Below, piece by piece: positions 1 to 64,000 of a DNA stretch of 64,000 nucleotides. Within the stretch, counting starts at the first letter, position 1, and every line of letters begins with the position of its first letter. The DNA is from a virus: the IMG/VR virus record IMGVR_UViG_3300046323_000419, positions 36,364 through 100,363 of that record, one strand, 5' to 3'. The position numbers were made by a program, and so were the translations under genes. A model generated the notes under the pieces. The model was not told the origin of the DNA, did no database searches, and saw nothing but the letters and a program-made list of their open reading frames with translations.

Positions 1-9
1 GTTTAAAAT

Positions 10-37
10 AAATAGGGGGTGTAAAAGCTCCCTATTT
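10..37 (+). terminator. Hairpin between head genes, possible terminator
   Basis: The arms AAATAGGG (10-17) and CCCTATTT (30-37) are perfectly complementary and enclose a 12-nt loop. The flanks (TTTAAAAT before, AAC after) extend the pairing weakly. No U-run follows, so it could be an attenuator or a processing site rather than a strong intrinsic terminator. It lies upstream of the first complete gene, where the end of the preceding head gene, probably the major capsid gene, would be expected. Confidence 0.5.
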
Positions 38-82
38 AACTAATTATAAAAATCTTTCGGAAGAAGACAAATAAAAAGAAGA

Positions 83-937
83 ATGGAAAAAACAATTAAA
101 GGTAATTTTACATTACCAAATGAAATAGTTACGCTTAGATATATTCATAGAAATAGAGGAATGGCCGCTAATGTAGATAAAAATCACGTAATTGCAGGTG
201 GTTTATTATCAAAAGCAGTTCGTAAGTTTTGTACACCTCTTATGAGAAATGGGTCAATTGCTAATATTTTAAGTAATGATGAAAAAGAATATTTAGAATC
301 TATTACAGGTTTAAATTTATCTGTATATGGTGATTTTTGGAATACATTTAGAGTAGCTTTACATAAAGAAGATGCTAACAATAGATTAGATTTAAGTAAT
401 GCAATGGATTTTATTTCATATAAAATTTTAGATTCATTAAAGAATGAGATCGCTCCCAATTGGGTTAGTCGTAATTCTAAACAAACTTATCAATTTGCAA
501 TTTGCAGAGAAAATGAAGAAATGTTAGAATCTAAAGGTAAATATGATGCTAAAAAAGAAGCATTTAAAATGTATGGTAAAATCGAGGATGATAAAGAAAA
601 ATTACTTAGTGTTCTTAAATTACTTACAAACAAACCTATTTCACCAGAAGTTAAGTTGGATTGGTTGCAACATAAAGTTGAAGAATTTATTGACAATGAA
701 GCTGTCAAATTTGTTAGTGTAATGAATGATAAAACTCTTTATACAAAAATGTTAATTAATACAGGAATTGATAAAGGTGTAATTGTTAAAAAATCAAATA
801 AATATTCAACGGAAGATGGTTTAGATCTTTGTAATTCAGGAGAAATTGCTACATTTGATAATGCAATCGCTTATTTAGATAATATAAAGAATCAAGATGT
901 TCGCAGTTTGATCGAAGCCAAGATAAATAAAAAATAA
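83..937 (+). CDS. Conserved crAss-like virion-region protein
   Basis: This is a 284-residue protein with no signal peptide or membrane segment. It is mixed alpha/beta and rich in Lys, Asn and Asp. I do not recognise a named domain. It is the first complete gene of the window and sits 2 bases before a ring-type neck protein, so it belongs to the head/neck structural block, where crAss-like phages keep conserved uncharacterised genes next to the capsid gene. The ATG follows a 45-base spacer after the upstream hairpin. A head-completion or packaging-related role is possible but only inferred from position. Confidence 0.6.
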   Translation: MEKTIKGNFTLPNEIVTLRYIHRNRGMAANVDKNHVIAGGLLSKAVRKFCTPLMRNGSIANILSNDEKEYLESITGLNLSVYGDFWNTFRVALHKEDANNRLDLSNAMDFISYKILDSLKNEIAPNWVSRNSKQTYQFAICRENEEMLESKGKYDAKKEAFKMYGKIEDDKEKLLSVLKLLTNKPISPEVKLDWLQHKVEEFIDNEAVKFVSVMNDKTLYTKMLINTGIDKGVIVKKSNKYSTEDGLDLCNSGEIATFDNAIAYLDNIKNQDVRSLIEAKINKK

Positions 938-939
938 CT

Positions 940-1686
940 ATGACTAACTTAGAGTTTAAAAATGAATTTTTAATATCTTACAATGCGATTGCAAGTAATT
1001 CGGCACCGGGAATAGATGATTACGAACTTAGTGTTTACTTAACTCGTGCACAATTAGAAATTGTTAAAAATTATTATGATCCTTTAAGTAATCGTAAACA
1101 AAAAGGTTTTGAAGCTACTGAAAAAAGACGTAGAGATTTAAATCAATTAGTAAAAGATTATAAAACAACTGATACAATATTAAATGATTTTAATATCGAT
1201 TCGTTAGCAAAGTTTTATATAGTACCTAATGATTTATTTTTAATAGTTAACGAAAAAGCTAAAGTAACTTCAGAGGATTGTTATAATAGTAAAACTTTAA
1301 CTATTAAACCAATGTCTTATGACGAATATGATATTCAGATTGATAATCCATTTGAAAAACCAAATGAGAAAATTGCTTGGAGATTAGATTTATCAAATGT
1401 TAATAATGTTAAAGTTGTTGAGATTATATCACCTTATAATATTTTAGGATCATTGGAATATCAAATTAGATATATTAAATATCCAAAACCTATTATTATT
1501 ACAAATTTAAACACCACTTTTCCATCAGACAATTTAACAATTGATGGAATTTTTGCAGAAACACCTTGTGAATTAAATGCAGAAATCTGTAGAGAAATAT
1601 TAGATAGAGCTGTACTATTGGCTCTAGCAGATTATCGTCCACAGAATTTACAAGTAAAAGCTCAAATGAGCCAAACAAATGAATAA
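940..1686 (+). CDS. crAss-like ring/neck structural protein
   Basis: This 248-residue protein begins with a segment of the type NAIASNSAPGIDDYELSV followed by a helical LTRAQLEIVKNYY, which I recognise from Crassvirales virion proteins assigned to the portal-proximal tail rings. It should sit in the neck between portal and tail barrel. It has no membrane segment. It follows the preceding gene by 2 bases, consistent with co-translation. Other ring-type proteins lie further on at 12.6-14.5 kb. The family match rests on memory of the N-terminal pattern; which ring it forms cannot be told from sequence. Confidence 0.65.
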   Translation: MTNLEFKNEFLISYNAIASNSAPGIDDYELSVYLTRAQLEIVKNYYDPLSNRKQKGFEATEKRRRDLNQLVKDYKTTDTILNDFNIDSLAKFYIVPNDLFLIVNEKAKVTSEDCYNSKTLTIKPMSYDEYDIQIDNPFEKPNEKIAWRLDLSNVNNVKVVEIISPYNILGSLEYQIRYIKYPKPIIITNLNTTFPSDNLTIDGIFAETPCELNAEICREILDRAVLLALADYRPQNLQVKAQMSQTNE

Positions 1687-1720
1687 ATAAATATTATTAT
1701 AAATTAAAACAAATTAAATT

Positions 1721-2728
1721 ATGTTTACACCAAATATGACAGGTGAGATGATGATTGGAAATGCAGTAGCCACAGAAACAACTTCTGCTACTTTTATTGC
1801 TACAGCATCAGACAAAGAATTAAAAGTAATTTCTAAAGATGGTACTGCTGTTGCAGCTAAAAAACCATTTTATGTTTTACAAAAAGCAGATGGAATTCCT
1901 GGAGGATTTGAATTTTCAGATAAAGTTGACCCTCGATATGTGGAAAAAGTTACAGTTACTACTTATTCTGCTGAAGTATTGGGTTCTTATAAAGTAGATG
2001 GTTTTAACACTGCAGGTGTTGTAGCAGCTAAAAGAACTTATGAAGTTGAAGTTAGATTGGAAGATCAATTATCTCCTGAAAACTTTACAACTATTCAAGG
2101 ATATTATGTAACAGGTCAAGTAATTGGTTCTGATACACCAACAACCGTTAGAGATGGTGTTTTATTATCTTTAAATAAAAATCTATCTAATCGTGGAGCA
2201 GATGAATTTACAGCAGTTGCTGACGGTACTGGAATTTTAATTACAGAAAAATATCAAGCAAACCGTGTTGGTAGAGATACTGGTCGTAAATTACAATTTA
2301 CTGTTAAAGGTAAAGTTTTTGAAAATGTACCTACAAATGGTGAAAGTTCAAATCTTGGACTTTTAATTGCAACTCAAATAACAGTACCGAAACCTGGAAA
2401 TGGAGATGGTAAATGGGTTACTAATGCTGAGTATGTTCTTAAAGGATTTAAATATGATCCATCAAGAGAATACGGATTTCCAGCAAATTTTGGTAATTTA
2501 ACACCAACATATGCTTCTGGATCAGGAGTATATAATCTTATTCATATTAAACATTATATGCCCCGTACAGAAACTTCTGTGGAACGTCAATATAAAGTTT
2601 TAACTATTGCAGTAGATAAAGTAACTGATACATTGGCAAACAATGCTAATACTAACTCCATTCTTACTCAAATTAGAACAGCAGTTGATACATACGCAAC
2701 TGTACCAGCTAACTTAGCAGTAGTATAA
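1721..2728 (+). CDS. Probable abundant virion (capsid-associated) protein
   Basis: This 335-residue protein is low in Lys clusters and rich in Thr, Val, Gly and Ala, with a beta-rich pattern. Codon use is noticeably more GC-rich than in its neighbours, as expected for a highly expressed virion protein. It is the last gene before a strong terminator at 2751-2799, and a 34-base gap separates it from the ring protein, so it could have its own translation control. Candidates are an auxiliary capsid (decoration) protein or another major structural component. No specific fold can be claimed. A conserved central stretch (SREYGFPANFGNLTP, about residues 247-261) would be a useful search seed. Confidence 0.55.
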   Translation: MFTPNMTGEMMIGNAVATETTSATFIATASDKELKVISKDGTAVAAKKPFYVLQKADGIPGGFEFSDKVDPRYVEKVTVTTYSAEVLGSYKVDGFNTAGVVAAKRTYEVEVRLEDQLSPENFTTIQGYYVTGQVIGSDTPTTVRDGVLLSLNKNLSNRGADEFTAVADGTGILITEKYQANRVGRDTGRKLQFTVKGKVFENVPTNGESSNLGLLIATQITVPKPGNGDGKWVTNAEYVLKGFKYDPSREYGFPANFGNLTPTYASGSGVYNLIHIKHYMPRTETSVERQYKVLTIAVDKVTDTLANNANTNSILTQIRTAVDTYATVPANLAVV

Positions 2729-2750
2729 TAACACAAATAAATAATAACCT

Positions 2751-2799
2751 AAAAAGGCTGATTGTAAACATTAATTTGTACGCAGTCAGCTTTTTTTTT
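2751..2799 (+). terminator. Intrinsic terminator
   Basis: AAAAAGGCTGATTG (from 2751) pairs with CGCAGTCAGC (2781-2790), with one bulged G and one mismatch, and is followed directly by nine T residues. It ends the head/neck transcript before the adhesion module, whose first ATG is at 2810. Confidence 0.8.
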
Positions 2800-2809
2800 A
2801 CACAAAAAT

Positions 2810-3391
2810 ATGGCAGCAGCAGCGATACAGAATTTTGAAATATTAAATGACGGGCAACAACTTGCAATTGATGTAGAAACTATTGAAGGGAGTTTAATAA
2901 CTTCAATCAAATTATGGAATATTGATGCTTTTAAAGATGAATCTTTAAGTATTGATTTAGATTATAAATTAGAACAAATTAATAATAAAGAAGTTTTTAT
3001 AGTTACTGCTACAGAATTAAATATACCTTCTTTTACAGATATTTGGTTCATTGAAATTGAAAGTGATTATGAAGGTACAGAAGGTTGTACAAGTTGTCAA
3101 GACCCTGCATTAGGAATTACTTATAATTTACAACCTTATTATAAATGTATGTTAAATTATTTATTAGAATCAGAAAAATCTATAGATAGTAATTCTATAA
3201 ATGCTTATTCAAATAATTTAACAATTACTGTAAATTTATTAATTGACTCTATTGAAAAATCATTAGATGTTGGATATTATTTACAAGCAATTGAAATGTT
3301 AAATAATCTTAAAAAACTTTGTAATATTTCTAAATGTAAAAATTGTCAAACAGTTATATGTAGTTCTTGTAGTAAATTTATACAACAATAA
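2810..3391 (+). CDS. Cysteine-rich small virion-region protein
   Basis: A 193-residue protein with an N-terminal half that looks beta-rich (about 1-95), a CTSC pair near residue 98, and a C-terminal tail with CxxxxCxxCxxxxCxxC-type spacing (NISKCKNCQTVICSSC), suggesting a metal-binding knuckle. I do not recognise the family. It opens the adhesion module right after a terminator, so it needs a promoter in, or read-through of, that hairpin region. A fibre-base or assembly role is only inferred from position. Confidence 0.55.
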   Translation: MAAAAIQNFEILNDGQQLAIDVETIEGSLITSIKLWNIDAFKDESLSIDLDYKLEQINNKEVFIVTATELNIPSFTDIWFIEIESDYEGTEGCTSCQDPALGITYNLQPYYKCMLNYLLESEKSIDSNSINAYSNNLTITVNLLIDSIEKSLDVGYYLQAIEMLNNLKKLCNISKCKNCQTVICSSCSKFIQQ

Positions 3392-3393
3392 TT

Positions 3394-4104
3394 ATGCAAC
3401 AAATAAATGAAAAATCACATTATTCTACAATAATTAGCTCTTTAAATAAAGAATATAAAAAAACTAAAATTGGTAAATCAATGACTCCAAATGACATTTA
3501 TTTATTAGATGTTATATATAATTTATTACAAGGATGTTGTTTAGAATTAAGTAATATAGAAACTAAAAAGCTTTTAAAAATATATAATACTCTTTCACAT
3601 ACTTCTAAAATAATTTGCAATAATAATTATCAAGAAATTTATCAAATGAGTAAAAAGAATAAATTTATTCAAGCTGAAAAAACAGACTGCAACACAATAC
3701 CATTACAACCAACTATAGATAAAATTTATTATTGGCAAGAAGAATCATATATTACTATAATTGATGATATAATTCCATTAACATACATTGAAAATTATTT
3801 TACAGATAAATTATTTGATAAATATTCTAATTTTAAAGATATAGGTAAAACTATAAATTATGAAAATGTAGGTAGAATTTGTTTTTATGCTACAGAATCA
3901 GATGATCAAAAATTTATAGTTACAGATATATTAAATAATGACGTTACTGATATATTTGATATTGTATATTTAGTCGATTCAAATGATACAATATTTGTAT
4001 CCAAAGATTTTTATACACCTAGCGATATATTTTTTAAATTTACAAAAACAAACAACACAAACGATTCAATATTTGATATTGAATTTAATAACATATTTCA
4101 ATAA
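3394..4104 (+). CDS. Unrecognised protein of the adhesion module
   Basis: This 236-residue protein has a helical N-terminal half (including a cysteine pair, GCCLEL, about residue 49) and a beta-rich C-terminal half with many Asp, Ile and Phe residues. It has no membrane segment or known motif. It starts 2 bases after the preceding stop, and its own TAA shares an A with the ATG of the next gene, so the three genes are translationally coupled. It probably belongs to the virion fibre attachment, but this is a positional inference only. Confidence 0.5.
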   Translation: MQQINEKSHYSTIISSLNKEYKKTKIGKSMTPNDIYLLDVIYNLLQGCCLELSNIETKKLLKIYNTLSHTSKIICNNNYQEIYQMSKKNKFIQAEKTDCNTIPLQPTIDKIYYWQEESYITIIDDIIPLTYIENYFTDKLFDKYSNFKDIGKTINYENVGRICFYATESDDQKFIVTDILNNDVTDIFDIVYLVDSNDTIFVSKDFYTPSDIFFKFTKTNNTNDSIFDIEFNNIFQ

Positions 4105-5000
4105 TGAGTAAAGAACAAATAAAAACACAAATAGATACAGATATTACTAATAAAACATCTGTAAAAAGTATTTCACCGTCAAACGTAGGTGGAAATATGA
4201 AAAACGTTGTAGACCTAATTCCAGATGTAAAAACAAATGGAACTGTTCTTGCTGTAAGCGGTTCAAAAGCTACTTTACAATATGATATAAATAATGTAAA
4301 TAAATCAGGAGGTTCAGAAGTTAAATTACCAACAACAATAGAAGTTGGTAAAGAAGTTTTATTTTTAGCAAGTAATTATGCAGGAGCAGTTAGTGTTTAT
4401 GTAAATGATGCAGGAGATATAAAATTATCAGGTGGTGCAAATGGTATATCAGGAAATCAACAAAGTTTACAAATAAATGCAAATGAAGCATATAGATTTA
4501 TATATAGAACTGATAATTATTGGTATTTTGAAAAAATAATAGATATACCTACAAATTTATATCAATTACAGTCTGAAAGAACAACAGATGGAACTTTAGT
4601 TACTAATTCAAATTTCAAATATCCAACAGAACAAGCGGTTAAAACATATGTGGACGCAAAAGATTCAAGACCTTATAAAATTTATACTGCAATTCTTTTT
4701 CAAAATGGAACAAACTCACCAACTGCAATCGTATTGGAAAATACCTATGGAGTAAATTTTAATTGGTCAAGAACAGGAATTGGAAACTATAAAGTTTCAA
4801 ATTCTGAAGGTGTTTTTGTTAATGAAAAGACAATTAGTTTTTTTAATAATTCAGACGACCAAAGATCAATATCTTCTTTTTATGATTCAATAAACGATTA
4901 TTATGTATCTCAGTTTTTAATAAACAGCTCAGGAGACCCAAACATATCACCTTTTGATGGTTTCTATAAAGCAATGATAGAAATTAGAACTTATAATTAA
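4104..5000 (+). CDS. Putative tail-fibre protein
   Basis: A 298-residue protein. The N-terminus (SPSNVGGNMKNVVDLIPD, about residues 24-41) is a pattern seen at the head end of many Bacteroidetes phage fibre genes. A beta-rich central domain follows (about 45-150; VGKEVLFLASNYAG and INANEAYRFIYR), then a short linker (FKYPTEQAVKTYVDAK) typical of fibre segments, then a C-terminal domain from about residue 200 that may contact the receptor. Its start codon overlaps the previous stop by one base. Function as a fibre is inferred from these patterns and from the neighbouring repeat fibre. Confidence 0.55.
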   Translation: MSKEQIKTQIDTDITNKTSVKSISPSNVGGNMKNVVDLIPDVKTNGTVLAVSGSKATLQYDINNVNKSGGSEVKLPTTIEVGKEVLFLASNYAGAVSVYVNDAGDIKLSGGANGISGNQQSLQINANEAYRFIYRTDNYWYFEKIIDIPTNLYQLQSERTTDGTLVTNSNFKYPTEQAVKTYVDAKDSRPYKIYTAILFQNGTNSPTAIVLENTYGVNFNWSRTGIGNYKVSNSEGVFVNEKTISFFNNSDDQRSISSFYDSINDYYVSQFLINSSGDPNISPFDGFYKAMIEIRTYN

Positions 5001-5011
5001 AAATAATAAAT

Positions 5012-6574
5012 ATGGCAAATCAATATAGTGCTGATGTACCTAAAGGATTCAATGTACCTAAGCAGGTACGATTAGATTCAATAACAAGTATTCAAAATGA
5101 AAATACTCTTAAAAATTTAGGCATCGGTAATAATTTAGCATTTAAATATTATGAAGGTTTAAAAGTTTATTGTAAAGATGAAAAAACAGAATATGTTTGG
5201 AGAGAAGTTATAGGTCTTGAAACAGGATTATTAGATATATCTTTTATTTACCCTACTTATAATACAGTAGATGGAATTAATTATTCTGGAAAATCTTTTA
5301 ATTTCTTTAGTACTGATATTATGAATTTAGATCCTTTAGAATTTAATGTTATAAATAAAACTGTATGGAATAATGGATTTAATAATTTACCAGCAAATAC
5401 TTCTTTTGGAGAAAACTCTTTATCAAGTATAACTACAGGTGATTATAATTCTGCATTCGGAATGAGTTGTTTAGAGTTTAATACAACGGGTGGAGGAAAT
5501 GTTGCTGTTGGTATCAGTGCGTTGAGAGAAAATACCACAGGTTCTAATAATACTACTTTAGGTGTAAATGGACTATACTCTAACACTACAGGAAGTTCAA
5601 ATACCGCTATCGGTTCTACAGCTTTGTTTGCGAATACTACAGGGGGTTCAAACACTGCAATAGGGCAATCAACATTATCTGAAAATGTAAATGGTTCTTT
5701 TAATACTGCAATTGGTAGATCAACTTTGTCTGCTAATTCAACTGGTTTAAGAAATACGGCTATTGGATACCTTTCACTATCTACAAATACTACAGGAAAT
5801 GATAATACAGCTATAGGTGTAGATTCACTAACTGCTAATCTAAGTGGAAGTAAAAATACAGCTTTAGGACAATTAGCAGGGCGTTATTTTGGCACAAACT
5901 CTGAATTAACAAATGCAACTAATTCTATTTTTTTAGGAGTACAAACAAGAGCGTTAGTAAATAATTCAAATAATGAAATAGTTATAGGATATGATGCTGT
6001 AGGTGCAGGGAATGATACTATCACATTAGGAAATGTTAATATTGTTAGAACAGTGCTTAGAGGTGTAGTTGCTAATACTACAGCTTATACCGTTTCCACA
6101 TTACCTACTGGAGCTAGAGGAGACAGAGCGTATGTGACAGATGCTTTAACACCAACATCTTTAGAAACTTTGACAGGTGGTGGAAACGTAACTTGCCCAG
6201 TGTTTTATAATGGAGTAAATTGGGTCAGTAATTTATCTTCCAATAATTCAGATTTAACAAATTTACAAAAAACTATTACGTATCCAGCAGACTTTACAGG
6301 TACAAACTATACTATAACAAATGCAGATAATAACTATACAATAATAGTAGATAATACTACCACTGCAGTCACTATAACAGTACCTAGTGGACTAATGTCT
6401 AAAATAGGAGTAGGTTTTATACAAAAAGGAACAGCAGATGTGACATTTGTAGCTTCAGGAACAACAATTCAAAATCCTATAGGGCTAAAAAGCAAAGGTC
6501 AATATTATCAAACATTTATTGAACAAGAACTTGCTACAAACGTAATATATCTATTAGGAAATACTAAAGTATAG
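5012..6574 (+). CDS. Tail fibre with collagen-like/YadA-like 17-residue repeats
   Basis: A 520-residue protein. Residues about 1-125 probably form a virion-attachment region. Residues about 130-290 contain around nine copies of a 17-residue unit of the type NTAIGxxxLxxNTTGxx, as in trimeric autotransporter head repeats and phage fibres that form left-handed beta-rolls. A segment ending in GDRAYVTDA (about 370-376) and a beta-sandwich-like C-terminus (TITVPSGL, about residue 455 onward) resemble the generic endings of Flavobacteriia phage fibres. It ends with TAG, one of the rare non-TAA stops here. Role: extended trimeric fibre for host contact. Confidence 0.7.
   Translation: MANQYSADVPKGFNVPKQVRLDSITSIQNENTLKNLGIGNNLAFKYYEGLKVYCKDEKTEYVWREVIGLETGLLDISFIYPTYNTVDGINYSGKSFNFFSTDIMNLDPLEFNVINKTVWNNGFNNLPANTSFGENSLSSITTGDYNSAFGMSCLEFNTTGGGNVAVGISALRENTTGSNNTTLGVNGLYSNTTGSSNTAIGSTALFANTTGGSNTAIGQSTLSENVNGSFNTAIGRSTLSANSTGLRNTAIGYLSLSTNTTGNDNTAIGVDSLTANLSGSKNTALGQLAGRYFGTNSELTNATNSIFLGVQTRALVNNSNNEIVIGYDAVGAGNDTITLGNVNIVRTVLRGVVANTTAYTVSTLPTGARGDRAYVTDALTPTSLETLTGGGNVTCPVFYNGVNWVSNLSSNNSDLTNLQKTITYPADFTGTNYTITNADNNYTIIVDNTTTAVTITVPSGLMSKIGVGFIQKGTADVTFVASGTTIQNPIGLKSKGQYYQTFIEQELATNVIYLLGNTKV
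5400..5890 (+). repeat. 51-bp coding repeats in tail-fibre gene
   Basis: Imperfect tandem units of 51 bases encode the 17-residue NTAIG...NTTG motif about nine times. The protein unit is much better conserved than the DNA, so this looks like a maintained structural repeat rather than a recent duplication. Recombination between units could change the fibre length. Confidence 0.75.
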
Positions 6575-6577
6575 GAT

Positions 6578-6964
6578 ATGAATAATTTTAAAAAAAACAT
6601 ATTTAAAAGTATGATAGATATAGTTGTAGTTACACCTTCTATAACATTTTCACCTAATACCCCATGTATTTCTGACGCAGGGATATTTGACACTACTCTT
6701 ACAGGAACAGTTACTATTATTGGAGCAAGTTATGAATTTAGAGCTACTGCTTATACATATTCATCGCCTGCAGGAAGTATAAACACAGCAGTTTCTATGA
6801 ACGGATTGACAAATATGATTGCAGAAAGAACAACTATAGGACAGTCTATTTCAGCTTCTTCAGTAACATTAGAACCAGGAATTCATACATATCAAATTAG
6901 AGTAAATTCAAACAGTAGTTTAGGTTCAGGGGGGGGATGTATTGATGTTACACAAGTAGCGTAA
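6578..6964 (+). CDS. Small fibre-associated protein with poly-G tract
   Basis: A 128-residue protein rich in Thr, Ser and Ile with a beta-sandwich-like pattern (TLTGTVTIIGASYEFRATAY, about residues 40-59). It starts 3 bases after the fibre stop. A run of eight G residues at 6929-6936 encodes the GGG before a late cysteine (GGGCIDV), very unusual in such AT-rich DNA, and would shift the last 10 or so residues if its length changed. It is probably a fibre tip, cap or chaperone-like accessory; no family recognised. Confidence 0.5.
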   Translation: MNNFKKNIFKSMIDIVVVTPSITFSPNTPCISDAGIFDTTLTGTVTIIGASYEFRATAYTYSSPAGSINTAVSMNGLTNMIAERTTIGQSISASSVTLEPGIHTYQIRVNSNSSLGSGGGCIDVTQVA

Positions 6965-7007
6965 TAATATATTTTTCAATAATAAATTAATATAAAATAT
7001 AAATATA

Positions 7008-7391
7008 ATGATAATAGAATGTAATGCAATATCTCAAAATATTAACGAATTATTAATCGCTTTCCAAGATTGTAAGAAAATTAAAAATTCTGATTTACGA
7101 AAAATGGTAGAATTAATATCTGCTGTTAATATTTGTAATAATGGAGGTCCAAATTATGATACCTTAATTACAAATGTATATAATACAAGTCAAACTGTAA
7201 CATATCCTATTAATAGTTTTCATAGTTTTAGTTTAAGTATAATTTCAGGTAGTATTGTATATAATGGAGTAACCTTACCTGAAGGAGCTGTTAAAAATAT
7301 AGAATACACTACTTTAAATCAAATACCAGTTTCATTTATTGTAAATACTGCAAGTCAGGTATTAGTTGAATATTTAATCGAAACAGTTTAA
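7008..7391 (+). CDS. Small adhesion-module protein
   Basis: A 127-residue protein with a helical N-terminus (about 1-45; ISQNINELLIAFQDCKKIKN) and a beta-rich C-terminal half (about 55-127) with the pattern TYPINSFHSFSLSIISG. No signal peptide and no recognised domain. It lies between two fibre genes; the next gene follows after 1 base. A short fibre connector or a trimerisation unit is possible. Confidence that it is a real gene is fair because of tight spacing and the typical local codon use. Confidence 0.5.
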   Translation: MIIECNAISQNINELLIAFQDCKKIKNSDLRKMVELISAVNICNNGGPNYDTLITNVYNTSQTVTYPINSFHSFSLSIISGSIVYNGVTLPEGAVKNIEYTTLNQIPVSFIVNTASQVLVEYLIETV

Positions 7392-7392
7392 A

Positions 7393-9606
7393 ATGGCTAA
7401 AATAACATCAACTTTACCTTCTAAAGGGTTAGGAATTTCGATACATAATAATTTACAAGGTTTAAACGTAGGTGATTATCAACACTTAACCGTTGCAGAA
7501 AAATCAGCGTTGGTTAGTGGTTCAGGAACTACGAATAGAATACCAAAGTTTAATAGTTCAAATACGTTAGTAGATAGTTCTATTTTAGATACGGGGAATA
7601 TATTAATAGGTACTACAACAGATAACGGAGTAGACGCTTTACAAGTTACAGGAAGCGTAGGATTAAATACCGCCCCTACAACAAGCGCAGGGGGGTATGA
7701 CATTCTTACAAGGAATACAAGTACAGGACAGGTTGAGAAAGTGGCTAGTAGTGTAATTGAAAACATAACTTTCCCATCTGATTTACCTATATTACATAGT
7801 ACTGCGAAAAAATTGAAATTCGTAATGTACTGGCCACAATTATCTCCATATATGGATTGGTGGAAAGAATTAGACAACAATATGTTTAATTGGTCAGATA
7901 TTGATAGTGACTTGTATATGATTAAATTTAGTCTAGGTGCTAATGCGGTAAGAATATTTATATATTATGATAACCAATTTAGACAAACCGGAACTTTAGG
8001 CTGGACGGATGGGGCGGGGAATCACAACCCAATTAGACTTGATCAATTAAAACAATTCATTTCGTTAGCCGAAGAATTTGAACTGGATGTCATTGTAACA
8101 ATGTATCAATTACTTCCAGCATTAACTCCAGCTGACAACTGGGATTTCTTGGAAACAGACATTGAACACTATACGTCATTTCATACATGGATTTTAAATG
8201 GGATTAAAGAGCATAAAAACGTAACTTGTTACAATCTAATGAATGAACCTGATGGATATGGAGTATTTGCGGATCCAGCATTGGGTGGTAGAGTATTGAC
8301 ATTTTTAAATATATTAAGAAACGTAGGTAAAACAGTTGCTCCAAATTTAAAATGTATTGTTAATGCAACAACACATGACAATTCATTTAGAAGATTCCCA
8401 AATACACCAGCGGAAGCTAATAGTATCTATGACATCACAGATGTTTTGGCTCATAATTCATTTAGATGGGCAGATACAGGTGATTGGCCTGGAACAAATT
8501 TTCAAACTCAATTGGCTTATTTGAACGCGAAAAACGTTCTGAACAAACCTATTGCAATGATGGAATGCGGTTTTCCGGCTAACTATGCTCAACAATTAGT
8601 AGAAGGGTTTCCATTATTTAACGAATCTGGCGAACTCATTGAAGGTAATGCGAGTTCTACTGATGAAAGCATAGTTCCTCAAGGAAATATATTTGATAGA
8701 CCTATTGGACGAGTAGGTGGTTTACCGCACACACAAGATAACCAAGCCAAAAGTGTTGGAGAAGCAATTGCAATGGCAGAAAGATATGACTTAGATGGTC
8801 TTGGAATTTGGTCAGCATTTGATCATAAAGCAAAATTTCTTATTGGTCCAAATGCCGCACCATACGTGTACCGTGACCCATTTGGACTTATTGATAAAAA
8901 CAGAGTAGTGTTACCAGCAGGTAAACTATTCAAGTACGCTTTAACAGAAAAATATCCATATAATTTAAAACACAAGTTGTCCTTATCATCAGGTACAGTA
9001 GGTGGCGATGCTAGAATTAATGGACTTGGAGGATATAATACAGTAGATACAACTAAAAATACCCCCAATGGTGTTTATCTAGGTGTTGGAGGGTCTTATT
9101 GGAATTCAGAAGCGTTAGCAGTTTCATTTCCAACTAAGATAGTGTTAAATTTTACAATTAGGACAGCTTATACTCACCAAGAGCCTATGATCATAAGTAT
9201 TCTTACTAATGGTAAGCAGCTTGATTTTAGATATAAAGTTTATGGAGTAAATTCTTGGCAACGATTAGATGCGACAAGCGCAGATATTGATAGAGGTTGG
9301 GCAAGCAACTCACCTGTTTTAGGAGTTGGAAATCACTCTTTAATGATAGATTTCTCCACAGTTGACTTAAGTCCTACAATAACTATCGATGGGATATTGT
9401 TAGATTATTCTGCTTCAGGAATCGAACCTTTTGATTTATGGATGTTGGCTGATGGATTTAGAATTGTAGTTAGAAATAACTCAGATTCTCCAATAGATTT
9501 AAAAGAAATCCTTGCACAAGGTACAACAGAGGGAGAAAGTATTGTTATGAACCGAGAATTTGCAAAGCCTATAATTAGAAAAGAACTTATACCAAGAAAA
9601 TTGTAA
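7393..9606 (+). CDS. Tail fibre/spike with GH5-like glycoside hydrolase domain
   Basis: A 737-residue protein. Residues about 1-120 are a fibre-type N-terminus (LTVAEKSALVSGSG, then TNRIPKFNSSNTLVDSS) used by Bacteroidetes phages to attach fibres. Residues about 130-520 look like a GH5-type (beta/alpha)8 glycosidase: LMNEPDG supplies a candidate acid/base E285 and MMECGFP a candidate nucleophile E391. Residues about 530-737 are beta-rich (GGDARINGLGGYNT and later strands), suggesting a carbohydrate-binding domain. Base composition is more GC-rich than in the neighbours, which suggests acquisition of the enzyme domain. Predicted role: binding to and cutting host surface or capsular polysaccharide. 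Substrate unknown. Confidence 0.7.
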   Translation: MAKITSTLPSKGLGISIHNNLQGLNVGDYQHLTVAEKSALVSGSGTTNRIPKFNSSNTLVDSSILDTGNILIGTTTDNGVDALQVTGSVGLNTAPTTSAGGYDILTRNTSTGQVEKVASSVIENITFPSDLPILHSTAKKLKFVMYWPQLSPYMDWWKELDNNMFNWSDIDSDLYMIKFSLGANAVRIFIYYDNQFRQTGTLGWTDGAGNHNPIRLDQLKQFISLAEEFELDVIVTMYQLLPALTPADNWDFLETDIEHYTSFHTWILNGIKEHKNVTCYNLMNEPDGYGVFADPALGGRVLTFLNILRNVGKTVAPNLKCIVNATTHDNSFRRFPNTPAEANSIYDITDVLAHNSFRWADTGDWPGTNFQTQLAYLNAKNVLNKPIAMMECGFPANYAQQLVEGFPLFNESGELIEGNASSTDESIVPQGNIFDRPIGRVGGLPHTQDNQAKSVGEAIAMAERYDLDGLGIWSAFDHKAKFLIGPNAAPYVYRDPFGLIDKNRVVLPAGKLFKYALTEKYPYNLKHKLSLSSGTVGGDARINGLGGYNTVDTTKNTPNGVYLGVGGSYWNSEALAVSFPTKIVLNFTIRTAYTHQEPMIISILTNGKQLDFRYKVYGVNSWQRLDATSADIDRGWASNSPVLGVGNHSLMIDFSTVDLSPTITIDGILLDYSASGIEPFDLWMLADGFRIVVRNNSDSPIDLKEILAQGTTEGESIVMNREFAKPIIRKELIPRKL

Positions 9607-9631
9607 AATAAAATGACAAAAACAATAGAAA

Positions 9632-9724
9632 ATGAGTAAATTTTTAAGCCTTAATTGGCAGGACTTCCGGAAAAATATGTTAATGACACTACTAACATAT
9701 GGTGGTTATTTACAAAAAAACTAA
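9632..9724 (+). CDS. Possible 30-residue ORF, maybe a remnant
   Basis: An ATG-started frame encodes 30 residues beginning MSKFLSLNWQDFRKN and containing a short hydrophobic stretch (MLMTLLTYGGYL). The start resembles N-termini of longer small membrane proteins in Bacteroidetes phages, but here the frame ends early. It lies in the 143-base gap between the fibre and the lysis cassette, where a holin would be expected. After it come near-identical AAAAACTAAAT repeats. It could be a tiny holin-like peptide, a truncated remnant or chance. Confidence 0.25.
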   Translation: MSKFLSLNWQDFRKNMLMTLLTYGGYLQKN

Positions 9725-9749
9725 ATAAAAACTAAATAAAAACTAAAAT

Positions 9750-10121
9750 ATGATAGATAGTGAAGATGCTAAAGATGTATTAGTTAAAGTTATTGATACA
9801 GAACCTAATAATAGAAGTTGGGTTTTGTCATTAATTCTAAATATAATTTTAGCAGCAGCCTGTTTTTTTTGTTATTCTAGAATGATAAATGCTGAAAATA
9901 GAGAAGTAAATTTATCTCAAAAATTAGATATTCAAAAATCTTTAAATTTAGCAGATAGTAAAGATTGTTTAAAAGCAATTAGAGAAGCTGAAAAAAATAA
10001 AGATTTAGAATGGTCTATTAAAGTAGATAATTTACAAACTATTTACAATAAAGAATTAAAAGAAAAAGCTGAAAAATTAGAAAGGCAGATTAAAGAAATT
10101 AATAAAAAAGTAGGTAGATGA
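9750..10121 (+). CDS. Inner-membrane spanin-like (Rz-type) protein
   Basis: A 123-residue protein with a short cytoplasmic N-terminus, one membrane segment at about residues 24-43 (VLSLILNIILAAACFFCY) and a long charged coiled-coil periplasmic region (about 50-123, ending in KLERQIKEINKKVGR). This is the i-spanin architecture. Its TGA stop overlaps the ATG of the next gene (ATGA), and a GH19 endolysin follows, so it sits in a classic lysis cassette. Spanins fuse inner and outer membrane at the end of lysis. No sequence-level homology is claimed; the call rests on architecture and context. Confidence 0.6.
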   Translation: MIDSEDAKDVLVKVIDTEPNNRSWVLSLILNIILAAACFFCYSRMINAENREVNLSQKLDIQKSLNLADSKDCLKAIREAEKNKDLEWSIKVDNLQTIYNKELKEKAEKLERQIKEINKKVGR

Positions 10122-10300
10122 AAATATATATATGTTTAATTTTAATGTTTGTAACTACAACAAGTTATAAGAAATCTGATAAAATTTCTTTTATACAAGA
10201 AAGATTTTTAATAGAAAAAAGTTTAAATCATACAGAAAAAGAAATTGAAAAAATTAATAAAATCTTAGATAATAAATATCACAAATTTAAAACTAAATAA
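10118..10300 (+). CDS. Putative outer-membrane spanin partner lacking a lipobox Cys
   Basis: A 60-residue protein with a basic start, a hydrophobic stretch (ICLILMFVTTTS, residues 5-16) and a charged helical rest. Size, overlap with the i-spanin-like gene and layout match an o-spanin. However, where a lipoprotein cysteine would be expected after VTTTS there is Tyr17 (TAT at 10166-10168), one base away from TGT (Cys). Either it is cleaved or anchored differently, or it is a decaying or recently changed o-spanin. The alternative is an unrelated small secreted protein. Confidence 0.45.
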   Translation: MKIYICLILMFVTTTSYKKSDKISFIQERFLIEKSLNHTEKEIEKINKILDNKYHKFKTK

Positions 10301-10308
10301 ATATTATC

Positions 10309-10896
10309 ATGGATAAAGCTTTAGAATTAAGTGAAAAATATAAAAGTTTACTAAATAAAAATAATATTAATACATTATTAAGATTATCTCATTTTTTTGC
10401 ACAATTAACTCATGAAAGTGGTTTAAAACCAATTAGCGAAAATTTAAATTATTCTGAAAAAGGTTTATTAACTATTTTTAAAAAATATTTTAATAATATT
10501 ACAGCTAAAAAATATGCTAGAAACTCTGAAGCTATAGCTAATAAAGTTTACGCTAATCGAGGAGGTAATGGTAATGAAAAATCAGGAGATGGTTGGAAAT
10601 ATCGTGGTAAAGGATTTATACAAATAACTCTTAAAGATAATTATAAATCTTTATCTAAAGATACAGGTATTGATTATTTTAATAATCCTAATCTATTATT
10701 GACAGAAGCTGATAGTATGATTTCATCAATATGGTATTGGAATAAAATTAATGGTAATAAATATGCAGATAATGATGATTTAGATACTATTAGTGATTTA
10801 ATAAATATGGGTAAAAAGACAATTAAAATTGGAGATTCGAATGGCTATATAAATAGGCGTAATCATTTGAATAAATTAAAAAAATTATTTAAATAA
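10309..10896 (+). CDS. Endolysin, GH19 chitinase/lysozyme family
   Basis: A 195-residue single-domain GH19-type enzyme. Visible hallmarks are HFFAQLTHESG (residues 28-38, with candidate catalytic E36), ENLNYS (44-49), YANRGGNGNEKSGDGWKYRGKG (81-102) and FIQIT (103-107), in the order of phage GH19 endolysins. It cleaves glycan strands of peptidoglycan for host lysis. There is no signal peptide, so export would need a holin, which is not obvious here. It is downstream of the spanin-like pair and upstream of another membrane-anchored protein. Confidence 0.85.
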   Translation: MDKALELSEKYKSLLNKNNINTLLRLSHFFAQLTHESGLKPISENLNYSEKGLLTIFKKYFNNITAKKYARNSEAIANKVYANRGGNGNEKSGDGWKYRGKGFIQITLKDNYKSLSKDTGIDYFNNPNLLLTEADSMISSIWYWNKINGNKYADNDDLDTISDLINMGKKTIKIGDSNGYINRRNHLNKLKKLFK

Positions 10897-10902
10897 AAGA
10901 TT

Positions 10903-11535
10903 ATGAATATAAATTTAAAAGAAATTATAATATGGATATTAATATTAATTTTATGTTTTTTTATAGGTAGATGGACATCTCCTGTAGAAACTAAAATTGT
11001 AAAGATAACTATACCATCAACATCAGGTAATTCATCCATTATAAATAACCCTAAACCTATTATAACAATTAAAGATAGCCTAGTCTATAAAGATAGTTTA
11101 ATTTATACTGATAATCCAATTAATAAACAAATCATACAAGATTATCTTGAGTTAGAAAATAGATATACTGGATTAGAATTAAAAACACAGCAGTTATTAA
11201 AATTTGTAAATCTTTCACAAATTAGAAAATATCAAATTCCTTTTGAGAATGATACTATTAAAATTATAGGAGATATAGAAGTTCAAGGTGAATTAAAATC
11301 TTTAAAATATAATTGGATAATTAAAGAAAAAACTTTTGATACTACTGTTGAAATTAAAAAACCAACAATGAATTTATTATTAGGGGGTAGTGTATCAAAT
11401 AATATAGATTTAAATAAGTTTAATATTAATGCTAATATAGGTATTCAACGTAAAAATGGTGACCTTATATTAGGCTCTTATGGAACATTTGATAAAACAA
11501 TTCAAGTTGGATATTTAGTTAATTTAAAACTATAA
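10903..11535 (+). CDS. Membrane-anchored protein of the lysis cassette
   Basis: A 210-residue protein with an N-terminal membrane segment (about residues 8-23, IIIWILILILCFFIG), a Ser/Pro/Asn-rich linker with repeated KDSLVYKDSLIY, a short coiled coil (about 75-105) and a beta-rich C-terminus ending in YLVNLKL. It begins 6 bases after the endolysin stop. The topology resembles a single-chain spanin or a Bacteroidetes-phage Rz-like protein, but the same shape occurs in unrelated anchored proteins. It is the last gene before a promoter gap. Confidence 0.5.
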   Translation: MNINLKEIIIWILILILCFFIGRWTSPVETKIVKITIPSTSGNSSIINNPKPIITIKDSLVYKDSLIYTDNPINKQIIQDYLELENRYTGLELKTQQLLKFVNLSQIRKYQIPFENDTIKIIGDIEVQGELKSLKYNWIIKEKTFDTTVEIKKPTMNLLLGGSVSNNIDLNKFNINANIGIQRKNGDLILGSYGTFDKTIQVGYLVNLKL

Positions 11536-11590
11536 TAAAAATAATTATAAAATAATTGCAATTTTATTAGGTTTTTACAAAAAAATATAT

Positions 11591-11598
11591 TATCTTTG
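11591..11598 (+). promoter_or_regulatory. Bacteroidetes-type -7 box (TATCTTTG)
   Basis: TATCTTTG matches the Bacteroidetes consensus TAnnTTTG, lies 24 bases before the ATG of the phosphoesterase gene and is in an 87-base gap. A TTG at 11556-11558 is farther upstream than the usual -33 spacing, so only the -7 half is convincing. The same 12-base string TATCTTTGTAAT occurs in the gap at 18.68 kb, suggesting a shared late promoter type. Confidence 0.55.
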
Positions 11599-11622
11599 TA
11601 ATTATTAATCAACATATTATAT

Positions 11623-12567
11623 ATGAAGCTGGAAGAAATAAAAGAATTTTTAAGAAATAAACAAGGATATATTAAATTTGGTGCTTATAAATTATCAACA
11701 ATATTAGATGTTGATGAAGATTTATGTTATCAAGCATTAGGTGAAATTCGTAAAGAATTTAAAAATAAATACGAATATAAAAAACCTTTATTTGAAGATT
11801 ATAAAAATAGAACTATCGATAATAAACCTAAAACAACTGAAGACGTTTTTAAAAATGCTTTTAAATATACAACATTATCTAAAACTCCTCATGAAAGTTT
11901 TATTAAAAAATCTAAAACTGGTAAAAATGTTTTAGTTATTGGTGATTTACACGAACCTTTTTGTTTAGATGGTTATTTAGAACATTGTATCAAAACCTAC
12001 AGTAAATATAAATGTAATGAGGTAGTGTTTATAGGCGATATAATAGATAATCATGCTAGTTCGTATCACGAAACTGATCCAGATGGATATAGTGCCGGAA
12101 AAGAACTTAAATTAGCGATACAACGAATAAAACAATGGTATAGTGCTTTTCCAAAAGCAACTATAATCATAGGTAATCACGATAGACTTATAATGCGTAA
12201 AGCACAAACAGCAGGTTTATCGAGAATGTGGATTAAAGACTATGCTGAAGTACTGGGTACACCAGGTTGGAATTTTACAGATTCAATTGAAATAGATGAC
12301 GTATTATATATTCATGGAGAAGGTGGTACTGCTAGAGCAAGGGTGCGTAGAGACTTACAATCTATTGTACAAGGTCATTTACATAGTCAAGCATATATTG
12401 ATTGGTGTGTAGGTGCTAAATTTAAACTATTTGGAATGCAAGTAGGATGTGGAATTAATCATGAATCTTATGCAATGGCATATGGTAAAGAAGGTCCTAA
12501 ACCTGCTATAGCATGTGGGGTAATTCTTCAAGGTGAAGTACCGATAAATATAATGATGAATTTATAA
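11623..12567 (+). CDS. Calcineurin-like metallophosphoesterase
   Basis: A 314-residue protein. Residues about 1-45 look like a winged-helix/HTH segment; the catalytic domain starts near residue 100. The metal-binding motifs of the family are all visible: VIGDLH (D108, H110), FIGDIID (D139), GNHD (184-187), YIHGEGG and a late GHLH. Enzymes of this family hydrolyse phosphomono- or diesters, nucleotides or nucleic acids; the substrate cannot be predicted. It has its own promoter and terminator within the late strand. A second enzyme of the superfamily is on the other strand at 48.4-48.9 kb. Confidence 0.8.
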   Translation: MKLEEIKEFLRNKQGYIKFGAYKLSTILDVDEDLCYQALGEIRKEFKNKYEYKKPLFEDYKNRTIDNKPKTTEDVFKNAFKYTTLSKTPHESFIKKSKTGKNVLVIGDLHEPFCLDGYLEHCIKTYSKYKCNEVVFIGDIIDNHASSYHETDPDGYSAGKELKLAIQRIKQWYSAFPKATIIIGNHDRLIMRKAQTAGLSRMWIKDYAEVLGTPGWNFTDSIEIDDVLYIHGEGGTARARVRRDLQSIVQGHLHSQAYIDWCVGAKFKLFGMQVGCGINHESYAMAYGKEGPKPAIACGVILQGEVPINIMMNL

Positions 12568-12580
12568 ATAACAAAATATG

Positions 12581-12609
12581 ACCCCAGCCATAACGGTCTG
12601 GGGTTTTTT
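12581..12609 (+). terminator. Intrinsic terminator
   Basis: ACCCCAG (12581-12587) pairs with CTGGGGT (12598-12604), and the following T-run continues to 12609. It ends the phosphoesterase transcript just before the neck module. It would lie inside the next gene if that gene started at the upstream ATG at 12578, which argues for the later start at 12623. Confidence 0.85.
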
Positions 12610-12622
12610 ATTAAATAAACAT

Positions 12623-13303
12623 ATGAAAATAAATAAAATAATTTACGATATTCGTACTGCAATAAGAGATACTGTGGATGATCAACGTTTTTCCGACAGG
12701 TATTTAATTCATCTATACAATTTAAAACGTAGTAAATACTTACGTAATGATGCTAATAATTTACAAAAATTAATAGATAATTCAATATTACAGAAATTCT
12801 GTATGGATATGGAAGAAGTATCCGTTAATGAATGTGGTTTAGACTACGATTGCGACACGATAATGCGTTCAAAGACCATTATACCAATTCCATTAGAATT
12901 ACATCTTAAATCAGCTATAACAGAGGTTAAACCAACTGTTAAAATAAGTAAACCATTTAACTTTGTTAATAAAGAACGAGCTATTTGGAGTCAGTATTCA
13001 CCTTTTGCAGAATCAATCTATGCTTTTTTAGATACAGATAAGTATTTGTATTTAATTAGTAAATCTGAAACAGTTAAATTAATTGACTGTATTACAGTAA
13101 CAGGTATATTTGAAGATCCTTTAGAATTACAAAATTATAAAAATTGTTGTGGTTGTGAAGAACCTAAATCTTGTTTTGATATAGATGACACTGAATACCC
13201 ATTACAATCACATCATATTGATTCAATAAGAGGTGAAATCATACAAACTCTTGTAGGCTCTTTAAAATTACCTCAAGATGAAATAAATAATGCTAATGAT
13301 TAA
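12623..13303 (+). CDS. crAss-like neck/ring structural protein
   Basis: A 226-residue protein starting MKINKIIYDIRTAIRDT. An ATG 45 bases upstream is in frame but lies inside a terminator hairpin, so I choose 12623. The N-terminal helices (about 1-60) and the VTGIFEDPLEL segment (about 165) followed by a Cys-rich patch (NCCGCEEPKSC) match my memory of crAss-like tail-ring proteins. The next gene overlaps it by 14 bases. It should be part of the neck that joins portal and tail. The ring number is not assignable from sequence. Confidence 0.6.
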   Translation: MKINKIIYDIRTAIRDTVDDQRFSDRYLIHLYNLKRSKYLRNDANNLQKLIDNSILQKFCMDMEEVSVNECGLDYDCDTIMRSKTIIPIPLELHLKSAITEVKPTVKISKPFNFVNKERAIWSQYSPFAESIYAFLDTDKYLYLISKSETVKLIDCITVTGIFEDPLELQNYKNCCGCEEPKSCFDIDDTEYPLQSHHIDSIRGEIIQTLVGSLKLPQDEINNAND

Positions 13304-13808
13304 TCTCAGAGGAGAAGGTCGTATTAATACGGATTTTGGTATTAAAGATTATTACGATTATTATAAATCTAAATCTAAAGAACCTAAATCTAAAACTTTA
13401 TTTGATAAAGTAGTTTATGATTTTAATAAAAGAATTGTAGAAAGTATTATTAATGAGGGTTTAGAATTTACACCTGTTAAAACTAAATTTACATTTTGTA
13501 TTAGAAAGAATAAACGAGGTATTAAATTAGTTGATAATAAAGTTGTGAACACTCATCCTATTGATTGGAAAACTACAACTCAATTATGGGAAAATGATGA
13601 AGAAGCTAAAGATAAAAAGTTAATTATTAGATTTTTAAATAATCATACATCTAAGTATGTATTTAGAATTTTAATGTTAAAGGGTAAAGGTAGTTATTTA
13701 AATAAAAGATTTTTTAGATATAAACCGCCACGTTCTTTTCAAAGAACTTTAGCTAAAAGGATACTAAATCCAAATTTAGAAAATTATGAAGCATATAGAC
13801 AATATTAA
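13290..13808 (+). CDS. Conserved neck-region virion protein
   Basis: A 172-residue basic protein without a signal peptide or membrane segment. A C-terminal basic tract (KRFFRYKPPRSFQRTLAK, about residues 135-155) is a pattern I associate with a conserved crAss-like gene in the tail-ring cluster. It overlaps the upstream ring gene by 14 bases and is followed by another ring-type gene after 12 bases. It is probably an assembly or structural component of the neck. No enzyme motif is visible. Confidence 0.55.
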   Translation: MLMINLRGEGRINTDFGIKDYYDYYKSKSKEPKSKTLFDKVVYDFNKRIVESIINEGLEFTPVKTKFTFCIRKNKRGIKLVDNKVVNTHPIDWKTTTQLWENDEEAKDKKLIIRFLNNHTSKYVFRILMLKGKGSYLNKRFFRYKPPRSFQRTLAKRILNPNLENYEAYRQY

Positions 13809-13820
13809 ATATATAAAATT

Positions 13821-14531
13821 ATGATGACAGGACGTACTGTAAGTATTGGAAATATACTATGGAAAGTATTAAAACAACCAATTGTACAAGATTTAAAATA
13901 TGAAGATGCTGCAGAATATGCAATTGAATATTTAAGATTAATAGGCGCTTCTTTAGTTTTTGAAGATAAAGTTGAACGTATTAAACTTAATAATTATAAA
14001 GGATTATTACCTGTAAATTTAATCAATATTAAAGGAGTTGCTTATTCAGATTCTGAATGTGAAGGTGGTGTTGCTATGAGATACGCTAGTAACATTTATC
14101 ATACAGATATTCAAAATAATAGAGATTGTGATGTTTTTCAAGAACACACATATATAACTCAAAATAATGTTATAACAACCTCAATGAAAGATGGTTGGGT
14201 TAATATTTCATACAGTGCATTGGCTACAGATGAATTTGGTTACCCTTTAATACCTGATAATGAATCGTTTAAAGTTGCTTTAGAATATTATATTATTCAT
14301 AGAACTTTGGAAGGATTATGGTCAATGGGTAAAATTACAGATAAAGTGTTTCAATATTATGAACAAAAGCGCCATTATTATTCAGCACAAGCTACTAATT
14401 CAATGATTATTAAAAATATGGATCAAATGGAAACTATGATGAATTCAATTAATCGAATGATTTTAGATGTCAATCCACAAGAAACATTTTATAAAAATTT
14501 TGGAATAAAAGAAGTAATTAAACAAAAATAA
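13821..14531 (+). CDS. crAss-like ring/neck structural protein
   Basis: A 236-residue protein. The helical N-terminus (about 1-45, YEDAAEYAIEYLRLIGA), a beta-rich middle and a helical C-terminus with a coiled coil (about 165-215) follow the pattern of crAss-like tail ring proteins that stack under the portal. It is 2 bases before the very large tail protein, an order shared among Crassvirales genomes. An alternative start at the second Met is trivial. The function is inferred from pattern and order. Confidence 0.6.
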   Translation: MMTGRTVSIGNILWKVLKQPIVQDLKYEDAAEYAIEYLRLIGASLVFEDKVERIKLNNYKGLLPVNLINIKGVAYSDSECEGGVAMRYASNIYHTDIQNNRDCDVFQEHTYITQNNVITTSMKDGWVNISYSALATDEFGYPLIPDNESFKVALEYYIIHRTLEGLWSMGKITDKVFQYYEQKRHYYSAQATNSMIIKNMDQMETMMNSINRMILDVNPQETFYKNFGIKEVIKQK

Positions 14532-14533
14532 TT

Positions 14534-17500
14534 ATGACAAATAAATTTATTACACATAGTTATGTAGGAATGCAAAAAGATATTTCAAATAGTAAATATC
14601 AACCAAATTTTTATTATGATGCAAAAAATATAAAGATTAATGCTACAACCGATCAAAGTACTTCATCAATTACAAATGAAAAAGGTAATAGTTTACTATT
14701 TTCAATACCGATTCCTATAATTAATTATGAGACTAATGTAATTAATTACGCTAGTAAAACATTATCTTATACAACTTCTGAAATTATAGGAGATAATCAA
14801 AGTTCAATTCAGTATATAATTGGTAACACTACTTATAGAGAGGGTGCTATATTATTTACAACTGATAATTTAGGGTGTGATTGTGTATGGAAATTTAGAT
14901 TTTCAGATAATGATTTAGAGTTATTGTATTTAAGAAACATGGGCTTTAGTACATCTAGACCCATTCAAGCTATTAATAATTTTGAAAATATAAATATTGA
15001 TAAAGTATATTGGGTAGACGGTTTAAATCAATTAAGATTTATAAATATAGAACATTCAATAATTAATGAAGATTTAGAAGAATTAATTGATATACCATTA
15101 AGTGTTATAAATATGGTTGGTAAATCTACATTAACACAGCCTGTTATAACTAATATATCTGTTGGAGGAATCCACACTTCTGGTAGAATTCAATACGCAT
15201 ATAATTTATATAGATTAAATTCTTCTCAAACTAAAATAAGTCCTTTTAGTGAACTAATATCTTTAGACAAAGGTGCGTTAGGTGGAGGTGAAATAAATGA
15301 ATCAGTTAGTTCAGCACCTATTATAACTATTACTAATATTGATACATCATATACTAATATTAGAATATATGCTATTAAATATACGTCTTATAATGAAATA
15401 CCAAGTATATCATTAATTGATGATAGGGCTATACCATCAACTGGTATTATTGAAATATTTGATGATGGTAATATAATTAGTACATTATCTTTAGAAGAGT
15501 TTATATTTTTAGGTTCGGATATAATAATACCAAAACATATTAACACAAAGTTTAATAGATTATTTTTAGCAAATTATAATGAAATAAATTTTAATGTAGA
15601 TATCGATACTAAAGCATATTCTTTTGCCCCAAGTGGTGAATCTATTATATACAAAGATTTATTCTTAGATGGGAATGTTCCAAATGGAACACCTTTCATA
15701 ATAGTAAATGATATTGATTATGATAACCCAGAACTTATTAAACATGATAGTGTAAACTTAAATTATAATGTTTATAAATACCAAAAAGACGGAATTACAT
15801 TAGGTGGAGAAGGTAAATATTTGAAATATAAATTAACTCAAGATACAGTTTATAATAAAAATAATCAATATTTTAAAGATGATGAAATATATAGAATAGG
15901 TATTGAGTTTTTTAATAATTATGGTCAATTTTCACAACCTAAATGGATTGCTGATTTTAGAGCACCAAGTGGTAATTTAACTGGTAATTATAATACTTTA
16001 GAAGTTACTTTAAAACCAGAATTATTTAGTTGGTTATCTACAAATGTATTTGAATCAGATTATCAAAAACCTATTGGTTATAAAATTATGATAGCTGAAC
16101 GTACAATTAACGATAGAACCATTATAGCCAATGGATTAGTTAGTCCAATGATGGTTAATGATAAATCAAATGAAGATATACCTATTGATTATTCTAGTGT
16201 AAGTGATGTAAATTATGTTAGAGATAAAGCTAAAACATTACCTAAATTACCAAATTTTACAACTAGAAATTGTAATACATTTAGCAATTATGGATTAGTT
16301 CAACCATTATATAAAGCTAAACATTTAAAAGATATGAATACTCTTCGTAATTCACCTGATACTGAAATACAAAGAGCAGATGTTGGTTCAGATACTTCTG
16401 GTAGATTATATCAATTTAATTCAATGTTACAACTATATTCACCAGAAGTAATGTTTGGGAATACAGTTTCAGTTTCTGATAGTACTAAATTAAGGGTTAA
16501 AGGTTCATTGAAAAATAATATAAATAATTCATGGAGTAGGAAATACGAAGCTTCTCAATCTATTATTTTAGATGAAGTTAAAGCATTAGGTGGATTAACT
16601 CAAGCTTATTCAACATCATTTGATCCAATTCTTGGGGAAGCTGCTGCACCATTAAATATGGGGTTGATATCTCATCCAGCGGATTCTAATCCAGATAGAG
16701 TTACTCATACAATGTTTCATAGAGGTTATGGTAATTTAGAACCTGAACTTGGAATTAATGATTTGTTTACACCTTCAATTTCTGAAACAATTTTGGATAT
16801 TTATGGAAAACCAGAAGTGACTGAAAAAGGTCAATCTGGTACAAATTATAATAATGATCCAAATTACAGATATGTAAATTCACTACAAGGTGTATTAACA
16901 GACGCTAATACTTATTTTGATAATGATGGTAAATTTCAAAGAAGAATTGTATCTATAAATAGTTATGGTAATAGATGTATTACAATTGTACCAGGATTAA
17001 ATAATCCATCAATAAATCATTGGGATAGACCTAAATTAGAATCTATATTTTTAAGTACAGGTTTAAGTGGTGACAACAATGGTATAATAGTTGAACTTAT
17101 AAAAAATGATAATGAAATTTATTTAGGTAATATATATGGAGGTAATAGTTATGAAGATAAATTAAGAACTAATTATATTGAAATTGGAACATTTAAAGAA
17201 TTAAATTCATTAGATACAACTATAAATATATCATCACCTGGTGACACATACGTTAATACTTTTACTTTTGCTAGAATTGTTAGAACAGATGTTGATATTA
17301 TGGCGGAAGGAACATATGTATTAGAAGAGATTGTTCAATTTATAACTGAAACAACTATAGATTTAAAAAATAGAAATGATTTAAGTTTGCAACCTTGGGA
17401 TGCTAGATTTCAACCTTATGATTCAGAGTATCACAAATATAATAAAGTTTATTCCCAATTACCAAATTTAGCACAAAGAAGAAGTGTTGATTATAATACA

Positions 17501-18571
17501 AAACGTTTTAATAATTTTGATACAAATGTAATTGCTACTAAAGTCAAATCTGCTGGTGAAATTATTGATAATTGGACTGATATTCAAACTAATGAAGTAA
17601 TTACTTTAGATGGTAAACATGGATCAATTAATTCATTAACTAGTTTTAATGATGAATTATATACCATTCAAGATAAAGCTTTAGCATTTCTTTCTATTAA
17701 CCCTAGAGTTCAAGTTCAGGGTCAAGATGGTTTAGCTATTCAATTGGGTAGTGGTAGTGTATTAGATAGATATAAATATATATCTACTGATTCTGGAACA
17801 TTAAATAAATGGAGTGTGATAACTAGTCCTCAAAGTATGTATTATTATGATACTTTAAATAGTTCAATAATGTCATTTAAAGGTGGTTTAGAGAACTTAA
17901 CTGACTTCAAAGGTCTACATACATTCTTTACAAATAATATATCATCAGAGGTTCTTAAAATTGATAATCCAATATTAAAAACAGGTGTATCTTCAGGGTA
18001 TGATTATAGCAATCATGATTTATTTATGACATTTAATCAAACTGGTAAACCTTCTTTTACATTATCATATAATGAAACTAGAAATCAATTTATATCATAT
18101 CATGATTATTTACCAAGTAATTATATCAGTAAAGGTGATTATACATTTACAACTAATCCTTTAAACACATCTATTTACAGACAAGGTATAGGAAATTATA
18201 ATAATTTTTATGGAGTAAACTATTCATCATATGTCGTATTAAATGTAAATCCTGAAGTTAATATGGATACAGTATTTGACAACATAATGTATAAATCAGA
18301 AGTTTATCTCAATGATGTGGATCAACCTAATAAAACCTTAACTAAAGTTAGGCTTTATAGTGAATATCAAGATTCTGGTTTAATACCGTTAACATTAAGC
18401 AGAACAGGTAATCTTAGAAGAAAGTTTAGAGATTGGAATGCTATTTTACCTAGAAATCAAGGTTCTAGAGAAAGAATTAGAAACCCTTGGGTTAAATTAG
18501 TATTACAATTTGATAATACTTCTAATTATAAATTAATATTACATGATGTGATAATTTCATATTCTGTATAA
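14534..18571 (+). CDS. Large tail protein, muzzle/stabilization-protein type
   Basis: A 1345-residue beta-rich protein starting with FITHSYVGMQKDISNSKYQPNFYYDAKN-type sequence (shown here only in part), the N-terminal signature of the crAss-like protein annotated as tail stabilization protein and identified structurally as the tail muzzle. It shows repeated short beta segments with many Asn, Thr and Tyr, no signal peptide and no enzyme motif. It closes the neck/tail operon and is followed by a terminator. Expected role: distal end of the short tail that closes the channel and takes part in host contact. Length is in the range known for this family. Confidence 0.7.
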   Translation: MTNKFITHSYVGMQKDISNSKYQPNFYYDAKNIKINATTDQSTSSITNEKGNSLLFSIPIPIINYETNVINYASKTLSYTTSEIIGDNQSSIQYIIGNTTYREGAILFTTDNLGCDCVWKFRFSDNDLELLYLRNMGFSTSRPIQAINNFENINIDKVYWVDGLNQLRFINIEHSIINEDLEELIDIPLSVINMVGKSTLTQPVITNISVGGIHTSGRIQYAYNLYRLNSSQTKISPFSELISLDKGALGGGEINESVSSAPIITITNIDTSYTNIRIYAIKYTSYNEIPSISLIDDRAIPSTGIIEIFDDGNIISTLSLEEFIFLGSDIIIPKHINTKFNRLFLANYNEINFNVDIDTKAYSFAPSGESIIYKDLFLDGNVPNGTPFIIVNDIDYDNPELIKHDSVNLNYNVYKYQKDGITLGGEGKYLKYKLTQDTVYNKNNQYFKDDEIYRIGIEFFNNYGQFSQPKWIADFRAPSGNLTGNYNTLEVTLKPELFSWLSTNVFESDYQKPIGYKIMIAERTINDRTIIANGLVSPMMVNDKSNEDIPIDYSSVSDVNYVRDKAKTLPKLPNFTTRNCNTFSNYGLVQPLYKAKHLKDMNTLRNSPDTEIQRADVGSDTSGRLYQFNSMLQLYSPEVMFGNTVSVSDSTKLRVKGSLKNNINNSWSRKYEASQSIILDEVKALGGLTQAYSTSFDPILGEAAAPLNMGLISHPADSNPDRVTHTMFHRGYGNLEPELGINDLFTPSISETILDIYGKPEVTEKGQSGTNYNNDPNYRYVNSLQGVLTDANTYFDNDGKFQRRIVSINSYGNRCITIVPGLNNPSINHWDRPKLESIFLSTGLSGDNNGIIVELIKNDNEIYLGNIYGGNSYEDKLRTNYIEIGTFKELNSLDTTINISSPGDTYVNTFTFARIVRTDVDIMAEGTYVLEEIVQFITETTIDLKNRNDLSLQPWDARFQPYDSEYHKYNKVYSQLPNLAQRRSVDYNTKRFNNFDTNVIATKVKSAGEIIDNWTDIQTNEVITLDGKHGSINSLTSFNDELYTIQDKALAFLSINPRVQVQGQDGLAIQLGSGSVLDRYKYISTDSGTLNKWSVITSPQSMYYYDTLNSSIMSFKGGLENLTDFKGLHTFFTNNISSEVLKIDNPILKTGVSSGYDYSNHDLFMTFNQTGKPSFTLSYNETRNQFISYHDYLPSNYISKGDYTFTTNPLNTSIYRQGIGNYNNFYGVNYSSYVVLNVNPEVNMDTVFDNIMYKSEVYLNDVDQPNKTLTKVRLYSEYQDSGLIPLTLSRTGNLRRKFRDWNAILPRNQGSRERIRNPWVKLVLQFDNTSNYKLILHDVIISYSV

Positions 18572-18581
18572 AAATAACACT

Positions 18582-18627
18582 AAAGGTATAGGTAATATTT
18601 TAAAGAATATAATCTATACCTTTTTTT
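18582..18627 (+). terminator. Intrinsic terminator
   Basis: AAAGGTATAG (18582-18591) pairs perfectly with CTATACCTTT (from 18614), and seven T residues follow (18621-18627). It ends the neck/tail operon. Confidence 0.85.
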
Positions 18628-18675
18628 GATTATAAAATATACAATAATTTACTAGGAATAATTAATTTGAAATCG

Positions 18676-18699
18676 TATCTTTGTAATCCAACAAAGATA
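18676..18699 (+). promoter_or_regulatory. -7 box inside a 9-bp dyad, promoter of the cargo operon
   Basis: TATCTTTG (18676-18683) matches the Bacteroidetes -7 element. Together with the next T it is the left arm of a perfect inverted repeat, TATCTTTGT / ACAAAGATA, with a 6-base spacer, ending 20 bases before the ATG at 18720. It directly precedes the cargo and RNA-polymerase operon. The dyad could be an operator overlapping the promoter, or a second -7 box facing the other way. No convincing TTG at -33 was found. Confidence 0.55.
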
Positions 18700-18719
18700 A
18701 TCGTAAAATATACATAAAT

Positions 18720-21700
18720 ATGTTACAACCAAAAAAGAAATCAACAAACTCAGAAATTAAAAATAGTGATATTTTTTATAAAGAATATTTATCTTCACCA
18801 AAATATAAAGAAAGATTAATAAAACAAAAATATAATAATCCAGATAAAGTAATAAATGATAGAAAATCACAGTCTTCTAAAACTAAAATAAATGAGATAC
18901 CTTATTTAGGACAATTTACTTCAAAAAATACAGGTTCTTATTTTATTCCAGAAAATAATACAATTGATTATGATGCCTTTGATTTAAAATTATATCCAGG
19001 TTCAAATAAAGAAGATATTATAGTTCACGAACGTTCTCATTCAGCTGGGGCTTTAAAATATAAAAAAAATAATAATTTAACTTTGAATGAAAATGAAACA
19101 AAAGATATAAATAATAAAAATAAAATTAAAGGTGACCACGAAAAGAATGCTTGGGAAGCTAAAGCAGATATGGACGTTTTAAGATATTATTTAAAAAAAG
19201 ATAATATTTATGATACAGGTACTCAAGATTTTACACCTGAGTTATTAAATAAATCTAAAAATAAATATAAAGATAATACAACAATTAAACGATTTTTAGA
19301 TCGATTTTCAGATAAAGACGCTATATATTTAATGAATAATATAGCAATGAATAATGAACAAAAAAATGAACAAGTAATTTCCGCATATGGAGGTGAAATA
19401 AATACAAATATGAATAGATATGCACAAGGTGGAGATCTTACTCAATTTAATACTGGAGGAACTCATGAATCTTCCCCAATAGGTGGAATCCCAATAGGTA
19501 ACAATAACTTTGTAGAACAAGGTGAAACTAAACAGGATAACTTTATTTACAGTAATAGAATATTTTTAGATGAAAATGTAATCTCTCAATATAATCTACC
19601 TAAATCTTTAATTGGTAAATCTGTAGCAGATGCTACTAAATTAATAGATAATAAATTTAAAGGTAGGAATGATAAGATTTCACAATCTACTAAAAACTCA
19701 ATGTTATCTAAAATCGCAGAAGCTCAAGAATCTATGAAACCTCAAGAACCTGAAATGGAACAATCACAAGAGGGTGATGAGCAACAACTTCCTGAAGATA
19801 TGATTGATTCTAATCAAATGGCTTGGGGAGGGTTTACAGATAGTACAATAGGTCAAGGTTTTGGTGAAGAAGCTACTGGTGCACAAAAATCTGCAGCATT
19901 AAGCGCGGGATTAGGTGTAGCAACAACTACTTTGGATTTAGGTAATGTTGCTTTTGGTAAAGCTGCTCAAGATATATCTGGTACGGCTGAATCAGGAAGA
20001 GTTGGCGGAGTTGGAATGATAGGTGGTTCAGCAATTAAAGGTGCTAGTGCTGGTGCAGCATTTGGGCCATTAGGTGCAGGTATCGGAGCAGCTGTAGGAG
20101 GTTTGGCAGGTTTAGCAGGTTTAGGTAAAGCTCGTAAAGCTGAAGCTTTAAATACTCAACGATTTGCGATGAATACTAATAGAAGTTTATCTGATAATTA
20201 TTCTGCAATGGGTGGTAGAATAGATCCTAAAAAACCAACTGAGCAAACTGTAAATACTCTTCAAAGAGGTATAGATGTAGCTCAATTGATTGGTCAAAAA
20301 TTTTTTAAAAAAGGTCCATTATCGATTGTTCCAGGAACTGTTGGTTCAGCATTTGGAGTACTTGATTCTTTTCAAAATAAAAGAAATATTAATCCCGCAG
20401 ATGTAATAGGACTTATTCCAAATCCTGTTACTCAAATATTATCTGAAACAATAGATCAGGGTGCTCGTGAGAAAAGAATGACGCATGAATTTGCAGAAAA
20501 GTCAAGAAAAATAAATCCTAAAATAGAACTTAAAGAGACAGAAAATACAATAAAAGATACTTTTGGAAAAAGAAGTTATGCTGAAGGAGGATTTATTAAG
20601 CAATTTGCATATGATGATAAAATGAATCAAATGGAAGATGGTGGTTATTATGATAAAAATAATCCTTATTTTATGACAAATCCAGGACAAATAATTCCAA
20701 ATAACCAACAAACAGTATCTTCAAGTCAAAAAGTTCCTTTTCCTAAACCACCAACAGCTGATTATGATACTAATATTATTAAAAACGTACATGATGCAAT
20801 AGGAATAACTCCAAGTATGCCAGGATATGGTAAAGAATGGGGTAAAAAAAGTAATCAAGCTTATTATAATAGTGTGATAAACGATAAAGAATCTATGAAA
20901 AATAATCCTTCATTTGGAAAAGATTTTAAAACTATGACACTTACAAAAAACCAAATGTTACAACCAAATTTTCCAGAATCAGCACAAAAAAGATTTGGAT
21001 TAACAAAAGAAGGTTATAAATTTACTCCAGAAACTCCAATCATTCCTCAAAGAGAAGATCCTATTATAACTCCAACTCAAACTAAAGCTGGATTTGAAGC
21101 TTACTACGCTAACGCTAAACAAATTGAAGATACTAAGAAAAATAGAACACTTGTAGGTAAAGGTTTAAGTTATGCAAATGATAATCTTGGTAATTTAGCA
21201 AGATATGCTCCAATTGCAGCAAATGCTTTACAATTAGCACAACTTAAAAAACCTCAAGGTGAAAGATTAGATAGATTAGGTAATCGTTATAAACCTGAAT
21301 ATGTAGATGAAGCACAATTGCAAAATATTGCAAATCAAACTATGAATAATTCAGTTAATGCTATTGGTCAATCTGGTGCATCTCAAGGTCAATTAAGGTC
21401 TTCTATTATAGGTTCTCAATTACAACGAACTAAAGCATTATCTGATAGTTACGGTCAAGCTGCAGCTCAAAATAGAGCTACTAATGATAGAGCTCAAACA
21501 TTTAATTTAGGTGTAGATAGTGCTAATTTACAACAATCTAATTCTGAAAAAGATATTAATGCTAGAGACCAAGCTGCTTATAGAAATGCTAAAAGAGAAT
21601 ATATAACAGGTATTGGTGAAGGAATTGGAGATATTGGTAAAGAACAGACTCAAAAAAAGATAATTGCTAAAACATTGGGTTATAAATGGGATGGAGAATA

Positions 21701-21839
21701 TGTTAAAAGTCCCGATGGAACAGTTGTAACAGATCCTGATACTGGTAAACCTATGACTGGAGAAAAATTAAAAGAATTACAATCAACTAAGGATAAAAAA
21801 GCATTAGGTGGTTATTTAATAAAAAATAAAGTAAAATAA
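18720..21839 (+). CDS. Virion cargo protein with HExxH metallopeptidase-like N-terminus
   Basis: A 1039-residue protein, first gene of the cargo operon. Near residue 103 it has VHERSHSAGAL, an HExxH zinc motif (H103, E104, H107), followed by WEAKAD with E146, the right kind of distance for a third zinc ligand. The middle (about 400-480) is Gly/Ala-rich and hydrophobic (GAGIGAAVGGLAGLAGLG), as in membrane-active injected proteins; the C-terminal third is Gln/Asn-rich and helical. Its stop overlaps the next start by one base. Predicted: packaged protein ejected with DNA, perhaps assisting passage through the envelope. Protease activity is not proven. Confidence 0.6.
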   Translation: MLQPKKKSTNSEIKNSDIFYKEYLSSPKYKERLIKQKYNNPDKVINDRKSQSSKTKINEIPYLGQFTSKNTGSYFIPENNTIDYDAFDLKLYPGSNKEDIIVHERSHSAGALKYKKNNNLTLNENETKDINNKNKIKGDHEKNAWEAKADMDVLRYYLKKDNIYDTGTQDFTPELLNKSKNKYKDNTTIKRFLDRFSDKDAIYLMNNIAMNNEQKNEQVISAYGGEINTNMNRYAQGGDLTQFNTGGTHESSPIGGIPIGNNNFVEQGETKQDNFIYSNRIFLDENVISQYNLPKSLIGKSVADATKLIDNKFKGRNDKISQSTKNSMLSKIAEAQESMKPQEPEMEQSQEGDEQQLPEDMIDSNQMAWGGFTDSTIGQGFGEEATGAQKSAALSAGLGVATTTLDLGNVAFGKAAQDISGTAESGRVGGVGMIGGSAIKGASAGAAFGPLGAGIGAAVGGLAGLAGLGKARKAEALNTQRFAMNTNRSLSDNYSAMGGRIDPKKPTEQTVNTLQRGIDVAQLIGQKFFKKGPLSIVPGTVGSAFGVLDSFQNKRNINPADVIGLIPNPVTQILSETIDQGAREKRMTHEFAEKSRKINPKIELKETENTIKDTFGKRSYAEGGFIKQFAYDDKMNQMEDGGYYDKNNPYFMTNPGQIIPNNQQTVSSSQKVPFPKPPTADYDTNIIKNVHDAIGITPSMPGYGKEWGKKSNQAYYNSVINDKESMKNNPSFGKDFKTMTLTKNQMLQPNFPESAQKRFGLTKEGYKFTPETPIIPQREDPIITPTQTKAGFEAYYANAKQIEDTKKNRTLVGKGLSYANDNLGNLARYAPIAANALQLAQLKKPQGERLDRLGNRYKPEYVDEAQLQNIANQTMNNSVNAIGQSGASQGQLRSSIIGSQLQRTKALSDSYGQAAAQNRATNDRAQTFNLGVDSANLQQSNSEKDINARDQAAYRNAKREYITGIGEGIGDIGKEQTQKKIIAKTLGYKWDGEYVKSPDGTVVTDPDTGKPMTGEKLKELQSTKDKKALGGYLIKNKVK

Positions 21840-23668
21840 TGAATAGATACGATACCGCAAGTGTTGCTAAATTTTCACCATTATCTTTTCAGGAATTATC
21901 TGCTGCACCATTAGCAATGCGTCAAAAACACGATAGTTTAGATGCTCAAAGAGAATTATTAAGACAAGGATTAGCTAAAACTAATCCTCACGAAAAATAT
22001 TATGAAGAAGCAGTTAGATTAAAAGATGAATTAAATAATCAAATAACCTCTCAAGCTGAATTATTAGCTAAAGAAGGTGTTAATCCAAATAGTCAAGCTG
22101 ATTTTTTAAAATTAAATCGCGATTATCAAGAAACAATGTCACCTACTGGTAAATTAGGTATGATAAATGCTCACAATGTTAATTTACAATCTACTTATAA
22201 AAATTATATTGATGAAGCAATTAAAGCTAATCAATCTCCAGCAATGGCTAAATTACACGCAGATATGGCAATTAAAAAACATCTTCAACAACCTTTATAT
22301 GATGAAAGAGGTAGAGTAGTTGATTTTAGTGCTGGTAATGCTGCTCCAGAATATATGGATAATATTAAATGGATCAATGATTTAGCCGCCAATGTTGGTT
22401 TTGACAAAACTAGCTGGGCTCAAGCTAGTAGTGGCTTAAGTAAAAGTAATGACGGTACTAGATTTGTAGTTAATTCTAGTGCTAAAGGATTAACTAAAGA
22501 CAATGTTGAAAGATTAAATAGATTAGCAGAAAGAGCTAATAGTGAAGTATCAAATCCTACTAGTAGAATTAGACAAAATATTGATTATAATTTTCAAAAT
22601 CCACAAACAGAATTAAACAATATGTTAAATCATTTATATTCTAAACGTGAAAGAGAAGATGGTGTAACAGATAGAAGTTATTCTAAAGATAATCTTAATT
22701 GGAGTGATAAAGGAAAAGATAAGTTTAAAGATTCAGAATTACAAGGTTATAATTTAAGTGATGGTAAAACATTTGCAACAAATACTAATTTAATGAAAGA
22801 GGCTGGTTTAATTGGTGGAGGGTTTGATCAATTTACACCTGAAGAAAGAGCTAAACAAAGTGGTATTAATGCTCCATTATTTAAAGTTAATCCTACAGCT
22901 CAGTCTACGTCTACAACTAGATCCCCTGAATGGAAAAAATTAGCAAGTTCTATAAATAGAACGCTACCTTCTAATCAACGTTTTAAAGAAGGTTCTAAAG
23001 AGGAAGAGTCTGCAGTTAAAAAGTATTTAACTAAGTATGGTAATACCACAATTCAAAATAGAGTTGTAGACCCTTATAGTCACAACACAGGATTAATGTT
23101 TGCTGATGAAACTTTAAAAGACGTTACAAAAGCTCAACAAAATCTATGGAAAAGAGTTAAAAATGGTTCTTCTACATTAGTAGATGATGAAGGTAAAGAA
23201 TACACTAAAGACGAAATTGCAAAAATTTCTAAATTTTCGTATGACGGAGATTTAACAGCAGACTCAAACGTAAGCGTATTTACAAAAGATAAACGAAAAA
23301 ATTATATACCTCATTTTGGAACAATAGTTATAGGTACTGGAGATGATGCTAAACTTAAAAATGTTTATGTTTCTAGAAATTCTGATGATTTTGAAAAACC
23401 TCAATACAAGGGAGCGGTTGATAAAAATAAAATTAACAATATTGTAAAATCTGGACCAAATAGATACCATACTTTTAAAGTAGACGGTATAAAAGCTTTT
23501 AAAAATTATGGAATGAAAAATGTGGAAATGAAATATAATGAAGAAAGTAAATCTTATGATTTAAGTTTTATTGATCATAAAGGTCAAAATAGGGATTTAA
23601 AATTTCAAGACGATGAAAATGGTACTGCGGAAGCTCGTTTAAGTGAATTTTTAATAGAAGGTAATTAA
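21839..23668 (+). CDS. crAss-like virion cargo protein
   Basis: A 609-residue, mostly helical, Gln/Lys-rich N-terminal half (about 1-130, predicted long helices with HDSLDAQRELLRQGLAK) and a mixed C-terminal half (about 430-600) that looks beta-rich. It lacks a signal peptide and known enzyme motifs. It is coupled to the preceding cargo gene by an ATG overlap and to the next giant gene by a 2-base gap. Position and composition match crAss-like proteins packaged inside the capsid/tail. Function beyond that is unknown. Confidence 0.55.
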   Translation: MNRYDTASVAKFSPLSFQELSAAPLAMRQKHDSLDAQRELLRQGLAKTNPHEKYYEEAVRLKDELNNQITSQAELLAKEGVNPNSQADFLKLNRDYQETMSPTGKLGMINAHNVNLQSTYKNYIDEAIKANQSPAMAKLHADMAIKKHLQQPLYDERGRVVDFSAGNAAPEYMDNIKWINDLAANVGFDKTSWAQASSGLSKSNDGTRFVVNSSAKGLTKDNVERLNRLAERANSEVSNPTSRIRQNIDYNFQNPQTELNNMLNHLYSKREREDGVTDRSYSKDNLNWSDKGKDKFKDSELQGYNLSDGKTFATNTNLMKEAGLIGGGFDQFTPEERAKQSGINAPLFKVNPTAQSTSTTRSPEWKKLASSINRTLPSNQRFKEGSKEEESAVKKYLTKYGNTTIQNRVVDPYSHNTGLMFADETLKDVTKAQQNLWKRVKNGSSTLVDDEGKEYTKDEIAKISKFSYDGDLTADSNVSVFTKDKRKNYIPHFGTIVIGTGDDAKLKNVYVSRNSDDFEKPQYKGAVDKNKINNIVKSGPNRYHTFKVDGIKAFKNYGMKNVEMKYNEESKSYDLSFIDHKGQNRDLKFQDDENGTAEARLSEFLIEGN

Positions 23669-23670
23669 TT

Positions 23671-26600
23671 ATGTTAAATAATAGAAAAAATATATATCCT
23701 AAAAAAGATTTAGATGCGGCTCTAGAAAAAATTCACAAAGTAGATAAAAAAACTAAACTAGATGCTTATTTAAATGAATCAGAAAACAAAACTTTCAGAA
23801 GTAATACAATTGGTAAATCTGATTATGATAAAAATTTAAATTTAGAAAATATTGATACTACTAATGAACAAACTATTGACACATCTATTAATGAACACCG
23901 CGCTAACGAACAATCTTGGCAAGCTCATTTAGGAATTGGTGCAGTTAGAACTGTTGCTAAAGCAGCTACAGAAGTAGCTAAACTTCCTGGAGTAATTGGT
24001 GGTATTGCAATGTCACCATTTGCTGATGAAAACGAAGGTTTTGAAACAGCATTTAACAATCAATGGATTAAATTCTTTGATGGTTTAAATGAAGATGTTA
24101 AAGAAGCTTTACCTGTTTATATAAAAGAGTCTGTTAAAAATGGTGATTTCTTTACAAAAATAGGTTCTTCTGCGTTTTATGCCACAGAAGGTGCTGATGG
24201 TGCGGGATTTATGTTAGGGGCTATGGCCCCTGGTGCATTATTTAAATTGTTTGGTGGTGCAAACGCATTATTTGGAGCATCTATTAAAGCTGCTAAATTA
24301 GCTAAATATGGTGAAGGAATTGAAGCTGGTAGAAAAGCTTTAAAAGCTGCTAATATTACTATTAAAAATATTGACCAATATATGATACCTGCTTTTAATA
24401 CCATTGCTGAATCTGGCGCAGAATCTAAAGGAGTTTGGGATGGTATGGAATCTAGAAAAGGTGACGCTCATAAAGAATATATGAGTAAATTAGATCCAAA
24501 TAATTCTAGATACCAACAAGCAATATCTTTAAAAAATGAACAGTTAGATCAATTAAGACGTTCTGGTGAAATATCAATAGAAGAATATAATCAACAATCT
24601 GCAAATATAGGTACGGTTGTAGCTGAAGAAATGTTTGAAAAAGATTTTAAAGAACAAAAAGCTTTAGCTGCTCAAAATTCATTTTTTAAAAACGTAGTTA
24701 TAGTAGCAGGTCCTAACTATATCCAAGCTAAGTTATTATTTGGTAAAACCCCATCTAAAGTTTTATTAGATAAAATTGGTGGTCTTGGTGAAAAAACTAT
24801 TAAAAATACTGTTAAACAAGGTGTTAAGAATTTTGCTAAAGGATTTGCATCAGAAGGAGCTGAAGAAGTTGGTCAAACAGCAGTTGAACATAGAAATATT
24901 GAACAAGGTTTAAAATTTAAACTTGGTGATGATATGGGTGATGATTATAATCCGTTAACCTTTGGGGAAGACTTTATTAAAACTTTAGGAACTACAGAAG
25001 GTCAAATTGCTGGATTTTTAGGTGGTATAATGGGAGCACCAATGTCAGCAGTAGGTGGTTATAAACAAGATGTTCGTGATAGAAAACAAACTGAAAGACT
25101 TCGTGAAAAAATCAATGGTGCTTCTACAGCTTACGCAGATATTAAGAATACTAATATTTACGAACAGGAAGAATATACTAATCCTGAAACAGGTGAAGTT
25201 GATTTTAGAGATAAAGAAGTTGATGGTAAAAAAGTATTTATACCTGAAAATGTTGCAAAAGTTAAAAAAGCTTTAGATTTAATTGAAAGAGACTCTCAAA
25301 TTTATGATAAAGCAATTGAAGAAGGTGATACTGAAACAATTGAAATGTTAAAAGGTAAAGCTGAGTTCAATCTTATTAATAAATTTATAGGTGAAGATGA
25401 AGTTACATTAGATGCTTTAGGTGAATATTTAAAAGTAGCATTTCCTACTCAAAAATCTGAAAATATTTCTGAAGAACAGATTAAATTAAATAAGGAAAAT
25501 CTTGAAAGAGTTGATAAAATAATGAAAAAAGCAACCTCTCTTCAAAAAGATTTAACTTCTTATAAAGATATGGCTGCTTCACTTATTAGAATTAATAATC
25601 CAGAAGTTACAGAAAAACATCTTACAGATTTTATGAATAGAGTAGCTAATACTTTTATATCTGAAAGAGCTGAAGAATTTGATGCTAAAGATAAATTAAA
25701 TAAGTTAGAAAAACAAAAATCGGATTTATTATCTAATTCTACAGTAATTGAAATTGATAATCCTAATTATATTGAAGGAATAAGTTCTGAATTAGATAAA
25801 ACAACTAAAACTAGAAGTAATAATCCTAGATTAGATTTAATTAATTCTCAAATCGCTAAAGTTAAAGAACAACTTAAAGATTTTGAAGAAGCTACAAATA
25901 GTACTATATGGGATAATGAATATTTAAATAATAAAATTAGTAATGAAGTTAAAGTTAGACAAAAACTTCAAAAAGCTACATCTCCAGAAGTAGTTGAAAA
26001 AGCTGATGAAGTTTTGCAAACAATTAATAATGCAACAACTCCTGAAGAATTAAATAATCTTCCTAAAACTAATACTCCAGCAGATACAGTAATTCAACAA
26101 AAAGCTGATAAAAAGAAAACTGAATTAAAAGCTGCTAAAGAAGCTGAAGAAGCTGGTGTTATAACTAATGCTAAAGAAGATGATAATGCTTTTAATGGTA
26201 CATCTACAACAGAAACTCATTCAACAGAAGGTTCTGATATATCTGATGAATTAACTCCTCAAACAGGTGAAAATACAACAGAAGAAGATGATAAGGAATC
26301 TAAATTAATAAATCCAACACAAGGTAAAGGTGTAAAACTTATTAGTTATGATAGGAAAAATAATGAAGTTTTTAGTTGGATTAAAGAACAATTTCCTGAA
26401 GGTTTAGCTTTTGAAAGAAATCCAATTAATAAAATAGGACAAGAAGTTAGTTTTGAAATTAATGAAAATCCTACTGGTAATAGTTCTGTTTTAGAAATTG
26501 AAAAAAGAAGAAAAAATGATATTGAAAGATATGATGAAAGTGATAAAAGAGGAATAGAAAAAATAAATCCTGATGCGGAAAGTACTAAAGGTTCACCTTT

Positions 26601-29532
26601 TAAAGTTGGAGCTAAATGGAATGATGGATATAAAGTAATTATTAATAGTAGTACTGCTGATGAAAACTATATTGGAAGGGATGACCCTTATATTGTTATT
26701 TCTAAAATAATAAAACCTGCACAATTTGACGAATCTGGAATAATGACAAAAGCTCCAGTTGTTGATGTAATGTTATTTAATACTAAAGAAGAAGCTGATA
26801 AATTTATAAAAGAAAGATTAGAAAAAGTAAAACTTTCAGCAGGGAAAAGACAAATTAAAGCAAATGAAAAATATGATGCAGAAATTAAAGCTTTACCTCA
26901 AAATAAATCTAAAGTATCTGAAGCTTTAACTGCTTTTAGTAATAAAGATTTTTCTAATATTCAATTATTGATAGATTACCTTCCAATTAACATTAAGTTA
27001 GCTGAAGGAGCTTATTTACCTATTGAAACAAGACGTGTTAATGGTGAAATGAATCCTGAAACAGAAATGTTAAGAAAATCATTAATAACTAATCTTATTA
27101 ATGGTATTCCTATTGAAAGTATGAATTCTACTATAACAGGTCAATATAAAGGTGTATTACAAGTTGAATCTCCAATTGCTGAAAATAGTCTTTTAGATTT
27201 AACTGGTGTTACAGATTTAAAGTATATTAAAGAAAATACTTATTTTGTAAATATTCACGGTCAATTAGAAAATATATTAACAGGTCAAACTAGAGCTTTT
27301 CAAAATAAATTTACTAAAGATTTAGATAGAACTAAAAATTATGCTGCTGGAGAAATCTATTTAATGATCCCACAAGCAGATGGCATATCTCAGTTTCCTT
27401 TAAAACTTAATATCAGTAAATTATCTATTGAAGAATCTGAAGGTTTATTTGAAATTTATAGAGAAATTTTAACACAAGATAAAGGTTCTAATACAACACT
27501 ATCTGAAATTAGTCCTGAATTGTTATCTATAATTCAAAATGTATTTGGAGAAGAATTAAAAGTAATTACAACACCTGCTAAACAAAAGGATATTAAATTA
27601 GGTGAAATTATAGATTTATTAGTTTATGAATCTGATAAAATTAAATCTAGAATTAATGTCACAGAAGGTATTTTATACTTTGGTGATAAATCTGCACATT
27701 CTGGTGAAATTGATGCTTTAAAAGAAGATATTATGTATTTCTTACATACTCAGAAAAGACATCAAATTAAGATTAGACCTAAATCTGCTGAAGATAATCA
27801 AAGAACTAACTTATCTGCAAATTCTGCAGATTATATTAAATATTTAGTAGAAAGTAAAATATTATCTACTAACGCAGTTGTTAATCAACCATTATTTCAA
27901 GGTTATACCAATTTATTTATAAGTCCTGCAATTACTACTAAAGGTGTTGAAATAAAATCTTCAAATATAAAAAATATTAACGATAAAATTGAAGAAATTG
28001 TAAATAGAGGTGAATCTGAAAAAATTTATAGAGATACTATTACAGAAGAAGATCGTAATAAAAAAATAGATTTTGATAGTTTAATGTCAAATATAAGTAA
28101 ATCTTTAACTGGTGAAAAAGAAGAAGAAATTTTAAAAGCCAATAAACTATTAAAACAATATTTAAAAGAAATTCATCCTGATAAAATTCAAAATTTAAAC
28201 AATAAAGAACTTTCAGAAGTAATAACTACAGCAATGATAATTGTTGCTAAAAAAGGAAATATTTCAAAAATAAACGAATTATATAATTTATATAATAATT
28301 CTTTATTAAAATCAAAACCCTCTACAAAAGTTAAAGAATATACAGAAACTGAAGTTATAGAAAGAATTAAAGGTATTAGAACTATTGATGAATTAAAAGA
28401 AGGTTATGAATCACTTTCTAAATCTGAACAAGATTTATATAAACCTTTATTTACAGAAAAAAGAATTAAAATTGAAAATAAAGGTGAAGTATCTAATTTG
28501 ATCATTGAAACTAAATTAGATATAAATGAAAATAAAGTTTTTATTCTTCAAACTGAATTAAATCAAAAACTAAAAGAACTTGAAAAAGAAAAAAACGAAA
28601 TAGAAAATTATTTAGTTAATAGATTTAGTCAGTCTCATAGTCTTAATAAGAACAATCCTCAAATAATTAATGCTTTTACGAGTAATTATCAAAGTTATTT
28701 AGAATCTAGTGATAAAGCTATTCAAGAACTTGGTAATAAAATGGAAACTTATTATGAATATGAAAACAATAAAAAATATTTAGAGCGTTCTTATTCTGGA
28801 AAAATAAAGGATATTAAAATTGAACTTGAAAAGGAATCATTTAAAGTATCTGATTCAGGTGCTGAAATAGCTAGTAATAACTTTGAAGGTTTAGATTTTG
28901 GTGATAATAAAGTTATTATTCAACCTATAGTAATTGAAAAAGATGATATAAAATCAATTCGTAAAATCATTCTTGAAGAAGAAGATTACCATTTAGCATC
29001 ATTAGAAATAGTAATTAATCGAGAATTAGAAAAAGGTATTTCAGAATATAATGTGATAAAAGCATTACTTAACGCAAGTAAATTAAATGATAAACAAGAT
29101 TCTTTTGGTGAAATATTACATTCAATAAAAATGAGAGATAATAATGAACGTAAAACACCTGGTGAAAAAAGAAAAAATGCTAAATATGACACTGAATTAG
29201 CTGCTTTAGAAAATAATTCAGATAATACTAGGAATATTGAAAATAATTCCGTATCTTTGCCAGAATCAACAACTGTAATAGAAGATTTAAGTGATTCTAA
29301 TAAATTTGTATCATCTTCAGATATCCCAAATACAGTTGAAAATAAACAGCAAATGGATAAACAAAATCAAGTGTTTAAAGAACCTAAAGGTTTAGAAGGT
29401 CAAAAAGATACTAAAACAATAGTTATGTTAAATGATAAAGTTGAAAAAGGAACTGCTACTGAAGCTAATCTTAAACAATTAGAAAGTCTTAAAGATAAAT
29501 ACGGAGAAGAATACATAAAAAAATGTAAATAA
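23671..29532 (+). CDS. Giant virion cargo protein with J-domain-like HPD segment
   Basis: A 1953-residue protein. Two Gly/Ala-rich hydrophobic stretches (about residues 178-210 and 445-465) could insert in membranes. Residues about 500-800 are helical and charged; about 810-880 form a low-complexity acidic linker. Near residue 1502 (H1502) the context LLKQYLKEIHPDK followed by a helix resembles helix II, the HPD loop and helix III of a J-domain. A second low-complexity tail follows about residue 1860. It directly precedes the virion polymerase gene, 2 bases away, and is probably co-packaged with it. No catalytic motif was found. Confidence 0.6.
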   Translation: MLNNRKNIYPKKDLDAALEKIHKVDKKTKLDAYLNESENKTFRSNTIGKSDYDKNLNLENIDTTNEQTIDTSINEHRANEQSWQAHLGIGAVRTVAKAATEVAKLPGVIGGIAMSPFADENEGFETAFNNQWIKFFDGLNEDVKEALPVYIKESVKNGDFFTKIGSSAFYATEGADGAGFMLGAMAPGALFKLFGGANALFGASIKAAKLAKYGEGIEAGRKALKAANITIKNIDQYMIPAFNTIAESGAESKGVWDGMESRKGDAHKEYMSKLDPNNSRYQQAISLKNEQLDQLRRSGEISIEEYNQQSANIGTVVAEEMFEKDFKEQKALAAQNSFFKNVVIVAGPNYIQAKLLFGKTPSKVLLDKIGGLGEKTIKNTVKQGVKNFAKGFASEGAEEVGQTAVEHRNIEQGLKFKLGDDMGDDYNPLTFGEDFIKTLGTTEGQIAGFLGGIMGAPMSAVGGYKQDVRDRKQTERLREKINGASTAYADIKNTNIYEQEEYTNPETGEVDFRDKEVDGKKVFIPENVAKVKKALDLIERDSQIYDKAIEEGDTETIEMLKGKAEFNLINKFIGEDEVTLDALGEYLKVAFPTQKSENISEEQIKLNKENLERVDKIMKKATSLQKDLTSYKDMAASLIRINNPEVTEKHLTDFMNRVANTFISERAEEFDAKDKLNKLEKQKSDLLSNSTVIEIDNPNYIEGISSELDKTTKTRSNNPRLDLINSQIAKVKEQLKDFEEATNSTIWDNEYLNNKISNEVKVRQKLQKATSPEVVEKADEVLQTINNATTPEELNNLPKTNTPADTVIQQKADKKKTELKAAKEAEEAGVITNAKEDDNAFNGTSTTETHSTEGSDISDELTPQTGENTTEEDDKESKLINPTQGKGVKLISYDRKNNEVFSWIKEQFPEGLAFERNPINKIGQEVSFEINENPTGNSSVLEIEKRRKNDIERYDESDKRGIEKINPDAESTKGSPFKVGAKWNDGYKVIINSSTADENYIGRDDPYIVISKIIKPAQFDESGIMTKAPVVDVMLFNTKEEADKFIKERLEKVKLSAGKRQIKANEKYDAEIKALPQNKSKVSEALTAFSNKDFSNIQLLIDYLPINIKLAEGAYLPIETRRVNGEMNPETEMLRKSLITNLINGIPIESMNSTITGQYKGVLQVESPIAENSLLDLTGVTDLKYIKENTYFVNIHGQLENILTGQTRAFQNKFTKDLDRTKNYAAGEIYLMIPQADGISQFPLKLNISKLSIEESEGLFEIYREILTQDKGSNTTLSEISPELLSIIQNVFGEELKVITTPAKQKDIKLGEIIDLLVYESDKIKSRINVTEGILYFGDKSAHSGEIDALKEDIMYFLHTQKRHQIKIRPKSAEDNQRTNLSANSADYIKYLVESKILSTNAVVNQPLFQGYTNLFISPAITTKGVEIKSSNIKNINDKIEEIVNRGESEKIYRDTITEEDRNKKIDFDSLMSNISKSLTGEKEEEILKANKLLKQYLKEIHPDKIQNLNNKELSEVITTAMIIVAKKGNISKINELYNLYNNSLLKSKPSTKVKEYTETEVIERIKGIRTIDELKEGYESLSKSEQDLYKPLFTEKRIKIENKGEVSNLIIETKLDINENKVFILQTELNQKLKELEKEKNEIENYLVNRFSQSHSLNKNNPQIINAFTSNYQSYLESSDKAIQELGNKMETYYEYENNKKYLERSYSGKIKDIKIELEKESFKVSDSGAEIASNNFEGLDFGDNKVIIQPIVIEKDDIKSIRKIILEEEDYHLASLEIVINRELEKGISEYNVIKALLNASKLNDKQDSFGEILHSIKMRDNNERKTPGEKRKNAKYDTELAALENNSDNTRNIENNSVSLPESTTVIEDLSDSNKFVSSSDIPNTVENKQQMDKQNQVFKEPKGLEGQKDTKTIVMLNDKVEKGTATEANLKQLESLKDKYGEEYIKKCK

Positions 29533-29534
29533 TT

Positions 29535-32500
29535 ATGAGTTGTAAGTTTATAGTAAACGGTACAGAATCAAAACTGTATGATAAAATATTAACAGCATTT
29601 AATGGAGATGAGGAGTTATCAAAAACTCTTCATTCTTCTTTTGCTAAAGATGATAAATTCATTAAAGAGTTTGGTGATTGGGATGATGCTTATAAAAATA
29701 GTTATGAAAATTTAGAAACCAAGTTATCTTATATAGACAGAACTGAAGATAATGGTGAACCAATGTTATATCAAAATGATAAAACTGGTGATTGGTATTA
29801 TTTAGATAAAGATTATAATAAAGTAATTCTTGTTGAGAATAAGAAAAGTTTAAATTCTTTATTTGAATATCAAGAAATTCAACAACTTACTAAAGTTTTA
29901 ACTAATGATTATTTTAAAAATCATTTAAAAGTTGATTTTAACAATATTGATTTAGAAAAAGAAACTGTTTCTATTAAAATGGCAGTTATTGCTAAACTTA
30001 GAGAAAGAATTGAATTTCTAAAAACTTCTGATGATGTTTATTTTGAAGATGTTGCAGATAGATTAGAAATAGCATTAAAAGATAATTTAAATGAAATTGT
30101 TGAAAATGTTAAAACTATTTTTGAACAAAATAAAATTAGTTATAAAGATAATTTAGATTCTGATGAAGATTCTAATTTATCTGAAATTGAGATTATAGAG
30201 AATCAAAAAGACCCTTCATATAATACTCAATCTAATGAAAAAAGTAGTAAAGAAGGTGTTACAGCTAATATTAAATTTAGATTATCATTAATTGAAGATG
30301 TTGAAAATTCAGATTATTTTTTAAATGATAAAGTATATATTGATTTTAATGTAATTCATAATGATTTATTAAGTCAATTATCAAATATTGTAGCATTAGA
30401 AAAAGATGGTGTACAAGAAGATAGATTTGAATTATTAAAAGCAGAAGTTTTAAAATTTGTAGGTAAAAAACCTTATTTTAAAGAACTTTATAGAATGTTA
30501 TCTGATCCAGATTTATCTGAAGAAATTAAAAATGAATTTTCATCTGCATTTAATTTACATCAAGGTAATTTAAATACATCTAAATTTAAAAGAGATAAAG
30601 ATGGTAATATAGAATGGTCTAATATTAATGCTGCACAATCTGCAAAGAAAGAAAATGATGTTTTATACGTTTGGGGAAATAATTTTAAAACTGATTTTGT
30701 TACTATTGATGGTGATAAATCATTTATAACTCCAGAGAATAAGAAAGTATTAAAATCTTATTCTGATAAACTTAATAAAATTAATGTACTTCAAGAAACT
30801 GCAGTAAATGATTTTATTGAAATATTAAGAGATTTAGGTGTTGAATCAACTATTCAAGGTTTTAATCATTATCTAGATGATTTAAAGCTAATTGGAAATG
30901 ATCCTGAAATATCTAATAAAATATTTAATAAAACTATAACAGGTTTAAAATATTTCTTTAAATCAATTGAAGATAATAAAATTTCTAATTTAGATGAAGC
31001 TTTTAATACTCAAACTATATTTAAAAATTTAGCTAGAGCTGAAGTATTTTATATGGCTGAAAATGCAGATTTTTCTGTATTTACAGGTGGTAAACAAAAA
31101 TGGACATTTTCATATCCGTCATTTTTATCAAATACAATAGAAGCTTGGAAAAAAGATAGAAATATATTATTAAATCATTATCAAGCATCTGAATATAATT
31201 CAGGTTCTTATAAGATGAAATATTTACTAGCATTTGGAGATACTTATGAAGTTGATGAATTAACTTTACCAGAAGCTCAAGAAGCAGCTAGAGTTGAAGA
31301 ATCTAAGAAAAGAATTAATGATATTAGTTTAGGTAGTTTTAATGTATTTCAAGAAGAAAAGGAAACTACTACAGAATCTGCAAATGTTAAAGAAATAAAT
31401 GAAAATCTATATATTTTAGATAATGTTAATAAAACTGTAGCTTTCATTAATGGTGGTTTATCTTACCATAGAGGTACTACACCTGCGGAAAAAGGTACTC
31501 AGTATGAAATATCTATGGGTGGAAATATATCCACAAATGCAAGATATGGTGGTGAATTTGGTATAGATTTTAATGAAGAAGCTTTAGATATAGTATTTGA
31601 ATACTTTGATTCTGAATATAGAAGAATGAGAGTTGAAAATGCTTTTATGGCTGATGAAAATAATAGTAATAAATTAATTACTTATTATCATTTGGGTGCA
31701 AAAAATGTTTTTAAATCACAGTTATTTCCATCATTAAGTCCTAATGAAATTGCTAATGCTGCTAAAGATTTTGGTAGCAATTTTCATTTAATATATGAAA
31801 ATGGTAATGCTTATTTAGAAACCTTAAAAGGTTCTGATTTTGAAGCAGATATTAAACGTTATATTAAAAAAGCATTAGTAGAAGATATTATAGATGTGGA
31901 TGGTACTTTAAGTAGTTTAGTAAAAGCTGGACTATTTGAACAAAATGCAGATAGTTCTTATAAAAATTTAGGAATTGATTCTAAAGTTTGGGATAAATAT
32001 GGTCAAGATCAAGCGCTTAAAGTAGCTACAGATTATTATATTAATTCTTTAATAGCACAAGTTGAATATTCTAAAATGTTTGCTGGAGATGTAGCTTATT
32101 ATAAAAATGGAGTTGATTATAAAAAACGTATTCCCGCTACATATACAGATGGTATTTATCAAAGACTTAATGATAAAAATAAGAATTTTACAATTGCAGT
32201 TATTGAAAGTGTAAATATCGCTAGTCCATTTCATCCAGCTATTGAAGAATTAGTTGGTGAAAAGATTGCAAAATATTATACAGATATTAATTCTGCTGAT
32301 GCTCAAGCTTGGATTACACCTGCTAGATGGAAAAATCTTATTGAAAGTTTAGGTAAATGGAATTCAATATATCAATCAGCTTATGATAAATTAGAAGGTA
32401 TTAATAATGAACCTTTTACTGAAAAAGAGTTAAAGAAAGTAGCTCAACCTTTAAAAGGTGTTTACTTTCAAAATATTAATGGACAACCTGTGTTTTTAAA

Positions 32501-35500
32501 ATATTCACAAGCTGTCTTAACACCACGATTACGTAAAGGTAATGATTTAGAAAAACTTTATGATAAGATGGTTAATTCGGGTGTTGATGAATTATTAACA
32601 TTTGACGCAATTAAAGTAGGTTCTAATCGACCAACTCGTACTTATGATGATAATGGTGCTCTTTTAGAAAATTTTGTATTAAATCCAATGATATTACCTT
32701 CTAATGGTTGGAAGTTACAACAAGACTTACCAACTAAGACAATGCACGCTACTGAATTAGGTTCTCAATTACAAAAAAATATTTTTCAAGGTTTAGCTTT
32801 TAATAAAGCTGAGGAATTTGAAGTAAATGATGAAGAATTATTTACTGGTGATCAAATGATTGAGAATATTGCAAATGTTGTAGGAGATTTATCAGATTTA
32901 GGTTATCAAGGTGTATTAGAAGAATTTGGAGTTGATGCTACTGGTAAAATTAATAATTTAGATACTTTTTATAATTCAATTATTTCTGAATTAAAATCTA
33001 GAAATGGTTCTAGAAATATAATTAAAGCTTTAGAATCTGAAGTTTCTATTTATGGATTACCACAAGTTCAAAAGAAATTACAAAATATATTTGGTGCAAT
33101 TATGACTAAACGTATTTTGAAAATTCAAACTAATGGTGGTTCATTTATACAAATGTCTAATTATGGTTTAAATAGTGAAAATGCAGAAAGTCAAAATGTA
33201 ATATGGAGTCCAAACGCATTAGCTACTACACACGAACCACAGTTTTTAAAAGATGATAAAGGTGAATTTATATTATCTAAAAATGGTAAAAAGATTGTTA
33301 GACCTGGTGGAGTATTAATATCAGGTTCATTTATTGCTAAATATATTCCTGATTATGCTACGAAATCACCTAAAGAATTATTTGGTTATACAAATGAAGA
33401 AGGTGAATTTATTAAAGGTGTAATTGATGATAGAATTCTTAACAATATAATAGGATATAGAATTCCTAATCAAGGTTTATCATCTAATGATGCTTTACAA
33501 ATAGTAGGCATTCTTCCTGAAGAAAATGGAGATACAATTGTAGCTTATACAGGTATTACTACTAAAACAGGTTCTGATTTTGATATTGATAAAATGTATA
33601 TAATGTTTCCATCATTCAATCACAATGTCGAATCGAACAATTTAGAATATATTAATTATAATTCTGAAAATAAAACTAAAGAAGGTTTACAAAATAGATT
33701 AATTGAATTATACAAATCTGTTTTATTAAATGAAAAAGTTATACCAGATGTAATGACACCTATTGACTTTGATTTTATGAAAAATGATATTAGGAGTATA
33801 TTTAAACAACCTGCAATAACTAATTTAAGTTTATTTAACCCATTAAAAGATATTAATATTCGTTATGGGTTCTTAGCTGGGCAAGCTGGTGTAGGACAAC
33901 AAGCTAATGCGTTAATGTCATATGTATTAGGCAGTATGTCTGATATGTCACTAACTAACTTTAGCGTACCTAATTCTAATAATAAATTAGACCAAGAATA
34001 TTCTAATAATTTATCTAATGAAGATATTAATTATTATAAGAAATTTTTAAAACTTAGTGATGAACAAGTTAAAGAAATTAAATCTATTAAAATTGGTAAT
34101 TCATTATCAGCAGTATTAAATGCTTTTGTGGATATTGCAAAAGATCCATATATTACAGAAGCTGGTTGGACAACTATGACAACTAATACAGGTAACTTAT
34201 TATTAAGATATGGTGTACATCCTTTTTATGTAAATGCTTTATTATCACAAACTGTAATTCAAGATTATGTTAAATTTAGTCAAAAATATGAAAAGTCTAA
34301 TGACCAAAGTTTAAGTACATTAGATGCTTTTATTGAACAGGAATTTGGTAAAGATACTTATAAAGATTATAATAAAAAGAATGTTTTAAATAATTCATTA
34401 GAATCTTTAAGAGATCAAATTGGTAAACAAGGTTCAGATGAACACAGAATGAATACTTTATATTCATTTCTATATTTTCAAGATGGTTCTAAAGTTTTAC
34501 AAAAAGCTGTTAATGCTTCTAAATTTATGGTTAATGGTGCTGGTAAGAATATAACATCTTTACAAATATCTAAAAATTCTGTAGATTCTATATTAGAAAA
34601 TGAAACTAAACATAATGATAAACAAATTGTATTAAATGGGTTTCAAAGTTTATTTCAAAATCCTAATGGTAGTGAATCAATGTTTTCAAGATATTATACA
34701 AATGTTGTCTTAGGAGTTGATAAAATTGTTAAAGCTAATCCTAAATTATTCTTATCTGCAAATTCTGTTATACAAAATTCATTTAATGAAATAGCATATG
34801 ATTTAAGTAACGATAAACTTTTAGATAATGAATTAGGTGATGAATTAGAAATACACGCTTATAGTTACTTAATGTCAGGATTTCAACCTTTAAATATATC
34901 AATTGCTGAAAAAACAGAGTTACTTACAAATTTTGTAAATGAATTTAAAAAATTTCAAACGGATAATAAAGAACTATATTCTATTGTTGATTCATTAGTT
35001 GTTAAACCTGGAAGTGGTAAAATTGATTATATTACATTAAATAACAGAATTAAAAGTCCAGAAATTGAAGAATCTTTAACTAATTCATTCTCAGATTTAT
35101 TAGATAAAGAACCTGAATTTACTGAAAAGTTAATTAAATATTCATTTTTAACATCAGGATTTTCAATGAATCCTAATCAGTTTTTTACTCATATACCATC
35201 TCAATGGATGATGAGAAATAATATAAATAGATATATTATTGATACTAATGATAATTATAATAATAATGAAGTTAATGATTTTAATATGATTGACCAATTT
35301 TATTTATCAAATATAGATAATACTAAATATGTTAAAAATGTAACTGAAGGTCAAATTGATGTTTTAGTTAAAGTATTAAATGACTCTGGAGAACTTCAAA
35401 CATTTGATATTAGAAAAAATGGTTTTGTAATGAAAAAAACTGGTAAACAAGGTTATTTTAAAGTTAAATCTACAGAATCTGGTGTAATTTATTATAAACT

Positions 35501-36038
35501 ATTAGGTTATACATTTGATGGTAAAGGAGTTTATACTAGATTTATCACTAATACTCAAGGTAAATTTGTCGATATTCAACCTCTTAATAAAAAAGATAAA
35601 AAAGGTAATCGTATTTATGGTTATAGTAGAGAAGGTATTATTTTAAAATCATCTTCAGAAACTATTGGTAATTTAGCAACTGTAAGAGGTCAAAAGATAT
35701 TAAATGATTTAGCCGTAATACCTAGAGATGCTGAATATCATAATGAAGTTATTCCAAATGAAGTGAAAGTTGATAATATTATTATAGAACCTAAGTTAGA
35801 AATTAAATCTGAAATAGATATAACTAATCAAACTGAAATAAAAGTTGATAATATTATGGAAAATAATAATCTAATTGAAAAAGAAGTTATTTTTGAACCT
35901 TTAAATTTTAACTTTAAATTTGTAGATAATAAAACATTAGTGGATAGTGATTCACCTATAGATAATAAAACTTTACAGGATAAACTTAAAAAAACATATA
36001 AAGAATTAGATTTACTTATAAAATGTATAGGATTATGA
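29535..36038 (+). CDS. crAss-like virion RNA polymerase (DFDID type)
   Basis: A 2167-residue single-chain RNA polymerase of the crAss-like/QDE-1-related class. The catalytic metal-binding motif DFDID is at residues 1348-1352 in the context TKTGSDFDIDKMY; downstream, FLAGQAGVGQQANAL (about 1450) is another strongly conserved stretch. In Cellulophaga phage phi14:2 a protein of similar length with this motif at a similar position is packaged and transcribes early phage genes after injection. The motif position and the neighbours (giant cargo genes) fit. The last 16 bases overlap the next small gene. The assignment is strong; early-promoter specificity is unknown. Confidence 0.9.
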   Translation: MSCKFIVNGTESKLYDKILTAFNGDEELSKTLHSSFAKDDKFIKEFGDWDDAYKNSYENLETKLSYIDRTEDNGEPMLYQNDKTGDWYYLDKDYNKVILVENKKSLNSLFEYQEIQQLTKVLTNDYFKNHLKVDFNNIDLEKETVSIKMAVIAKLRERIEFLKTSDDVYFEDVADRLEIALKDNLNEIVENVKTIFEQNKISYKDNLDSDEDSNLSEIEIIENQKDPSYNTQSNEKSSKEGVTANIKFRLSLIEDVENSDYFLNDKVYIDFNVIHNDLLSQLSNIVALEKDGVQEDRFELLKAEVLKFVGKKPYFKELYRMLSDPDLSEEIKNEFSSAFNLHQGNLNTSKFKRDKDGNIEWSNINAAQSAKKENDVLYVWGNNFKTDFVTIDGDKSFITPENKKVLKSYSDKLNKINVLQETAVNDFIEILRDLGVESTIQGFNHYLDDLKLIGNDPEISNKIFNKTITGLKYFFKSIEDNKISNLDEAFNTQTIFKNLARAEVFYMAENADFSVFTGGKQKWTFSYPSFLSNTIEAWKKDRNILLNHYQASEYNSGSYKMKYLLAFGDTYEVDELTLPEAQEAARVEESKKRINDISLGSFNVFQEEKETTTESANVKEINENLYILDNVNKTVAFINGGLSYHRGTTPAEKGTQYEISMGGNISTNARYGGEFGIDFNEEALDIVFEYFDSEYRRMRVENAFMADENNSNKLITYYHLGAKNVFKSQLFPSLSPNEIANAAKDFGSNFHLIYENGNAYLETLKGSDFEADIKRYIKKALVEDIIDVDGTLSSLVKAGLFEQNADSSYKNLGIDSKVWDKYGQDQALKVATDYYINSLIAQVEYSKMFAGDVAYYKNGVDYKKRIPATYTDGIYQRLNDKNKNFTIAVIESVNIASPFHPAIEELVGEKIAKYYTDINSADAQAWITPARWKNLIESLGKWNSIYQSAYDKLEGINNEPFTEKELKKVAQPLKGVYFQNINGQPVFLKYSQAVLTPRLRKGNDLEKLYDKMVNSGVDELLTFDAIKVGSNRPTRTYDDNGALLENFVLNPMILPSNGWKLQQDLPTKTMHATELGSQLQKNIFQGLAFNKAEEFEVNDEELFTGDQMIENIANVVGDLSDLGYQGVLEEFGVDATGKINNLDTFYNSIISELKSRNGSRNIIKALESEVSIYGLPQVQKKLQNIFGAIMTKRILKIQTNGGSFIQMSNYGLNSENAESQNVIWSPNALATTHEPQFLKDDKGEFILSKNGKKIVRPGGVLISGSFIAKYIPDYATKSPKELFGYTNEEGEFIKGVIDDRILNNIIGYRIPNQGLSSNDALQIVGILPEENGDTIVAYTGITTKTGSDFDIDKMYIMFPSFNHNVESNNLEYINYNSENKTKEGLQNRLIELYKSVLLNEKVIPDVMTPIDFDFMKNDIRSIFKQPAITNLSLFNPLKDINIRYGFLAGQAGVGQQANALMSYVLGSMSDMSLTNFSVPNSNNKLDQEYSNNLSNEDINYYKKFLKLSDEQVKEIKSIKIGNSLSAVLNAFVDIAKDPYITEAGWTTMTTNTGNLLLRYGVHPFYVNALLSQTVIQDYVKFSQKYEKSNDQSLSTLDAFIEQEFGKDTYKDYNKKNVLNNSLESLRDQIGKQGSDEHRMNTLYSFLYFQDGSKVLQKAVNASKFMVNGAGKNITSLQISKNSVDSILENETKHNDKQIVLNGFQSLFQNPNGSESMFSRYYTNVVLGVDKIVKANPKLFLSANSVIQNSFNEIAYDLSNDKLLDNELGDELEIHAYSYLMSGFQPLNISIAEKTELLTNFVNEFKKFQTDNKELYSIVDSLVVKPGSGKIDYITLNNRIKSPEIEESLTNSFSDLLDKEPEFTEKLIKYSFLTSGFSMNPNQFFTHIPSQWMMRNNINRYIIDTNDNYNNNEVNDFNMIDQFYLSNIDNTKYVKNVTEGQIDVLVKVLNDSGELQTFDIRKNGFVMKKTGKQGYFKVKSTESGVIYYKLLGYTFDGKGVYTRFITNTQGKFVDIQPLNKKDKKGNRIYGYSREGIILKSSSETIGNLATVRGQKILNDLAVIPRDAEYHNEVIPNEVKVDNIIIEPKLEIKSEIDITNQTEIKVDNIMENNNLIEKEVIFEPLNFNFKFVDNKTLVDSDSPIDNKTLQDKLKKTYKELDLLIKCIGL

Positions 36039-36358
36039 ACGAAGATTTAGAATTTGAAAGATTACTTATTGAAAAAAGACATTCTGAGTTAATAGTTTTA
36101 TTAACTAAAATGTTAAATAAACCATCTTCTACTACAGATTTAAAAAAAATAGAAAGTCTTTTAACTTTATTATCTGAAAAAAAAGAAGATAATATTCCAA
36201 AAAGTATTCAAATATTAAGTGAAAGTATTATTAAAAGTCAAAATAAATTAATTTCAACAATTGAAGAACTTAAAAATAAAAAAGGTGAATGGACATTTGA
36301 AATTATAAGAAATACTTATGGTAATATATATGAAGTTAAAGCAATTCAAAATAAATAA
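36023..36358 (+). CDS. Small coiled-coil protein after the polymerase
   Basis: A 111-residue, highly charged, mostly helical protein (about residues 1-95 predicted coiled coil, LIVLLTKMLNKPSS...KIESLLTLLSEKKED). It overlaps the polymerase gene by 16 bases, so it is likely translated with it. No recognised domain. It could be a packaging partner, chaperone or scaffold for cargo proteins. Confidence 0.45.
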   Translation: MYRIMNEDLEFERLLIEKRHSELIVLLTKMLNKPSSTTDLKKIESLLTLLSEKKEDNIPKSIQILSESIIKSQNKLISTIEELKNKKGEWTFEIIRNTYGNIYEVKAIQNK

Positions 36359-36424
36359 AAATGGTAGCATTTACAATAACTACATTCAGAACTTTAGAAA
36401 TTATAACAGTAAAAAAAATAAATT

Positions 36425-38770
36425 ATGCCAGCAATAAGAGATTCATCATTTAACTTTAATACAGCTACAGCAGCTTCCTTAGTCTTACCTGCGGTGAATT
36501 TGGTAGCAAACGATTTATTGATAGCGTTTATATCTATAGATACAGGTACGGCTGCGGTCACTTCAACAGGATGGACAGAACTATTCCGTACTACATCAAC
36601 ATCACAGTTGGTGTGTATGTATAAAATAAGCAACGGAACTGAAGGAGATATTACTTTTGCGTACACGACAGAAACAGCAGTGGGTTGTTTAATAGCTATC
36701 AAAGACGTTAATACTACCAATCCATTTGGAGCAACTCCAGTTTTTAATAGTGCAGCATCAGCCACGACGGCTAAAATTACTATGCAACAAATTACTACTA
36801 CTATTCCAAACTCATTAGTATTATACGCTAATGGTCGTTCAGCAGTAGGTATTCCATCGTTTTTAGAAGGTGCAGTAACAAGTTTATTTGCAGGTGATGG
36901 AGGTGCAGAATCATTAGCAGTAGGTTGGGGGTTTCAACCAACGGCAGGATTAACTCCAAACAATATAGTATCATCAGCTTTAGCAGCAGTTGCAGGAGTT
37001 AGAGCAGTTATACAAATTGCTCCGCCAAGTGGAGGTGCTACCGTGATACCTACATATTGTGCTTCGGATTTATCAATTTATGTAGACCCTATTAACGGAA
37101 CAAGTGCTTACAATGCAAATACTGCATTGGCAGCTACGGCAGATACAGGATTTAGTACATCATTAGGAGGTTTAGTTGCAGCAGACGCAACAGTTGCAGC
37201 CGTTACAGATGTTGGAATTAACTCGTTTCACTCCGTAGGAAGATTGACATCAATATCAGCTAGTAAAAACTTATCTGGTGCAGAATTAGTTTTATTGGAT
37301 GCTAATAGACCAAATATTACAGGAAAAAACATATTAGTGCATTTAGGAGCAAGTACAGAGGGACAACTTCAAAGGTTTTCAAGTGTTGCGTCAGGCAGAG
37401 GAATATGGTTTGGTGTTCGTAGTGGAGCTGCAAGTAACTGGAAAATATGGCAGGTTTACGGTGCGGAAAATGGTATTGGTAGACATAAACCTGTAATTAT
37501 AAATTCATCAGCTTTAAACGTAAAATCAACAAATGGAACATTAGACACGACATTAGCTAAAGCATTTGGATTTTGGGTGTCAGGTTCTGGAGTTACAACG
37601 ACTATTTGGGATTTCGCTTCCTTATGGGTTTTAGATACGTGTGCTGTAGCAGGTGGTATTGTTGCTTTTCCTATGGATATTTCAGGAATAACAAACGCAG
37701 CGGCTACAGGAAAAGAAAGAAAAAACATTCTACAACAAGGTGAAAAACAAGCATTATTATTAAGCCATATACAGATAGGAAACGGTGGGACATACCCTGT
37801 TTATTTAAACTTAGATGGTACAGCTATTGAGTTTCCTAAACAATATGATGAAAGTATTGCGCAAGCGAGCTACAATAGTGTTGATAATGTATGTGGACTC
37901 ACTTACTATGCAGGTGCTAATGATGTTATAAAACACATAAATTCAGTTGTTTCTTCTTCTTCTCGGTATAAATGGGGTTTACATGCTTCAAGTTCAGCAA
38001 GTGCAAGTTATGATTTTTCAGGGCTTTCTGTAATTGGGGCAGGGACAATAACATTAGCAATTGCAATTACTATTACGGAGTTGACAATAAACAACTACTC
38101 TACTTTAGATATATCTAGTGCAGATTTAGTTAACTGCACAATTTTAAACGTTCCAAGTGCAAACGATAGTATGACTTCCAACGCTTCAACTTCTATTACA
38201 GGAAGTACTATAAACGTTACAGGTGTTACTGCTGGAAATAGATGGTGTTCAGTAGCAAACCCTTCAATATTTAGTAATTCAACATTTATAGGGTCTGGAA
38301 CTACAGGACACGCAATAAGAATTACAACTCCAGGGACATACAGTCTAAGTAATTTAATATTTACATCATTTGGCGCAAACGCTACGAATTTTTCGGCTAT
38401 TCATAACGATAGTGGAGGACTAGTAACATTGAATATATCAGGAGGGACAACTCCTACAATTAGAAATGGAGCAGGTGCATCAACAGTTGTAAACAATAGC
38501 GTATCAATAACCATTGAAGGTAATGTTAGTTTATTAGGTGCAGAGGTTAGAATATATGACTTAGATAACGCACCCGCAGGAAGTTTAGGGACTGAATTAT
38601 CAGGAACGGAATCTAATGTCTCAGCAAACTATGTTTACAGTGGTGGGGCAGGAAATTTAATATTTATACAAATTATGAAAACAGGATACGTGGAATACGG
38701 ACAGTCTATAACTATTCCATCTTCAAATACAACAATTGACATTATTTTAACGAAAGACAATAACATATAA
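36425..38770 (+). CDS. Large tail/adhesin protein of a foreign-looking module
   Basis: A 781-residue beta-rich protein full of Ala, Thr, Ser and Gly, with repeating strand patterns (about residues 530-680, probable beta-helix) and a C-terminal domain (about 690-781) like the carboxypeptidase-regulatory/CNA-B type fold. Codon use is clearly more GC-rich than in the cargo genes on either side, a sign of module exchange. It probably forms a surface appendage or receptor-binding protein. A 66-base gap precedes the gene. No enzyme motif is visible; the exact function is unknown. Confidence 0.55.
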   Translation: MPAIRDSSFNFNTATAASLVLPAVNLVANDLLIAFISIDTGTAAVTSTGWTELFRTTSTSQLVCMYKISNGTEGDITFAYTTETAVGCLIAIKDVNTTNPFGATPVFNSAASATTAKITMQQITTTIPNSLVLYANGRSAVGIPSFLEGAVTSLFAGDGGAESLAVGWGFQPTAGLTPNNIVSSALAAVAGVRAVIQIAPPSGGATVIPTYCASDLSIYVDPINGTSAYNANTALAATADTGFSTSLGGLVAADATVAAVTDVGINSFHSVGRLTSISASKNLSGAELVLLDANRPNITGKNILVHLGASTEGQLQRFSSVASGRGIWFGVRSGAASNWKIWQVYGAENGIGRHKPVIINSSALNVKSTNGTLDTTLAKAFGFWVSGSGVTTTIWDFASLWVLDTCAVAGGIVAFPMDISGITNAAATGKERKNILQQGEKQALLLSHIQIGNGGTYPVYLNLDGTAIEFPKQYDESIAQASYNSVDNVCGLTYYAGANDVIKHINSVVSSSSRYKWGLHASSSASASYDFSGLSVIGAGTITLAIAITITELTINNYSTLDISSADLVNCTILNVPSANDSMTSNASTSITGSTINVTGVTAGNRWCSVANPSIFSNSTFIGSGTTGHAIRITTPGTYSLSNLIFTSFGANATNFSAIHNDSGGLVTLNISGGTTPTIRNGAGASTVVNNSVSITIEGNVSLLGAEVRIYDLDNAPAGSLGTELSGTESNVSANYVYSGGAGNLIFIQIMKTGYVEYGQSITIPSSNTTIDIILTKDNNI

Positions 38771-38780
38771 ATAAACACAA

Positions 38781-40283
38781 ATGGCTTTAATTACACACTT
38801 AAATTTTACAACTACTTTAAAACAAAGTACTTCGCCTCGTGGCGCAACTCCAAATGGAAATTTCTATTTTGACGTAGCTAATAATGAAATTCAACTTATA
38901 GGAGTTGATGAACTACCCACTGTCGACTTTGGTGGCGGTGCAGTTACCAATCCTTTGAACAATGCGGATGGACTCACAATGAGAGCTATCTACAACTTCG
39001 AAAACCAAGAAAGAAGACTTGACGAAAATCTAAGAAAGTACTTAAGAGGTACGGATGGAGATTACCGTTTTGCGGGTGCATTCTCTTTTGTGAATGGTGT
39101 GAAATTAGACGGTACAGACAGGAATAAAATTAGAGGGTCTGGTTTTATTGAGTATGCAGATACGCAAGACGGACAAACAGACGTAGATAGAATCTATCAT
39201 GGTGTACTATCATTGGTATCTATTCAGCCTGGTACAACAACAAGGTTTGCATTAGTTACAGATACAACTGAAACTACATTACAGTCCGCTACATGGGAGA
39301 GTTTTGTTAGACTTGGCGACGTTAATGAGGTAGTACAAGTTTACGGAAGTACTTCTTTTGGTGATGCAGGCGCAGGGAATTTCGATTACACTACAAGAAC
39401 ATTGATTGTTCGTGTACGTTCTTGGGGTTACAATGCAGGTGAAACAACTTCTGTATTAACTGGTATTTCTGAGTTCTCAGGATTCTCCGCAGGTTATGGT
39501 GTTGGTGAATCTATCAATCCTTCAAACTCGTACACATTAGCCAATGTTTTTGGAGGTGCGCAAATTGCTCCGTGGACAGGAATGACATTAGAAAAATTAG
39601 CTGCTCCGCAAGTGGAGTCAGGATTTAATGAAGCAAATGGTAACTTTACATGGGTTTTAAACAACACATTAGGCGGTACGGTACAAGAATGTGCAGCGTA
39701 CTTGGATGCTGTTGCTTTGCAAAATTTAGATATTGATTCAGGCGCAGGAACTTACAACGGATTAAAAGGACGAGTTTGGTACAGTAGGAATGCGGCAGGT
39801 AAAGTTGTGACATCTTCTATAAGTGGTGCAGGTTTATTTATTGAGAATTTAAGTACAGCAGAAAAGCAAAATGTTATAATGACAGATAACGCTGGAGCTA
39901 CTAAAACATATCCATTTTACCCTGAAGTACAAATAACAGTTGGTTCAGCGGCAGTTGCAGATGCGAACGCTTGGTATCACGCATTTTATGTGGATGGTGC
40001 AGCAGCAGCAGATTTTGATGCAAATGGAGCGGTTACAGTTAATGATTCATTAGGTAATCCTGTAAAAGGAAATGTATCAGCGGATCATGTAGCAGGAAAA
40101 ATAAGTTTCCCTTATGATTATGATGGTAATACACAAGCGGGATTGGCAGCAGGAATAGATAAGTCAGTTGTTGTGGTTGTTGAAGGAGATGGGATAGCGT
40201 CGCAAGCTATTACCTATTTCACAATTACAAGAAGTACGATTGTTTCGGTTACTTGCGCACCTTCACTTGATACAAATGCTTAA
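38781..40283 (+). CDS. Phage tail/appendage protein, conserved pair member 1
   Basis: A 500-residue protein with an N-terminal beta region and a segment MRAIYNFENQERRLDENLRKYLRGTDGDYRFAG (shown in pieces elsewhere; about residues 68-100), which resembles a widely distributed tail-associated gene in phages of many hosts. The C-terminus contains a beta-sandwich (about 370-490). It shares with the next protein the phrase DENLRKY, hinting at a shared domain. It is part of the GC-richer module and separated from its neighbours by 10 and 3 bases. Likely virion appendage component. Confidence 0.5.
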   Translation: MALITHLNFTTTLKQSTSPRGATPNGNFYFDVANNEIQLIGVDELPTVDFGGGAVTNPLNNADGLTMRAIYNFENQERRLDENLRKYLRGTDGDYRFAGAFSFVNGVKLDGTDRNKIRGSGFIEYADTQDGQTDVDRIYHGVLSLVSIQPGTTTRFALVTDTTETTLQSATWESFVRLGDVNEVVQVYGSTSFGDAGAGNFDYTTRTLIVRVRSWGYNAGETTSVLTGISEFSGFSAGYGVGESINPSNSYTLANVFGGAQIAPWTGMTLEKLAAPQVESGFNEANGNFTWVLNNTLGGTVQECAAYLDAVALQNLDIDSGAGTYNGLKGRVWYSRNAAGKVVTSSISGAGLFIENLSTAEKQNVIMTDNAGATKTYPFYPEVQITVGSAAVADANAWYHAFYVDGAAAADFDANGAVTVNDSLGNPVKGNVSADHVAGKISFPYDYDGNTQAGLAAGIDKSVVVVVEGDGIASQAITYFTITRSTIVSVTCAPSLDTNA

Positions 40284-40286
40284 TAT

Positions 40287-41609
40287 ATGTCGATACTCAA
40301 TCCTATAATAGACTCTATAGATGGAGCTACAAGAAGGATATATCTAAAGTCGGGAGTAGCTAACTACTTCCCGATTGATGATTTATACCAAGAATATAAA
40401 AGACTGAGAGCAACTGATGAAAACCTAAGAAAATATTACCCTTTGTTAAGAGCAGAGGGTAATATTCCTAAAGGGAGCGGTGCATTTACCCCTAGATATG
40501 TAGTTTTGATTAATGGAACTAAAATAGTACCGTTTAACGAAAGTTTGCAAATAAATCAGTTAGGAGATATGATTACGGACAATCCTGCGGTAGATGCTAC
40601 ATTATACGACATTAGCACTTTGACTGTCGCAAAACCAATCTTTATAAAACCATCGGAGGCGGAAACGATACAGTTAAATAGCACGCAAATAGAATACGCA
40701 TCGTATAACGGTGGTGTTACAATAGATGCTGTAAATGGTACAGATAGCTCAGCATATCCTTATGGTACACCTTTATTTCCATGTAAAACAACAGCAAATT
40801 CTTATGCAATTCGAGTTGCGAGAGGATTTAAAAAAGTATATCTAAGGAGTGATTTAAACTTAATAGGAATCCCTGACGGAATTTTAAATGGTTTAGATAT
40901 AATAGGTGAAACAGGGAATAGAAGACATACATTGACAGTGACTAACGTATTGGTAACTGATTGTAAAGCTACTAATATAAAGGTTAATGGAACATTTAAA
41001 AACGGCTCTACTACGCAAGCATCAGATTGTGAAATATTCGGGTCTTCAAATGTGAACTTACGAGCTGAAAATTGCAGTATATCTTCGGGGGTGTATGAAA
41101 GTACAAGCTTGACAAATTGTGTTTTGGATGGAGATATTAAGATAAAGACAGGTGGGAGCATGAGTGGAATAGGGATAATTTTTGAAGGTGATTTTACAAC
41201 TATCGATATGCAAAGTGCAGTTTCAACCGTTTCTATGGATGTAGACTCAGGATATTTTAAGTTGATGAATGCTGTTACAGGATGTTTAGCAGAATTTAAT
41301 TTAAGGGGTGGCGAAATAGAAATTGATACAACTTGTACAGGTGGAGAATATTATTTAGAAGGTTATGGTGTATTGTATAATGGGGGTACTATGATTGAAA
41401 AGGCAAATAATTTACAATCAGTTATTATTTCTGAAACAGTTGTGTCGGAAATGGATAACAATAGTGTTAAATTAGGTGAATTATATCAAATAGAAGGTTT
41501 AGATATTAATAATCCTGTTGTAATCACAGAAACATCTAAAACTACAGGTAGTATTAATTTGGAAATATCTGGAAATGGTGAAACTCTATCAGTTATAACA
41601 AGACAGTAA
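40287..41609 (+). CDS. Phage tail/appendage protein, conserved pair member 2
   Basis: A 440-residue protein. The N-terminal domain (about 1-110; DGATRRIYLKSGVANYFPIDD, then ATDENLRKYYPLLRAEGN) is a recognisable phage pattern found next to the preceding gene type. Residues about 180-400 show short repeated strands (NIKVNGTFKNGS, NLRAENCSIS) compatible with a beta-helix receptor-binding part. It shares codon style with the module and overlaps the next gene start by one base. Probable fibre or baseplate-like appendage protein. Confidence 0.55.
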   Translation: MSILNPIIDSIDGATRRIYLKSGVANYFPIDDLYQEYKRLRATDENLRKYYPLLRAEGNIPKGSGAFTPRYVVLINGTKIVPFNESLQINQLGDMITDNPAVDATLYDISTLTVAKPIFIKPSEAETIQLNSTQIEYASYNGGVTIDAVNGTDSSAYPYGTPLFPCKTTANSYAIRVARGFKKVYLRSDLNLIGIPDGILNGLDIIGETGNRRHTLTVTNVLVTDCKATNIKVNGTFKNGSTTQASDCEIFGSSNVNLRAENCSISSGVYESTSLTNCVLDGDIKIKTGGSMSGIGIIFEGDFTTIDMQSAVSTVSMDVDSGYFKLMNAVTGCLAEFNLRGGEIEIDTTCTGGEYYLEGYGVLYNGGTMIEKANNLQSVIISETVVSEMDNNSVKLGELYQIEGLDINNPVVITETSKTTGSINLEISGNGETLSVITRQ

Positions 41610-41875
41610 TGATGAAAACATTATCTAGAGCTACAAAAGGTTATTTATGTAAATCAAGTTTAACATTAAGTATTGCTACAAAAGGTTATTTATGTATTAA
41701 TAAATCTGTTGAAATTATAGATAAACCTTTTAAATATAAAAATAATTCTAGTAATACAAAATCACCTATTTTAAAATCACCTATTTTAAACAGATATGAT
41801 TTAGTAAGACAAGAGAATGATGATACAATATTATTAATAATTAAAATATTTATAGAATGTCAAGAAAATGCTTAG
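41609..41875 (+). CDS. Small protein with duplicated ATKGYLC motif
   Basis: An 88-residue protein in which ATKGYLC occurs twice (about residues 8-14 and 23-29) and KSPIL twice (about 51-60). I recognise the ATKGYLC pattern from very small genes that follow tail-appendage genes in several phages. Codon use reverts to the AT-rich phage style. It overlaps both neighbours (1 and 19 bases). Function unknown; perhaps a membrane or assembly partner of the appendage. Confidence 0.45.
   Translation: MMKTLSRATKGYLCKSSLTLSIATKGYLCINKSVEIIDKPFKYKNNSSNTKSPILKSPILNRYDLVRQENDDTILLIIKIFIECQENA
41631..41696 (+). repeat. 21-bp direct repeat in small gene
   Basis: A 21-base sequence beginning CTACAAAAGGTTATTT is present at 41631-41651 and exactly again at 41676-41696 (45-base period), encoding the duplicated ATKGYLC. 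A 15-base tandem repeat (41761-41790) encodes the duplicated KSPIL. Both look like recent internal duplications. Confidence 0.8.
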
Positions 41876-42198
41876 AGCAATTAAATAATAAAAATGTTTT
41901 AGATGAATTTGATTCTAAAATAAAAAACGGAATATCTGAAAAAGTTGCTGTATTAGAAATTTTGAATAAACAAATTAGCAGTTTTAAAAATGAATATACA
42001 TTATTTATTAATGAGTTTAAAGATTTTAAACCAGAAATAAATAAATTTAAAATTATTGAAGATAATATTAATAATCAAATTCAAGAATTATCTAAAATAA
42101 AAGTTGATAATGTTGTAGAAGTTGATACTATTGTGGAAAATAAAATTGAAGATGATTGGCAAAATGAAGATAATGATGATACCTGTGTACCATTTTAA
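41857..42198 (+). CDS. Small coiled-coil protein of the appendage module
   Basis: A 113-residue acidic helical protein, with predicted coiled coils at about residues 25-85 (EILNKQISSFKNEY and onwards) and an acidic tail ending WQNEDNDDTCVPF. It overlaps the previous gene by 19 bases and precedes the 1515-residue cargo gene by 9. Possible adaptor or oligomerisation factor; no family recognised. Confidence 0.45.
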   Translation: MSRKCLEQLNNKNVLDEFDSKIKNGISEKVAVLEILNKQISSFKNEYTLFINEFKDFKPEINKFKIIEDNINNQIQELSKIKVDNVVEVDTIVENKIEDDWQNEDNDDTCVPF

Positions 42199-42207
42199 TA
42201 AAAAAAT

Positions 42208-45200
42208 ATGAGTTGTAAAGATAAACAAAAATTTAAAACCTCGGAAGCCTCATCAAAGGCTTCCATGAGGTCTAAAGGAGCTATTGATAAATTTTTAAAT
42301 ATATTAGATATTAATGTATTTAACAAACTTAATAAAAAATGGACTGTAGATGCTAAAGAGAGATTTAATATTGATGGTAACCTATTTCGTAATGATGACG
42401 GTAAAGCCACCCCTAATAAAGCTGCGTTTAAACAAATAGATGCTGTTAAAGGAATTATTTATCCTAATAAAATAGATTTCAACGATCTTATAGGGTCTAA
42501 AAAAAATGAATTAGTTTCTGACGAATCTCAAAAAACACCTTCTGTCGATAATAATTCTAATTTGGAATCAAATAAATCTATGTTATTTGGTAGTAAATCT
42601 TTAAAAGATTCTTTTACTTCAACAGAAGTGTTACAAAATATTATAGATTCTAATTTAGATTTATCAGATTCCGCACTAGATTTAGTTGGAAAAGCTACAA
42701 AATTATTAAGAAATTCTAGAACTAGAGTTAAAATAATTAGTCAAGAACAGTTTGATAAAATGACTAAAAATTCTAAAGGTAAAGGTACCGCTGTAATGGC
42801 TTATAATTACGATTTAGGAAGTGTCATTTATATGCCAGAAAGTTCATTAACTAATTTTTCAAATGTTGAAATTGTAAGTTCATTTTTGCACGAAGTTGCT
42901 CACGAATTAAGTCTTAAGGCTGTTCTAGATCCAAAAACTATGGCTGAAAAGTCATTTAATGAATTTATTACAAAAGCTTTTGAACAGTATGAATATTTAG
43001 GAAAAGGTTTAAATAAAAGTGATAGTTATGGTTTTACAAATGTTCAAGAATTTGTAGCAGAATTATATTCTAATGATAAATTTCAAGAAGAAATTAAAAA
43101 TTTAGATAAAAACTTTTGGCAAAGATTTATAACTGAACTTAGAAGATTAGTAGGATTACCAAAATCTTTACAAAATGATAATTTAATTGAAAGTTTATTA
43201 TTAATTAAAACTGTCGAAGATTTTGTAAATGATAATGAAATTCAACTTAATAATCATAAAATCACAACTTCAGAAAGTAATAAAGTTTTATTAAAAAGAA
43301 TTGAAAGTGATTCACAATATAGTAGTTTAGAATCTAAATTAGATAATTTTATTGATAAAGCTAAAAAAGCAATGCAAGTTATTCAAGAAAAAACTATTAG
43401 ATCTAATAGAAAAAAATCTACTGAATCTAAAGAGGATCGTATTAGAGAAAATAAAGAATTAATAGATACTTTAAATAAATACGAAAAATCTCAAAAATGG
43501 AAAGCTATAATAGGTTATACACAATCTTTTAATAACACTATTAATCACGTTGAAAAATTATTAAATAATTTATTAAATACTAAAAATATTTATGAAGATA
43601 AACTCGATGATGTAATCAAATCATATAAAGATTATTTATCAGCTTATGATTTACTTCCTGAAATTAAAGAGTTGATGAGTCAAGCTGATTTAAAACAATT
43701 TGAATTAACTGAAGAAGAATTAGAAGATTATCAACAAATAAAAAATTTTTTAACTAAAGCTAAAGAAAAACATGATGCTATTGAAAGTAAATTTTTAGCA
43801 ATTAGCAAAGCTCAAATATTACAAGATTTTAGCAACCCGTTATATAATACAGAAGTTGAAACTAAACAACGTAATGAATTAATTAAAGAATATAATAGTT
43901 TATCTGATAAAGGTGGGTTAACTGTAGATCAATATATATCTAAAATGTTAAATACTAGAGACTTAGATGATTATAAAGCTGATTTAAAAGCATCTGCAGA
44001 AAAGATATTAAATGACCCATCACAAGATATTAGTGGTTTTTCAGCTAAATATGAAGATAATTTAAATACTAAAAGTAAATTTATTCAAGTTGTTAATCAA
44101 ATATTAATTGAATCTTTTGATAAAGTTAAAAGTTTAACTGTTGCAAAAGTTCATCAAATGGCTAAAACTTTTGATAAATTTATTAAAGAAAAGGGTAATG
44201 TTAAATTATCAGAACTTAATAAAAATTTAATTGAAAGAGATTCAGAAGGTAATGTTTATTTAAAAGGTAAATATAGTATTAAATTTAAAGAATCTTTTAC
44301 TAAACTTTTAAATAATATTGAAGATTCTTATGAAAATAGTTTTAAAAAATTACAAGTTCAAGATATTAATTTAGACTCTTTAAGAAAAGATAAGAAAACT
44401 ATTTCTTTACGTAAATCTGGCGAACATAATTTCATTGATAATGATATAGCTGTAGTTACTGTTAATGGTATTAATACTGGTATAAAAGTTCAAATAGATC
44501 AACTTAAAACTTTTAGTAACTTTAATAGTTTAAGTGATGAACGTAAAAATGATTTTGCAAAAGCAGTAGGTAATTATAAAGATTTTGAAGATTTTAAAAA
44601 TTCAAATGATTATGCCAAAGAAGATTCTAAAAAATCTCAAATGTATCCTGAAATTTATAATTTTATAAATAATTCTGGTTCAATGGATATTATATCCTAT
44701 GTTAAAGTAGAAGAAGATTCTAAAACATCTACTACATTTAAAAATAGGAATAAAATGTATAAAGCTTGGTTTAAAGAAAATACTATTAAAAATGAAAAAG
44801 GTAAAACAATACCAAATCCAAAATTTTTAAATAAAGAATTAATTGGAATTGAAAAAGAAGTTTTAGATAATTATATTAAAATTAATCAAGAAAACGATAA
44901 TATTGAAGGTTTTGATTCATTAATAACTAATATCATTGGTGCTGAATTTCATAAATTACCATCTCAAAGTAAATCTGATTTAGAAAGAGCTTTGGAGTTA
45001 GATATTAAAGGTTTAACTAAAGATAAATGGAATGATTTAACTAAAGTTAGAACTGATGATATTGGTATTGAAACTGGTAATGAGAATAAAAATAGTCAAG
45101 GTGAAATTATAAGACGTGTTAAAACAGCTTATAGAGGTAAAATTGACCCTAAAGAACAATCTTTAGATTTAGAAACAATGTTTAGAAATGAATATTGGAA

Positions 45201-46755
45201 TGGTCAAAACTTTAAGGAAAAAAGTAGACTTGAACCTAAGTTATTAATGATTACAGATATTGCTTTAAATAATGACTATTATACTGGTAAAAATAAAGAT
45301 GTTGTTCCAGGTTTAAGTAATACTTATAATAGACTTGTAGGTATTATGGAGCGTAATGTTTACGATATTATGAGTAAACACGGTGGTAATTGGGGTCAAG
45401 TTGATATTAATAAAGTTACAAATGCTTTAAATGGGTATGCTGCAAGTTTAGCTATGACACTTAACAAAGCTGCAAGTTTTACAAACGTTACTGGTGGTTT
45501 AACAGATATTTTTATAGAAGCTGTTGGAAGTCATAGATTTAATGTTGCAACTTTTGCTAAAGCTGAAGTTAAATACACAAAAGAATTACCTAATTTACTT
45601 TTAGATACAACTAAATCTGTTAAAACTTCTTATTTTAATCAACTTCTCGATATGTTTGATGTAATGGGTGGTCTTGGTCAAAATGAACAAGAAGCATTGC
45701 GTAATAATATACTTAGAAAATTTGGAACTACTCAATCTGGTAATATTTTAAATGATATGGGTGAACATGCAATGCATTCAATACTTACACAGTCTATATT
45801 AGATGGTATTAAAGCAATGGATGAAAATAACAATTATTTAGATAAAGATGGTAATGTTACAACTGAAACTAAAGGTGCGTCATTGGCAGATATGTTATAT
45901 TTTGATAATGAAGGTATATTAAAAATGAATTCTAAAGTTGCTTATTCTGGATTTAATTTAACTACTAAATATCACGAAGGTGGTAAATCTCAAGTCAATG
46001 CTTTAATTAAACATAAAGTAATGAATTTATTTGGTGTATATGATATTAAATATCAAAGTGAGTTTTCTAAAACAGTTGCTGGTAAATGGGTAATGTTGTT
46101 TAAAAAATTCTTTTTAAGTAAAGCGGCTTATAGATACACAGGATTTACAACTTCTTATAAAAAGAAATCTGAATTAACAGAAGATGATAGATTTTATAAT
46201 TCTGCTGAAAAAGAATATATTGAAGGTACTTATACTACATTAGTAAGATTTTTAAGAGAAACAGGTATTCCTAATTTACAAATGTTACAAACAATGTATA
46301 TGAATTGGAAAAATCTTAGTGAATATGAAAAATCTAATCTTAAAAAAGCTACTATGGAAATAATGTTAACGTCTGTTATATTACCATCGTTAGGTTTATT
46401 AATGGCTGGTATGGATGATGACGATGACGAAAACAATTTATTGTGGTTTTTCATATACGTAAATAGACGATTAACTAGAGAACTTGCTCAATTTAGAAAT
46501 CCGTTAGAGGCTGCTAAAATGATTGCAAATCCAGTTGCAGGTATTAGATTTATTCAAAATGGATTAAATTTTATATATGATGTTACAACACCAGTTAATT
46601 TTGTTCCAGGTGAAAATGAATCTGTATTTGGATATTTAGATGAAAATTCTAAAGGTGAAAATAAAATGTGGAATCACGCAAAAAAACTTGTTCCAATTAT
46701 ACCACAAATAGGTATTGATTATAAACAAAGATATGGTTTAGAATTTGCAAAATAA
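42208..46755 (+). CDS. Giant virion protein with HExxH metallopeptidase-like domain
   Basis: A 1515-residue protein. Residues about 140-320 form a zinc-metallopeptidase-like unit: FLHEVAHELSL carries HEVAH (H228, E229, H232), and NVQEFVAELYSN about 45 residues later supplies a candidate third ligand. The middle is long helices (about 340-700). Near residue 1385-1402 there is a hydrophobic segment (MLTSVILPSLGLLMAG) followed by an acidic DDDDDE cluster. This layout resembles polyvalent proteins that phages and plasmids inject. It is the last late gene, ended by a strong hairpin. A strong coding hairpin lies near the start. Protease activity unproven. Confidence 0.6.
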   Translation: MSCKDKQKFKTSEASSKASMRSKGAIDKFLNILDINVFNKLNKKWTVDAKERFNIDGNLFRNDDGKATPNKAAFKQIDAVKGIIYPNKIDFNDLIGSKKNELVSDESQKTPSVDNNSNLESNKSMLFGSKSLKDSFTSTEVLQNIIDSNLDLSDSALDLVGKATKLLRNSRTRVKIISQEQFDKMTKNSKGKGTAVMAYNYDLGSVIYMPESSLTNFSNVEIVSSFLHEVAHELSLKAVLDPKTMAEKSFNEFITKAFEQYEYLGKGLNKSDSYGFTNVQEFVAELYSNDKFQEEIKNLDKNFWQRFITELRRLVGLPKSLQNDNLIESLLLIKTVEDFVNDNEIQLNNHKITTSESNKVLLKRIESDSQYSSLESKLDNFIDKAKKAMQVIQEKTIRSNRKKSTESKEDRIRENKELIDTLNKYEKSQKWKAIIGYTQSFNNTINHVEKLLNNLLNTKNIYEDKLDDVIKSYKDYLSAYDLLPEIKELMSQADLKQFELTEEELEDYQQIKNFLTKAKEKHDAIESKFLAISKAQILQDFSNPLYNTEVETKQRNELIKEYNSLSDKGGLTVDQYISKMLNTRDLDDYKADLKASAEKILNDPSQDISGFSAKYEDNLNTKSKFIQVVNQILIESFDKVKSLTVAKVHQMAKTFDKFIKEKGNVKLSELNKNLIERDSEGNVYLKGKYSIKFKESFTKLLNNIEDSYENSFKKLQVQDINLDSLRKDKKTISLRKSGEHNFIDNDIAVVTVNGINTGIKVQIDQLKTFSNFNSLSDERKNDFAKAVGNYKDFEDFKNSNDYAKEDSKKSQMYPEIYNFINNSGSMDIISYVKVEEDSKTSTTFKNRNKMYKAWFKENTIKNEKGKTIPNPKFLNKELIGIEKEVLDNYIKINQENDNIEGFDSLITNIIGAEFHKLPSQSKSDLERALELDIKGLTKDKWNDLTKVRTDDIGIETGNENKNSQGEIIRRVKTAYRGKIDPKEQSLDLETMFRNEYWNGQNFKEKSRLEPKLLMITDIALNNDYYTGKNKDVVPGLSNTYNRLVGIMERNVYDIMSKHGGNWGQVDINKVTNALNGYAASLAMTLNKAASFTNVTGGLTDIFIEAVGSHRFNVATFAKAEVKYTKELPNLLLDTTKSVKTSYFNQLLDMFDVMGGLGQNEQEALRNNILRKFGTTQSGNILNDMGEHAMHSILTQSILDGIKAMDENNNYLDKDGNVTTETKGASLADMLYFDNEGILKMNSKVAYSGFNLTTKYHEGGKSQVNALIKHKVMNLFGVYDIKYQSEFSKTVAGKWVMLFKKFFLSKAAYRYTGFTTSYKKKSELTEDDRFYNSAEKEYIEGTYTTLVRFLRETGIPNLQMLQTMYMNWKNLSEYEKSNLKKATMEIMLTSVILPSLGLLMAGMDDDDDENNLLWFFIYVNRRLTRELAQFRNPLEAAKMIANPVAGIRFIQNGLNFIYDVTTPVNFVPGENESVFGYLDENSKGENKMWNHAKKLVPIIPQIGIDYKQRYGLEFAK
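42239..42270 (+). other. GC-rich hairpin inside the start of a coding region
   Basis: CCTC-GGAAGCC (42239-42249) pairs with GGCTTCC-AT-GAGG (42258-42270) around an 8-base loop, ten codons after the ATG. There is no T-run after it, so it is not a standard terminator. It is unusually stable for the surrounding AT-rich DNA and could affect translation or be a protein-binding site. Confidence 0.5.
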
Positions 46756-46775
46756 ATAAAGGGTCTTAAAAAAAT

Positions 46776-46819
46776 AAAGGCGATAACAAAACCGTAATTG
46801 GTAATGTTATCGCCTTTTT
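46776..46819. terminator. Strong (bidirectional) terminator between convergent operons
   Basis: AAAGGCGATAACA (46776-46788) pairs perfectly with TGTTATCGCCTTT, and the right arm runs into five T residues (46815-46819). The left flank is A-rich, so the hairpin also works for transcripts arriving on the - strand. It separates the + strand late genes from the - strand early genes. Confidence 0.9.
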
Positions 46820-46823
46820 GTAT

Positions 46824-46967
46824 TTAATCTCCAAATGGAGTATCTACCCATTCATTACAATGAGGACAACTGTCTCCAGTATGAATGTCAACTTTTACTA
46901 TTTTATTACAATTTTCACATTCTGTTGCAATTGTACCTTCCTCTAAATCTAAACTTTCTAATATCAT
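46824..46967 (-). CDS. 47-residue zinc-ribbon protein
   Basis: A 47-residue frame starting MILESLDLEEGT, with CENC near residue 17-20 and CPHC near 34-37: a CxxC...CxxC zinc ribbon of normal spacing. It is the last gene of the - strand operon, immediately before the terminator. It shows the local codon style. Probably a small nucleic-acid or protein-binding zinc ribbon; function unknown. Confidence 0.6.
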   Translation of the reverse strand: MILESLDLEEGTIATECENCNKIVKVDIHTGDSCPHCNEWVDTPFGD

Positions 46968-46969
46968 AA

Positions 46970-47149
46970 TTAAAAAGTCATAAATTCAGCATTAAATGGT
47001 ACAAATACTTTTTGATAAAAATATTCAGTTTCTTTACCATCAACTATTTCTCTAAATGCGTAAATCCATCCACCTGGAACTCTTAAAATATCTAAAAATT
47101 CATCAACCTTAAAATATTCTCCAAATTTTAATTTATATATTTCTTCCAT
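46970..47149 (-). CDS. 59-residue small protein
   Basis: A 59-residue frame beginning MEEIYKLKFGEYFKV and ending NAEFMTF, with an aromatic-rich centre (GGWIYAFREIVDGKETEYFYQ) suggesting a compact beta fold. Its stop lies 2 bases before the zinc-ribbon gene. The coding pattern and tight packing support a real gene; no family recognised. Confidence 0.55.
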   Translation of the reverse strand: MEEIYKLKFGEYFKVDEFLDILRVPGGWIYAFREIVDGKETEYFYQKVFVPFNAEFMTF

Positions 47150-47152
47150 AAT

Positions 47153-47251
47153 TTAATTATGTGCTCTACAATAAGGATTACTACACGTTTCTGGATGTTG
47201 ATTACAGTGTTCATTATCACCATCATCTCTTAACATATCTTTTCTTTTCAT
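47153..47251 (-). CDS. 32-residue Cys/His-rich miniprotein
   Basis: A 32-residue frame, MKRKDMLRDDGDNEHCN at its start, with Cys and His (HCNQH, TCSNPYC) in a knuckle-like arrangement. It is tightly packed between two genes (3 and 1 bases). Small size makes it uncertain, but the spacing and Cys/His content argue for a zinc-binding peptide. Confidence 0.4.
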   Translation of the reverse strand: MKRKDMLRDDGDNEHCNQHPETCSNPYCRAHN

Positions 47252-47252
47252 A

Positions 47253-47540
47253 TTAATTATTTTTTATAATTGTTGTTATATTCTTAGGTTTTTCAAAATA
47301 TTTCATAGCAATATAATGCATGCTAATACTTCCAATAACAGCACCTACTAAATAAGTAATCATTAGTATCCAATTATCAAAGTTAGTAACTACTTGTCTA
47401 ATTACCAATAACCAAATACCGTTTGACAATACTGAAGCAATTGTGTGGTATAATATACTATTTCTAGCTCTACTAACTAAAGTAAAACTTGCATTTTGTA
47501 GGATTGTTAATCCTAACATTATTAAAATTTGTTCTATCAT
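47253..47540 (-). CDS. Small three-helix membrane protein
   Basis: A 95-residue protein starting MIEQILIMLGLT. A longer frame from 47570 overlaps thyX by 25 bases; I prefer the ATG at 47540 because it follows the thyX stop (TTATAAAATATATG). Three hydrophobic segments are visible, with QNASFTLVSRARNS and ASVLSNG between them, a pattern I associate with conserved small phage membrane proteins. Function unknown; roles in superinfection or nucleotide uptake would be speculation. Confidence 0.55.
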   Translation of the reverse strand: MIEQILIMLGLTILQNASFTLVSRARNSILYHTIASVLSNGIWLLVIRQVVTNFDNWILMITYLVGAVIGSISMHYIAMKYFEKPKNITTIIKNN

Positions 47541-47545
47541 ATATT

Positions 47546-48241
47546 TTATAAAAATAATCCATTTCGCCAATTTATTGTTGACATAATTTCAGGAAGTTCC
47601 TTTTCTAGTTCTTCACCAATTCTGGTAGCAATATCTCGTACCTCTTTTTGAGCATGTAAATCCATTCTTACATTTAAAAATCCTAACAAATCTCTTAATG
47701 TTCCAGTAATATGAATTGTAGTTTTAGTACATAAAGGTAATATATCTCTAGCACATTCTTTTGCAACACCTTGTAGTATAAGAGTATTATATAAAACTTC
47801 AGTAGCTGCTAAATATTCTTTAATCGCAGATTTTCCATTTTGAATATATGTTTCCCCATCATGTATTCCTCCCCAAATATAATCTTCCCATTCAGGATTA
47901 AATACTTCAGTACTACTTTGTCTATTAGTAGGATGTTCTTTACGTAATTCAATTTCTTCAAAACCTAATGGTTCAGCATATCTTAAACTCCATTCTTGAC
48001 CATTTAAACTTCTATGTCTAAATATTTGCGCAGATATACTACGTCTAGTTTCTATTTTAAATCCAAATGAAATATGTTGAAGTGGTGACCAGTGAGCATT
48101 GTCCATTAAATATTTAACAAGTTTACCACCATTTTCTTTTACTGTACCATGTCTAGCAATAGCTGCAATTATTTCATTATTATCTAATTTTTCATAACTA
48201 TTTAACCCAATAGTTTTTGATATTAACTCTACTTTACTCAT
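47546..48241 (-). CDS. thyX: FAD-dependent thymidylate synthase ThyX
   Basis: A 231-residue protein with the ThyX signature RHRSLNGQEWSLRY (residues 75-88), i.e. RHRxxS plus the downstream NxxxxSxRY, and the helical C-terminus of the family. ThyX methylates dUMP to dTMP with methylenetetrahydrofolate and reduced flavin, supplying dTTP for phage DNA. Length is normal. Its start overlaps the stop of a 44-residue gene upstream. It is part of the nucleotide-metabolism operon that also encodes ribonucleotide reductase. Confidence 0.92.
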   Translation of the reverse strand: MSKVELISKTIGLNSYEKLDNNEIIAAIARHGTVKENGGKLVKYLMDNAHWSPLQHISFGFKIETRRSISAQIFRHRSLNGQEWSLRYAEPLGFEEIELRKEHPTNRQSSTEVFNPEWEDYIWGGIHDGETYIQNGKSAIKEYLAATEVLYNTLILQGVAKECARDILPLCTKTTIHITGTLRDLLGFLNVRMDLHAQKEVRDIATRIGEELEKELPEIMSTINWRNGLFL

Positions 48242-48368
48242 TAAATAATTTTCTTAATTGATCTTTTAAATTTTCAATAGAAATACATTCCACTTCATCA
48301 CCTTCTGTAGTTTCTAACCATTCTTTCCAAACATCAAGACTTTCTAAAAATTCTTCTGTTTTATTCAT
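48234..48368 (-). CDS. 44-residue acidic small protein
   Basis: A 44-residue frame starting MNKTEEFLESLDVWKEWLE, mainly helical and acidic. Its ATG overlaps the stop of the upstream phosphoesterase (ATGAATAA), and its stop overlaps the thyX start by 8 bases: strong translational coupling suggests it is real. No family recognised. Confidence 0.5.
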   Translation of the reverse strand: MNKTEEFLESLDVWKEWLETTEGDEVECISIENLKDQLRKLFNE

Positions 48369-48873
48369 ATCCTCTTTCACCATTATAGTAAATTAATTCT
48401 TTTAATGTTCTGGGTTTATATTTTATTACTTCCGCTGATACATTTATATATCTTTTATCTGGATAGGTATTTTCATGTACGTGACCGTGAATATTAAAAT
48501 CTAATCTATATTCAAATTCTTGGGGGTGAATAGGAATATGACTTAATAAAATATTACCGTATTCAGCTTCTTTAATTAATTTAGATGAGCAAACACTATT
48601 CACATAAGTTAATAATGATGGTACGTGTTGAGGTTCATCGTGATTTCCTAATATTATTTTTTTAATACCGTTTAAACGATCTAAATTGTAATAAGGAAAT
48701 GATTTTTCCATCGTTATATCTCCAAGAATCCAGGTTACATCTTTTTTATTAACAATTTTATTCCATTCATTAACAATATAATCATCCATTTCAAATTCAT
48801 CTTTAAATCCACGTCTTATCGCCATATTTCTATGAGAAAAATGTGGATCCGAATAATACCTAACTATTGACAT
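48361..48873 (-). CDS. Calcineurin-like metallophosphoesterase
   Basis: A 170-residue compact enzyme. It has SDPHF (D9, H11), WILGDI, LGNHDEP, LLSHIPIH and NIHGHVHE: the complete metal-ligand set of the superfamily, in order. Such small phage versions act on phosphodiesters or nucleotides; the substrate is not known. It sits between the DUF1599-type gene and thyX, which suggests nucleotide metabolism. A different member with an extra N-terminal domain is on the + strand at 11.6 kb. Confidence 0.85.
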   Translation of the reverse strand: MSIVRYYSDPHFSHRNMAIRRGFKDEFEMDDYIVNEWNKIVNKKDVTWILGDITMEKSFPYYNLDRLNGIKKIILGNHDEPQHVPSLLTYVNSVCSSKLIKEAEYGNILLSHIPIHPQEFEYRLDFNIHGHVHENTYPDKRYINVSAEVIKYKPRTLKELIYYNGERGYE

Positions 48874-48875
48874 AA

Positions 48876-49226
48876 CTATATTTCTTTATAAGATATATCT
48901 TCTTCATACTCTTCAATTTTATCAATTATAGACGCTTTTTTTAATATTAAATATATTAAATTATCTCCAAACTTTTCTTCAACTGTTCCAATTTTAGGTA
49001 AAATACCATTTTCCAAATCATTAGTCATATCAGCAATGGATATTTCGTGTTTTAATAACATACCATCTAATACTTTTTCTCTAATTAATCCAGTAATTTT
49101 ACTACCTTGGTCAAAGTTGTGAAATGGATTCTGATTTCTACGATATTCCGTTCCTTTTTTAATTAAAACCTTCTTAATCTGATTTAAAGTTTCATCAACA
49201 ATTTGTTCAAATCTAATTTCTGTCAT
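48876..49226 (-). CDS. DUF1599 / nucleotide-modification-associated type protein
   Basis: A 116-residue helical protein with KKGTEYRRNQNPFHNFDQGSKITG (parts at about residues 23-46) and a later LIYLILKKASIID, the pattern of the DUF1599 family that is linked to nucleotide metabolism in phages. It starts 50 residues' worth of operon away from no promoter: the gap to the neighbours is 0-2 bases. The biochemical role is not established. Confidence 0.6.
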   Translation of the reverse strand: MTEIRFEQIVDETLNQIKKVLIKKGTEYRRNQNPFHNFDQGSKITGLIREKVLDGMLLKHEISIADMTNDLENGILPKIGTVEEKFGDNLIYLILKKASIIDKIEEYEEDISYKEI

Positions 49227-49457
49227 TTATTCAAAAAATTTATCAATGTTTAATAATACTTTTTCATTTTTAGACTTTTGAATATTTAAAATTTCTACTT
49301 CAGTATTTAAAGATCTAATTTTGTCTAATCTATCTACAGCTTCTGTTTCAATTTCATTATTTACAGCAATAATGTCATTTTTTGTTTTCTCAAATATTGA
49401 GAAAATATTCTCACTTTTACTGATTAATGATTGTAATTTTGTTTTTCCTAATGTCAT
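49227..49457 (-). CDS. Small coiled-coil protein
   Basis: A 76-residue helical protein. Nearly all of it is predicted coiled coil (MTLGKTKLQSLISKSENIF, then heptad-like Leu/Ile spacing to the end). It abuts the DUF1599-type gene with no gap. No catalytic motif; perhaps an oligomerisation or regulatory partner. Confidence 0.5.
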   Translation of the reverse strand: MTLGKTKLQSLISKSENIFSIFEKTKNDIIAVNNEIETEAVDRLDKIRSLNTEVEILNIQKSKNEKVLLNIDKFFE

Positions 49458-49458
49458 T

Positions 49459-49935
49459 TTATTTATTTAAATTGTTAATTCTTCTATTAAAATATTTTAA
49501 ATAGTCTTTATTTAATTTATCTAAACTATTATATTTTTCAAAGAATATAATAATATTTTTAATATGGTCAGTATCTAAATCTTTTAATAATTTAAATTTA
49601 GTTGTTTTACGTTGTTTACCATTTTTATAGTAATTAACTCCCCAAAATTTAATATCTTCAAATTTTATATAACCATTATCTATTAACCATCTATCTTCTT
49701 CAATATTCCAAATAATATTTTCAACTTCTTTGTCTACAAAACCCAAATTAGATAATAATTGTCCAAAACGACAATCAGGATATTTAACCCATTCTTTTTC
49801 AATTAATTCCCAATTTTGATGTATTATATTAATCGATTCTACTTTTTTAGTAGTTTTTGTATTTAAAAAATGATGTAAAATTTTATTTTTAAATAATAAT
49901 TTTAAACAAATTGGTATTCTTTTATGTTGTCTCAT
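49459..49935 (-). CDS. Uncharacterised phage protein (PDCRFGQLL type)
   Basis: A 158-residue protein with the conserved-looking segment KYPDCRFGQLLSNLGF (about residues 56-71) followed by IWNIEEDRWL; I recall a similar W...PDxRFGQLL...IEED pattern from small conserved phage genes, without a known function. A basic N-terminus precedes it. The ATG overlaps the stop of the zinc-ribbon gene (ATGA). Confidence 0.5.
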   Translation of the reverse strand: MRQHKRIPICLKLLFKNKILHHFLNTKTTKKVESINIIHQNWELIEKEWVKYPDCRFGQLLSNLGFVDKEVENIIWNIEEDRWLIDNGYIKFEDIKFWGVNYYKNGKQRKTTKFKLLKDLDTDHIKNIIIFFEKYNSLDKLNKDYLKYFNRRINNLNK

Positions 49936-50129
49936 TTATTTAAATTCCCTCTATTTTGATGAACTTCTTTATTCATTATTTCATAATGTTTAGTTAAAAC
50001 ATCGTTTAATTTACTTTGACATTTATCACAATAAAACCTTTCTACTTTTTTACCAGTAGCCATTATTGTTCTACATTCATTGCAGATTGTAGCACCATTA
50101 CCGTTATTAAATTTATAAATTACTTTCAT
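49932..50129 (-). CDS. Small zinc-ribbon protein
   Basis: A 65-residue protein with ICNEC (about residues 15-19) and FYCDKCQ (about 33-39): a CxxC...CxxC ribbon. Coupled to the downstream gene by an ATGA overlap. Likely a nucleic-acid or protein-binding module; function unknown. Confidence 0.6.
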   Translation of the reverse strand: MKVIYKFNNGNGATICNECRTIMATGKKVERFYCDKCQSKLNDVLTKHYEIMNKEVHQNRGNLNK

Positions 50130-50130
50130 A

Positions 50131-50349
50131 TTATTTAATATTTTCTAGTGGATAAGCGTTTAAAATTGAATTATCATAATTTCCTTCACAATCAAAATCT
50201 ATTGCTATTTCTTCAGCTTTTTTTAAAGCTTTTGTAATATGTAATTTAGTAAATTCAATTGCAATATTTAAGTAATTTGAATGCGTATTATTAACTCCCT
50301 TTTGAATATGTTGTTCAAAAAATTCTTCTATTGTTAGTATGTTTTTCAT
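50131..50349 (-). CDS. Small helical protein, paralogue of the upstream gene
   Basis: A 72-residue protein with FTKLHITKALKKAEE (about 28-42) and a C-terminal SILNAYPLENIK. The upstream gene has FAKLHVEAALKEASE and SILNSYSLKNIK at the same relative positions, so the two are tandem paralogues. Such proteins are frequent in Bacteroidetes phages; function unknown. Confidence 0.55.
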   Translation of the reverse strand: MKNILTIEEFFEQHIQKGVNNTHSNYLNIAIEFTKLHITKALKKAEEIAIDFDCEGNYDNSILNAYPLENIK

Positions 50350-50634
50350 TTATTTAATGTTTTTTAAAGAATAACTATTTAAAATAGAATGTTCATTAAC
50401 AACTATTTCATATTCATCTTTATCACTTGGAATTGTTGTATAACTTTTAACTGTCAAACCACCTTCTCCACAAAATACTTGAATTTTAGCTTTTTCACTA
50501 GCTTCTTTTAAAGCTGCTTCTACATGTAATTTTGCAAATTCAATCATTGCTTCTAAAGCGTCGTGTTTTGAAACTGTAGAATAATCTTTATCGTAAGTTT
50601 CTTTTCCTGTTAATATTAATTTTGCTGTTATCAT
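50350..50634 (-). CDS. Small helical protein, paralogue of the downstream gene
   Basis: A 94-residue protein. A longer frame from 50670 would start with TTG and overlap the previous gene by 35 bases; the ATG at 50634 follows the previous TGA by 1 base and is preferred. It shares FAKLHVEAALKEASE and the SILNSYSLKNIK tail with the next gene downstream, separated by an extra beta-like insert (about 55-80). No known function. Confidence 0.55.
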   Translation of the reverse strand: MITAKLILTGKETYDKDYSTVSKHDALEAMIEFAKLHVEAALKEASEKAKIQVFCGEGGLTVKSYTTIPSDKDEYEIVVNEHSILNSYSLKNIK

Positions 50635-50635
50635 A

Positions 50636-51361
50636 TCATCTAATTTTTTTAATAAATCCATCAATTCCAAAATTATGAATTAAACCAGGATTACCCTCTT
50701 TCACTAAACTATAACTATTATAATCTGGATTAATAAATTTACTTTTATTATTTAAATACATTTCATAAAAATCAATACAAGGTTTTTTCATCATAGAGTC
50801 AGCATTAATGAATGGTATGTTTTCTTTAAGGTTATCAATAGTGAGTTTATTTTCTGTTAAATCAATATTAAAATAACATCTAATCAATAATGTATAAACA
50901 CTAATTAATGGTGTTGATTTAACCCAAAATTTAGAACATTTTATAATTAGTGCATTTTCATCTAATTCAATTTTTGTTTTAATTTTAATATTTAAATCTG
51001 TTTCAATTTTATTTAAAAATATTTCTAAATGTATATAATTATTAATTAATATGTCTTGAAGTTCGTCAAGTTTATTATATACACCATCATTTCTATTATA
51101 ATCTAAAGCTTTTACACCAAAATATACAACATTTTTCTTATTAAAACAGTTTAATAATTTATGGTTATATCCATATATTTTACCTATTTCTTTCTTAGTA
51201 GATTCTACATAAGCAAAATCATTTAAATAATCTCTACAAGCTGTAAATGGCAAATAGGTTTCAAATTTACCACCTATTTTATTTAAAATAGTAAATCCTA
51301 CACCATAATTTCTACCTTCATTAAGTTTAGATCTTTCTTGTAATTCTTTAATTTTTTTCAT
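50636..51361 (-). CDS. Uncharacterised protein
   Basis: A 241-residue protein with an N-terminal basic helix, a mixed alpha/beta centre, and a Cys- and Phe-rich pattern (NAIIKCSKFWVKSTPL is a similar stretch near residue 130). No membrane segment, motif or family recognised. It overlaps the preceding membrane-protein gene by 14 bases. Operon position between a helicase and small regulators suggests an early function. Confidence 0.45.
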   Translation of the reverse strand: MKKIKELQERSKLNEGRNYGVGFTILNKIGGKFETYLPFTACRDYLNDFAYVESTKKEIGKIYGYNHKLLNCFNKKNVVYFGVKALDYNRNDGVYNKLDELQDILINNYIHLEIFLNKIETDLNIKIKTKIELDENALIIKCSKFWVKSTPLISVYTLLIRCYFNIDLTENKLTIDNLKENIPFINADSMMKKPCIDFYEMYLNNKSKFINPDYNSYSLVKEGNPGLIHNFGIDGFIKKIR

Positions 51362-51557
51362 TTATTTTTCGTTCTCTATTCATAATATAAACATCCATTT
51401 CAGATTTAGTTCCTTTATATCCTGTAACAGGATGATAAAATTGTTCTTCTTTTTCTCGATAATCTTTACGCCAATTTAAATCATCATTTTCTAAATCTTC
51501 ATCATTTTTGTTAAAAGCAATTAAAAATATAAAAAATAATATAACTAATATTTCCAT
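51348..51557 (-). CDS. Small single-span membrane protein
   Basis: A 69-residue protein with an N-terminal hydrophobic segment (MEILVILFFIFLIAF) and a charged cytoplasmic tail with FYHPVTGYKGTKSEMDVY. It is 2 bases downstream of the helicase gene. It could anchor or interact with the host envelope; function unknown. Confidence 0.5.
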   Translation of the reverse strand: MEILVILFFIFLIAFNKNDEDLENDDLNWRKDYREKEEQFYHPVTGYKGTKSEMDVYIMNRERKINEKN

Positions 51558-51559
51558 TT

Positions 51560-52645
51560 TTATATATATTTATAACTTATTCTATCAGGATTGATAGATT
51601 TTAAACTCGATTCTAACCACTTCATTTGGAAGTTTTCTGTACTACAAAAAATATGAATAATAGATTCTTTATCTTCTTCAAATAATAAACTTCTACCACA
51701 TCTTTGTTCTAATGTTTCAGAGTTAGAGTTAATATCTGTAATCAATATAGTGTCTAGACCTTCATATGTCACTCCTGTGCCACCTTTTTTAATAAGACAT
51801 AAACTATTACTACGATACTCTTGAAAGTCTTTTAAAACGTCGTTATTTTTACTCTTTGAATTAAACATTGGTATATTGTAATTCATTCCAACTTTTTCAT
51901 CACCTGTAAATAATATAAATCGTTTATTAGGGTTATTTTCAATCCATTTTTTAACATTTCTAACTAATGATTGACAACTATTTATCATTTTCATTCTAAA
52001 TAAAGCTATCATCATTTTGTCTTTTCCAAATGACTCATCAACTCTTTTAGACATTCTCTGACATTCTTTATAATCTGTTGAATACCATTTCTTTAATCCT
52101 CCAAATTGTACAGATTTAATATCATCTAATTTAAATAAATGAACTTCAATTTTAAAATTATTAACAATACCATCTTTAATTGCATTATCTGTACTATAAT
52201 CTACAATTTGTTGTAAATCTGTTGAAAACTTTAAGTTTAATAAAGTATCTTCACTATATGTACCTGACGCTAATATAACTTTATCATTATTTTTAACAAT
52301 TTTAGATACAATTGGTAAAATATTATCAGGTGGTATAGCGTGAGATTCATCAAACACTATATAATCGTATTTATTATCTTGAATTTTATGTAATGATTTA
52401 AAATTACAATATTCAATTTTAGGATAATATTCTAATTTTTCACATTCATCAACCCAACTATGCATTATATCAATTTGAGGTGTACTTACTAATATACTAA
52501 TATCTAAATCATTGTCAGATATTTCTCTAATTGCAGTAAGTAAAATTCTAGTTTTACCTCCTCTGACAGAAACTAAGATTATTCCTCTAAAATAAGCTTT
52601 TTTAATTTTATCAATTATTATTCTCTGAATTTCATTTCTATTCAT
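51560..52645 (-). CDS. SF2-type DNA helicase / DEAD-like ATPase
   Basis: A 361-residue protein with the ordered motifs of SF2 helicases: Walker A VRGGKTR (GGKT, residues 29-32), motif Ia STPQ, Walker B FDESH (99-102), a motif III-like LASGTYSE, motif V KGGTGVTYEGLD and motif VI EQRCGRS. Compact size and early position suggest a replication or recombination helicase like those of other phages (UvsW-type). The P-loop is slightly non-standard (VSVRGGKT). It is the gene immediately downstream of the non-coding interval. Confidence 0.82.
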   Translation of the reverse strand: MNRNEIQRIIIDKIKKAYFRGIILVSVRGGKTRILLTAIREISDNDLDISILVSTPQIDIMHSWVDECEKLEYYPKIEYCNFKSLHKIQDNKYDYIVFDESHAIPPDNILPIVSKIVKNNDKVILASGTYSEDTLLNLKFSTDLQQIVDYSTDNAIKDGIVNNFKIEVHLFKLDDIKSVQFGGLKKWYSTDYKECQRMSKRVDESFGKDKMMIALFRMKMINSCQSLVRNVKKWIENNPNKRFILFTGDEKVGMNYNIPMFNSKSKNNDVLKDFQEYRSNSLCLIKKGGTGVTYEGLDTILITDINSNSETLEQRCGRSLLFEEDKESIIHIFCSTENFQMKWLESSLKSINPDRISYKYI

Positions 52646-52669
52646 TCATTGTTTTATTTATTAAAATAA

Positions 52670-52742
52670 AGAGAAAGGTTAAGGAATCGAACCTTAATTC
52701 TCAGCTAGGCTTGGCGTCTTACCATTCAGACCAACAATCTCT
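52670..52742 (-). tRNA. tRNA-like element without a normal anticodon arm
   Basis: Read on the - strand, a D-arm (GTCT...AGAC around a GG-containing loop) and a T-arm with GGTTCGATTCC are clear; the ends AGAGA and TCTCT pair. But only about 19 bases lie between the D-stem and the T-stem instead of the usual 23, with no good 5-bp anticodon stem, and the acceptor pairs over 5 bp only. It may be a degenerate tRNA, a tRNA mimic, or a transcript-processing signal. I cannot assign an anticodon. Confidence 0.5.
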
Positions 52743-52750
52743 ATTATTAA

Positions 52751-52957
52751 AAGATACCTTACAGCTTCACTATAAAGTTTGTGGTCACTCATCCACATTA
52801 CACGTTGTTTTAAGGTTTAATTCTGTTACCGGAATACAGCACACGTATTACCTTAGCCGACAAGTGTTTTTAACTTACTCTATTTCGGGTCTACTCTATA
52901 GCCTACCGAGTTATCAGTTACGGGGCTTGTATAGGATCAGGCATTCTGAGGTATCTT
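52751..52957 (-). ncRNA. Structured non-coding RNA candidate (207 nt)
   Basis: The ends are a perfect 9-bp inverted repeat (AAGATACCT / AGGTATCTT, 52751-52759 and 52949-52957). Inside are nested pairings: TGTGG/CCACA with an 8-nt loop (52780-52797), TAAGGT/ACCTTA (52811-52816 with 52850-52855) enclosing CTGT/ACAG (52823-52839), and CTATA/TATAG (52896-52900 with 52930-52934). GC content is clearly higher than in the surrounding genes and no - strand ORF fills the interval. It directly precedes the tRNA-like element. No known RNA family signature was recognised. Confidence 0.55.
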
Positions 52958-52994
52958 AAATTTGTGCTATTACAATGCCTTTTTCACACTTTTA

Positions 52995-53216
52995 TCATTT
53001 CTTTTTAACTCTTTCTTTAGCTTCTGCAATTCCTCTCTTAAAAGCATCAGATGCAGCTTGATCTTTTCTAGCATTTTCCATTAATATTTGAGAAGTGCTA
53101 AAATTTTTAGCTTGATAACCAGCCTGTTGTTTACTAGAAGCTTCATAAGATAAAGAATCTCTTTTTTTCTCAGCTTGTTCCATTGTAAAACCTTTTTTCT
53201 TTTTTGGTTGTTCCAT
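52995..53216 (-). CDS. Small highly charged protein
   Basis: A 73-residue, Lys- and Gln-rich, mostly helical protein starting MEQPKKKKGFTMEQAEKKRD. It ends 14 bases before the non-coding interval. No fold recognised; it could bind nucleic acid. Alternative start at Met12 is possible. Confidence 0.45.
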   Translation of the reverse strand: MEQPKKKKGFTMEQAEKKRDSLSYEASSKQQAGYQAKNFSTSQILMENARKDQAASDAFKRGIAEAKERVKKK

Positions 53217-53242
53217 TTTATAATATATTTAATTATTAATTT

Positions 53243-53461
53243 TTAAAATAAAGATTTAATAAAATCTTCTCTAGCTTTAACAGCTTCTTTTAAAGTTTCA
53301 TATAAACCTACATAAATAGATTTAGTTATTTTACGACTTAAACTTTTATGTGAAACTTGAACTTCAAATTGACCACGTTCTTTATCAAAGTAAATACCTT
53401 TATATCCAGTATTACTTTTTATTGATTTACTATTTTCTATATTTAAATTTATCCAGCACAA
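53243..53461 (-). CDS. AP2-domain DNA-binding protein
   Basis: A 72-residue protein that is essentially one AP2 domain: NTGYKGIYFDKERGQFEVQV (residues 17-36), then IYVGLYETLKEAVKARE (about 49-65), the three-strand plus helix pattern known from plant ERF factors and from phage/homing HNH proteins. The frame opens with TTG at 53461 (no ATG is available upstream of the domain) and overlaps the end of nrdA by 13 bases in another frame. It could be a free-standing AP2 factor or the product of a fused homing unit that lost its nuclease. Confidence 0.6.
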   Translation of the reverse strand: MCWINLNIENSKSIKSNTGYKGIYFDKERGQFEVQVSHKSLSRKITKSIYVGLYETLKEAVKAREDFIKSLF

Positions 53462-55134
53462 CTATCACATTCCAATAAAGATTTCCTTAATTGCTGTGCA
53501 GCATTTGTACCATGTTGATAATATAATGTTTTAATTCCAAGTTCAGCAGCTTTATACAATAACGCATTAACTTCTTTATAACCAACCTTTTGATTAATCA
53601 TTAAATTTAATGATTGAGATTGATCTATAAATTGTTGTCTTTGTGCTGCCTGAATCAATATTTCCATTGGAGATATTTCTTGAAATGTTTTAAATACATT
53701 CTTTTGATGTTCATTAAGTTCTGCTAAATGTGATACTGATCCATCATTTTGTGCAATACTATTCCAAACACCTCTATTATTAATACCTAATTCTTCTAAT
53801 AACTTTTCTAAACTAGGATTTTTAATTACATGTTTACCACCTGCAATATCTTTAATATAGTAATTACTAAATATAGGTTCAATACCTTGAGATACTTGAC
53901 CTAGTATAAAAGCAGAAGATGTATTTGGTGCTACAGCATTCATTAAACAATTTCTTCTACCATATCCTTCAAGCATTTTAGGTTCACCATATAATAAAGC
54001 TAATTCTTGAGATGATTTTAAAGTATGTTCTTGAATTTTTTTAAATAATTTTGCATTAATATATTTAGCATCCATTGATTCAAAAGCAATATCATTATTT
54101 TGCAATAAAGTATGATAACCTGTACAACCTACACCAATATCTCTAAAATCATGTGATGAATTATAAGCTTTTTTTAAGAAAAACCATTTATAATTATCTT
54201 CTTTTTTGTCACTATGTTTCCAACTTAATAAAGTTCTTTGATAAATAGTATGTAAACCATCTAATGCTTGAGCAAGAACTTCAACAGCTCTTCCAAATTC
54301 AGGATGATCTATAAAAATTGCATTCATTGCTGCAATATCACAAACAAATGAATATTTATCATCAGAAACCTCTAATATTTCGGTACAAAGATTTGAAGAT
54401 TTGATTGTAAAATTATTATCTCTATACACATCTGGTTTAGCATTATTTACATTATCTTTAAAGAATATATAAGGTAATCCTGTTAAAAATCTAGATTCAT
54501 GAACTTTTAATAATACTTCTCTAGCTTTTTCATCACCATTTGCAGCTTTATCTAAGAAATCTTGACCAATGCAAACCCCATAGTTAATTTTATCTAAAGG
54601 ATTATTATCTCTTTGAATATCTAAAACTTCTAAAATATCAGCATGATCAATATCCCAGTATAGTGCCATATAACCTCTTCTAACACCTTGATTAACTTCT
54701 TTAATAATATCATTAAATCCTCCTGCAAAATATAAAGAACCTGGTGAAGGAATACCACTGTTTGTTATAGAAGCCCCGGCGCCTCTTAAATCCATATATC
54801 CAGAGCAACCTTTACCAACTTTTGTCATTATAGCAGATTCTCCTTTAGCAAAAGCAATTTCACCCATTGAATCTCCAATATGTTGATTACTACAACTAAA
54901 TGGTAATGCACTTTTTCTACCTATACTTGTAATAAATGGTGTCGATAATGCATACATTCCAATATCTAAATATTTTAAAAATTCTTCTTTAAAAGTAGGA
55001 TTTTTTGGTAACACTTCTTGTATTGTAGTTGCTATAATTTCAAATCTAACTTCAGGAGTTTCTCCCGGTAGTAAATAACCACTTTTTCCGTCATTTAAAT
55101 AGGCTGACGAAGCCTGATTTATCCAATTATACAT
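53449..55134 (-). CDS. nrdA: Class I ribonucleotide reductase, alpha subunit
   Basis: A 561-residue catalytic subunit: first redox cysteine in FSCSNQ (C81), active-site SSNLCTE (N248, C250, E252), second redox cysteine C265, radical-path tyrosines LYY (Y538, Y539) and a C-terminal CDSC (C556, C559) for reduction by thioredoxin/glutaredoxin. It reduces ribonucleoside diphosphates. It is shorter than host enzymes because it has no N-terminal ATP-cone; allosteric activity control is therefore probably absent. It is 5 bases after nrdB, and its product works with NrdB. Confidence 0.92.
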   Translation of the reverse strand: MYNWINQASSAYLNDGKSGYLLPGETPEVRFEIIATTIQEVLPKNPTFKEEFLKYLDIGMYALSTPFITSIGRKSALPFSCSNQHIGDSMGEIAFAKGESAIMTKVGKGCSGYMDLRGAGASITNSGIPSPGSLYFAGGFNDIIKEVNQGVRRGYMALYWDIDHADILEVLDIQRDNNPLDKINYGVCIGQDFLDKAANGDEKAREVLLKVHESRFLTGLPYIFFKDNVNNAKPDVYRDNNFTIKSSNLCTEILEVSDDKYSFVCDIAAMNAIFIDHPEFGRAVEVLAQALDGLHTIYQRTLLSWKHSDKKEDNYKWFFLKKAYNSSHDFRDIGVGCTGYHTLLQNNDIAFESMDAKYINAKLFKKIQEHTLKSSQELALLYGEPKMLEGYGRRNCLMNAVAPNTSSAFILGQVSQGIEPIFSNYYIKDIAGGKHVIKNPSLEKLLEELGINNRGVWNSIAQNDGSVSHLAELNEHQKNVFKTFQEISPMEILIQAAQRQQFIDQSQSLNLMINQKVGYKEVNALLYKAAELGIKTLYYQHGTNAAQQLRKSLLECDSCAG

Positions 55135-55139
55135 ATATA

Positions 55140-56156
55140 TTAAAATAAGTCGTTAGTTGTTGCTACGTGTGCGTGTTTATTATAATTTGGTGAAGTTTTA
55201 TGAAAAAAGTCTACATGTATTGTAGAAGCTTGTTCTAATTCAAAAAAATCAAATTTTTCAATATCTTCATCTTTAATATCAAATATTTTATCTATATTTA
55301 ATAATTCTAATGAATAATTAATTCTAAATTTAATATAATTTTTAATTTGTTCAGCTTTTAAATACTCTAAATCTCCATGTTCAAACACCCAATCAACAAT
55401 CCTAGATTCTGATTCATAAGATTTTATCATTGCATTTTTTACAATATTATTGAAATCTTCTGGAAATATTTCAGGATTTTCTTCTTTTAAAAGATTAATA
55501 ATGTATATACCAAATAAGGCATGAATATTTTCTTCTTTTGTAGTATCCATAATAACATTGTCTGTATCTTTTAAATATCCTTTTTCTTTATTAATAACTT
55601 TTAATATAGAAAATAATCCAAATAACGAACTGTTTTCAATTGCTAAAGAAAATAATGTTAAAGCCATTATATGGTCTGTTGAATTACCTTCTTTAATTTT
55701 TAATAAATATTTTTCAAGATATTTAACTCTATCTGCGATACATGCAACATTTTCCAAGTCTTCAAATTCTTCTTGTAAACCAAATACTTCAATAGGTTTT
55801 CTATATCCACGAGCATGACGAACTTCACTTTCCGCAAAACTAACACCAATTGCATCAATTTCAGGTTTTGGAAACATATTATATAAATCTGCCCAAAATC
55901 TTTTAACTTTAATTTCAACTTGTGCAATTGCTAATAAAGCTCTCTTAGCAATCATTTTTTCTTTAAATGACATAAAATTATTAAAGTCATTCTTATCTGC
56001 AGAAAAATCCCATTTATTTACAAACCACATTGTTTTATTAATTGATAATAAAAATGTTTCTAATTCTGGATATTCTTCAGGTAAAACACTTGTTCGTTTA
56101 ACCAACAAACTTCTTTTTAACATATTATTATTTAAATTATTATTATTTATTTCCAT
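55140..56156 (-). CDS. nrdB: Class I ribonucleotide reductase, beta subunit
   Basis: A 338-residue ferritin-like radical subunit. The di-metal ligands are visible: a carboxylate near D54/D57 (SADKNDF), EVRHARGY with E111, H114 and the radical-bearing Y118, AIENSS with E174, and KEENIH with E209 and H212. A tyrosine at the expected site suggests a class Ia/Ib-type cofactor. It generates the radical that is passed to NrdA. It starts inside the previous gene by 10 bases and is followed 5 bases later by nrdA. Confidence 0.9.
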   Translation of the reverse strand: MEINNNNLNNNMLKRSLLVKRTSVLPEEYPELETFLLSINKTMWFVNKWDFSADKNDFNNFMSFKEKMIAKRALLAIAQVEIKVKRFWADLYNMFPKPEIDAIGVSFAESEVRHARGYRKPIEVFGLQEEFEDLENVACIADRVKYLEKYLLKIKEGNSTDHIMALTLFSLAIENSSLFGLFSILKVINKEKGYLKDTDNVIMDTTKEENIHALFGIYIINLLKEENPEIFPEDFNNIVKNAMIKSYESESRIVDWVFEHGDLEYLKAEQIKNYIKFRINYSLELLNIDKIFDIKDEDIEKFDFFELEQASTIHVDFFHKTSPNYNKHAHVATTNDLF

Positions 56157-56731
56157 ACTTTCCCCCCAACTTCTGTTAGTATTAGTACTTCATTATGAGG
56201 ATTAACGTAATCCCCTAACTCTTGGTTACTATCTAAAATAACCCCCAACTCCTTTTGCAACCTCTCTTTTAGTTTTATATCTTTGTAAAGTATTTGTTTT
56301 ATTTTTAGTAGAAAGTTTACACCTGCAGAATTACCAGAATATACTTCCGCCCAAAATCTTAAAATTAATTGTTTAGCGTCATCTCCAAATTTAGAGTATT
56401 GACTATTTAATAAACAATTATATTCATTAAGATATTCTTCTGGGAATTTAAATATATATACTACTTTATCATCTATATCAATATGTTTTACAAATAATTC
56501 ATTATTTGTAAGTTTATGCTCATATTTAGTGAATTCAGGATTTTTAAAATTGAATTCGTGTAATATAAATATACAATTTTCATATTCATTATTTTCGTCA
56601 AATAAATATGTATTGATAAGATATGGTAAAAATTTGATATTTAAATCTAGTACTTCTGATAATAATGGTAATAAGTAAGTCTTCGATTTATTGAAACGAA
56701 GCTTCTTTGTGTTTTCTATTTCTCTACTCAT
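56147..56731 (-). CDS. Uncharacterised early protein
   Basis: A 194-residue soluble protein, helical with a mid beta region (CIFILHEFNFKN and KVVYIFKFPEEY, about residues 53-100), no signal peptide and no recognised motif. Its last 10 bases overlap the nrdB start, so it is co-translated with the reductase. This could indicate a regulatory or accessory role in dNTP synthesis, but nothing in the sequence proves it. Confidence 0.45.
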   Translation of the reverse strand: MSREIENTKKLRFNKSKTYLLPLLSEVLDLNIKFLPYLINTYLFDENNEYENCIFILHEFNFKNPEFTKYEHKLTNNELFVKHIDIDDKVVYIFKFPEEYLNEYNCLLNSQYSKFGDDAKQLILRFWAEVYSGNSAGVNFLLKIKQILYKDIKLKERLQKELGVILDSNQELGDYVNPHNEVLILTEVGGKVWK

Positions 56732-56735
56732 TAAT

Positions 56736-57143
56736 TTATTCTTCTTTCTGTTTATTATAAAAGTTAATAAATCTTAATACTGCATTATATACAGATTCTA
56801 TTTTATTATCTAAAACAACAGTATCATAATAATGTGGTGAATTTGGAATTGGTTTATCAGGTCTAAAATTAGTTGATTGTATTGTACAACTATTTGAACT
56901 AATATAAATTCCAAATCTTCCGTGATATGGATATTTTATAGATTCAATTTTTTCAACAACTGGTATTAATATATTCCAATCTGAATGATAATTAAATTCT
57001 CTTAAAGATGCTTCCCAATTACATTCAGAATACCACGGTAAGTTAACTCTATCTTTAGATTTATTTATTAAATACTTATCACCGTGTTTAGGATGTATTG
57101 ACCATCCCATAAATTCTGCAATAATTCTATTATTTTCTTCCAT
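56736..57143 (-). CDS. Conserved small phage protein (IAEFMG type)
   Basis: A 135-residue protein: IIAEFMGWSIHP near the start, then DWNILIPVVEKIE (about 54-66), and a C-terminal VYNAVLRFINFYN (about 118-130). I recognise this pattern from small conserved genes of many phages and Bacteroidetes elements, with no known function. It abuts the nuclease gene with no gap. Confidence 0.55.
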   Translation of the reverse strand: MEENNRIIAEFMGWSIHPKHGDKYLINKSKDRVNLPWYSECNWEASLREFNYHSDWNILIPVVEKIESIKYPYHGRFGIYISSNSCTIQSTNFRPDKPIPNSPHYYDTVVLDNKIESVYNAVLRFINFYNKQKEE

Positions 57144-58178
57144 TTAATTTACTTCTATAAAATCATCATTTAATATTAAACTTCCATTATTTTCATAAAC
57201 TTCTTGACTGAAATCATAAAGTTTATTTTTCCAATGGTAATAAATTAAGTCTAAATTTTCATCTAATCCTTTATATTTATAACCTGCTTTTGTTGTAAAA
57301 CCATTAATTGCAGCATTATGCCATTTATCACTTATTTCAAATACGTGAGGAACTTTTTCACCTCTACCTATGAATATGAATTTAAATGGTGCTAATGTAT
57401 AACCAACTAATCCTAATTGTTCACAAATACTATCAAATGCTTTTGAATAAACTGCTTCTTGAAAATAATAACAATATTTTATAAAACTTTTTGTGAATTC
57501 ATCAGCTCTTGATGAACCAGTTTTAATATCTTCCATATAAACAATTTTATTTGTATGATCAATTGACATTTTATCAATTATACCTCTTAAATGAAATCCC
57601 TTATATCCATATTCAAATTTATATTGATAATGATTTTCAAAATTATTATTAAATAGATGATAAGTATGTTTATGATTTAATAATAAACCTACACATTCTT
57701 CAGCATCTTGTGATTCTTTTTGAGTAACTACAATTTTATTCTTTGTTTCAAGTTTAATTTTAATATAATCCCAAAATTCAGGTTTATCAAAATTAGATAT
57801 TAACTTATCTTCAGTTTTAATATTGCTCCAAAATCCATTATGTTTTACAATTTTTAAAACTGTATTTACATTGGGAACTTTATCATAATTATCTATAATA
57901 ATATCGCATAATACACCTAATGTAGCAGTTGGTTTATTATCATCATAAATTACATATAATTCTTTACATAGATTATTATTTGTAATTTTATCTACCAATA
58001 AATCATCCACATAAGAACCAAATCTTAGACCATCTCCTTCTGGGTTTGATGGTCTAATTAATGCTTTTGGTCCATTCCTATCGAAGTCACTAATTCTGCT
58101 ATAACTTAGCTTTAAGTCTATAACTTCTTCGTTATTGAGTAATTGTTCTAACCTGTTCGTTTCTTTTTTCTCTTTCAT
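57144..58178 (-). CDS. PD-(D/E)XK nuclease, RecB/Cas4-like
   Basis: A 344-residue protein with the nuclease core: GIIDKMS (D202), MEDIKTG (D217, K219) and the helix YYFQEAVYSK carrying a QxxxY motif (Q240, Y244), the combination found in RecB/AddB/Cas4-like exonucleases. It probably processes DNA ends during replication or recombination. The C-terminal part (about 255-344) is a helical extension. It overlaps the upstream gene by 47 bases, and the exact start is uncertain. Confidence 0.75.
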   Translation of the reverse strand: MKEKKETNRLEQLLNNEEVIDLKLSYSRISDFDRNGPKALIRPSNPEGDGLRFGSYVDDLLVDKITNNNLCKELYVIYDDNKPTATLGVLCDIIIDNYDKVPNVNTVLKIVKHNGFWSNIKTEDKLISNFDKPEFWDYIKIKLETKNKIVVTQKESQDAEECVGLLLNHKHTYHLFNNNFENHYQYKFEYGYKGFHLRGIIDKMSIDHTNKIVYMEDIKTGSSRADEFTKSFIKYCYYFQEAVYSKAFDSICEQLGLVGYTLAPFKFIFIGRGEKVPHVFEISDKWHNAAINGFTTKAGYKYKGLDENLDLIYYHWKNKLYDFSQEVYENNGSLILNDDFIEVN

Positions 58179-58422
58179 TTACAATTATTAGTTCTATTAC
58201 TAAATTCATTAGTTCGTTAGAATGTTTTAATTGATATTTTAAATCATTATCATCTTCATCAAATGATAATCTCCATTCAATATCTTCAATAATTTTATCC
58301 AAATATATCCTAGCTGATGTGTAATCTTCTAATATTAAATATGTTTGTAATTTAATACATTCTTTATCGTTTACTGCAAAACAACATAATCCACTAATTT
58401 TTTGTAATAGTTCTTTTTTCAT
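58132..58422 (-). CDS. Small helical protein
   Basis: A 96-residue protein of predicted helices (MKKELLQKISGLCCF, then a charged coiled-coil-like region to NEREKRNEQ). It overlaps the nuclease gene by 47 bases, so one of the two starts is later than given. No family recognised. Confidence 0.45.
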   Translation of the reverse strand: MKKELLQKISGLCCFAVNDKECIKLQTYLILEDYTSARIYLDKIIEDIEWRLSFDEDDNDLKYQLKHSNELMNLVIELIIVNEREKRNEQVRTITQ

Positions 58423-58432
58423 TTTTATTTAA

Positions 58433-58876
58433 TTAAATTATTTTTATATATACTCCAGGATCATCTTTATTTACACTATAAAATCCTTGTCCTATTTTCA
58501 ACGCAAAAGGTATTGCACAATCCATGTTATCGTCGATAATAATATCATGTGCAGTTAGTAAATCTAAACTAATCTGCACGATATTATGGAAATCAAATTT
58601 TCGTTTTGAATCTCTAACAAAGTGAAACCCTATTTGTAATGGTAGTTTTTTACCTTCAATTTGTTTTAAAAAATCTTCTCTTAATTCTTCAATTAGATTA
58701 GGTCTATTAACATAACCTTTCACTATCTTTTTACTTGATGAATAAGATTGTATTCCTAAACTATTTAAATATCTTTTAACAGTTATAGATGCAAAACTTC
58801 CTTTAGTCGTATTTATACGAGAATTTTTTGAACTTGGAACATTTCCAGGTATAAAGATTAATTCATTTTCTACCAT
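58433..58876 (-). CDS. RusA-like Holliday-junction resolvase family protein
   Basis: A 147-residue protein with the RusA fold pattern: N-terminal GNVPSSKNSR, then KFDFHNIVQISLDLL and IIIDDNMD (about residues 92-118). Compared with PDxDN...K...DD of RusA, the first and last aspartates are kept, but the second Asp is His and the Lys is Gln, so activity may be altered. It would resolve four-way junctions before packaging. It overlaps the next gene by 7 bases. Confidence 0.65.
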   Translation of the reverse strand: MVENELIFIPGNVPSSKNSRINTTKGSFASITVKRYLNSLGIQSYSSSKKIVKGYVNRPNLIEELREDFLKQIEGKKLPLQIGFHFVRDSKRKFDFHNIVQISLDLLTAHDIIIDDNMDCAIPFALKIGQGFYSVNKDDPGVYIKII

Positions 58877-59574
58877 ATTACACTATTAAATTGTGGATAA
58901 TTTTTCTCCATATATTCATCCAATTCTGTAAATATTGTAGAATAACTCATTAACATTGGATATGGATTTATAATTACTTTATTTTTACTTTCGTCAATAT
59001 ATTCACGTAAATCTAAATTATCTCCTGTTAAAAACAGATACACAATATTCTTTTTTCTTTTATTAATTTCTTGAATTACATTACGAATAAAATTTTTCCA
59101 AATAATTGTATAATCTTTATCTTTTTCAGTACACATCGAACAATTTAAAAACAACATATCATTATCACAATAATCATCAAGACTATTATCAAAATTAGTT
59201 ATACTATGCTGATTACCATATATTGTTTCATAAATACAATCTCTAAACTGTCTTAATTCTAAAGGTAAATTTTCAATTAAAATAGATTTATCTATTATTC
59301 CTCTACCTATACCTGAAGATCTAACATCTTTAGCGGGTCTATTATCAATTATTACAATTTTTACATCCTTAAAAGAGCATTTTTTAAAAGAATTAAATAA
59401 TCTACTTTTTATAGGATAAACTTTCTTATCGGATAAATAAATTTGTTCTATAAAATCATTCAGATGATTTGAATATTCAAGAGATGTTAAATTGCATAAA
59501 ATAGTTGACCACTCAAAACCTATTTCATTTGTCCAATTATAAGATGTTTTATTTTTAGAAGAGGTTATCATCAA
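58870..59574 (-). CDS. Uracil-DNA glycosylase-like protein with altered motifs
   Basis: A 234-residue protein with the UDG layout: VKIVIIDNRPAKD (residues 71-83) where UNG has its GQDPYH loop, MLFLNCSMC (140-148) like the LLLN strand, IIWKNF (157-162), and NPYPMLMS (203-210) in place of HPSPLS. The catalytic Asp and His are not in their normal context, so it may bind DNA or act in another way. UDG-type genes are a known crAss-like conserved feature. Overlaps the resolvase start. Confidence 0.6.
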   Translation of the reverse strand: MMITSSKNKTSYNWTNEIGFEWSTILCNLTSLEYSNHLNDFIEQIYLSDKKVYPIKSRLFNSFKKCSFKDVKIVIIDNRPAKDVRSSGIGRGIIDKSILIENLPLELRQFRDCIYETIYGNQHSITNFDNSLDDYCDNDMLFLNCSMCTEKDKDYTIIWKNFIRNVIQEINKRKKNIVYLFLTGDNLDLREYIDESKNKVIINPYPMLMSYSTIFTELDEYMEKNYPQFNSVIW

Positions 59575-61285
59575 CTTGTATTTTAAAGTTATCTATTTGA
59601 TTTATTATTTTAGAAGTATCTATATCTTTGTAATAAACCTGATTATCAAAACTTACAGTATTAATACCAACTTTAGTACTTTGCCATAGATTTATCAATT
59701 CATTAGTTTCTTTAGAAGTATAAATAAATTTTGGCAAAGAGCATTCAATGAAACTATCTAAATCAATATTTTTTTTAACCTCTTGGTAATTTAACCAATT
59801 AATATTATTTGGTGCAGGTATTTCAGATTCAGTACCTAAAATATTACCTTTTAAAATCTGTTTTTCACAATAATTTTTTCTTTTATCGATATAATTATAC
59901 ATTAAATCTCTAAATTGACTTTTGTATGGAATATTGTGAATATCAATTTGATTAGATAAAACAGAAAATAAATCAAATTGATTTAAAAAGCTTTTATTTT
60001 TTAAAATAGAATCTTGATGTTTTATTGTAAAATTAACTATTAAACTATTCATAAATATAAATGGAAATATTTTATTTATATCATATGTAGGAGTATGAAT
60101 TCTAAATTCTATAGTCTGTTTATTACCAAATATCAAAGGGATTATATTATATAGAAAATAACGATATTTTATATTCCATTTTTGATTACCATTTGGGTCT
60201 GCTGGATGACTTAAAACATTACTAAGGTCATTATTAACTGATTTAAAGTCTTGACCCATTGATAAGTATTTATATAATATTCCAAAATTATCGTCTATAT
60301 TATTAGAATTAATAATGGGATCTAATTGAGATAAAATTTCAAATGTTGGTAATGGTGCAGAATAATTTTTATTTTTAATATGATAATTATACTTTTTATA
60401 TAAAGGAAACATTTGAAACATTTCATCTTGTATTTTCATACCTACTTTAAAAAACGCTAATATAAATTCCTTTGTTCTTGGAATATTACCTAAATGTAAA
60501 TGTAATGAACAAGTTTCGTCATTATATTCAGTTCTTTCACTTAATATTTTAAGAATATCAGAAGTACATTGTAACCCTTTTTCACCTTGCATAGGAACAG
60601 TAACATATTCAATACCTGATATAGAACCGTCTCTTAAGGGAATTAATCCATATTTATCAAGAATTCTATTTGGGATAAAACCTTTAGTTGTTTCAAATTC
60701 TAAACCAAATGATAAATTTTTTAATAAAGGTGCATAATTTTTAATAGTTTTAGAAATTTCAGGATTATAATTTTCATTATAATTTTTTAAATTATTTCCA
60801 ATAATTCCCTTAGAGTCATAAGGTAAACTATATTTGTAATCTTTACTTGGAAATATTATTGCATTAAGTTTACACGATGAAAGTTTTGATATATGATAAA
60901 AATTTCCAGTAGATAACTGTTCTCGGTATTCTTTATTATTTTTAAAAATTTCTGGGTTGAATAAATAATATTTATTATGATTTTTATCTGTAATTATTGA
61001 ATATTTTAAATTACTATTAAAATAACCTAAAATTAAATTATCATCTATTATATCAACAACTCCTTTAATCAATGTATTATCTAAAATAACATATTGTTTT
61101 ACACTATAGTTATAAATAACTAAACCTGTTTCTTCTCGAAAACATTTCCCATTAATTAAATAACAATCTCCTGAATTTTGAATATTTATATCTCCTAGTT
61201 TATAATAAAATTTATTAAATTTTCTACATTGAGAAATGGGTAACTCTTCTCCTTTTATTGTAATTACTTTTTTTTCAGCACTCAT
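59555..61285 (-). CDS. Amidoligase (GS-like COOH-NH2 ligase, Amidoligase_2 type)
   Basis: A 576-residue protein; start taken at 61285 just after the upstream stop, because a longer frame from 61312 overlaps it by 26 bases. The core shows LSFGLEFETTKG (numbering from 61312: about 200-211), DGSISGIEYVTVP, HLHLG (271-275) and later IEFRIHTP, the acidic and histidine metal/ATP sites of the amidoligase superfamily. Such enzymes form amide bonds between carboxyl and amine groups. It sits directly after a class II glutamine amidotransferase gene and near a second ligase. The acceptor substrate is unknown. Confidence 0.75.
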   Translation of the reverse strand: MSAEKKVITIKGEELPISQCRKFNKFYYKLGDINIQNSGDCYLINGKCFREETGLVIYNYSVKQYVILDNTLIKGVVDIIDDNLILGYFNSNLKYSIITDKNHNKYYLFNPEIFKNNKEYREQLSTGNFYHISKLSSCKLNAIIFPSKDYKYSLPYDSKGIIGNNLKNYNENYNPEISKTIKNYAPLLKNLSFGLEFETTKGFIPNRILDKYGLIPLRDGSISGIEYVTVPMQGEKGLQCTSDILKILSERTEYNDETCSLHLHLGNIPRTKEFILAFFKVGMKIQDEMFQMFPLYKKYNYHIKNKNYSAPLPTFEILSQLDPIINSNNIDDNFGILYKYLSMGQDFKSVNNDLSNVLSHPADPNGNQKWNIKYRYFLYNIIPLIFGNKQTIEFRIHTPTYDINKIFPFIFMNSLIVNFTIKHQDSILKNKSFLNQFDLFSVLSNQIDIHNIPYKSQFRDLMYNYIDKRKNYCEKQILKGNILGTESEIPAPNNINWLNYQEVKKNIDLDSFIECSLPKFIYTSKETNELINLWQSTKVGINTVSFDNQVYYKDIDTSKIINQIDNFKIQVDDNLF

Positions 61286-61286
61286 T

Positions 61287-63203
61287 TTATTTTTTATTAG
61301 GTTTTTCAACAAAGTCTTTTAATGTATGACTTATTAAATTTAATGTATTTAATGCGGTTTTAACAGTTTCATTTTCTTTCCAATCAGAAAGTTCAATAAT
61401 AGTTTCAGATACTTCTTCAGAATGTCTTTCAAAAGATTCTAAAATTAACTCTTTAATAAATTTTTCGTCTTCTAATTCTTTAATAGCAACTTCTATCTTA
61501 ACATTTTTTTCAAAATCTTCAATAGATTTGATAGAATTATTAAATATTTCTTTATCAAATTTATTTACATCTGTAGTAGCTGGTAATATTATTACTGGAG
61601 ATTCTTTTTCAACTACTAAATCTTCTCTTTTAACCCATTTTGTTAATATACCATTATTAAAATAATATATTTTTTCAAAACCTAACTCTGTTATATTTCC
61701 AGTAAATGGTTTTCCATCAAACATTGCAATAGATACTGTTTTTGCAGGATCCATATCGATTACAGGATGTTTGGAAATATAAGATAATATTTGATGATCA
61801 ATATGTTTAATTGGCGGTTTTAATCCTTTTTGTATAATAACTGCTTTATTATAATCTTCAGAAGTTTTTAATAAAACACCATTTATAAAATAATGAAATT
61901 GTATATTATCAACCTCTTTTTTAAATGGGATAAATCCTTCTGTGTTTAATGCATTAAAATTAAAACAACCCTCTTTATAATTAAAAGCTAAACCTTTTAT
62001 ATTTTTAACATAAAGACTTGATGTAACAGAATCTATACCTGCGAATTTAAAACCCCAATTTTTTATATAAATATAAATACCGTTTATAAGAGACCCCTTT
62101 TCCCAATATCTTAAACTTTTAGAATAAACTTTACCATTATAATCTACAATAGTATGAATTGTTTTATCTTCATGTAAATTAGTCATTGAATATTTTTTAG
62201 TTTCTAAATTAGTATTAGTTGCTACTTCTTTTGGTGTTATACAATTTTCCCAATCACAATACTCATCCATATAACCACGTCGATTATACTTGGTATTATA
62301 TATAATTTCTTCACTTTGTCCAGCTTGCAGCCGACTAACTTTATGTTTTTCAGCATTTGCAAAATCACCATCTGTAATAATATAAACAGTATTATAATCT
62401 ATTTGTAAGTCATCTTTTTTAGAAGCACCTAAAACAGTTAAACTATTTTGTATAGATGAAAAAAACATACTGTTTTCATTTTTACAATAAACATTCATAG
62501 GTCTTTCTTCCATTTCAGTAACTATCATAGAACCTTTTGTTTGTTTGGAAGCACCTGACCATAAATATAATTTATTTGGTTCATCAATCCAAGTCCAAGC
62601 TAAAGCAGCTGCCCCAATATATTCACTTAAAACGTGAAACTTTTTTGTTTTATATAATATTTCACCTAATATTTCACTATCAATTTTATCACGAGTTGTT
62701 TCATAAGAGTGTCCACCATGTGTTAATTTTGTAATTTTTTCAGACAATTCAATATCATATTTTTTAGCTAATTCTTTATGATTTTTTAAAGTACCATTAT
62801 GACAAAAAATCATTTCATAACCTTCTTTATTTTTACTTGTACCAAATCCAAATGGATGAGCATTATCTTCTGTAATTGCAAAACCATAACTAGGTTGCCT
62901 AGTATGACCAATCATAATAGGGATTTTAGTAGGTTTAATTTCTCTATCTACAATAAAATCTGTATATAATTTGTCAAAACCAAGACCATATTGCACATCC
63001 CCATCCCACGATAACCCACAAGACATTTTACCTCTTTCTATATTGTAAATACCTAAGATATGTACACCATTAATATCTAAATTTTCAGGTTTATTTGTAG
63101 CCATTCCAAAAATTCCACAACTTAAAATATTTGATTTATAACCAAATAAAAAGTTACTTATATATTGTAATAATGCTAATATTAGAACTATTTTTACTAT
63201 CAT
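61287..63203 (-). CDS. Class II glutamine amidotransferase with N-terminal hydrophobic leader
   Basis: A 638-residue protein. Residues about 1-28 are a hydrophobic leader ending KSNILS; the Ntn-hydrolase motif CGIFGMA begins at C29. Further hallmarks are GHTRQPSYG and NAHPF, then CHNGTLKN. The catalytic Cys of this family must be the free N-terminal residue, so cleavage after Ser28 would be needed. Residues about 330-638 are a beta-rich region of unknown function. It releases ammonia from glutamine, probably feeding the adjacent ligases. The TAA is followed by the next ATG after 1 base. Confidence 0.75.
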   Translation of the reverse strand: MIVKIVLILALLQYISNFLFGYKSNILSCGIFGMATNKPENLDINGVHILGIYNIERGKMSCGLSWDGDVQYGLGFDKLYTDFIVDREIKPTKIPIMIGHTRQPSYGFAITEDNAHPFGFGTSKNKEGYEMIFCHNGTLKNHKELAKKYDIELSEKITKLTHGGHSYETTRDKIDSEILGEILYKTKKFHVLSEYIGAAALAWTWIDEPNKLYLWSGASKQTKGSMIVTEMEERPMNVYCKNENSMFFSSIQNSLTVLGASKKDDLQIDYNTVYIITDGDFANAEKHKVSRLQAGQSEEIIYNTKYNRRGYMDEYCDWENCITPKEVATNTNLETKKYSMTNLHEDKTIHTIVDYNGKVYSKSLRYWEKGSLINGIYIYIKNWGFKFAGIDSVTSSLYVKNIKGLAFNYKEGCFNFNALNTEGFIPFKKEVDNIQFHYFINGVLLKTSEDYNKAVIIQKGLKPPIKHIDHQILSYISKHPVIDMDPAKTVSIAMFDGKPFTGNITELGFEKIYYFNNGILTKWVKREDLVVEKESPVIILPATTDVNKFDKEIFNNSIKSIEDFEKNVKIEVAIKELEDEKFIKELILESFERHSEEVSETIIELSDWKENETVKTALNTLNLISHTLKDFVEKPNKK

Positions 63204-63205
63204 TT

Positions 63206-64000
63206 TTATTTATTTAAAATTTCTATTTTAATATTATTAATTATTTCAATTTTATTTAACAATTCTTGAGCTAAATCTTTATTGTTAGTGTTAATTGCTT
63301 CTACAATATAAACACCTAATTCTTTAACTTCTTCAATTTTACTAGAATTAACTAAATCAATAGCTTTCATTGTAGTATTCCAAGCCCATTGTAAAGAGTT
63401 ATCAGTTTTAATCCAAAAATTAGATAAACTGCGATATTCAATTCCATATTCCCTAAATCTAAAACAACCTGCTTTACCATATAATTTTTTACGTTCTGTA
63501 TCAAAATCTAATAATACAGATTCTAAACCAACTGTAGCATCCATTGCTTTAACCATATCAAGTTGTTGTTCTTGAGTAGGGTTATCCCAACCTATTGAAA
63601 TATGTCCTCCAGCACTTCTTAGACTAGTTAAACTTAAATCTGCGGGTTCATTAATACATTCATTCCATACATCGAAATCTGGTTCACAACCTGCAAGACG
63701 CGCAATATCGTTGTCTAACTCAGATTCATCTAATATTGCAGAAGGTTGAATTGCTAATGTGTAACCCATTCCAGATACTAATACTTCTAAATAATCTTTA
63801 ACAAAATTATTATGATATACCCAATCAGTAACTGTATTACAAGGTGGAATATTATATTCAATTGCAACATTATCTTCTTGAATAAAATGACCATCTTTAG
63901 AAATGGCTTGAGGCTCTGATTTAGAGCCTCCTATTTTACCAATTGCTGAAATAATTTTATTATCTTTTTGTAGAAATAATTCTGGATCTGTACCTAAAGT
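63206..64000 (-). CDS. COOH-NH2 ligase type 2 (phiEco32-like), 5' end outside window
   Basis: The frame is open to the right edge (first visible codon at 64000), so at least 264 residues are present and the true start is outside. Visible motifs are GTDPELFL near the edge, DNVAIEYNIPP, GGHISIGWDNP, GLESVLLDFD and FREYGIEYRSLSNFW, which match the COOH-NH2 ligase (glutamine-synthetase-like) family of phages such as phiEco32. An ATG at 63769 would cut off the conserved N-terminus. It is 2 bases upstream of the amidotransferase gene, and all three probably act together. Confidence 0.78.
   Translation of the reverse strand, partial: TLGTDPELFLQKDNKIISAIGKIGGSKSEPQAISKDGHFIQEDNVAIEYNIPPCNTVTDWVYHNNFVKDYLEVLVSGMGYTLAIQPSAILDESELDNDIARLAGCEPDFDVWNECINEPADLSLTSLRSAGGHISIGWDNPTQEQQLDMVKAMDATVGLESVLLDFDTERKKLYGKAGCFRFREYGIEYRSLSNFWIKTDNSLQWAWNTTMKAIDLVNSSKIEEVKELGVYIVEAINTNNKDLAQELLNKIEIINNIKIEILNK

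Follow-up and report, generated by a model that had tools for sequence, protein, structure and literature searches.

An amide-bond gene cassette of a crAss-like phage, with a membrane-anchor-like leader on its amidotransferase and a ThiF-JAB module at the same locus in related phages

Introduction

At the right end of a 64,000-nucleotide stretch of viral DNA (hereafter the window), three consecutive genes encode a COOH-NH2 ligase, a class II (Ntn) glutamine amidotransferase (GAT-II) and an amidoligase. What do these enzymes build, and on which acceptor? The ligase is encoded in several hundred phage records, some of them from lytic Pseudomonas and E. coli phages with therapeutic potential. A prediction of peptidoglycan modification is reportedly to be credited to Iyer et al. 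2009. The amidoligase cassettes of phiEco32 and LUZ24 have been named a 'peptidoglycan modification module' (PMC11945000), and the published proposals for the cassette are peptidoglycan or cell-wall modification, superinfection exclusion and the creation of endolysin targets (PMC11945000; PMC10580990).

Cassette genes at the right end of the window

An earlier reading of the window from its letters (hereafter the sequence-only reading) had named the three enzymes, and the Pfam and PHROGs searches agreed with it. The COOH-NH2 ligase (GS/GCS2-like, PF14395; window 63206..64000, minus strand) was matched with E values of 1.8e-6 in Pfam and 3.1e-69 for phrog_3815 ('COOH.NH2 ligase'). The window holds 264 of its codons; its 5' end, with the ATG near record position 148, is on the far side of the circular junction described below. 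GAT-II (61287..63203, minus strand, 638 residues) was matched by GATase_6 (PF13522, E 1.3e-6, over the cut-off) and phrog_14519 (E 1e-7), and the amidoligase (59555..61312, minus strand) by Amidoligase_2 (PF12224, 24.2 bits against a cut-off of 22) and phrog_2443 (E 3e-34). The three genes are nearly contiguous, and each is above its Pfam cut-off. The amidoligase more likely starts at the ATG at 61285 (MSAEKK) than at the TTG at 61312, judging from its orthologues in loci L014 and L018, which start there. The downstream flank, outside the cassette, is a uracil-DNA glycosylase (UDG) homologue (58870..59574, minus strand; phrog_12143), the product of which matched the UDG-annotated neighbours in phages phi14:2 and cr108_1 (genes in L005 and L006) with phmmer E values of 8e-10 and 4e-13.

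Loss of the catalytic sites in relatives would have spoken against these assignments. In 12 phages of very different hosts, however, the predicted catalytic residues were invariant. The ligase keeps D11, E13, D49, N50, E54, H139, R187, E194 and R196 (L015 numbering), and the amidoligase keeps ExE (205/207), DGS (228-230), E235, HxH (271/273), N389 and E402/R404. Most of these active-site residues were also retained in a wider set of 45 rows.

The AF2 model of the amidoligase, built from 45 sequences, was confident (pLDDT 85.7). Its leading fold matches in the PDB were all members of the GS/GCS2 superfamily, namely YbdK (1tt4/1r8g), gamma-glutamylcysteine synthetase (1va6), PafA (4bjr) and glutamine synthetase, with weak Foldseek E values of 2.7e-3 to 5e-3 that support an assignment at the superfamily level only. 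The best viral fold matches were the amidoligases of phi14:2 and cr108_1. The GAT-II model, built from 7 close sequences, was poor (pLDDT 35), and the C-terminal region of about 400 residues was therefore left without assignment. Searches of PDB sequences with the ligase, amidoligase and GAT-II profiles found no solved structure.

The cassette continues across the circular junction

The window makes up the final 64 kb of a 100,363-bp virus record and stops where the record stops. A 130-bp repeat is present at both record ends (129/130 identical), which shows that the genome is a circle and that the cut is artificial. The cassette resumes at the other end of the record, upstream of the ligase and again on the minus strand. 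There we found a C26 hydrolase that is extended at its N-terminus (record 158-1147), a RimK-like ATP-grasp protein (record 1144-1992; RimK TIGR00768, E 7e-9), a second C26 hydrolase (record 1985-2692), a gamma-glutamyl cyclotransferase (GGCT1, record 2699-3112) and a divergent second GGCT-like gene (record 3112-3627, locus L002), in which the YGSLR and LEGY motifs have been lost. Two small genes without assignment follow, and then the primase. The products of orf150 and orf178 had no convincing family match. The second GGCT-like protein is still kept in close relatives despite its motif loss; it is possibly a non-catalytic partner.

In all, the cassette comprises about eight genes for the formation and cleavage of amide bonds of the gamma-glutamyl type. 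The sequence-only reading had taken the trio as the unit; its three genes are real and coupled, but the unit is larger and spans the junction. That reading had also raised an ATP-grasp gene and an acceptor-peptide gene as possible members of the operon. The former is present past the window end. No candidate for an acceptor peptide, or for the precursor peptide that a RiPP pathway with an ATP-grasp ligase would have, was recognised among the cassette's genes.

The enzyme mix could also belong to a small-molecule pathway, in which a gamma-glutamyl amide metabolite would shield the phage or poison a host process and the GGCT and C26 enzymes would deprotect it at the end. PuuA and PuuD combine a GS-like ligase with a C26 hydrolase, and BtrJ and BtrG of the butirosin pathway combine an ATP-grasp enzyme with a GGCT. 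Every enzyme class of such a protecting-group pathway is present in the cassette, and no acceptor peptide gene would be needed. The nearest NCBIfam models of the C26 proteins are PuuD and gamma-glutamyl-CDP-amidate hydrolase, but both matches are far below the curated cut-offs. Moreover, the cassette has no exporter, carrier or tailoring enzyme, and the anti-phage defence profiles of PADLOC, which cover defence and not counter-defence, gave no match in this genome. We regard a small-molecule product as doubtful.

As the sequence-only reading had proposed, the genome is crAss-like. Major capsid, portal, terminase and primase markers are present; the major capsid protein is 61% identical to that of Cellulophaga phage phi14:2 and the terminase 42% to Steigviridae. 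By these sequence similarities the phage is placed as Steigviridae-like and near phi14:2. The same reading had put the trio in an early operon with RNR and ThyX. RNR and ThyX (window 47546-48241) do lie on the cassette's strand.

The position of the cassette between primase and UDG, near RNR, ThyX and DNA polymerase, could also point to hypermodification of DNA or nucleotides, with an amide-linked group built on a base or a dNTP. Replication genes adjoin the cassette in LUZ24 and phiEco32 too. However, no base-activating enzyme was found in the cassette, the GAT-II leader described below points to the membrane, and the adjacent UDG homologue also occurs in crAss phages without the cassette. 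We consider this explanation very unlikely.

Spread and cohesion of the cassette

Relatives of the ligase were found in 305 of 50,697 phage records, including Kuravirus phiEco32, Salmonella phage 7-11 and Bruynoghevirus LUZ24, the ligases of which have much the same gene set around them. The relation to phiEco32-type sets proposed earlier is thereby borne out. In phiEco32 and LUZ24, the same ligase family, amidoligase, GAT-II, ATP-grasp and GGCT form one run, in the order COOH-gp85-amidoligase-GAT-II-ATP-grasp-GGCT. The hallmarks of these cassettes are also found here: PF14395, PF12224 with a GS-like site, GAT-II, and ATP-grasp and GGCT in the run. The phiEco32 and LUZ24 cassettes differ in that GAT-II has no leader, an extra gp85 of about 200 residues is present, and no C26 hydrolase was recognised in the regions read.

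Within the Crassvirales records, matches to the amidoligase and the ATP-grasp were confined, at the sensitivity used, to phi14:2 and cr108_1, and both have the same cassette, as the sequence-only reading had led one to look for. In phi14:2 (Steigviridae, g037-g041) the slot and order are the same: primase, GGCT, ATP-grasp, COOH-NH2 ligase, GAT-II, amidoligase and UDG. The amidoligases are 39% and the ATP-grasp proteins 49% identical to ours. Whereas phi14:2 has one GGCT and no recognised C26 protein, there are two GGCT-like and two C26 genes in the phage studied here.

We fetched 80 viral loci, 61 of which had enough flank for co-occurrence counts. The ligase was accompanied by GAT-II and amidoligase in 61/61, by ATP-grasp in 59/61, by a C26 protein in 58/61 and by GGCT in 39/61. 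The core families found lay on one strand in 80/80 loci, mostly in the order ATP-grasp-COOH-GATII-AMID (34 loci) or COOH-AMID-GATII-ATP-grasp (23 loci). The protein distances of the components correlate with one another (Mantel rho 0.46-0.86, 0/499 permutations as high), and part of this correlation comes from the shared descent of the phages. When a collection of 84,980 bacterial and archaeal genomes was scanned by pattern, only 5 loci turned up, all on MAG contigs. The cassette is virus-restricted and of an already known kind, and the trio itself is not novel.

Two side observations were made at these loci. Six of them (L108, L118, L122, L136, L137 and L139) carry, after the amidoligase, a second Ntn-like protein that matches the GAT-II profile and starts with MC(I/L)I. 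In close relatives, the COOH-NH2 ligase gene and one of the C26 genes are interrupted by inserts of about 1.1 kb (L013:8464-9573, L016:5945-7024); by eye, the insert ORF is LAGLIDADG-type homing endonuclease-like in L013 and HNH-like in L016. Rfam found only tRNAs, and no intron match, in the loci with split genes.

The hydrophobic leader of the amidotransferase

The sequence-only reading had overlooked two features, a hydrophobic leader on GAT-II and an exchange of modules at the locus. Both look new, and together they give two testable handles on the function of the cassette.

Class II amidotransferases act through an N-terminal Cys. In the window GAT-II, the predicted Ntn nucleophile (CGIFG; codon 63117..63119, minus strand), which aligns with the Met-Cys starts of homologues, is residue 29. 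It is preceded by a 28-residue hydrophobic leader, MIVKIVLILALLQYISNFLFGYKSNILS (63120..63203, minus strand). Since Ntn chemistry needs an exposed N-terminal Cys, the leader would have to come off by processing. A mis-called start was rejected: the codon before Cys29 is AGT, which is not a start codon. The codons at this place in the leader-bearing genes encode S, N, G, A, Y or V, and none of those that were read is a start codon.

A leader with a hydrophobic stretch directly before the Cys was found in 27 of the 86 GAT-IIs from such cassettes, those of the window and phi14:2 among them. It is 27-28 residues long (31 in phi14:2), with Leu at position -2 in 26/27 and Lys or Arg at -6 in 23/27. 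Most leader-less GAT-IIs start with Met-Cys. Residues 1-4 carry a net charge of +0.30, and the last nine residues of the leader one of +1.78; the charge is higher after than before the hydrophobic stretch in 21 leaders, and the reverse was never seen. This distribution predicts an N-out/C-in anchor that would hold GAT-II at the cytoplasmic side of the inner membrane. A lipoprotein or exported signal peptide was judged unlikely in view of the lysines at -6/-8 and the positive charge after the hydrophobic stretch.

The identity of the leader exceeds that of the body in 94% of pairs. Its codon conservation over all pairs (0.63) does not exceed what the body predicts (0.62), although a few pairs are unusually similar, and a mobile or RNA element was rejected. 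When viral contigs were searched with the leader DNA, the extended matches lay only in front of GAT-II genes. A separate observation concerns loci L086 and L017, in which the leader codons nearly equal those of the window (63117-63203; 22 of 23 identical) although only about 60% of the amino acids are shared in the bodies, hinting that the leader segment may have recombined. On a quick GAT-II tree, in which some rows are near-copies, 15 changes are required to explain the leader trait, and well-supported branches force at least 11 of them. The leader is absent in 59/86 GAT-IIs, including very close relatives of the window protein (L085, L087), and the anchor is therefore not essential. No separately encoded leader was found in the leader-less genomes.

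A possible role at the cell envelope

We tentatively explain the cassette, with a probability of roughly 0.42, as a gamma-glutamyl or amide modification of an envelope peptide precursor, the crAss version of the phiEco32/LUZ24 type. The two glutamine-synthetase-fold ligases and the RimK-like ATP-grasp would form ATP-dependent amide bonds on carboxylates. Each carboxylate would be activated as an acyl phosphate and joined to an amine or to ammonia, which GAT-II would derive from glutamine. The two C26 hydrolases and GGCT1 would cut gamma-glutamyl groups off again, in a build-then-trim (protecting-group) logic. The substrate would most likely be an envelope peptide, such as a precursor of peptidoglycan on the inner side of the inner membrane, and the envelope change may block superinfection or tune lysis. 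The envelope target within this explanation is of low certainty.

The enzyme families, the GS/GCS2 fold, the conserved sites, the cohesion of the unit, the GAT-II leader and the earlier cell-wall proposals argue for this explanation; the leader in particular favours a peptide acceptor at the membrane. On the other hand, 59 of the 86 GAT-IIs do without the leader, and the other cassette families show no clear membrane leader beyond stray cases. Cleavage of the leader could also release GAT-II into the cytosol. In addition, the cassette has DNA-replication genes around it, no acceptor was identified, and no C26 protein could be recognised in the regions read of the phiEco32-type sets.

A ThiF-JAB module in the same slot

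In crAss001 and cr126_1, the interval from primase to UDG holds a JAB protease, a ThiF/E1 protein and unassigned genes, and cr111_1 has the same JAB and ThiF genes downstream of its primase. Like the cassette, this module pairs a carboxylate-activating with a peptidase-type enzyme; its protein families, however, are unrelated to those of the cassette. The ThiF of cr126_1, which is related to PRTRC-system ThiF (E 8e-10), had matches in 74 records and none in phi14:2 or cr108_1, and neither the ThiF nor the JAB Pfam family was found in the present genome. None of the records checked had both modules. One locus is thus occupied by either of two unrelated modules that activate carboxylates. That they share a purpose is conjecture, and the comparison with crAss001 bears on whether they do the same job.

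This exchange favours protein conjugation: the ligases would add Glu or short gamma-glutamyl or amidated chains to phage or host proteins, and the GGCT and C26 enzymes would remove them, as an analogue of ThiF-JAB. The RimK-like ATP-grasp is in keeping with such a role, as is PafA, a protein ligase, among the fold matches of the amidoligase, although it is one of several equally weak matches. However, the same slot need not mean the same function, since accessory slots of phages are often hot spots; no target protein is known; and in Flavobacterium phage Fpv1 a ThiF gene lies nearby in a different gene order. We consider protein modification rather unlikely, but place it ahead of the small-molecule pathway. 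A stronger combined claim would make GAT-II an inner-membrane-anchored proenzyme that is cut about eight residues beyond its membrane segment. The cut would expose the Cys and let the cassette work at the membrane, and the cassette would in addition be functionally interchangeable with ThiF-JAB. We hold this combination to be unlikely, behind both of these alternatives and ahead of DNA modification. We tentatively rank the envelope explanation first and keep the others.

Finally, the first gene of the ThiF-JAB slot (L170:5504-6430, L171:5463-6098 and L173:7628-8305, the last being crAss001 gp79) has a conserved N-terminal domain of about 80 residues. By its sequence pattern, this domain, which had no Pfam match, resembles prokaryotic ubiquitin-like domains. 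The cr126_1 protein has a ribosomal L7/L12 C-terminal domain (PF00542, E 5e-12) after it.
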